Source of the DNA: Balneolaceae bacterium | GTDB lineage: Bacteria; Bacteroidota; Rhodothermia; Balneolales; Balneolaceae | Reading direction: 5' to 3' | NCBI GenBank assembly: GCA_007135335.1 | Contig: SLJB01000103.1 | Location: 1 to 34,759, forward strand | DNA length: 34,759 nucleotides | In this document: positions 1 through 34,759 of the stretch, piece after piece | Layout: each line of letters starts with the position of its first letter | Position numbering within the stretch: position 1 is the stretch's first letter | The notes under the pieces: model-generated | The model's database searches: none | What the model was told of the DNA's origin: nothing | The model's input: only the letters and a program-made list of their open reading frames with translations | Made by a program: the position numbers and the translations under genes

Positions 1-74
1 TTAAACGTTTTGGAGCTGCCTGGCGGATTGCGGGAAAAATAGCAGCAAGGAGATATGGGTCTGTTCTGTTTCTC

Positions 75-165
75 GCAGAGGTTCGCTGAGGTTGCCGCAG
101 AGGTACGCAGAGAACCTGCGCTTATTTTTTTTACTTCGTAGTGGTAAAGGAGTTCAGTGAAGCAC
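75..165. repeat. Degenerate GCAGAG-rich intergenic repeat-like segment
   Basis: Repeated units CGCAGAGGTTCGCTGAGGTTGCCGCAGAGGTACGCAGAG, followed by a T-run and CTTCGTAGTGGTAAAGGA; resembles dispersed CGCAGAG-type intergenic repeats seen in many bacterial genomes. Confidence 0.4.
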
Positions 166-246
166 ACATCTTTTTCCCGCGAATCGAGACTCAGTGAGTA
201 GAATAGAAATTATTTTTATGCTGCAAAAAATTATTGCTAAATGGTT

Positions 247-1794
247 TTACCAGCGATTCCAGATCTCCGGTCCCATAGTTCTGTCTTCACGTATAAGTGC
301 CCGTATTTCGCCGTTGGTTACACCGCAATTTCCATCAGACCAGGCACGGTTTAAAGTTCCGTCTGAATTTCTCCAGTGTGCTACGTTTGTGTTTTCAATA
401 AACTGATGATTGCCACAGGGTGACGAGTATTCAGCGGAGTAATAAGCCACATTACTTGCAGACCACTGCCGGCTGTACATCATATTACCTTCAACTTTAA
501 TGTGAGTGCCGCTTGCAATACCAATACCCACCTGGCCCGGGTCTACTCCAATATTTCCAATAGCTTCCTGATAGCTTCCGGTGGCATCGGCAAGCATAAT
601 AAACGAACCCGAATTCGATTCGCTATGTCCTCTGGCCCTGTTGTTGTTTACCTGGATGGGGTCATCCGCCGTTCCGTTCGACATATACAGGTTAATCCAG
701 TCCTCAAGAGGTGCCCGCCCTGTCTGTTCGGTGTGCTCCATTGAATTTCTGTTGATGCGAATACCTGTCCCGTTGCACTTATCGCACTGGAAAAAATTGC
801 GGCCCGAGTTCAAAGCCCTGTTGCCGGATACAACCAGTGGCCCGTTGCTGTCTCTGAACCGGATTCCGGATGCCGCGTTTTCTATGTAAGAATCACGTAC
901 CAGAATATTCTCTGAGTTATGAAACATCACGGCACCAAACTCCTGACCATGCTTATCTGTTGCGATATTTCTGAATTCAGTGTACCGAATATTCGTGTGT
1001 ACACTTCGGGTTGAGTAGATTCCATGATCTGTGTAGTTCTGAATCTGAAGACGTGTAATGGTATTGTTATTTAGTCCGCCACTGAAAGCGCGTTCCCGGC
1101 TCTTTTCTCCATCCAATACAGCAGTTCCAACTCCTATCCATGAATTTCCATCTTTCGATGATTCAATCATTTGACCCGTGTGCGTGCCTTCAAGGATAAA
1201 AAATGTGGTTCCTGCAGGGCAGCTCAGATTGGCCACATTCAGATTCTCACCCGGAGATAACCACACCTGATTTCCACGCATGTTGAACAGTTCACTGCAA
1301 ACCTCGGAAAGATTATTTTCATTAAAATTGAGAAGAATTTGCTTGATATCTTCCGTTGATAGTTTAATGTTTTCAGATTCATCTGATGTTGAAGCCTGAA
1401 TGATTCTTCGGCTTTGAGTGCGATGGTTTGCTTCTGAGATATTCCGGGGATTCCTGCTCAACGCAGAAGATGGGTCAGCTAATCTTTCAAATGTTTCAGC
1501 GCTGTAGGCTTTAGAGTGAATGACTGCGCTTAATATCGGGGCGCCTAAGGAAGCCACCTCACCGCTGCTCATACCCCTGATGCGCGAAGCCCGCATGCCG
1601 CGGGCGCGGTTAACCATATTCGTAAAATTGGTTGAGATTTCAGCCACTGTACCCTCCACTATTTCGGGGGCATCAGCTGAGCCCGCCTGCTCGGTTTCGC
1701 CGGATTCACCCTGAAGGGCAAGTTCAATTATGGTACAGCTGCCTGCAAGCACGATGATAAGACCGAATAGCAGCAAAATTTTAAGTCGCATCAT
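247..1794 (-). CDS. Secreted lipoprotein with right-handed parallel beta-helix architecture
   Basis: N-terminal lipobox (LIIVLAGSC); Asn/Gly-rich beta-helix rungs such as NSENILVRDSYIENAASGIRFRDSNGPLVVSGNRALNSG. Confidence 0.75.
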   Translation of the reverse strand: MMRLKILLLFGLIIVLAGSCTIIELALQGESGETEQAGSADAPEIVEGTVAEISTNFTNMVNRARGMRASRIRGMSSGEVASLGAPILSAVIHSKAYSAETFERLADPSSALSRNPRNISEANHRTQSRRIIQASTSDESENIKLSTEDIKQILLNFNENNLSEVCSELFNMRGNQVWLSPGENLNVANLSCPAGTTFFILEGTHTGQMIESSKDGNSWIGVGTAVLDGEKSRERAFSGGLNNNTITRLQIQNYTDHGIYSTRSVHTNIRYTEFRNIATDKHGQEFGAVMFHNSENILVRDSYIENAASGIRFRDSNGPLVVSGNRALNSGRNFFQCDKCNGTGIRINRNSMEHTEQTGRAPLEDWINLYMSNGTADDPIQVNNNRARGHSESNSGSFIMLADATGSYQEAIGNIGVDPGQVGIGIASGTHIKVEGNMMYSRQWSASNVAYYSAEYSSPCGNHQFIENTNVAHWRNSDGTLNRAWSDGNCGVTNGEIRALIREDRTMGPEIWNRW

Positions 1795-2015
1795 AAAACC
1801 TCTGAATAATTGAGTTTAAATAGAATTATCAACTTATTGCCTGCACTCATGAAGTGCAACAGGTTGTTGTTTTATAACGTGAGTTGGCATGCAGGGTTTC
1901 GCATATATGAAAACCGACGGCTTTTTAATTTGAGGCTGATCCCGTTAGGGGAAATTTATCATTTCCTGTATATTTGGGATTGTTTTATTTTTCAAAAAAT
2001 TGAGTACAGAATACC

Positions 2016-2777
2016 ATGGCAGGACATTCCAAATGGGCGAATATAAAACATCGCAAAGCTCGCGAAGATGCCAAGCGATCGAAAGCGTTTACAAAACACA
2101 TCCGCGAAATAACAGTTGCGGCGCGTGAGGGAGGGGGAGATCCCGATGCAAACCCGCGATTGTCACTTGCTATACAGAATGCGAAATCTGTGAATCTGCC
2201 TAAAGACAATATTGAGCGAGCCATCAAAAAAGGAACGGGTGAGCTGGATGATGGTTCCGGAAACTATGAAGAAGTTACATACGAAGGGTATGGCCCCGGA
2301 GGTATAGCCTACTTTATTGAGGCAACAAGCAACAACCTGAACCGTACAGTTGGCGAAATCCGATATCTTTTCAACAAGCATGGCGGCAATCTGGGGACAG
2401 ACGGATCTGTAGCCTACCTGTTTGAGCAGAAAGGAGCCATAAAAATAAACAGCGAAGGCCTCGATGCTGAAGAGGTGATGCTGATGGCAATTGATGCCGG
2501 CGCCGATGATGTGGAGATTGAGGAGGAGTTTATCGAAGTGTTTACAGCCCGTGAGAAATTAATATCGGTACGTAAGCAACTTGAAGAGCAGGGAATAGAA
2601 ATAGAATCGGCTGAACTTCAGCGCATACCAATGACGGAGGTATCGGCCGATCCGGAAATAGCAGAGAAAAACCTGAAACTAATGGACCTTTTCGATGAGA
2701 ATGATGATGTATCAAATGTATTTACTAATCTCAGTCTTGATGATGAAACACTCGCACTGATCGAACAAAAATCCTGA
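2016..2777 (+). CDS. yebC: YebC/PmpR family transcription/translation regulator
   Basis: Signature MAGHSKWANIKHRK...DANPRLSLAIQNAKSVNLPKDNIERAIKKGTGE; full-length 253 aa. Confidence 0.97.
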   Translation: MAGHSKWANIKHRKAREDAKRSKAFTKHIREITVAAREGGGDPDANPRLSLAIQNAKSVNLPKDNIERAIKKGTGELDDGSGNYEEVTYEGYGPGGIAYFIEATSNNLNRTVGEIRYLFNKHGGNLGTDGSVAYLFEQKGAIKINSEGLDAEEVMLMAIDAGADDVEIEEEFIEVFTAREKLISVRKQLEEQGIEIESAELQRIPMTEVSADPEIAEKNLKLMDLFDENDDVSNVFTNLSLDDETLALIEQKS

Positions 2778-2843
2778 ACCTATATATACTCGCAGTGGTA
2801 ATCAGACGTTAGAGATCTGATTGAAATCAATGAATCCGGCACC

Positions 2844-3539
2844 ATGAGAATTTTGATCTACTTCATTTTAGCTCTGTTTTTAACAGCATCTGCAGTAAAC
2901 GATGCACGTAAAGCCAATGCTGCATTCGAAAGAGGAAATTACGCCGAGGCTGTTCAGCTCTACAGGCAGGCTATAGAGCAGGATCCGGACAATGCAAAGC
3001 TCCATTTTAATCTTGGCAGTGCACTGAATCAGCTGGGGCAGAAAGACGAAGCTTCTGAAGCCTACAGCCGTTTTACTGAATTGACAGACTCGCCGCTGGA
3101 TCAGTCGCTTGCAGATTACAATATGGGCAGAATGCTGGCTGATGATGAAAATTATGAAGAGGCATTAGACTACTTCCGTAATGCACTCAGAAATAACCCC
3201 GCTGATGAAGATGCAAGGCATAATTTTGAGCTGGCTCTCAAAAGGCAGCAGCAGGATCAGGAGGAGCAGCCCGAAGATGAATCAGGTGGTGAGGGCGGTG
3301 ATGATGACCAGGAACAGGATCCGGACAGTGATCAGGATCAGGATCCTCAGCAAGACCAGCAGCCCGATTCTCCTCAGGATCAGCAAGGTGACGGGGAACA
3401 GCAGCCACAACCGCTCGATATGAGTCCCGAAGAAGCCCGGAATATACTCGATGCGCTTGAACAGCTTGAGCGAGAACTCCTTGAAAACCGCAAAAAAGAA
3501 TCAACTAGCCCCCCTTCCCGAAATGAGAAAGACTGGTAG
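2844..3539 (+). CDS. TPR protein, BatC-like, with acidic Q/D/E-rich C-terminal tail
   Basis: Signal peptide, TPR units (AFERGNYAEAVQLYRQAIEQDPDNAKLHFNLGSALNQLG), acidic low-complexity tail; followed by BatD- and BatE-like genes. Confidence 0.8.
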   Translation: MRILIYFILALFLTASAVNDARKANAAFERGNYAEAVQLYRQAIEQDPDNAKLHFNLGSALNQLGQKDEASEAYSRFTELTDSPLDQSLADYNMGRMLADDENYEEALDYFRNALRNNPADEDARHNFELALKRQQQDQEEQPEDESGGEGGDDDQEQDPDSDQDQDPQQDQQPDSPQDQQGDGEQQPQPLDMSPEEARNILDALEQLERELLENRKKESTSPPSRNEKDW

Positions 3540-5307
3540 TTCAGGGTTGAAACGTTCTGTAATACTGCTCAGCTGCATGCTTGCCTTTTTTAAGGCAGAT
3601 GTTGCCGTTGCGCAGGATTTTCAGCTGCAGGCCACAGTTTCGGAAAGCCGTATTTTTATTGGCGAACAATTTTCTCTGGATGTGGAGGTAACCGGGTCAT
3701 CCATGAGGGATGTTGGACTACCGGTAATTCCGACAATTGACGGTGTTCGCATTTTATCATCCACTCCCTCCAGAAGTACAAGTATTTCAATAGTGAACGG
3801 GCGCACTACCACATCAACTACATACTCGTTCAATCTGATTGCACGCGAAGCCGGGCAGTTCACTATACCACCTGTCCGTATTTCCATCGATGGTGAGGAG
3901 CGAGCCACAAATGCCATAAATATTGAAATTCTTGAACGCGGGCAACTCACGGAAGATGGCAGCAGACAGCGTCCTGATATCTATCTTGAAGTTGCAGTTG
4001 ATGAGCGAAATCCTGTGCCGGGGCAGCAGATTGTGGCAAGTTTGAAACTCTATTTCAGGCAGGGCATTGAAGTAACGTCTTTTCAGCCTTCGGCGGGCTG
4101 GCGCACTGATGGATTTTGGAAAGAGGAGCTTCAAAACATCCGGCAGCCTGAAGCCGAAACTGTAATTATTGATGGCGTGCGGTACCGAACCGCCACACTG
4201 ATGAGTTATGCACTTTTCCCATCCAGAAGCGGGGAGCTTACGCTATCAGAGTTTCCGATGAGTGTTGGAGTGCGAACGCAGCCTTCACGTAACGACCCGT
4301 TTGGAAGCTTTTTTGGATCAGGAGGCAATCAGAGAAGAGTATCCATCGAGTCTGAACCGGTAGTACTAAATGTAAGGCCTCTTCCGGATGCAGAAAATGC
4401 CGTAACCATAAATGCAGTTGGAGATCTCAGAGTTGAGCGCCGGCTGTCTGACAGGGAAGTCATTACCGGTGAGTCGATTGAATTGATTACAAAAGTTGAA
4501 GGAGCGGGAAATATTCCGCTTATTCGTAAACCTGAGTATCAGTTACCCGACGGCCTTGAACTGTACACACCGCAGGAGAGCAGTAATGTTGAACGGAGGG
4601 GCCTTACCATTCGCGGTGAGAAAACGTTTACAGAACTGATGGCTGCTCGTGCACCCGGAACCTATAGTATACCGGCTGAAAGGGTTGCTGTTTTTGATCC
4701 GCAGAGCCGACGCTATCGGTTCGTGAATCTGCCTGAATTGCGATTTGAAGCGCTGCCTTCTCAAGGCGGACAAATTGCGCAGGTTTCACTTCCATCGGCG
4801 AGGCTGCAACCGGTTACCGGTCTTGCTGTTTGGAGCAATAGCCAGTCCGGTTCCATATTCAGCAGGTTCTGGTTTTGGCTTTTGCTGATGATTCCCGGTG
4901 CTGTTTTGGTTGGTGCTTACATCAAACGAAAAGAGGTCAGGCGGCTTGAAACAGACATTGATTTTTCGAGAAAGTTCTATGCTGAAGAGAATGCGCTCAA
5001 AAAGTGTGCAATTGCCCGGAACCTGGTAGACAATAATGATGCCAAAGAGATATACGGCACGCTCCACGATGCTCTGCACAGTTTTGTGGCAGACAGCCTT
5101 TCCCTGCCACTTGCAGGACTTTCTGATAAGGAACTTCTTGAACGGGCATCCGGTAAAGGATTGAACAGCGAACTTTTGAGCAGAACCCGGATGCTGCTTG
5201 ATAAATGTGCTACAATCAGGTACGCGCCCACCGGTTCAAAATCCGATTTCCGTCAGGATATTATCAAAACGGAAGAGTTAATCAATGAATTGAAGGAGAG
5301 TATTTGA
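3523..5307 (+). CDS. BatD-like protein (BatD/Oxygen-tolerance family)
   Basis: Ig-like N-terminal region (VSESRIFIGEQFSLDVEVTGS), C-terminal TM and cytoplasmic helical region; likely start ATG 3523 (MRKTGSSGLKRSVILL), overlapping the upstream gene. Confidence 0.85.
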   Translation: MRKTGSSGLKRSVILLSCMLAFFKADVAVAQDFQLQATVSESRIFIGEQFSLDVEVTGSSMRDVGLPVIPTIDGVRILSSTPSRSTSISIVNGRTTTSTTYSFNLIAREAGQFTIPPVRISIDGEERATNAINIEILERGQLTEDGSRQRPDIYLEVAVDERNPVPGQQIVASLKLYFRQGIEVTSFQPSAGWRTDGFWKEELQNIRQPEAETVIIDGVRYRTATLMSYALFPSRSGELTLSEFPMSVGVRTQPSRNDPFGSFFGSGGNQRRVSIESEPVVLNVRPLPDAENAVTINAVGDLRVERRLSDREVITGESIELITKVEGAGNIPLIRKPEYQLPDGLELYTPQESSNVERRGLTIRGEKTFTELMAARAPGTYSIPAERVAVFDPQSRRYRFVNLPELRFEALPSQGGQIAQVSLPSARLQPVTGLAVWSNSQSGSIFSRFWFWLLLMIPGAVLVGAYIKRKEVRRLETDIDFSRKFYAEENALKKCAIARNLVDNNDAKEIYGTLHDALHSFVADSLSLPLAGLSDKELLERASGKGLNSELLSRTRMLLDKCATIRYAPTGSKSDFRQDIIKTEELINELKESI

Positions 5308-6068
5308 GTATTCGGGTAATTATTCTGTTTGTCATTTGCTGGTTTTTTATGGTTTCGGGTCTGTTTGCTCAGCAATCCCGTTTTGATGAGGCGAACTCTC
5401 TTCTCGGGGAGAATCAATACCGCGGTGCCATTGAACTATATAAATCTATCGCGGAAGATGGATACGTCTCCGGCGCTCTGTGGCTGAACATGGGAATTGC
5501 ATATTCGCAGATTGATTCGCTTGGAGTGGCAAAATATTACCTGCTTAAAGCAGAAAAATATAGTGAGACAAAAGAATTTGCCCGGGAAAGTCTGGAGGTT
5601 GTGAACGACCGTTTTTCAAGAAGATCTGCAGTTTTACCACCCCTTCCCTGGGATCAGTTTTTTCAGGCGCTGGAAGAGAAGTATGGCGTTTGGGCTATTT
5701 CACTTGCAGCTCTATTCTTACTGTATGGCGGCGTAGCGCTTATTATAGGGTCGTGGTTTCGTAAAGATTTTCGGAAACTTCTTTCAAAATCCGGGTATGG
5801 TATTCTGATCTTATCTGCGCTTCTGTTTTTGGTTGCAATCATAATCAATTATCAGCAAAACAGATATGGTACAGGGGTGATGGTGGAGCGGCAAGTAAAT
5901 GTTCATCGGTTGCCGGGTGAGCAATCTTCCATCATAAGTATTGCCTATGAAGGGTACACAATGCGCGTTGATTTTAAAGAGAGTAAAGTTGAAGAGAATT
6001 GGATGTACGTACGTCTTGAGAATGGCATGTACGGCTGGATCAAAAAAGAGAGTCTGATGGTATTGTGA
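5304..6068 (+). CDS. BatE-like TPR protein with C-terminal SH3-like domain
   Basis: TTG start overlapping the batD stop (TTGA); TPR segment, two TM helices, SH3-like tail (VNVHRLPGEQSSIISIAYEGYTMRV...GWIKKESL). Confidence 0.8.
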   Translation: MSIRVIILFVICWFFMVSGLFAQQSRFDEANSLLGENQYRGAIELYKSIAEDGYVSGALWLNMGIAYSQIDSLGVAKYYLLKAEKYSETKEFARESLEVVNDRFSRRSAVLPPLPWDQFFQALEEKYGVWAISLAALFLLYGGVALIIGSWFRKDFRKLLSKSGYGILILSALLFLVAIIINYQQNRYGTGVMVERQVNVHRLPGEQSSIISIAYEGYTMRVDFKESKVEENWMYVRLENGMYGWIKKESLMVL

Positions 6069-6082
6069 GAATTTTCGGCGAA

Positions 6083-8119
6083 TTAATCCATCACCTCAAA
6101 CCGTATTTGCCTCTCTTTTGCCTGGCCTGATTCCATGTCGGAAATATTCACAACCAATTCGTAAAGTCCCGGGTTCAGATTAGCTGTTTCTATTTCCAGA
6201 TCTTCAATTACATGTATCTCCTCATTGGTAAAATTGAGTGTGAGGATAAACTCCGTCTGATCGGTTAACACATTTCCATCCTCATCCACCGGAAAAATTC
6301 GGTATGTGAGTTCAAACTGCGTGAATTGATTTTCCATTCTCTGCAGATTATACACTTCAAAATGGAGTAGTAAAGTCTTGCCGAATGGAACAATCTGGTT
6401 GTTGGCAACCACAAAAGAGAACGGCTCGGTTGAGTAACCTTCACTGTAATATCCCAGAACAAGATCGGCAACTTCGAGCGTATCCGGATGGCTTACGAGC
6501 GGTTTAGGCAATCTGTATTGCAGCCGGTTCCAGCCGCGCAGTTCAGGAGGAAAGGGGGTATTGTTGATGGTTCTTGCATCCGGATCGTAATTCATCAACA
6601 CCACCGATGTAGATTGAAATGCACGATTGGTGTGCCGCACTCTGAACAGAGATTCCGACAACTGCTCACCATTTGGCTGAATGCTGCTTATATCGGGCTG
6701 ATCCTCGTGGGTTTCAGCAATTCTCCAATAGTTATCGTAGGTCTGTATGTTGTGAACAAGTTCATACAGCGGATTCTCCTCCAATATGTTTAATCCATTA
6801 TTTTCGAAATTTCTGCCTCTTGTTCGGTGATAATCAATCATAAAAGCCTCTCTTGGTGCGCTTTCAACATAGGTTAAAAGTATGGGCTGCTGCTCTTCGT
6901 CAAGAAACCGGTAGTGATGCACTTCAAGCGGTATTCGGGTGATGCTCTCCTCGTAGGTTGATTTCTCCCTGTCGATTCGGATGCCGCGCTGACTTACAAG
7001 CTGCTGGCTTTCCGTTCTGAATGCGAGATCCATGCCTCTGAATGCTTCAATGCCCTGGTCAATTACTCGTGTGCGAAGTTCATTGAGGCGATTTTCAAAA
7101 AAAGGATCCACCATTGCAAGCTGTTCGTAATAAATAAGCTGAAGCATCAATGCAGGGGTTATACCGGCGCGGGTAAACTCAATAGAGTCGCCCCGGCGAA
7201 CTCTGTCGGGGTAGTACGCGCGTTCAGGTATAAAATCCTCGAGGCTGGTCTGCATCAAAAACTGATCGTTTCGAACATCAGTACCGAACATGAATAAGAG
7301 TGGTTCGGATTGTACATCGGATAAATTGGTGTAGAACCACACCTCATATTCGGGATACCTGTGAAATTCGTAAATGGCATTTTGCAAGCTGTTGATGATA
7401 TCTTCGTCTTCGCGCGGAAGAATATCATGATACTCAAGGTCATCACCACGTTCTGTGTATTGATGCGCCTGATTTTCGAGCCATGAACGAATGTTGAAAC
7501 TCTGAAGGGTCAGTATTCCGGATCGCTTTCTCTCAGGTTCTCCATAACGAATGTAAATGAGCGCGCGGTCGTCGGTGCCGTATACAGTGTTGTTATTTCG
7601 CGTGAAGTTTTTTCGTGAGTATGCAATTCTTTTCCAATGCTCGATGAGGCGTTCGTTGGTGATTTTGGCCGGTGTGGGGTCTTTTTGTACCCAGTATCCG
7701 CGCATGTCCCGGGTAACTTCGCGATCGCGGCGGGACCACCAATCCATCCACTGCCTGTGAATACCTTCGCCAATGACAGGGCTCATGCGCTCTATTTCCT
7801 GCCTGAGGGCAGCGTGGCTGTCCATACCTTCACCATCACTTATGGCACGCAAATACATTTCTGTGGCAGCCTCATAATAGCTTCTGAGTTCGTGTTCTGT
7901 TACAACACGTATAAACTCAAACCCAATGCGCCCGTCAACACCGCCGTTGCGATCGTATGCTGTGTACCAGATATCCAGAGCGTTAGTAGTATTTCCCCGA
8001 TAGAGTTCGTCCAGCCCTCTTTCAAATGCTCGTTGTGGCTGAGCTTTGAGAACGGAAGCTGCGAGGCTAATGCCTAAAACAGCGAGCAAAAATAGTATGC
8101 GATTACGAGATAAAACCAT
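6083..8119 (-). CDS. GWxTD domain-containing protein
   Basis: Signal peptide; YGTDDRALIYIRYGEPERKR segment and overall layout typical of Bacteroidota GWxTD proteins. Confidence 0.7.
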   Translation of the reverse strand: MVLSRNRILFLLAVLGISLAASVLKAQPQRAFERGLDELYRGNTTNALDIWYTAYDRNGGVDGRIGFEFIRVVTEHELRSYYEAATEMYLRAISDGEGMDSHAALRQEIERMSPVIGEGIHRQWMDWWSRRDREVTRDMRGYWVQKDPTPAKITNERLIEHWKRIAYSRKNFTRNNNTVYGTDDRALIYIRYGEPERKRSGILTLQSFNIRSWLENQAHQYTERGDDLEYHDILPREDEDIINSLQNAIYEFHRYPEYEVWFYTNLSDVQSEPLLFMFGTDVRNDQFLMQTSLEDFIPERAYYPDRVRRGDSIEFTRAGITPALMLQLIYYEQLAMVDPFFENRLNELRTRVIDQGIEAFRGMDLAFRTESQQLVSQRGIRIDREKSTYEESITRIPLEVHHYRFLDEEQQPILLTYVESAPREAFMIDYHRTRGRNFENNGLNILEENPLYELVHNIQTYDNYWRIAETHEDQPDISSIQPNGEQLSESLFRVRHTNRAFQSTSVVLMNYDPDARTINNTPFPPELRGWNRLQYRLPKPLVSHPDTLEVADLVLGYYSEGYSTEPFSFVVANNQIVPFGKTLLLHFEVYNLQRMENQFTQFELTYRIFPVDEDGNVLTDQTEFILTLNFTNEEIHVIEDLEIETANLNPGLYELVVNISDMESGQAKERQIRFEVMD

Positions 8120-8292
8120 CAGACCGGTAAAATTAACGTATTCTGTCGTAAATACAACGGATTAATATATTCAGGAAGTGTTTGCTTCCGTGAATCAAAA
8201 AAAGTGTTTAAGGTTCCAAAAGGAAGATCATTTTTTGTACCTTTAATCATTCCATCAAAAATAACGGATTGTTGCTGAATTAGAAGCAAAAA

Positions 8293-10164
8293 ATGGCAAA
8301 TAATTACCGGGCACTTACCCGCACATACCGCCCCCAAACCTTTGAAGATGTTGTTTCACAAGAGCACGTGAGCAGTACGCTTCAGAATGCCATCAAGCAA
8401 AACCGTTTATCCCATGCGTATATGTTCTGCGGCCCGCGTGGGGTTGGTAAAACTACCATGGCACGAGTGCTTGCCCGCGCCATCAATGACATTGATGAGA
8501 CGGTAGACGGAGAGTCGCTAAGCCAGACGCTCAACGTGGTAGAAATCGATGCGGCCTCAAACAACAAGGTTGAGGATGTGCATCACCTGCGGGAAATTGT
8601 GCGTGTTCCGCCTCAAAGCGGCCGTTACAAAATTTTTATTATTGATGAGGTTCACATGCTGAGTAAGCAGGCATTTAATGCTCTGCTGAAAACACTGGAA
8701 GAACCGCCACCGCACGCCATCTTTATATTCGCCACAACAGAACCACATAAAGTTCTGCCAACAATCTTATCACGTGTTCAGCGGTTTGATTTCAAGCGCA
8801 TCAGCGTGGAAGAGATCAGCGCCCGCCTGCGCGATATTTGCGCGAAAGAGGGTATTAAAATTGATGAAGAATCCCTGCACACAATTGCCAGAAAAGCAGA
8901 TGGTGCACTGCGTGATGCGCTCGGTCTGATGGATCAGGCCATTGCATTTTGTGGCACAGATATTCAGTACAATGAGTTAACACAAGCCCTGAACGTTGTT
9001 GGTAACGACGAACTTTTCGAGTTTACAAAATCTGTGGCCAATCGCGATTCAAAGACGGGTTTACTGCTTATTGACAGGCTTCTCAAAGAGGGTGCAGATA
9101 TTCAGGAGTTTTTGGTATCTCTCACACTGCATTTACGTAATCTGTATGTATCACTTCAGAGCGAGAATCTTCATCTTGTTGAAGCTACAGAAGATACCAG
9201 GAAGCGATATAAAGAGTTTGCAGCGTACTTTTCTGAAGATGAATTGATCAGAATGCTCCATTTGGTAAGTGAGGCACAAATAAAGATGCGTGAAGTGCAG
9301 CAGCCGCGGGTTCATTTTGAAATCCTCATGCTTAAACTTATTCATATGAGCAGGGTACGCCAGCTTGGTGAACTTATGGCTGCCATGGACGATCTAAAAA
9401 AAAAAGGAATTGATCCGGCCTCTGTAAATGTAACTTTTCAGGAGCGTGAACCGGTAAAAGACACTTCTTCTCTTACTCATCCAGGAAAAGCACCTGCTGA
9501 AAAAACAGAGACCTCAACCCGGGAAGAAATAAAATCAGAGTCTGATGACTCCGGAAGCAGGGTGCAGCCGGATGCCGTTGTTTATCTGGAAGAACCTGGC
9601 GAAACGGCTGAAGAACAATCCACAACACGGGAACCTGTTCAGGATGCAGTTCAAGAGAATGTGGAAGAAGATATCAGCGATTTTCTGTTGGGGAAACCCA
9701 CCCTGCGAGATATACACCAGCCACACAGGGCTAACGGTGCAGCATCTTTGAAAAAAAATCCGGAACCAATAGAACCGGAAACAGCTACCATTAAGCTGAA
9801 TGGAATAGAAGATATTGAAGCGAGGTGGGAAGTTTTCCTGGAGCTGGCAAGTAAGCAAGTTTCTAAAACACTTTTCATCATCATAAATGATGCACTGCTG
9901 AAAGATTTGAAAGGTACAGAGCTCACGATTTCTGTGAGCACACCTTTTGCGGAAACAGCCATTGAGGAACATAAAATGCAGCTTTCAGGTTTGATGAAGC
10001 AGGCTGTAGGGGTTCACATCCGTTTTAAGTGTGTGTGCGAAAGGCAACAAAAAGTCTCGCCGGAAAGCTTAAGCCCGTACGATCGTTTCAAAGAGCTTCA
10101 GAAGAAGGATTCTCATCTGAAAACTATTGTAGAACTGTTTGGAGCAGAACTGGAATATTCATAA
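8293..10164 (+). CDS. dnaX: DNA polymerase III subunit gamma/tau
   Basis: MANNYRALTRTYRPQTFEDVVSQEHV, Walker A GPRGVGKT, Walker B IFIIDEVHMLS, C-terminal SPYDRFKELQKKDSHLKTIVELFGAELEY. Confidence 0.96.
   Translation: MANNYRALTRTYRPQTFEDVVSQEHVSSTLQNAIKQNRLSHAYMFCGPRGVGKTTMARVLARAINDIDETVDGESLSQTLNVVEIDAASNNKVEDVHHLREIVRVPPQSGRYKIFIIDEVHMLSKQAFNALLKTLEEPPPHAIFIFATTEPHKVLPTILSRVQRFDFKRISVEEISARLRDICAKEGIKIDEESLHTIARKADGALRDALGLMDQAIAFCGTDIQYNELTQALNVVGNDELFEFTKSVANRDSKTGLLLIDRLLKEGADIQEFLVSLTLHLRNLYVSLQSENLHLVEATEDTRKRYKEFAAYFSEDELIRMLHLVSEAQIKMREVQQPRVHFEILMLKLIHMSRVRQLGELMAAMDDLKKKGIDPASVNVTFQEREPVKDTSSLTHPGKAPAEKTETSTREEIKSESDDSGSRVQPDAVVYLEEPGETAEEQSTTREPVQDAVQENVEEDISDFLLGKPTLRDIHQPHRANGAASLKKNPEPIEPETATIKLNGIEDIEARWEVFLELASKQVSKTLFIIINDALLKDLKGTELTISVSTPFAETAIEEHKMQLSGLMKQAVGVHIRFKCVCERQQKVSPESLSPYDRFKELQKKDSHLKTIVELFGAELEYS
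9396..9405 (+). promoter_or_regulatory. dnaX: A10 homopolymer, candidate programmed slippage site in dnaX
   Basis: GAT CTA AAA AAA AAA GGA. The -1 frame gives AGG AAT TGA (stop 9411-9413); the +1 frame stops at TAA 9425-9427. Confidence 0.55.
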
Positions 10165-10251
10165 AAACTTATTGAAAAGGATTTGCCAGCAAAATGAATT
10201 GTAGGAAAGCCGAATCCGTTTTAATTGTAAACACAGATAAAAAAAACCGAT

Positions 10252-10599
10252 ATGAATCAATTTAACATAGCAGATATGTTTGGTAAAATCTCAGACATGC
10301 AGGCCAAAATGAAAGAAGTACAAGATCGCCTCTCAGAAGTAATTGTAGAAGCTGAAGCCGGCGGCGGAATGGTAAAGGTGAAAGCAAACGGCAAGCGTGA
10401 ACTGATCAGCATTGAGCTGGACAAAGATGTGATTGATCCCGAAGACAAGGAGATGATTGAAGACCTCGTAGTTGCCGGAGTTAACCGTGCACTCGTAAAA
10501 GCTGAAGAAGCTGCCAAGGAAAAAATGCAGGAAGTCTATAAAGATATTATGCCGGGCGGCGGTCTTCCCGGAATGGATATGAGTAAATTCGGCCTCTAA
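10252..10599 (+). CDS. ybaB: YbaB/EbfC family nucleoid-associated protein
   Basis: MNQFNIADMFGKISDMQAKMKEVQDRLSEVIVEAEAGGGMVKVKANGKRELISIELD; located between dnaX and recR. Confidence 0.94.
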   Translation: MNQFNIADMFGKISDMQAKMKEVQDRLSEVIVEAEAGGGMVKVKANGKRELISIELDKDVIDPEDKEMIEDLVVAGVNRALVKAEEAAKEKMQEVYKDIMPGGGLPGMDMSKFGL

Positions 10600-10647
10600 G
10601 GAATAACCCGTGTTTCATTCACTATCCGGCATTCAAAATTCAGTTAC

Positions 10648-11253
10648 ATGCAAATAACCTCAGAGGCTCTCGAAAGAGCCATCGAAGAGCTTGCCAAGCT
10701 TCCCGGTACAGGCCGGAAATCTGCCCGCCGAATGGCCATCTATCTTCTTAAACAAACAGAAGAGAGTGTTACCGTTCTTGCTGATTCCTTAATGCAGCTG
10801 AAAAAATCGGTGAAACGATGCTCTATATGCAGCACAATTACCGATACCGATACCTGTGCAATATGCAGCAATCCTAAACGGAACAATGGTGTAATTTGCG
10901 TGGTGGAAGAGTTTCAGGACGTTTTTATCATCGAAAAAACCAATGAATTCCGCGGGCGATATCACGTGCTCGGCGGCACCATCTCTCCCCTTGAAAATGT
11001 TGGCCCTGATAATATCCGAATAAAAGAATTACTGGAAAGGGCCGGCAGTACGAACGAAAATGTACAGGAGGTTATACTCGCACTGAATCCTGATGCCGAG
11101 GGCGAGGCCACATCGTATTATATCAACAAGCTGCTGCAAAACTATGGCGTGAATGTTACCCGCATTGCATATGGCATTCCCATGGGTACCGAACTCGAAT
11201 ATATCGATGAAGCTACTCTCAGCAGAGCTTTTTCAAGCCGTACAGCGTTTTAA
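10648..11253 (+). CDS. recR: Recombination mediator RecR
   Basis: LAKLPGTGRKSARRMA, zinc finger CSICSTITDTDTCAIC, Toprim-type VVEEFQDVFIIEKTNEFRGRYHVLGG. Confidence 0.96.
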   Translation: MQITSEALERAIEELAKLPGTGRKSARRMAIYLLKQTEESVTVLADSLMQLKKSVKRCSICSTITDTDTCAICSNPKRNNGVICVVEEFQDVFIIEKTNEFRGRYHVLGGTISPLENVGPDNIRIKELLERAGSTNENVQEVILALNPDAEGEATSYYINKLLQNYGVNVTRIAYGIPMGTELEYIDEATLSRAFSSRTAF

Positions 11254-11302
11254 CGAATCATTACCAGGAAATAAACCCACTCCTATTTTGCAATATCTAA
11301 AC

Positions 11303-13225
11303 TTGACTCAGTTAAAGAAGCCGGTAGCCACCATTTTTACACTAACACTTATAATTGCTCTCCATCTGCCCGTTACGCTTACAGCCCAAAGCGGAAGCTG
11401 GCAGCAGAATGTGGAATACACGATGGAGATTGATATGGATGCTGCAGCCAATCAGTTCAGCGGTACCCAGAAACTTGTGTATCACAATAATTCACCCGAT
11501 ACGCTTAACCGGGTTTTTTATCATCTTTTTTTCAATGCTTTTCAGCCAAACAGTATGATGGATAAACGTTCGCGAACCATCGCGGATCCCGACCGTCGCG
11601 TTACAGACAGAATTTACCACTATGATGAGACGGAGATTGGGTATCAGAAAGTGAATCTCATGAAGCAAAACGGGTATGAAATTGATTTTACCATAAAAGG
11701 CACCATTATGGAGGTCCATTTGCATCAGCCCATTGCACCGGGTGAAAAAGTAGTTTTTGAGATGGAATTTGAGGCACAGGTACCGCTGCAAACAAGACGC
11801 TCGGGAAGAGATAATGCCGAAGGCATTCGGTTCTCCATGGCGCAGTGGTATCCGAAAATTGCTGCGTATGATGAAAAGGGGTGGTATCCTGAACCCTACA
11901 TCGGGCGCGAATTTTATGCCCCTTTTGGCACGTTTGATGTAACCATTCACATTGACAGAAGTTATGTAGTGGCTGCCGGCTCCATTCTTAAGAACCCCGA
12001 AGAAGTTGGCTTTGGATATGTAGCTGATGAGAATGCCCGTTTACCTGAGGGAGAAAAGCTTACCTGGCATTTTCGATCAGAAAATGTTCACGATTTCATG
12101 TGGGCTGCAGATCCCGATTACACACATACCACGGCTCAGGTGCCGGACGGGCCATTACTTAGATTTTTCTATCAGACGGATCCGGTTGTTGAAAATGCCG
12201 CTGATGACCAGCAGGAGAGGTTGCTGGCAAACTGGGAAGCACTGCCCGATTATACCGTAAAAGCATTTGAGTACATGAATGAGCGGTATGGCATCTATCC
12301 ATATGAAGAGTATGTGGTTATTCAGGGCGGAGATGGCGGTATGGAATACACAATGGGTACACTGATTACCGGAAACCGCACATTTCAAAGTTTGGTTGGT
12401 GTAACGGTTCATGAATTGGTTCATGCATGGTACGAGGGTGCGATTGCCACCAACGAAATTTACGATCAATGGATTGATGAAGGTTTTACAACCTATGTTT
12501 CTGCATTTATCATGAATGAACTGTTCAATGATGGCGAGGGCGACCCGATGCTGAGCCGCTATAACGGATATTTCAGATTGGTCGAAAGCGGTCTCGAAGA
12601 GCCGATGCATCTGCATGCCGATCATTATGTTACGAATATGGCTTATGGCATGGCATCCTACACAAAAGGAGCTATATTTCTGCATCAGCTTGGGTACGTT
12701 ATTGGTGAGAATGCCCTTCAGCGGACACTGAAGCGGTTTTTTGAAGATTGGAAATTTCGCCACCCCACCGGCCAAGATTTTATTCGAATCGCTGAGCGTG
12801 AAAGCGGTATAGAGCTCAACTGGTATTATGATTACTGGATCAACACCACTAAAACCATTGATTATGCAATCTCTGATGTTCTGTCAGCAGGTGAATCTAC
12901 AACGGTTATACTGGAAAGGGCCGGCCTGATGCCTATGCCTCTCGATGTAGAAGTAGAGTTTGCAGACGGAGAAATTGTTCACCACTACATACCTATGAGA
13001 ATTATGTGGGGTCAGAAAGAGAATGAGCTGTCTGATGTGAAACGCTATACAGAAGAAGACTGGCCATGGGTTTTTCCTGAATATGAATTTATAATTGATA
13101 GGCCTAAAGATGAGATTGTTCGAATTGAAATTGATCCATCCCTCAGAATGGCCGATATAAACAGGGTAAATAACATTTGGGAACCGGCTTCTGAAGAATC
13201 AGACAGCCCCTATGAAACGGAATAA
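11303..13225 (+). CDS. M1 family metallopeptidase (secreted aminopeptidase-like)
   Basis: HELVHAW-x-E zinc motif (HExxH-x18-E) and GGMEY exopeptidase motif. The annotated ORF opens at 11153, but a TTG at 11303 immediately precedes a signal-peptide-like sequence. Confidence 0.9.
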   Translation: MTQLKKPVATIFTLTLIIALHLPVTLTAQSGSWQQNVEYTMEIDMDAAANQFSGTQKLVYHNNSPDTLNRVFYHLFFNAFQPNSMMDKRSRTIADPDRRVTDRIYHYDETEIGYQKVNLMKQNGYEIDFTIKGTIMEVHLHQPIAPGEKVVFEMEFEAQVPLQTRRSGRDNAEGIRFSMAQWYPKIAAYDEKGWYPEPYIGREFYAPFGTFDVTIHIDRSYVVAAGSILKNPEEVGFGYVADENARLPEGEKLTWHFRSENVHDFMWAADPDYTHTTAQVPDGPLLRFFYQTDPVVENAADDQQERLLANWEALPDYTVKAFEYMNERYGIYPYEEYVVIQGGDGGMEYTMGTLITGNRTFQSLVGVTVHELVHAWYEGAIATNEIYDQWIDEGFTTYVSAFIMNELFNDGEGDPMLSRYNGYFRLVESGLEEPMHLHADHYVTNMAYGMASYTKGAIFLHQLGYVIGENALQRTLKRFFEDWKFRHPTGQDFIRIAERESGIELNWYYDYWINTTKTIDYAISDVLSAGESTTVILERAGLMPMPLDVEVEFADGEIVHHYIPMRIMWGQKENELSDVKRYTEEDWPWVFPEYEFIIDRPKDEIVRIEIDPSLRMADINRVNNIWEPASEESDSPYETE

Positions 13226-13248
13226 AATCTAAAAAAGAATCGATCCGA

Positions 13249-14421
13249 ATGCCTTCAGAAATTTCACATGATTATGGAAAAAGAGCAGTTGAAGCTCACA
13301 AAAAATATGGTGGAAAAGTTGCCATCCATTCCAAAATGCCGCTCGAAACTGCCGATGATTTAAGCCTTGCTTATACTCCCGGTGTAGCGCAGCCATGCAT
13401 TGAAATTTCGGAGAATCGCAGCCTTGTTTATGAGTACACGTCAAAAAAGAATACCGTTGCGGTAGTGAGTGATGGCTCTGCTGTGCTTGGCCTTGGGAAT
13501 ATTGGCGCGGAAGCATCGCTGCCGGTTATGGAGGGAAAAGCCGTACTGTTTAAAAAGTTTGCTGATGTGGATGCCATTCCCATCATTTTAGATACGCAGG
13601 ATACGGAGGAGATCATTACAGCTGTGAGAATGATTGCGCCAACATTTGGCGGAATAAATCTGGAAGACATTTCAGCACCACGCTGTTTTGAAATTGAACG
13701 CAGGCTAAAAGAGATGCTCGATATTCCCGTTATGCACGACGATCAGCATGGTACAGCTGTTGTGACGCTTGCGGGATTGATGAATGCGCTGAAAGTTACC
13801 GGTAAGAATTTTGAAGAGCTTCGAGTTGTAATCAATGGTGCCGGCGCTGCAGGGAAGGCTATCATCATGCTTCTGCGGGAAGTTGGAGTACGCGATATTG
13901 TAATGTGCGACAGCCGCGGAATTATCTTTAAAGAGAGGGGAGATCTTACTCCGGTTAAAGAAGAGCTGGCATCCATCACAAACAAAAAACAGCTTCAGGG
14001 AAAACTTAAAGATGCCATTGAAAATGCAGACGTGTTTGTCGGGGTTTCAGTGCCGGGAGTACTTACGTCACAGATGGTTAAATCCATGAACGCAAACCCC
14101 ATTATTTTTGCGATGGCGAATCCTGTACCTGAAATAATGCCGGCAGAAGCGGTACAAGCCGGAGCGCGGATTATCGCAACGGGGCGTTCAGATTTTGCCA
14201 ATCAGATCAACAATGTACTGGCATTTCCGGGAATTTTCCGCGGCCTGCTGGACGCCCGTGCCGTAAAACTGACTAACGAAATCTATATTGCCGCAGCACG
14301 TGCAATAGCAGATTGTGTAGAAAACCCAAGTGAAGACAAAATTATACCAAGCGCTTTTGATGCGACCGTTGCGCCGGCTGTAGCCAAGGCAGTAAAAGAT
14401 TGTTGCGTAAAGAACTGCTGA
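13249..14421 (+). CDS. Malic enzyme (oxaloacetate-decarboxylating malate dehydrogenase), without PTA domain
   Basis: LAYTPGVAQPC, GLGNIGAEASLPVMEGKAVLFKKFADVDAIPI, DDQHGTAVV, GAGAAGKAI; 390 aa. Confidence 0.94.
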   Translation: MPSEISHDYGKRAVEAHKKYGGKVAIHSKMPLETADDLSLAYTPGVAQPCIEISENRSLVYEYTSKKNTVAVVSDGSAVLGLGNIGAEASLPVMEGKAVLFKKFADVDAIPIILDTQDTEEIITAVRMIAPTFGGINLEDISAPRCFEIERRLKEMLDIPVMHDDQHGTAVVTLAGLMNALKVTGKNFEELRVVINGAGAAGKAIIMLLREVGVRDIVMCDSRGIIFKERGDLTPVKEELASITNKKQLQGKLKDAIENADVFVGVSVPGVLTSQMVKSMNANPIIFAMANPVPEIMPAEAVQAGARIIATGRSDFANQINNVLAFPGIFRGLLDARAVKLTNEIYIAAARAIADCVENPSEDKIIPSAFDATVAPAVAKAVKDCCVKNC

Positions 14422-14422
14422 A

Positions 14423-15283
14423 TTATTTTTTAAACATCGTTTTCAGCACGAAAAAGATATTCTCTTTTCTCTCCATCAGTCTGCGTTTAAAGTATGGAAA
14501 CCACATAGTGCCATATGGAACATACACGCGTGCATGATAACCGGCTTTTACAAGCTCTTCCATGGTCTCTTCCCGAAGGCCGTAAAGCATCTGAAATTCA
14601 AACCGGTCTTTGCTGATTTTCTGCTCTTCGGTATATTGTTTTACCCAATTGATAAGTTCATCATCATGCGTTGCTATTCTTGGAAAGCCCGTTTTTTCAA
14701 GTAGTACCTTTGTATAATTTTTAAACGCTTCTCTGATCTCCGGCATTGATTGGATAGCAATATTTCCGGGCTCTTTGTATGCTCCCTTGCAGAGGCGAAC
14801 ATCAGCGCCTGTTTCTGCGAGATCATCAATGTCTTTAGCAGTTCTGTGGAGGTATGCCTGAATTACAATCCCTACATGTTTGCCATACTTTTTATAGGCT
14901 TCTTTATAAATATCGATGGTGCTTTGAGTATAGTCAGAAGCCTCCATATCAATTCGTACAAACGAATTGAGCTCACGGGCTTTTTCAAGCAGTTTGTACA
15001 GATTATTCCTGCAATATTCCTCGTCAATATCGAGCCCCATCATGGTGAGCTTTATAGAGATTGTGCTGGTTAATTTTGCAGCATGAATGTTTTCAAGCAA
15101 TTGAATATAGATCTCAACGGTTTCATCAGCTGTGGTTTTCTCTTTAACATTTTCTCCAAGAAGGTCAAGCGTAACGCGGATCTCTTTATCGTTTATGGCC
15201 TTGATTTTCGGAATAGTCTCTTCAAAAGTCTCTGCAGCTACAAAGCGTTTGGCTAATGCAAAAGGTAATTTCATGTTCGGCAA
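14423..15283 (-). CDS. Proline dehydrogenase (monofunctional)
   Basis: ISIKLTMMGLDIDEEYC, VRIDMEASDYTQSTIDIYKEAYKKYGKHVGIVIQAYLHRT, RLCKGAYKEP, FEFQMLYGLREE, RVYVPYG. Confidence 0.93.
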   Translation of the reverse strand: MPNMKLPFALAKRFVAAETFEETIPKIKAINDKEIRVTLDLLGENVKEKTTADETVEIYIQLLENIHAAKLTSTISIKLTMMGLDIDEEYCRNNLYKLLEKARELNSFVRIDMEASDYTQSTIDIYKEAYKKYGKHVGIVIQAYLHRTAKDIDDLAETGADVRLCKGAYKEPGNIAIQSMPEIREAFKNYTKVLLEKTGFPRIATHDDELINWVKQYTEEQKISKDRFEFQMLYGLREETMEELVKAGYHARVYVPYGTMWFPYFKRRLMERKENIFFVLKTMFKK

Positions 15284-15464
15284 TTAATGGTAGATAATAG
15301 GCCACAATAATAGGGAACTCTCAGGATACAAACACCACATCCAATTGAACAATTCAATAATTTTTCGACTGTGTAACTCTGCGAGATTAAATTCGTAGTT
15401 CAGAGAAAGGGAATACTTTCCTGTGGAATTTCAAGAATAAACGAAGGCTTTAAATCAGATAACG

Positions 15465-16406
15465 GTGAGAATGATGATCCAAAAAATTGTACAGGCTTTT
15501 ACAGCATTACTAATACTTATCATTACATTTTTTTGTGTGGCAGAAGCACAAAATACAGATGATGCTTACAGAATAAATCGTTTTGACACGTCACAAAATC
15601 CCAAAGTATTTATCAAAACCACCGGCGGTTCAATTGATGTGGTTGGCCATGATGAGAATTTTGTAGAAGTACAGATGTTTGTGAGACGAGGCAACAGAAC
15701 TCTCTCACCTTCAGACACCGATCTGTCCGGCTTTGATATTACCATTCAGTATAGTGATGATCAGGTAACAGCTGAAGCAAGAGCTAAAGGATCTTCCTTT
15801 TTCCGTTCAGTAAATCGTATGTCTGTCTCGTTTCGGGTACTAACACCAACGGGCTCAGATGTTCATGGAGAAACAAGCGGAGGCAGTGTTTCGGCAAATC
15901 ATCTTTATAACCGTGTAAACTTAAAGACAAGTGGTGGCAGTGTAAGAGGCACTTATTTGGAGGGTGATGTGAAACTTCAAACATCCGGAGGTACCATTAC
16001 TCTGGAGGGTATTTCCGGCAACGTGCAGGCCCGAACCAGTGGCGGCAGCATTCGCGTAAATGGATTGGAAGGCACGGCAGAGCTGCGAACATCAGGTGGC
16101 AGTATCCAACTTGAAGAAATTTCAGCCAGGCTGAGTGCCCGAACGAGTGGCGGAAGTATTCGGGGAGGGTTTAATGTATTCTATGATGATGTTGAACTTC
16201 AAACCAGCGGCGGAAACATTACCATTGATATACCGGAAACCGAGCATTTGGAGATAGACCTCAGAGGAAACAGGGTAAATACCAGGTTACAAAACTTCTC
16301 CGGAGTGGTGGAAAGAAATTACGTTCGAGGTAAAATAGGAAATGGGGGTCCGTTAATGTCAGCCCGTACTTCAGGAGGGTCGGTTACATTGCGATATCAT
16401 CCATGA
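15465..16406 (+). CDS. DUF4097-like beta-strand repeat protein (secreted)
   Basis: Signal peptide; about nine TSGGS/TTGGS/TSGGN/TSGGT repeat units. Confidence 0.8.
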   Translation: MRMMIQKIVQAFTALLILIITFFCVAEAQNTDDAYRINRFDTSQNPKVFIKTTGGSIDVVGHDENFVEVQMFVRRGNRTLSPSDTDLSGFDITIQYSDDQVTAEARAKGSSFFRSVNRMSVSFRVLTPTGSDVHGETSGGSVSANHLYNRVNLKTSGGSVRGTYLEGDVKLQTSGGTITLEGISGNVQARTSGGSIRVNGLEGTAELRTSGGSIQLEEISARLSARTSGGSIRGGFNVFYDDVELQTSGGNITIDIPETEHLEIDLRGNRVNTRLQNFSGVVERNYVRGKIGNGGPLMSARTSGGSVTLRYHP

Positions 16407-16425
16407 TTTTTCTGGTTTTCGGGGG

Positions 16426-16445
16426 GTTAAAAGTGCACGTTTAAC
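16426..16445. promoter_or_regulatory. 20-bp near-perfect palindrome upstream of the ba3 oxidase operon
   Basis: GTTAAAAGTGCACGTTTAAC: 9 of 10 base pairs symmetric about the centre. Confidence 0.5.
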
Positions 16446-16552
16446 AGGCGATGCATTTTTTTTTATTTTGGATACACTTATCTTTTTACTTTCTTATGCA
16501 GAACGCTTTATTTTAGCGCGGTTAACAAAAATAAAAAAGGTGAGGTTTAAGA

Positions 16553-16687
16553 ATGGGTGAAAATGAATCCAATGGTGAAGTTGAAGAGTTCCGCCCCAAA
16601 GGTGCCATGGCATTTTTTGTTGTAATGATGGTATTTTTCGCGGTTATTTGGTTTGCACTATACTTTGAACTGTTAAGCAGAGGTTAA
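16553..16687 (+). CDS. Small single-TM protein, cytochrome oxidase subunit IIa/CbaD-like (44 aa)
   Basis: MGENESNGEVEEFRPKGAMAFFVVMMVFFAVIWFALYFELLSRG*; one TM helix, directly upstream of CoxII; below the size limit of the ORF track. Confidence 0.75.
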   Translation: MGENESNGEVEEFRPKGAMAFFVVMMVFFAVIWFALYFELLSRG

Positions 16688-16691
16688 TAAA

Positions 16692-17168
16692 ATGGATAAA
16701 TCAGAAAAACTTGCTTTAGGACTGAGTGGTTTGCTGCTGGTTCTCTTTTTTGGGGCAATTATGTACGCGGCTGTAGCAAAGGATATTGATGTGCCTACGT
16801 GTATCACAGATATGGACCCGTTTGTTACAGATACACTTTTTCAAACCGGACCTGACACGTACGAACTCCAGATGGTTGCCCGAATGTGGGCGTTTCAGCC
16901 AAGTACGGTACGTCTTCCGGTTGGTTCAACGGTAGATTTGTATGTAACCTCTCAGGATATCATTCATGGGTTTAAGGTTGAACAACACAACATAAACCTG
17001 ATGGCTGTACCGGGGGCTATAAACTACATGCGGGTTACATTTAACAAGCCCGGAGAATTTATGTACGCATGCCATGAGTTTTGTGGTGCTGCACACCATA
17101 CAATGGCCGGCCGTTTTATCATTGAAGAAAACGACGAAGTAACTGAAATGATTGGAGGCAGTTTATAA
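16692..17168 (+). CDS. Cytochrome c oxidase subunit II, ba3-type (CuA)
   Basis: N-terminal TM; CuA motif CHEFCGAAHHTM; short ba3-like architecture. Confidence 0.93.
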   Translation: MDKSEKLALGLSGLLLVLFFGAIMYAAVAKDIDVPTCITDMDPFVTDTLFQTGPDTYELQMVARMWAFQPSTVRLPVGSTVDLYVTSQDIIHGFKVEQHNINLMAVPGAINYMRVTFNKPGEFMYACHEFCGAAHHTMAGRFIIEENDEVTEMIGGSL

Positions 17169-18859
17169 TGAGTGATTATACATTTCGGTTTTCAAAATCA
17201 GACAGGCGACTTGTAGCTATTCTTATTGTTATCCCGATGGTATTATTATTTATCGGGGTGTATGGTGGTTTGATGCAGACCCTGTTCAGGGCCGGAATCA
17301 TCCAAAGCGACCCTTTTGTGGGCGGAGATTACTATAAAGGGCTCACGTTTCATGGGGTTCTGAATGCAATTGTATTCACCACCTTTTTCGCTGTGGCTTT
17401 TGGGAATGCTCTGATCCCGTATTCACTTAAAATGCACCTGAACACAAAAATTGCATGGACCAGCGGTATTCTCATGCTTGTAGGTTCAGTGATGGCAGCC
17501 ATTGTGATACTTATTGGTGAGGCAACGGTTCTCTATACCTTTTACCCGCCATTAAAAGCTCACCCGCTTTTCTACATAGGGTTAACCCTGCTTGTGGTGG
17601 GATCCTGGGTGGCTTCTGCTAACTGGGTGCCTCTCTATCTTCGATGGCGAAGAGAGAATGAAGGGAAGAAAACTCCGCTTGCCGTTGTTGGTATTTTCAC
17701 CACATTTATTGTCTGGTTTATCGCCACTCTGGCTGTAGCGGTTGAGATTCTCTTTATGCTTCTGCCCTGGTCATTAGGCTGGGTGGATGAGATAAATGTA
17801 ATGCTTGCAAGAACTTTGTTCTGGTTCTTCGGCCATCCGCTGGTCTATTTCTGGCTGCTCCCGGCTTACGTGATGTATTATGTATTTATGCCAAAACTGG
17901 CAGGCGGAAAACTCTACTCTGATATGGCCGGCCGTCTGGTATTCATGATGTTTATCGTGTTCTCCATTCCGGTTGGGACCCATCACCAGTATATGGACCC
18001 TGCCATCAGTTCTCAGTGGAAATTACTGCATGGTATCTTTACGTTTGCAGTAGCACTGCCAAGTTTGATTACGGCATTCACTCTGGCGGCTTCGCTGGAG
18101 CATGCAGGTAAACTAAGGGGCGCGAAAGGCCTTTTCGGCTGGATGTGGAAATTGCCATACTTTAAGAAAGAGAACTGGTTTTTTGCTTATCTGATTACCG
18201 GACTCATCATCTTTATTTTTGGCGGAATTGGCGGAATCATCAACGCTTCTTATCAGTTGAATACCGTAATTCATAACACGGCCTGGGTACCGGGACACTT
18301 TCACCTGACCGTAGCCGGGCCTGTAATGCTTGCTTTCCTTGGTGGAAGTTTATACATGGTTGGCCAGTTTATGAATAAAACGATACGTCTTAAAACCTGG
18401 GCAATGATTGCTCCTTATGTATATACCATAGGGCTGCTCATCATGTCGTACGGATTGAAGATTGGCGGATTGATGGGAATGCCTCGGCGTACGAATACAG
18501 GTGCATCCTATGCAAACCCTGATAGTGTACTCTATCAGGCAGACTGGATGCCATACATTGATCTCACCGTACTAGGCGGCTCAATCATGTTCATCGGTAT
18601 TGTGATTTATATCATTTCATTTTTCACTACGGTATTCTCGAAAAGTGAAGTGCCTGAGGAGGATGCTGTGGTTACATTCCCAATATCCGAATCACTGCAT
18701 GATGAACCGGCAACATGGCTCAGAAACTTCAAGCCATACATCATTATTGCTATTATTTTAATCGTGCTCTCATATACCCCTGTTATCTATGATGTGCTGC
18801 AGGCAACTTATGGCGGCTCGCTGCCATACAGCCCGGATAGCCCGGTACCATTGAGGTAA
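17168..18859 (+). CDS. Cytochrome c oxidase subunit I, ba3-type
   Basis: FHGVLNAIVFTTFF, FWFFGHPLVYFWLLPAYVMYY, PVGTHHQYMDPAI, HNTAWVPGHFHLTVAGPV. Confidence 0.96.
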   Translation: MSDYTFRFSKSDRRLVAILIVIPMVLLFIGVYGGLMQTLFRAGIIQSDPFVGGDYYKGLTFHGVLNAIVFTTFFAVAFGNALIPYSLKMHLNTKIAWTSGILMLVGSVMAAIVILIGEATVLYTFYPPLKAHPLFYIGLTLLVVGSWVASANWVPLYLRWRRENEGKKTPLAVVGIFTTFIVWFIATLAVAVEILFMLLPWSLGWVDEINVMLARTLFWFFGHPLVYFWLLPAYVMYYVFMPKLAGGKLYSDMAGRLVFMMFIVFSIPVGTHHQYMDPAISSQWKLLHGIFTFAVALPSLITAFTLAASLEHAGKLRGAKGLFGWMWKLPYFKKENWFFAYLITGLIIFIFGGIGGIINASYQLNTVIHNTAWVPGHFHLTVAGPVMLAFLGGSLYMVGQFMNKTIRLKTWAMIAPYVYTIGLLIMSYGLKIGGLMGMPRRTNTGASYANPDSVLYQADWMPYIDLTVLGGSIMFIGIVIYIISFFTTVFSKSEVPEEDAVVTFPISESLHDEPATWLRNFKPYIIIAIILIVLSYTPVIYDVLQATYGGSLPYSPDSPVPLR

Positions 18860-18875
18860 ATTTAAACAGGCAGAT

Positions 18876-19502
18876 GTGATGCGGTTTTTTAGTGCGGTAC
18901 TAACAAAGAATAAATTCAGCGGTTTGATGGCTGCAGTTCTGGTATCAGTGATTCTGATGCCGGGCTGCGATCGTCTTTCTGTGAAAGATACGTTTGAAGG
19001 TGAGGTGTATTCACTCACTGACCAATTCAGTAATGAGATAAATTTTCCGGAATCCTTCCAAGGCAACGTAATGCTGGTTGGGTATGTGTATACACACTGC
19101 CCGGATATTTGCCCAATCATAACGTATAACATGAGGGATGTACAGCGCGGCTTGCCGGATGAGGAGAACTTTATGCTCGTAAGTGTATCCTTCGATCCTG
19201 ACAGAGATACCCCGGATGTATTGTATAACTATGCGGAAAGTTACAGAGTTGATCAGGAGAACTGGAAATTTCTGACAGGAGACAGGCAGGAAGTTGAAAG
19301 TCTTCTTCGAAAACTGGAGGTTCAAACTGTAAAAACCCCAACAAGATTCACCGAAGATAATCGCCCAATCTACTTCATAGATCATACAGATAGGGTTACC
19401 CTGATCGATAAAAAGGGACAGATAAGGCGAACCTATTCAGGCAGTGAATTTAACCATGAAGAGATCATTGAAGATGTAAGAAATCTGTTATCTCAATCAT
19501 AG
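18876..19502 (+). CDS. SCO1/SenC family copper chaperone lipoprotein
   Basis: Lipobox (LMPGC), VGYVYTHCPDICPIITYNM copper motif, VSFDPDRDTPDVL, and a conserved His region (YFIDHTDRVTLID). Confidence 0.94.
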   Translation: MMRFFSAVLTKNKFSGLMAAVLVSVILMPGCDRLSVKDTFEGEVYSLTDQFSNEINFPESFQGNVMLVGYVYTHCPDICPIITYNMRDVQRGLPDEENFMLVSVSFDPDRDTPDVLYNYAESYRVDQENWKFLTGDRQEVESLLRKLEVQTVKTPTRFTEDNRPIYFIDHTDRVTLIDKKGQIRRTYSGSEFNHEEIIEDVRNLLSQS

Positions 19503-19583
19503 AAATCGTACCTTAACCTGAATGTTTAGTAATTCAGAAATGTTTTAAAACAGTGAAGTAAAACCAAAACACATATTAAAAAA

Positions 19584-20132
19584 ATGAAACAATTATTTAT
19601 TAGTTCAATTCTTCTTGCCCTGATGTTCGCTTTTGTTGCTTGTGGCGGTGGCGAAACCGCTGAGCAGGCAACTGAAGAAGCAGTAGACGACGGCGTAAGA
19701 ACCATCGAAATTATCGGAACCGACGACATGAAGTTTGTAGTTCGTGAAGCGGCTGACGGTCTTGTTACCGGCGGACAGGCAGGACAGTATATATTACTGG
19801 AAGGCATCGAGGCTGCGCCCGGCGAAGAGATCAGAATTCGCCTCACAACGATCAGTAACCTTCCTCCCACAGCTATGTCTCACAACCTGGCATTGGTAGA
19901 GCTTGGAACTGATGTAGATGCATTTGCGAGAGCCTCAATTACCGCTCGGGACAATGAATATATCGCTCCTGATTTTGAAGACAGAGTTATCGTAACAACA
20001 GCCATGCTCGGCAACGGCGAAACAGATACCATTACATTTACGGTACCTGATGAAACCGGTGAGTATGACTATATTTGTACATTCCCGGGTCACTTTGCCG
20101 GTGGAATGGTAGGAAAGCTGATTGTACAGTAG
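19584..20132 (+). CDS. Azurin/plastocyanin-like cupredoxin lipoprotein
   Basis: Lipobox FVACG; type-1 copper ligands in MSHNLAL and CTFPGHFAGGM. Confidence 0.9.
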   Translation: MKQLFISSILLALMFAFVACGGGETAEQATEEAVDDGVRTIEIIGTDDMKFVVREAADGLVTGGQAGQYILLEGIEAAPGEEIRIRLTTISNLPPTAMSHNLALVELGTDVDAFARASITARDNEYIAPDFEDRVIVTTAMLGNGETDTITFTVPDETGEYDYICTFPGHFAGGMVGKLIVQ

Positions 20133-20162
20133 TCCGATCAGAATAGTAAAATCTATTTAAGA

Positions 20163-20194
20163 AGGCCGTGTACATGAGTGCACGGCCTTTTTTG
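20163..20194 (+). terminator. Rho-independent terminator after the cupredoxin gene
   Basis: AAGGCCGTG tacatgagtg CACGGCCTTTTTTT: 9-bp stem and T-tract. Confidence 0.9.
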
Positions 20195-20212
20195 TTCTAA
20201 TCAGAAATCTTA

Positions 20213-20632
20213 TTACTTAAATGATACATAAACCGGTTCCCTTGTTTGGGCTGATTGTTTAATGGCATCGCTGAAAGTATCCATTACGAGTTCAGCTGAA
20301 GAGTTTTTTTCCACTTCAATGGTTTGTAAATCAGCTCTTTGAGATGCTGCACATACAACAGTTATTTCCATAGGCGAATAGAGGCTGAAAGTAACCATGT
20401 GTGCTACAAGATTAAGAAAACTGATACGTGTTTCAACACGTGCCACCCCGTTACGGCACTCCCGCTCTGCGTTAACAATACTTGGAGGTACAAGTCCGCT
20501 AATAAATGATGTTGCCCATTTATCCTCATAAACTTCTTCTGATGCTTGCAGCCCTGTAGTAATTTGCGCGTGATAACAGCCGGTAAAAATAAAGGGAACC
20601 ACGATTAATAAAAGAATGAGATATTTCTTCAT
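20213..20632 (-). CDS. Bor-like family lipoprotein
   Basis: Lipobox FTGCYHAQITTG; SFISGLVPPSIVNAERECRNGVARVETRISFLN...YSPMEITVVCA pattern. Confidence 0.75.
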   Translation of the reverse strand: MKKYLILLLIVVPFIFTGCYHAQITTGLQASEEVYEDKWATSFISGLVPPSIVNAERECRNGVARVETRISFLNLVAHMVTFSLYSPMEITVVCAASQRADLQTIEVEKNSSAELVMDTFSDAIKQSAQTREPVYVSFK

Positions 20633-20731
20633 AGCAATAAGTTTTGTTTAGAATTAGATTTGAAGTACAAATTGACAATATTATTTTAAAAAAAACAACA
20701 GCCATCAACAATAATAAAGGAATCTAATTAC

Positions 20732-21202
20732 ATGAAAAAATTGACCATAGTTGAGGCAGATTTTTCAAAAAAAGAGCATACCGACTCCATTCTCTCAATT
20801 ACAAATGCCTATGCCCGCGACCCTATGGGGTTGGGAAAAGAGCTTCCAGACATATCTAAAAAAAGATTAATTGATGAATTAAGGGATTTTCCCGGCACAA
20901 TCTGTTTCATCGCATATTCAAATGGAGCAGCTGCCGGCCTCGCTAACTGCTTCTACAGCTTTTCTACATTCAGGGCCGCCAGGGTTATCAATGTTCATGA
21001 TCTTGCTGTTCTGCCGGAATACAGAAGCCTTGGTATTGGGCAGGCTCTTCTTGGAACTGTTGAGAAAAAAGCCACCGAAACGGGATGTTGTAAAATTACT
21101 CTAGAAGTTCGGGAAGATAACAGAGCCCGAAGTCTTTACGAGCGCGTAGGTTTCTCCTATGGTGAACCAACCATGTACTTTATGACTAAGGAACTGGACT
21201 GA
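20732..21202 (+). CDS. GNAT family N-acetyltransferase
   Basis: INVHDLAVLPEYRSLGIGQALLGTVEKKATETGCCKITLEVREDNRARSLYERVGF. Confidence 0.93.
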   Translation: MKKLTIVEADFSKKEHTDSILSITNAYARDPMGLGKELPDISKKRLIDELRDFPGTICFIAYSNGAAAGLANCFYSFSTFRAARVINVHDLAVLPEYRSLGIGQALLGTVEKKATETGCCKITLEVREDNRARSLYERVGFSYGEPTMYFMTKELD

Positions 21203-22124
21203 ATTTATTATCCTGATTTTTGTCTGGTTTTGCTTCAACCACACCCCGAACCGGCTCTTTATCATGTACAAAGTGCCAGTTGTTTTTAATGTATTTTATG
21301 AGCCAACCTGAACTTAGAATGAAGAGCAGAATTGCAATCCAGCTGTATTCAATATAGGGTTCGATGGTTAGCCAGGGATCAATCTGCAGGAATTGATCAT
21401 CCATAAACATAAAAATAACAACCAGCCCGTTATTGATTACATGAATGAGGATAGGGATGAAGAGTGAGCCTGTTTTCAGATATATCAGGCTAAGAATAAC
21501 CCCAAAGGTGAGAGCTCCGACGATGTCGATGTGCATCACACCAAACAGCACAGATGATATAATAAGAGCTGTTTTATAGCTGTATTTTCTTCCGAGCCTT
21601 TCAATCATGGCGCCGCGGAAAACAATCTCTTCTAACAGTGGCGGAAGAATGGCAATCGCTATAAAAATGAACAGATAGTCAATCAAAGGTGTATCCTCCG
21701 ATGTGACTAAAAATTCAATACTATTCATGTAATCAAGATAACTTTGAGCTACGGATGAGCTCGCGAGGTTCAGAAAAAGGATGGCAATCCAGACAACAGT
21801 GATAGAAAAGACGATAAGTGGCAAAACTAACAGGATCTCACCCCGATACTTTCCATTATCTTTGAGAATGGGTATTAAGCTTAGTTTCTTTATTCTGAAG
21901 GCATAAAAAATTAAGCCAAGAGTAACTAAATAGGGGGTTTTACTTAAAATAAGCTCCATCCGTAAGCCCTTAATATCCAGAGCTGAAGCTGTAATAAAGA
22001 GAATCAACCCAAAAGGCAGCATTGCAAAAAATGTAATGATAGCCGCCTTACGGATTGAAATGCTGCTGAACCGCTCTCTGATTTTCTGAATATTGGTATC
22101 GTAAGCAGTATCCGGTGGAGTCAC
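21186..22124 (-). CDS. CPBP family intramembrane metalloprotease
   Basis: Multiple TMs; LLEEIVFRGAMIERL, SSVLFGVMHID, HVINNGLVV motifs. Confidence 0.93.
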   Translation of the reverse strand: MTPPDTAYDTNIQKIRERFSSISIRKAAIITFFAMLPFGLILFITASALDIKGLRMELILSKTPYLVTLGLIFYAFRIKKLSLIPILKDNGKYRGEILLVLPLIVFSITVVWIAILFLNLASSSVAQSYLDYMNSIEFLVTSEDTPLIDYLFIFIAIAILPPLLEEIVFRGAMIERLGRKYSYKTALIISSVLFGVMHIDIVGALTFGVILSLIYLKTGSLFIPILIHVINNGLVVIFMFMDDQFLQIDPWLTIEPYIEYSWIAILLFILSSGWLIKYIKNNWHFVHDKEPVRGVVEAKPDKNQDNKFSPVP

Positions 22125-22135
22125 AAAATTCCCGT

Positions 22136-23092
22136 TTATCTTCCTGAAGCCTCGGCAATTGCGGAAAGGTTCCTATCTGCATGCACAATAAAACTTATGA
22201 TTGTCTCAACCGCTTCTGCATAAAACTCAGGATTAATATTCTCGAAAACATCAGATGGAGCATGATAGTGCGGATGATCCTCAACTCCGAAGTAGATAAA
22301 TGGAACTCCTTTAGAATGAAATGGCCCGTGATCGGATGACATGGTCCAGTCATCGCGTCCGTCAGCACCGTCATACCCGAACAACACATCAATTGAAGCA
22401 TCTGTGGCAGCTTCTTCAACCAATGGCCGTAAAAATGGATAGTGATTTGTACCCACTGCGTAGAGTTCATTCTCAAAATTTGTGCTGATCATATCCATGT
22501 TGATATTCAACATAATCTGATCGAGAGGAACCGGCGGATTTTCAACAAAATACCGGGCTCCCTGCAGCCCTTGCTCTTCGGCATCAAATGCAACAAAGAG
22601 GATGCTGCTCTCGGGCTGATGGTGAGAAAAATATCTGGCAGCTGCCATGAGTCCGCCTGTGCCGGACGCATTATCATCTGCGCCATTATAGATTTCGCCA
22701 TCCCGAATACCAAGATGATCATAGTGCGCGGTTACTGCAATGTATCTTTCGGGGTACACACTACCCTGAATGTACCCAATCAGGTTAATGGCATCGCTAA
22801 ACTCTGTGCCGGTTCGTGTGTTTGTAAAACTGAACGACTGTTCAAAAGTGTTATTAAAAGCCTGTAATTCGAGAGAGCTGAATCGGTCTGAAATGTATTC
22901 TCTTGCTTTTTGATTGCCTTCTGTTCCGGTGAGGCGGCCTTCAAGTTCATCAGATGCAAGGTACTCTACATCATCAAGAAGCTGTTGTGCGTCAACAACT
23001 TCGATTACAGAATCTTGTGCACTGTTTTGATCGCAGGACACAACAAACATGAAAAGAAATAAGAATGGGATAATTCTGTTAATTACAGCCAT
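22136..23092 (-). CDS. M28 family metallopeptidase (lipoprotein)
   Basis: VTAHYDHLG, NGADDNASGTGGLM, FDAEEQGLQGARYF, SSDHGPFHSKGVPFIYFGVEDHPHYHAPSD. Confidence 0.95.
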   Translation of the reverse strand: MAVINRIIPFLFLFMFVVSCDQNSAQDSVIEVVDAQQLLDDVEYLASDELEGRLTGTEGNQKAREYISDRFSSLELQAFNNTFEQSFSFTNTRTGTEFSDAINLIGYIQGSVYPERYIAVTAHYDHLGIRDGEIYNGADDNASGTGGLMAAARYFSHHQPESSILFVAFDAEEQGLQGARYFVENPPVPLDQIMLNINMDMISTNFENELYAVGTNHYPFLRPLVEEAATDASIDVLFGYDGADGRDDWTMSSDHGPFHSKGVPFIYFGVEDHPHYHAPSDVFENINPEFYAEAVETIISFIVHADRNLSAIAEASGR

Positions 23093-23126
23093 ATTTGTAC
23101 TTTAAATTTTAATGATGAAACAGTTA

Positions 23127-23148
23127 TGATACGCAAACGTACGTATCA
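23127..23148. promoter_or_regulatory. Inverted repeat overlapping a Bacteroidota-type -7 element of the M28 peptidase gene
   Basis: TGATACG-CAAACGTA-CGTATCA; the minus strand reads TACGTTTGC, matching the TAnnTTTG -7 consensus. Confidence 0.4.
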
Positions 23149-23239
23149 ATTCAGGTTTAGTTAATATAATGTAGTGTTAAGTTTCTGAGAAATTAGAACA
23201 CAATCGAATCGAACAATTCAGAATCATTAGATAACAGCT

Positions 23240-23824
23240 ATGGCAACGAAATATCAAAACAGCGGCAGCAGATCTGGTAATCAGAAACAAGACTTGCTCG
23301 ATACATATATAAAGAAGAGAGTAGATTCAGACAGGCAGATAGATCAGGATCCAAAAAGCAAAGGCGGTGGCCGGAAGTTTTTAAAAGCAGCCATTATTGT
23401 TTTAGTGGCATTCTTTATGATTCGTGCTGCAAATAACTTCACTTTTTCTCCGGCAGCATCAGCAATCAGTTCGGTATTTAACAGCGGCCCCGGTGAGGAT
23501 CTGCTAAACCGAATGAATACACTGATGGTGGAGATGGGTTACACAGACTTAACGCATGACGATTTGCGTGAATTGAGGTCGCAGGGGGTTACAGCCACAT
23601 ATATGTCGAACATTCGGGCTCTTGGATTTACTGATTTAACCACGGATGCAGCAGTTCGGCTGGCGAATGCAAATGTCACCACAACATTCATCGCTATGAT
23701 GATTGAACTTGGATATGATGAGTTAACACTTGACGATTTTGTTCAGCTGAGGCGTGCCGGGGTTACCGCGCATTATACCAGTAATGTGCACGATCTTGGG
23801 TATACTGATGTTACTCCTGAGTAG
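23240..23824 (+). CDS. Membrane-anchored protein with 29-residue tandem repeats, ended by TAG inside the 4th repeat
   Basis: TM helix AAIIVLVAFFMIRAANNF, then repeats beginning MGYTDLT, LGFTDLT, LGYDELT, LGYTDVT. The frame stays open to TAA 23939-23941. Confidence 0.75.
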   Translation: MATKYQNSGSRSGNQKQDLLDTYIKKRVDSDRQIDQDPKSKGGGRKFLKAAIIVLVAFFMIRAANNFTFSPAASAISSVFNSGPGEDLLNRMNTLMVEMGYTDLTHDDLRELRSQGVTATYMSNIRALGFTDLTTDAAVRLANANVTTTFIAMMIELGYDELTLDDFVQLRRAGVTAHYTSNVHDLGYTDVTPE

Positions 23825-23941
23825 CTGGTTCGTATGCAAAGGATAAACCTTTCTACCGCACTTATTGAGCGTCTTCAGGAAGAGCGCGGGCAGGATATTC
23901 CGCTCGAAGAGATTATTCGTTACCGGATTAGTAACCAATAA
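23825..23941 (+). other. In-frame continuation of the 29-aa repeat protein beyond TAG
   Basis: LVRMQRINLSTALIERLQEERGQDIPLEEIIRYRISNQ* completes the repeat at exactly the expected register. Confidence 0.6.
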
Positions 23942-23988
23942 AATAAAGAGAAACCGATTGCAGAGTTGTACTCTGAACCGGCTTCTCT
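23936..23988 (-). terminator. Hairpin terminator for the PPDK gene
   Basis: Minus strand: AGAGAAgCCGGttCAGAGtacaaCTCTGcaatCGGtTTCTCT followed by TTTATTTTATT. Confidence 0.65.
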
Positions 23989-24007
23989 CAGGTCATTAAG
24001 CCAAAAA

Positions 24008-26641
24008 TTATGAGTTTAAAGCTGCCTGCGCTGCAGAAAGCCTTGCTACCGGCACTCTGAATGGTGAACAGGATACGTAATCAAGCCCCATTTTGTAGCA
24101 GAAAGTTACGCTACGGGGTTCGCCTCCGTGTTCCCCGCATATACCAACTTTAAGGGTTGGTTTTTCCATACGGCCATTTTTTGCTGCCATCTCTACGAGT
24201 TGCCCTACTCCTTCAATATCGAGCACCTGGAATGGATCTTCCTGGAGAATACCCTCTTTCAGATATTCACCCAAAAACTTACCGGCATCATCGCGGCTGT
24301 AACCAAATGTCATCTGGGTCAGGTCATTGGTTCCAAATGAGAAGAACTCAGCATCTTTTGCAATTTGGGAAGCCACGAGTGCAGCTCTTGGTATCTCAAT
24401 CATCGTGCCGACACGATATCGGACTTTTTTACCGGTTTCATCAAACACAACGGCTGCTGTCTTATCGATCACCATTTTTTGTGCACGAAATTCCTGAGGT
24501 GTTCCAATCAGTGGAATCATGATTTCCGGTGTTACATCCATCTTCTCTTTCTTAAGTTCGATGGCTGCTTCCAGTATTGCCCTGGTCTGCATCTCAGTTA
24601 TTTCGGGATAGGTAATTCCAAGGCGGCACCCTCTGTGCCCAAGCATGGGATTGAACTCCTTAAGTGAGCGTACTTTGCGTTCGAATAGTTTCCGGCTAAT
24701 TCCAAGCTCATCAGCTACGGCATCGATTTCATCTTTATCGTGCGGTAAAAATTCATGAAGAGGGGGATCAAGGAGACGAATAGTAACAGGGAGTCCTTTC
24801 ATCGCTTTAAAAATGTCGATAAAATCCTGCCTCTGATAAGGGAGCAGCTGTTCGAGTGCGTCCTTGCGGGCTTCATAATGATCGGAGATAATCATTCGCC
24901 TGATGGCTTTAATTCTCTCTTCTCCAAAAAACATGTGCTCTGTACGGCATAGACCGATTCCTTCAGCACCAAATTCGCGTGCTCTTTTGGCATCTTCTGG
25001 AGTGTCGGCATTGGTGCGTACATTCATGTCGCGAAATTCATCAACCCAGTCCATAAACAGCTTGTAGTCTGCTTGTAATTTGGGTTTAATAACTTCCTTC
25101 TTTCCTGCAATTACCGTACCTCGTGCTCCATCTATCGAGATCCAGTCACCTTCGTTAATGGTAACTTTTCCATTGGTAAAGTTGCCATTTTCATAATCAA
25201 TGATAATTTCATCACAGCCGGCAACACACGGTTTGCCCCATCCGCGGGCAACTACGGCTGCGTGGCTGGTCATCCCGCCCCGCGAGGTGAGAATACCCTG
25301 AGCGGCCGACATACCGCCTACATCTTCAGGGCTGGTTTCGATACGAACCAGTATAACTGATTCACCATTTTGTGCGGCCTCTTCGGCTTTATCTGATTCA
25401 AAGACTACTTTTCCAACTGCGGCTCCGGGTGATGCCGGCAGCCCAACACCAAGCACTGAATCCGGATCAACGGTTTTTGCATCAATTTGAGGATGGAGCA
25501 GCTGATCGAGGTGGGTCGGTTCCACATGGGTTTTTACAGCTGTCCGTTTTTCGATCAGCCCTTCTTTAACCATATCCGTTGCTATTTTAATAGCTGCGTG
25601 GCCGGTTCGTTTCCCGCTTCGGGTTTGAAGGATGTAGAGTGTACCTTTTTGAATGGTAAACTCAATATCTTGCATGTTACCGTAATGCTTCTCGAGTTTT
25701 CGGCCCCACTCTTCGAGTTCTTCATAATCTTTAGGCATCAGCTTTTTAAGTTCGCTGATATCATTTGGGGTTCTGATTCCGGCAACCACATCTTCGCCCT
25801 GGGCATTAATCAGAAATTCACCATATAATTTATTTTCTCCTGTAGATGGATTTCTGGTGAAACAGACCCCGGTTGCACAGTCATCACCCATATTGCCATA
25901 CACCATGGCCTGTACGTTTACTGCGGTTCCAAGCAGGCCGGTTATATGATTAATCCTGCGATACTTATTTGCCCTGTCGCTCTCCCATGATTCAAAAACG
26001 GCATTAATGGCCCACTCAAGCTGCTCAAACGGATCACCGGGAAACATATAGCCTGTAGCTTTTCTGTAAACAGCTTTATAGCGGTTCACAAGTTCTTTGA
26101 GGTCTTTTGTGGTCAGCTCAGTATCCTCTTTTACATTTTTTGCCTTTTTAAGAGATTCTATTGCTTCTTCAAAAAGTTCGTGGGGAATGCCCATCACAAC
26201 ATTGCCAAACATATCGATAAACCGCCGATAACTGTCGTATGCAAAGCGTTCATTGTTGGTGTGTTCAGCAAGAGCTTCAACGGTATTATCATTCAAGCCG
26301 AGATTTAATACGGTATCCATCATACCGGGCATCGAAACAGCAGCACCGGATCGTACCGAGAGCAGAAGGGGGTGTTTTGAGTCTCCGAATTGAGTCTCCA
26401 TGATTTCTTCAATAAATTTTATACCCTCTTTCACCTGGTGTTTCAGTCCAAGCGGCCAGTTGTGTTCATGTGTTGAGTAATAGTGGCAGGCATTCGTGGA
26501 GATGGTAAAACCGGCAGGAACCGGCAGCCCTATGGTTGACATTTCTGCGAGATTGGCTCCTTTTCCGCCAAGTAGTTGTTTCATCGACCGATCGCCATCG
26601 GCAGTTCCGCTTCCAAATGTGTAAACATGTTTTCCCTTCAT
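24008..26641 (-). CDS. ppdK: Pyruvate, phosphate dikinase
   Basis: [83 protein letters not shown]. The ORF opens at 26707; [12 protein letters not shown] at 26641 is a likelier start. Confidence 0.97.
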
Positions 26642-27021
26642 CTCTTCCTCGTTTTTTGTTTTTATAAGATTACAGACGTTGCCTTTCAAATTCACAGTAG
26701 AATTCAACTCTTCTGATAGTGTGAATTTCTTGCCGTGAGTATAGTTGTAAGCTCATTAGTAAAACTTTGAAAGACCGTCATCAGTGAATTTGAGACAGAA
26801 TCTATTTATTCGAATATCATCATGTAAGCATCAAAAAAAGCACTAACAAGAATCAACTCAATTAATTTTAAACCTACAATCAGGAAAATCCCCACTGTTT
26901 TGTCGGGTTCGGCCTTAGCATCAGATTTTGAAAGCGTGATTTTAAAACTCTCCGTTTGAATCCAATCGCGGCCATGCCTATTTTCGGTCTGCAAATAAAT
27001 CATAGCCCTTATTGTGTTTCT

Positions 27022-28395
27022 ATGAAATTTAAAATGCCACACACACTTACGCTGCTCTTCTTTTTGATGGTGGCCGCACTCGCAGCAACCTGGATTATTC
27101 CGCAGGGAGCTTTTCAAACCGAAGTGGTTAATGGTAGGGAAGTGGTGGTTCCGGGTACTTTCGAAGTAGCCGAAGATGGCGAATTCCTCAGCCCAATATC
27201 CCTGTTTACGGCAATACCAAGGGCGTTTGCGGCAGCGCAGGATATCATATTTTTCCTCTTTATTATTGGCGGTGTGATGGCAGTTATCCGCAAAACCGGC
27301 GCCATTGATGCACTGCTTGGCAGGCTGCTTGAAAAACTTGGAGGCCGGCCCGGAACACTCATATTTATCGTGGTATTTGTTTTTGCGTTAGCTTCGAGTG
27401 CGGTTGGGGCATCAGCGGAGTATATACCTTTTGTGCTCATACTCGTAGCACTGTGCCGCAGTATGAATATGGATACAATGACGGCTGTGGGGATTATCGT
27501 GGCCGGATATGGAATTGGGTACGGAGCGGCAGCTTTTAATCAATATACAGTTGTAGTGGCACAGGGAGTGGCAGGCTTGCCAACATACTCCGGTATGGAA
27601 GTGCGCCTCGCTATGATGGTGCCTTTTGTGATGATCGGTGCACATCACGTGTGGAATTACTCACGAAAGGTTCAGGCGGAACCTTCAAAAAGCTTAATGT
27701 TCGGGATTGAACCGCCTGATGCCGGAGCCCCGCCGAAAGAGTACCCGGCTTTATCACTGACCCATATCTCAATTTTGATCTCATTTATTGTTGCACTGGG
27801 TGTGGCGGTGTATGGAATCAGATATAATGGCTGGTATCTCACAGAGTTGGGGGCTGCCTTTTTAATACTGGGAATTGTTGCTGCAATCATTGGCAGAATT
27901 GGCCCCAGCCTCATGGCAAAGGAGTTTGTGATAGGCGCGAGGGAATTAACTGAAACGGCCCTGCTTGTAGGTGTTGCAAGAGGTATTGCATTGATTATGG
28001 AAGATGGTGAAATACTTCACACCATCGTAAACGCTCTGTCTGTTCCACTCGGCATGGTAGGCCCGGAGCTTTCTGCGGTGGGTATGATGATTATGCAAAC
28101 CATACTCAATCTGTTTGTGCCCTCCGGCAGCGGGCAGGCATTTGTTACGATGCCGCTTATGGCTCCGCTGAGTGATCTCCTCGGGGTGTCAAGACAAATT
28201 GCCGTACAGGCATTTCTCTTTGGTGATGGTTTTGCCAATATGATTGTACCCACAAACGCAGTACTGATGGGCATTCTCGGAATGGCAGGTGTTCCGTACG
28301 ATCGCTGGTTCAGATTTTGTTTCCCGCTCTTATTGAAACTGCTGGCATTTGCTGCGCTCTGTATGGTGGGGATGGTAGTTTTTGGATTCTCCTGA
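27022..28395 (+). CDS. YfcC family (C4-dicarboxylate/arginine-ornithine carrier-like) membrane transporter
   Basis: MKFKMPHTLTLLFFLMVAALAATWIIPQGAF, multiple TMs, GASAEYIPFVLILVALCRSM, ILNLFVPSGSGQAFVTMPLMAPLSDLLGVSRQ. Start ATG 27022 preferred to 26956. Confidence 0.88.
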   Translation: MKFKMPHTLTLLFFLMVAALAATWIIPQGAFQTEVVNGREVVVPGTFEVAEDGEFLSPISLFTAIPRAFAAAQDIIFFLFIIGGVMAVIRKTGAIDALLGRLLEKLGGRPGTLIFIVVFVFALASSAVGASAEYIPFVLILVALCRSMNMDTMTAVGIIVAGYGIGYGAAAFNQYTVVVAQGVAGLPTYSGMEVRLAMMVPFVMIGAHHVWNYSRKVQAEPSKSLMFGIEPPDAGAPPKEYPALSLTHISILISFIVALGVAVYGIRYNGWYLTELGAAFLILGIVAAIIGRIGPSLMAKEFVIGARELTETALLVGVARGIALIMEDGEILHTIVNALSVPLGMVGPELSAVGMMIMQTILNLFVPSGSGQAFVTMPLMAPLSDLLGVSRQIAVQAFLFGDGFANMIVPTNAVLMGILGMAGVPYDRWFRFCFPLLLKLLAFAALCMVGMVVFGFS

Positions 28396-29613
28396 TCACG
28401 GGCTGCTTTCAAAATGGTTCACATCTTCAGGATATCGCAGGAAAACAATTTCAGGATTTCTGATGAGAGGATGTATTCGCTTGATCTCATGATAAAAAGC
28501 AGGGTTTTCGATAAAAGCTGATGATTTGAACAGAAGATCAAGATAAAGCCTGTCACTGTCTGTACGATCCATCGGATCGAGGATGTCATCAAAATCGGCT
28601 GTTTGCATGAGGCTGATTAAATAGAGAACACCGTCTTCTATCGTTCCTCCAAACAGAGATCTTCTTTGTTGCAGATCTGCATTCAGATGCTCTGCATACA
28701 TCAAAAGCTCAAGCCACCCGCTTATATTGTAGATGCTGTAATGTTCCGGTCTTGGTCTGCGTGTTTCATATCGTTGACGGCCATTTCTTGTGATCTGCCG
28801 ATTTATACGTTTGGCTGAAACTGTTTCAAGGTGGAGTTTTGCAAAATCAGTTTGATCTAAATAGACCGCTATGGTAACAACCTGCACATCATACCACGTG
28901 CCATGATTGTTTTTCGATTCCATCTCTTTTAACCCAAATTCACTATTTCGCAGCCAGTTCAGATAATGTGTAAACCAATTTTGTATTGGTTTTTCAATGG
29001 CATCATTCCAAAGACCGGACTCTTCAAGCAACGGGATGGATTGAATCACACGTACGAGCCACCATGTGTCGATGACTCCGTAAGATCTGCCGGTGTCAAC
29101 TCCGCGAATCATCTGTGCATGCTCAAGATGAGGAAGCATGGCCGTGTTCGGATCAATGAACCAGGTGTACAGCTGGTTCATTGCGTGTTCAGCATAGATC
29201 TCATTCCCGGTTGATTTGTAAGCAAGAGCGAGTACTTCAGTCCGTTTAGCCATTTCAATCATTGCCGGAAGATCTGATCTGTCAGTTCTGGTATCAGGAT
29301 TTACATGCCCATCCACTCTGATGTAGGGAAGCCCGTCAGAACCGGCCGGATCAGGCCACCAGTAGCATGCCATGCTTGCGTATGTTCCGGGGTGAAATCC
29401 GAGGTATTGATTTTTTTCATTGTTTATCGAGACTGGTTTTTTTGTTGCAAGGCTGTCAGCATTTTTGATAAGATTTTCGAAAGCTCCGGTAATAACAAAC
29501 CGGTTTGTTTGATCAGAGCTATAATCAGAAGAGGATTCAAAATCAGTACATTGAAAAGAGAAGAGCGCAATCCCCGCGATGAAAAAGCAGAAAAGCTGTA
29601 CGTTTTTATACAT
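28396..29613 (-). CDS. Alginate lyase-like family lipoprotein
   Basis: Lipobox-like LFSFQC; YWWPDPAGSDGLPYIRVDGHVNPDT, NWLRNSEFGLKEMESKNNHGTWYDVQ motif. Confidence 0.85.
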   Translation of the reverse strand: MYKNVQLFCFFIAGIALFSFQCTDFESSSDYSSDQTNRFVITGAFENLIKNADSLATKKPVSINNEKNQYLGFHPGTYASMACYWWPDPAGSDGLPYIRVDGHVNPDTRTDRSDLPAMIEMAKRTEVLALAYKSTGNEIYAEHAMNQLYTWFIDPNTAMLPHLEHAQMIRGVDTGRSYGVIDTWWLVRVIQSIPLLEESGLWNDAIEKPIQNWFTHYLNWLRNSEFGLKEMESKNNHGTWYDVQVVTIAVYLDQTDFAKLHLETVSAKRINRQITRNGRQRYETRRPRPEHYSIYNISGWLELLMYAEHLNADLQQRRSLFGGTIEDGVLYLISLMQTADFDDILDPMDRTDSDRLYLDLLFKSSAFIENPAFYHEIKRIHPLIRNPEIVFLRYPEDVNHFESSP

Positions 29614-29687
29614 GGTTAAACAGTTGCACTATAGAGAGTTTGTATAGTATGAAGATAGTGAATGATGAATCACTTGATACTATTATC

Positions 29688-29711
29688 AAACGATTATTGC
29701 CTTTTTACGTC
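29688..29711 (+). promoter_or_regulatory. Candidate ECF-type promoter of the Spy/ECF cluster
   Basis: AAAC-N16-CGTC at 29688-29691 and 29708-29711, about 45 bp upstream of the first gene. Confidence 0.4.
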
Positions 29712-29756
29712 TAATCCAATAGAACAGAACCATAGATTTAACAACAGGTGAAAGCC

Positions 29757-30479
29757 ATGAAAAAAATAGTAATTTTAGTAATATTTGCATTCTTTATAAA
29801 AATGGATGGAATGGCCCAGCCGGGTCAGCAGTCCGGTGTATGGATGTCGGGTGGTCAGCACTTCATTGTGCAGCATGGAGAAGCTCTTCAGTTAACTGAT
29901 GATCAAAAGAAAGAGATCTTAGCTGTATCGATTGAAGGCCGGACTGAGCGCAGGTTTACTCAACAGCAAAACCGACGGGATGGCAGGGGCGCTGTAAGAG
30001 GTAATCGTCAAATTAATCAGCGTGAGGCAGGGGTTCGGGGCAGCGGCCGTGGCCTTTACGATGAGGGAAGGTTCGAATACAGAGCAGAAATGCAGCAAAA
30101 ACTGAACGAAATTTTGACAGCTGAGCAGCGTGAAAAGCTGGATGCCATCAGAACTGAACGCATCAACAGTATGGACGAAATTCGTACATTACGGCATGAG
30201 GTTATGATAGAAAAAGCAGGACTGGAAGGCGAGAAAGCCGCCAGGGTAAAAGAACTGCTCGATAATCATGCAACAGGCAGACCTGCTTGGGCCGGCGCTA
30301 CAGACAGAGAAGAAATGCTTCAGCTGCGACGCGAAAGACGGGAAGAGATGACAGATATTCAAAACGAACTCAAACAACTGCTTACGGCAGCAGAGTATGA
30401 GAGGTTACAATCGTTTATGATGCAGGGACAGCCTGTGAATTCAAACAGAAACAGAGCTCCCGGCTTCAGAAACAGGTAA
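29757..30479 (+). CDS. Secreted Spy/CpxP-like LTxxQ helical protein
   Basis: Signal peptide; LTDDQKKEIL, LTAEQREKLDAI, LTAAEYERLQSF motifs; charged helices. The ORF track opens at 29748. Confidence 0.65.
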   Translation: MKKIVILVIFAFFIKMDGMAQPGQQSGVWMSGGQHFIVQHGEALQLTDDQKKEILAVSIEGRTERRFTQQQNRRDGRGAVRGNRQINQREAGVRGSGRGLYDEGRFEYRAEMQQKLNEILTAEQREKLDAIRTERINSMDEIRTLRHEVMIEKAGLEGEKAARVKELLDNHATGRPAWAGATDREEMLQLRRERREEMTDIQNELKQLLTAAEYERLQSFMMQGQPVNSNRNRAPGFRNR

Positions 30480-30514
30480 GCAGAAATAATGCAGAGGAAC
30501 GCGGTGAAAGTGTG

Positions 30515-31027
30515 ATGGATAAAGACATCAGGAAAAAATTCCAACAAGAGATACCGAATCTTTATCCGCGTCTTCACCGTGCACTCTCTGCATATCTGTC
30601 CGGCTCTGCACTTGACCCCGAAGATATTTTACAAGAGGCATTTTTGAAAGCATACAAAAATATCGGCCGATTTCAGGGGAATTCAACCCTCTACACGTGG
30701 CTCTACTCAATTGCGAGGAATATCTGTATTGATGAGTTCAGAAAACAGAAAAAGGAGAGCGGAAGAAGTTCAGTGCCGGTAGAGGAGCACCGGATTGAGT
30801 CTGATGAGTTTAAACATCGTGATGAACGTGATGATATTTTAGAACTCAGAAAAGCGATATCGGAACTTCCTGAGTTGCTGAGAACCATAGTGATCATGAA
30901 ATCGGTGGACGGATTAAGTTATCCTGAAATTGCAGAAGTAACCGGAATAAATGAGCAAACCGTAAAAAACAGAATGTTCCGGGCTCGTAAAGAGCTCGCT
31001 CAATTAATGAAAAATTACAGCATGTGA
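30515..31027 (+). CDS. ECF subfamily RNA polymerase sigma factor
   Basis: DPEDILQEAFLKAYKNIGRFQGNSTLYTWLYSIARNICIDEFRK (region 2), LSYPEIAEVTGINEQTVKNRMFRARKEL (region 4). Confidence 0.95.
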   Translation: MDKDIRKKFQQEIPNLYPRLHRALSAYLSGSALDPEDILQEAFLKAYKNIGRFQGNSTLYTWLYSIARNICIDEFRKQKKESGRSSVPVEEHRIESDEFKHRDERDDILELRKAISELPELLRTIVIMKSVDGLSYPEIAEVTGINEQTVKNRMFRARKELAQLMKNYSM

Positions 31028-31485
31028 TGGAACTGAAACGACTTCAATTGGAAAGAAAAATTATTGATGCTGCAGACGGAGCGTTAACGTCGGAGGAGAT
31101 GCGGCAGCTGAAAGCTGAGTTACAGGATTATCCTGATCTTCTCTCGGATTTTCATGACATCATGAAACAGCCGGATTTATCTGCACTTTACGGATCAGCA
31201 GATGAAAAAAGTAATTTCAAAAACCAGATTTCTAATATTCAACACGCAATTAATCAATATGAATTCCAAAACAAGAGCTTTGAAGAGGTTTCACTTATTT
31301 GGTTCAGGAAATACGCGATTGCAGCATCTATAGCTGTGCTGGCAGTTACATCTGTGTTCAGAATAGAATCAGTTTCTGAACATCAAACAGACAGTGAGTA
31401 TTTGATCAGCGAAATTTTTTACCCCAATCTTGAAAGTGAAGCAGACGATTATATGATCTATCTGGAAGAATTATCAACTCAATAA
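31027..31485 (+). CDS. Single-pass putative anti-sigma factor
   Basis: TGATG overlap with the ECF sigma stop; cytoplasmic helical N-terminus, one TM (FRKYAIAASIAVLAVTSVF), short periplasmic tail; no HxxxCxxC motif. Confidence 0.7.
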   Translation: MELKRLQLERKIIDAADGALTSEEMRQLKAELQDYPDLLSDFHDIMKQPDLSALYGSADEKSNFKNQISNIQHAINQYEFQNKSFEEVSLIWFRKYAIAASIAVLAVTSVFRIESVSEHQTDSEYLISEIFYPNLESEADDYMIYLEELSTQ

Positions 31486-31495
31486 TCCATAAAGA

Positions 31496-31969
31496 ATGAA
31501 TACAAAACAAAAAGCAGTAGTGGCATATTTCGTGATTTTTCTGGTTGGATTGATAACCGGGTTGTTGATTAAAGACCAGGTTATTCCGGGTACAGATACC
31601 GGTCAGATTGAAATAGCTGAACGGGAAAGAGGCGAGCGGCCGGGCTGGATGAACCGCCAGCGAGGTGAAAGGCCTGAACGAGCTGTGGTCAGAAGAAATT
31701 TATCACGTCAATTGGATCTGGAGGGTGATCAGGCGGAAGCTTTTATGGAGAGGCTCAGTGAGTATCATACAGAAATACGGGGTATTATTCGCGAGCTGCG
31801 AGAGGATGAGAGAGAAGCAGTAGCCGAAAAGTACAAAGCTTTCAGAGAAGAACTGGCAGAACTGTTAAATGACGAACAACTCAAGAAACTTGACGGAATA
31901 GCTCACCCGGATTCCATTCGATCTGCCGGAGCACAAAGAATGAGATCATCGGGCCGGCCGGGATTGTAA
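31496..31969 (+). CDS. Membrane-anchored Spy/CnrX-like periplasmic helical protein
   Basis: N-terminal TM (AVVAYFVIFLVGLITGLLI), periplasmic charged helices, LNDEQLKKLDGI motif. Confidence 0.65.
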   Translation: MNTKQKAVVAYFVIFLVGLITGLLIKDQVIPGTDTGQIEIAERERGERPGWMNRQRGERPERAVVRRNLSRQLDLEGDQAEAFMERLSEYHTEIRGIIRELREDEREAVAEKYKAFREELAELLNDEQLKKLDGIAHPDSIRSAGAQRMRSSGRPGL

Positions 31970-32010
31970 ATATGTCAGCCGGAATTAAAAATTACTCTGT
32001 TTAAGTTATT

Positions 32011-32388
32011 TTATGCAACAGCATTAGCAGGCATGAAATTATGAAGAGCACCTACCAGATCTGACTTTGAAACCGGTTTTTGTAAGAGACCGGAATTCAG
32101 AATTGTTTGAATTTCACTGAATAGGTCAGAATCATTCAAAGCAGTTATAAAAATTACAGGCACTTCAAATCTTTCCCTGATTTTTTTCACTGTTTGAACA
32201 CCGTTCATCTCACCTTTCAGATAAATATCCATTAAGATCAGATCAGGAGTATACTTGTCAACTTCGCTCAGTGCTTCATCACCGGACCTGCATACGGCAG
32301 ATACGCCGTAATTCTCACTTTCCAGAATCTTTTTGAGTACTGTAGATTGAATAAAACAGTCCTCTACGATTAATACCTGGTTATTCAC
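32011..32388 (-). CDS. Receiver-only response regulator
   Basis: VLIVEDC, DLILMDIYLKGEMNGVQTVKKI, PVIFITAL, LQKPVS; no output domain. Confidence 0.93.
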   Translation of the reverse strand: MNNQVLIVEDCFIQSTVLKKILESENYGVSAVCRSGDEALSEVDKYTPDLILMDIYLKGEMNGVQTVKKIRERFEVPVIFITALNDSDLFSEIQTILNSGLLQKPVSKSDLVGALHNFMPANAVA

Positions 32389-32476
32389 GTTTCCAGATGT
32401 TTAAGATTAGTATTAAACTACTGATTTCTAAAGCGCTATTGCTTATGTAATTACTTATTGAAGCGCCATTGCTCCG

Positions 32477-32498
32477 GGTTTGATGATTGCATCAAACC
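32477..32498. repeat. Perfect 9-bp inverted repeat upstream of the response regulator
   Basis: GGTTTGATG-ATTG-CATCAAACC; flanked by two AAGCGC(T/C)ATTGCT direct repeats at 32431 and 32461. Confidence 0.55.
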
Positions 32499-32872
32499 TG
32501 CATGTTGTCTGATATAGATTGCTAGCATAAAGTTAAGAAATAGTAAATATTATACAAGAGATCTGATGATTATAAGAAAATTCTAACAGTCTCATAAGGC
32601 AGCTGGAATTCGCATATACTCAACCGCCCGGAAAAGGGATTACCTACACATCGTAGAAGATTGAAAATTTTACGCACAGATCAGGGACGAAATCCTCAAA
32701 CATCTAAAATTAATTACCCATGAATTGGGGTATGCTTGTAATTTCTTTAAATAATTTAGGGATGGAAGCGATTTTACTTTATTGATTATTGAGGACCTGC
32801 TTACCTTTTAATGCGGTTTCGAGATGCGGCATTACTATTTATAAGTCAGTAAAAAGAGCTGTTTTTTTGCAA

Positions 32873-32940
32873 CCCCGGCTGCAGGCTATTCGTTATAAAG
32901 GCCTGTAATATCTGCCGGGATATAAATTAAGCCCCGGCTG
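32873..32940 (+). promoter_or_regulatory. Candidate structured leader with competing hairpins upstream of the ankyrin gene
   Basis: CCCCGGC (32873), GCCGGG (32914-32919), CCCCGGC (32932): the middle arm can pair with either flank; inner stem TGCAGGC/GCCTGTA. Confidence 0.4.
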
Positions 32941-32991
32941 AAAATTTATCAGGAAAATCTAAAAATTAAATACGAGTACTCAGGTAAAAAA

Positions 32992-33465
32992 ATGAAGTAT
33001 CAAGTAACAAAAATAATCACAACGATCTTAATGGCAGTACTGTTTACAGGTACTGTTTTTGCAACAGAAACGAAAGTAGCAGACGATCTGATTGAAGCTG
33101 TTCAAACTATCGATTTAGTTAGTTTAAATGTACTTCTATCTGAAGGAGCTGCCATAGACACTGTTGACACAGAGGGCAATACACCGTTAATGCTTGCATC
33201 AAGAATCGGAAATCCGAGAATGCTCCGAATTATTCTGGTTCACAATCCGGATATTCATGTAAGAAACAACAACGGTGAAACGGCATTGATGATTGCAGCC
33301 GAGAATGGGCAGCTTTCTGTTGTAGAGCAGCTGCTCAGCAAAGGCGCTGATATGCACGGCAAGAACAATGCAGGTTTAACCCCGCTGGATCTTGCTACAC
33401 GATTCGGGCACAGGCAAGTAATCAACATGCTTAAAAACCCGGAAGGGGATATCATTTCCAGATAA
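32992..33465 (+). CDS. Secreted ankyrin-repeat protein
   Basis: Signal peptide; EGNTPLMLASRIGNPRMLRIIL, NGETALMIAAENGQLSVVEQLLSKGAD, AGLTPLDLATRFGHRQVINML. Confidence 0.94.
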   Translation: MKYQVTKIITTILMAVLFTGTVFATETKVADDLIEAVQTIDLVSLNVLLSEGAAIDTVDTEGNTPLMLASRIGNPRMLRIILVHNPDIHVRNNNGETALMIAAENGQLSVVEQLLSKGADMHGKNNAGLTPLDLATRFGHRQVINMLKNPEGDIISR

Positions 33466-33492
33466 ACAGTCTGACTTTGATAAAAAGCTTAC

Positions 33493-33527
33493 AAACCCCG
33501 GCTGCATCAGCAGTTCGGGGTTTTTTT
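33493..33527 (+). terminator. Rho-independent terminator after the ankyrin gene
   Basis: AAACCCCG gctgcatcagcagtt CGGGGTTTTTTT. Confidence 0.85.
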
Positions 33528-33751
33528 ATGGCTAAAAGTTGCGGAATTAGAGTTGAGAGATCGATATTAGTATTTTCTAATACCAGATTGCCAGCTATTA
33601 GAAACACTAAACACAGAATCACTTATTTGATTGTTAAACAAAAATGAAATGAAAACTAAGCTGCTGTTAATTATGGATTAATTGTATAGAAATACACATT
33701 TTGAATTTTTCAGATTGTATTGTGAAAAAATTCTAATTGTTATCATTTGTA

Positions 33752-33782
33752 AAAATCTAAATTGATTTGTTTTTTAGATTTT
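33752..33782. repeat. 10-bp perfect inverted repeat directly upstream of the terminal ORF
   Basis: AAAATCTAAA...TTTAGATTTT, 20 bp before ATG 33802. Confidence 0.6.
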
Positions 33783-33801
33783 ACTAAAAGCTCAGCGTAC
33801 A

Positions 33802-34759
33802 ATGGGGAATAAAATATCTGAAAGCTACGGTTTGAACAAACATTTAGATAGAGTATTTGTAAGCAAGATTGTGAGAATGTCACACTCTATTGCATTATCC
33901 TACCTAAGAATGAAGGCATCATCCAGCCGTCTTTATTATATAAGAAATGAAAAACTAGAGGACTTAGCTTGGGATTATATAGCAGATTTGTTTGAATGTG
34001 ATTCAAGTGGAAGCTTAGTAAAGATTGATGAGCATATTCACAAACTAGATGTTTCATCATTAGAGGATCCAAATTTTCAAATTCAGCTTCGGAAGCTAAT
34101 TTTCACGAAAGTTGATGATAATATATTCAGGGAAGCAGGAGAGAAAGATCCATCATTAAAAAAAATTATCAGAAATATTAAACTTGCAGTAAGAGAAAGA
34201 AGCTGCAGCCATGGTATTTGTATAACGAATGGTAAATTAGTTATTGAAGATATAAGTGAGAGTTTACCTGTAATGCCACCCGAATTATTACAAATACATC
34301 TCTGTGAGAGAATAAAGAATAGTTCTCAAATACCGGATATAATTACGGAGATAATTGATGTTTTCAACTCACAATCAAGTTACAAGAAAGAGTACCCTTT
34401 AATTGGGATGGCACTGGTAATTAGAAAAACGTATGTAGAGTTATCTATATCGGCACAAGAAACGAATACAGAAGCCGACGATATTTACAATGAATTGTTG
34501 ATAGATGAAATGCATCAATTGATAAAAAAAAGCTCAGAGTACGTGAAAAGTAATTTGGGAGAGAAATATCTAAAAAAAGGAAAGGTTTGCAATAAGATGC
34601 TGGATTCTTATGTAAATGCTGCAGTATGCATATTACATGATCAGTTTACGGGAACTCATGGAGAAATGTCACAGTTTGATTATTTGTCTGAAGAGATTGC
34701 GGAGCTTGAATACAGTGAATTCAGAAATAACCACAGAAGAATATTGGAATATATTGTAA
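33802..34759 (+). CDS. Uncharacterised AT-rich ORF, 3' partial (runs off window)
   Basis: Open for 319 codons from ATG 33802 (MGNKISESYGLNKHLDRVFVSKIVRMSHSIALSYLRMK...RRILEYIV) with no stop; absent from the ORF track because it is unterminated. Confidence 0.7.
   Translation, partial: MGNKISESYGLNKHLDRVFVSKIVRMSHSIALSYLRMKASSSRLYYIRNEKLEDLAWDYIADLFECDSSGSLVKIDEHIHKLDVSSLEDPNFQIQLRKLIFTKVDDNIFREAGEKDPSLKKIIRNIKLAVRERSCSHGICITNGKLVIEDISESLPVMPPELLQIHLCERIKNSSQIPDIITEIIDVFNSQSSYKKEYPLIGMALVIRKTYVELSISAQETNTEADDIYNELLIDEMHQLIKKSSEYVKSNLGEKYLKKGKVCNKMLDSYVNAAVCILHDQFTGTHGEMSQFDYLSEEIAELEYSEFRNNHRRILEYIV

Follow-up and report, generated by a model that had tools for sequence, protein, structure and literature searches.

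The window, which is the whole stretch of DNA that was analysed, comprises 34,759 nt of contig SLJB01000103.1 from a Balneolaceae bacterium (assembly GCA_007135335.1). An initial annotation had described in it four consecutive same-strand genes for a secreted LTxxQ protein, an ECF sigma factor, an anti-sigma-like protein and an anchored Spy-like protein. Inspection of the ORFs located all four, co-directional and tightly spaced, behind a promoter-like element, and the features of the locus are as follows:

29686-31969, + strand: promoter-like element plus the four co-directional genes (ORF inspection)
29686-29714, + strand: ECF-type promoter, with the -35 element TCAAAC at 29686-29691 and the -10 element CGTCTAA at 29708-29714, 42 nt before the first ATG
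29757-30479, + strand: gene 1, soluble secreted Spy-family (LTxxQ) protein (signal peptide, conserved A-Q cleavage site, LTxxQ boxes)
30515-31027, + strand: gene 2, ECF sigma factor (Pfam Sigma70_r2 6e-17, Sigma70_r4_2 6e-20), with an alternative GTG start at 30512
31027-31485, + strand: gene 3, anti-sigma factor (TGATG overlap with the sigma stop, one base in common; one transmembrane segment, TM; family profile)
31496-31969, + strand: gene 4, membrane-anchored short Spy-like protein (TM by hydropathy, family relationship by hhalign, alignment)

A search with the sigma factor matched 42 of 59 related genomes at E <= 1e-25. In the complete loci, defined as those where all four genes were found (n=28), the order Spy, sigma, anti-sigma, anchored Spy was kept on one strand without exception (28/28), the median intergenic gaps being 35, -4 and 10.5 nt. 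The flanking genes varied from locus to locus while the four-gene order stayed constant, and the conservation of gene order that had been proposed as a check is thus borne out. Three loci were incomplete: L056 is truncated by the end of its contig, L058 lacks recognisable genes 1 and 4, and in L052 gene 1 was missed by the single-sequence search, but in the genome of this locus (G037, L306) the same promoter precedes a Spy-like gene. Another genus of the same family (G030, L164) has the four genes in the same plan, and its sigma factor is diverged. When Metal_resist loci were fetched from 99 genomes of the phylum (n=30), 21 had an ECF gene inside flanks of about 1.5 kb and many of the Metal_resist proteins carried an N-terminal hydrophobic anchor, so that the sigma/anti-sigma/Spy arrangement extends beyond this genus. 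One genus in another family of the phylum (L089, L099, L101, L105 and genome G209) displayed two Metal_resist matches in tandem near an ECF gene, the best-scoring of them having a hydrophobic anchor at the N-terminus; this amounts to a parallel arrangement of two Spy genes.

As to the surroundings in the window, a single-domain response regulator (VLIVEDCxIQSTVxKK...; 32011-32388, - strand) lies convergently and directly downstream of the operon; it is also found in several close relatives (L030, L031, L034, L035 and L041) and is absent from the others. On the other side, and by sequence impression, are a secreted alginate-lyase-like lipoprotein (28396-29613, - strand), a YfcC-like transporter (26956-28395, + strand) and a pyruvate phosphate dikinase (24008-26707, - strand), none of which adjoins the module in most relatives.

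Concerning the regulatory pair, the best NCBIfam match of the sigma factor was the GFO_1088/PG0214 family, with 107.9 bits against a cut-off of 130, and its family profile matched the RpoE/SigW/SigH structures at about 1e-30 and CnrH at 4e-16. The partner encoded by gene 3 had been described as TGATG-coupled, with a single TM and without a zinc motif, and sequence inspection agrees. It consists of a cytoplasmic N-terminal domain devoid of zinc ligands, one TM at about residues 98-116 and, in the periplasm, an acidic tail (about 36 aa) that ends in ...DDYMIYLEELSTQ. Across the family this tail measures 34-57 aa and bears a net charge of -6 to -13 in 28/28 members, and within the genus it finishes in a conserved YVxYLDE-like segment. 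Pfam and PDB profile searches with the gene 3 family gave no convincing match, nor any anti-sigma chain of the PDB, CnrY included, and the zf-HC2 family, considered as a relative of the domain, was not found in 21 related genomes. Outside the order, the gene 3 profile matched proteins of other families of the phylum at E values of 9e-10 to 5e-6. Since an ECF gene stood beside the match in all eight of these loci, two of the matches carrying RskA_C and one FecR, the comparison speaks for an anti-sigma domain of the RskA/FecR type, which in this case has no zinc ligands. Together with the missing CnrY match, the RskA/FecR matches point away from the class II CnrY type. In Bacteroidetes, a class I anti-sigma partner is recognised in the vicinity of only 6% of the ECF sigma factors (PMC7406223).

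Gene 1 has significant profile similarity to Spy/CpxP (LTXXQ/Spy family). The window protein scored 22.3 bits against PF07813 (cut-off 24.3), a family that matched 22 of the 27 gene 1 family members at E<=0.1. In a PDB search the gene 1 family profile matched Spy of E. coli at 1.3e-10 and gave a weak match to CpxP. Two Spy-like units appear to be arranged in tandem, at about residues 36-140 and 141-225. The C-terminal half gave hhalign values of 75% to the first half and 87% to the gene 4 family, against 0.2% for a control pairing, so that it looks like a second Spy unit. Within the CpxP/Spy/ZraP group (LTXXQ, Metal_resist), the kinship of gene 1 with Spy is clear, and its seemingly doubled architecture is the difference.

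Gene 4 is a more distant relative of these proteins. Its product has an N-terminal TM (about residues 7-25), in which G18 and G22 are conserved, and a helical periplasmic domain with two LTxxQ-like boxes and a C-terminal HPDSVR motif that is conserved in the genus. Taken alone it was weakly Spy-like (PF13801, E 0.0019, 18.8 bits, below the cut-off of 29.2), and only 4 of 28 family members matched the Pfam LTXXQ/Metal_resist families at E<=0.1. In hhalign, however, the family profile reached 97% with the LTxxQ family and 94% and 93% with the Metal_resist families, versus 1.3% with the anti-sigma family used as a control. Aligned with Metal_resist proteins, gene 4 misses about 28 residues between its two boxes, and it can thus be regarded as a shortened, and in addition anchored, Spy relative. 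A direct PDB profile search placed Spy at E 0.39; the other matches obtained in this way (a cGMP kinase coiled coil and engrailed) look like chance coiled-coil similarities and were discarded. The Spy-like nature proposed in the initial annotation is supported at the level of profiles, both for gene 1 (Spy at 1.3e-10) and for the gene 4 family; Foldseek found no usable match for low-confidence AlphaFold (AF2) models built from four sequences (pLDDT 66 and 62), and this was counted neither for nor against it. It could be argued that the genes are chance neighbours and the helical similarity misleading, because charged helical proteins can resemble each other and gene 4 alone stays under the Pfam threshold. 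Against this stand 28 conserved loci, a common promoter and profile matches whose control was clean. The conserved gene order already contradicts this explanation, and we consider it extremely improbable.

The promoter of the window, TCAAACGATTATTGCCTTTTTACGTCTAA at 29686-29714, reads TCAAAC-N16-CGTCTAA. Spaced-word enumeration upstream of gene 1, with shuffled regions as control, recovered CAAAC-N16-CGTCT in 19 of the 21 regions examined at genus level (maximum of 2-3 in the shuffles), and in another family of the order AAC-N16-CGTCTAA occupies the same place. ECF promoters typically present AAC at -35 and CGTC at -10. As the conserved element has this shape, autoregulation is implied, and the module is predicted to be transcribed as one operon under the control of its own sigma factor. 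In the genome from which the window comes, the sequence AAC-N16-CGTCTAA occurs exactly at four sites in total:

Site 1, contig C80 (the window): before gene 1 of the module
Site 2, contig C84: 167 nt before a gene for an HlyD-type adaptor, followed by an AcrB-type pump
Site 3, contig C228: 114 nt before a gene for an HlyD adaptor, followed by an AcrB-type pump
Site 4, end of contig C224: the TolC-family gene expected from relatives begins contig C200, and by comparison with them the site probably precedes it

The same association was observed across the genus. In 28 genomes, 105 distinct sites were classified, of which 80 were intergenic, 17 preceded gene 1 and 39 preceded adaptor or TolC genes, that is, 39 of the 88 non-module sites. 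With a wrong spacing (N20), the genus yielded 30 classified sites, 26 of them intragenic, and 0/29 before efflux genes. Genomes of the same family without an orthologous module had 1/40 sites before an efflux gene. Fisher tests gave 3e-7 against these module-less relatives and 1.5e-6 against N20, values that treat the sites as independent and are too strong because sites in related genomes are not. Although the search required only AAC, all 39 efflux sites carried AAAC (background 23/64, p 1.7e-12), and a longer consensus, ATCAAACnnT + CGTCTAA, is common to the module and efflux sites. Module-bearing genomes of another family had 5 of 25 non-module sites before TolC or adaptor genes. No exact efflux site was present in five module-bearing genomes (G003, G012, G021, G022 and G024). 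Certain further intergenic sites, such as those in front of a prs-like gene, L123 and L131, look like chance occurrences or other promoters and were excluded from the predicted regulon. In three species (L152, L153 and L154, in G015, G004 and G011), two copies of AAAC-N16-CGTCTAA lie 37 nt apart before a TolC + HlyD-adaptor operon, an unusual tandem ECF-type promoter.

The efflux promoters could also be the targets of another ECF sigma factor with overlapping specificity, the operon then regulating mainly itself. The genome has 18 matches to the module sigma factor, so it encodes many ECF factors, and G025 (85% complete) harbors four efflux sites with no module detected. On the other hand, the long consensus common to both classes of sites and the near absence of the efflux association from same-family genomes without the module argue against this reading, and we deem it unlikely.

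Two known systems are, by analogy, the nearest mechanistic models. In CnrYXH of Cupriavidus metallidurans, the sigma factor is released from the membrane CnrYX complex and drives cnrYXH and cnrCBAT (PMC4803752). As there, the genes for an ECF sigma factor, an anti-sigma factor with a single TM and a Spy-type protein anchored in the membrane (the sensor in Cnr) lie together here, and control of the own operon plus RND pumps, a property of CnrH, is predicted from the promoter sites. There are also differences. The Cnr order is cnrY-cnrX-cnrH, and that of the present operon is Spy, sigma, anti-sigma, anchored Spy in 28/28 loci; CnrY belongs to class II and gene 3 has an RskA/FecR-related domain; CnrX has His/Met ligands, whereas no metal site is apparent here; and the present operon has an extra secreted tandem Spy protein and several dispersed pump targets. 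Thus, the resemblance to CnrYXH that had been proposed is strengthened by the conserved order, the ECF-type promoter and its recurrence before RND operons, but the evidence supports an analogy and does not support membership of the Cnr family, given the order, the anti-sigma type, the lack of a clear metal site and the additional soluble Spy protein. The second model, BaeSR of E. coli, has a core regulon of spy, mdtA and acrD (PMC3160322), an output logic of Spy chaperone and RND pumps like the one predicted here, although it is a two-component system and not an ECF sigma/anti-sigma pair.

The Cnr comparison bears on the signal. In a true CnrX-type sensor, gene 4 would bind Ni, Co, Cu or Zn and release the sigma factor for metal-exporting RND pumps, and both the predicted RND targets and the Metal_resist-type similarity of gene 4 would be in keeping with this. 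Its composition gives no clear sign of it. Sequence inspection found no Cys in either Spy-like protein; the periplasmic part of gene 4 has 1-7 His and 1-7 Met, which are scattered, and the only His that appears conserved at the genus level is that of the C-terminal HPDS motif. This is in line with the earlier remark that the Spy-like proteins lack Cys and are His-poor, so that metal sensing is not obvious. On this composition metal sensing by gene 4 is unlikely, and a complete metal-responsive circuit of the Cnr kind seems to us quite improbable.

We believe, with somewhat more confidence than doubt, that the four genes form one autoregulated envelope-stress operon that drives a Spy chaperone and RND/TolC efflux, with the anchored Spy-like protein as the gate. 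At rest, the ECF sigma factor would be held at the inner membrane by the anti-sigma factor, and the anchored Spy-like protein, sitting beside the latter and probably on its acidic periplasmic tail, would keep the holding state. Periplasmic damage, either misfolded protein or a toxic amphiphile, would occupy the Spy-like protein or otherwise upset the pair and free the sigma factor, which would then transcribe TCAAAC-N16-CGTCTAA promoters. From its own operon it would yield additional tandem-Spy chaperone for secretion and additional brake, and elsewhere it would switch on the RND efflux adaptor/pump and TolC operons. Envelope damage would in this way probably be converted into the production of chaperone and efflux proteins. 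The computation supports the conservation of the operon, the sigma, anti-sigma and Spy-family identities, the common promoter and the efflux genes as predicted targets; we infer the gating of the anti-sigma factor by gene 4, the identity of the signal and the direct recognition of the promoters by the module sigma factor. A sharper version, which we put forward tentatively, is that the tethered, shortened Spy-type chaperone is itself the direct sensor that holds the acidic tail of the zinc-less anti-sigma factor, its client load setting the production of Spy and RND pumps, as a metal-independent ECF counterpart of Bae/Cpx. Electrostatic docking of the CpxP type on that tail was considered and found no support, as the net charge of the periplasmic part of gene 4 (-11 to +2) is not basic and a simple charge match is not seen.

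The main competitor is that both Spy-like proteins are outputs only, one free and one tethered, and that it is the anti-sigma factor that senses the stress, for instance by having its acidic periplasmic tail proteolysed as in RseA. This is a serious possibility, though in our opinion a doubtful one. The secreted gene 1 protein is clearly Spy-like, and the Spy gene of the closest published relative of the operon, cirYZ-spy of Phocaeicola vulgatus, lies downstream of the anti-sigma gene, its product being described as a chaperone that is induced (PMC13114119). In contrast, the position of gene 4 behind the anti-sigma gene in 28/28 loci (median gap 10.5 nt), its TM with conserved glycines and the recurrence in the phylum of anchored Metal_resist proteins near ECF genes all fit a regulator, without being a proof of it.

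Coming back to the gated operon that we favor, sigma/anti-sigma/spy operons are already known: P. vulgatus carries cirYZ-spy and a second such locus, and CirY activates itself and spy (PMC13114119, 2026). As in cirYZ-spy, a single operon in a member of the Bacteroidota combines an ECF sigma factor, an anti-sigma factor and a Spy-like gene; here, however, two Spy-like genes flank the sigma/anti-sigma pair, the downstream one being short and predicted to be membrane-anchored. A search of the open-licence literature found no description of the double-Spy bracketing, the shortened anchored Spy, the tandem secreted Spy, the short zinc-less anti-sigma factor or the RND/TolC regulon. With its candidate sensor, its short anti-sigma factor devoid of zinc ligands, its conserved promoter and its predicted targets (Spy chaperone, RND pumps and TolC), the operon lends itself to direct tests of a chaperone-as-sensor mechanism and of ECF-controlled efflux in this group.

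Finally, the spaced element recurs in genera without an orthologous module (L288, L291 and L292, in G030, G085 and G086, as well as L256, L268, L270 and L290). The genes behind it encode an ABC-permease-like protein (MF[KE]NYLKTAFR...FKRHKSS) and a secreted family that starts approximately with MRKxxxxxLLLC; they may form the regulon of a related sigma factor.
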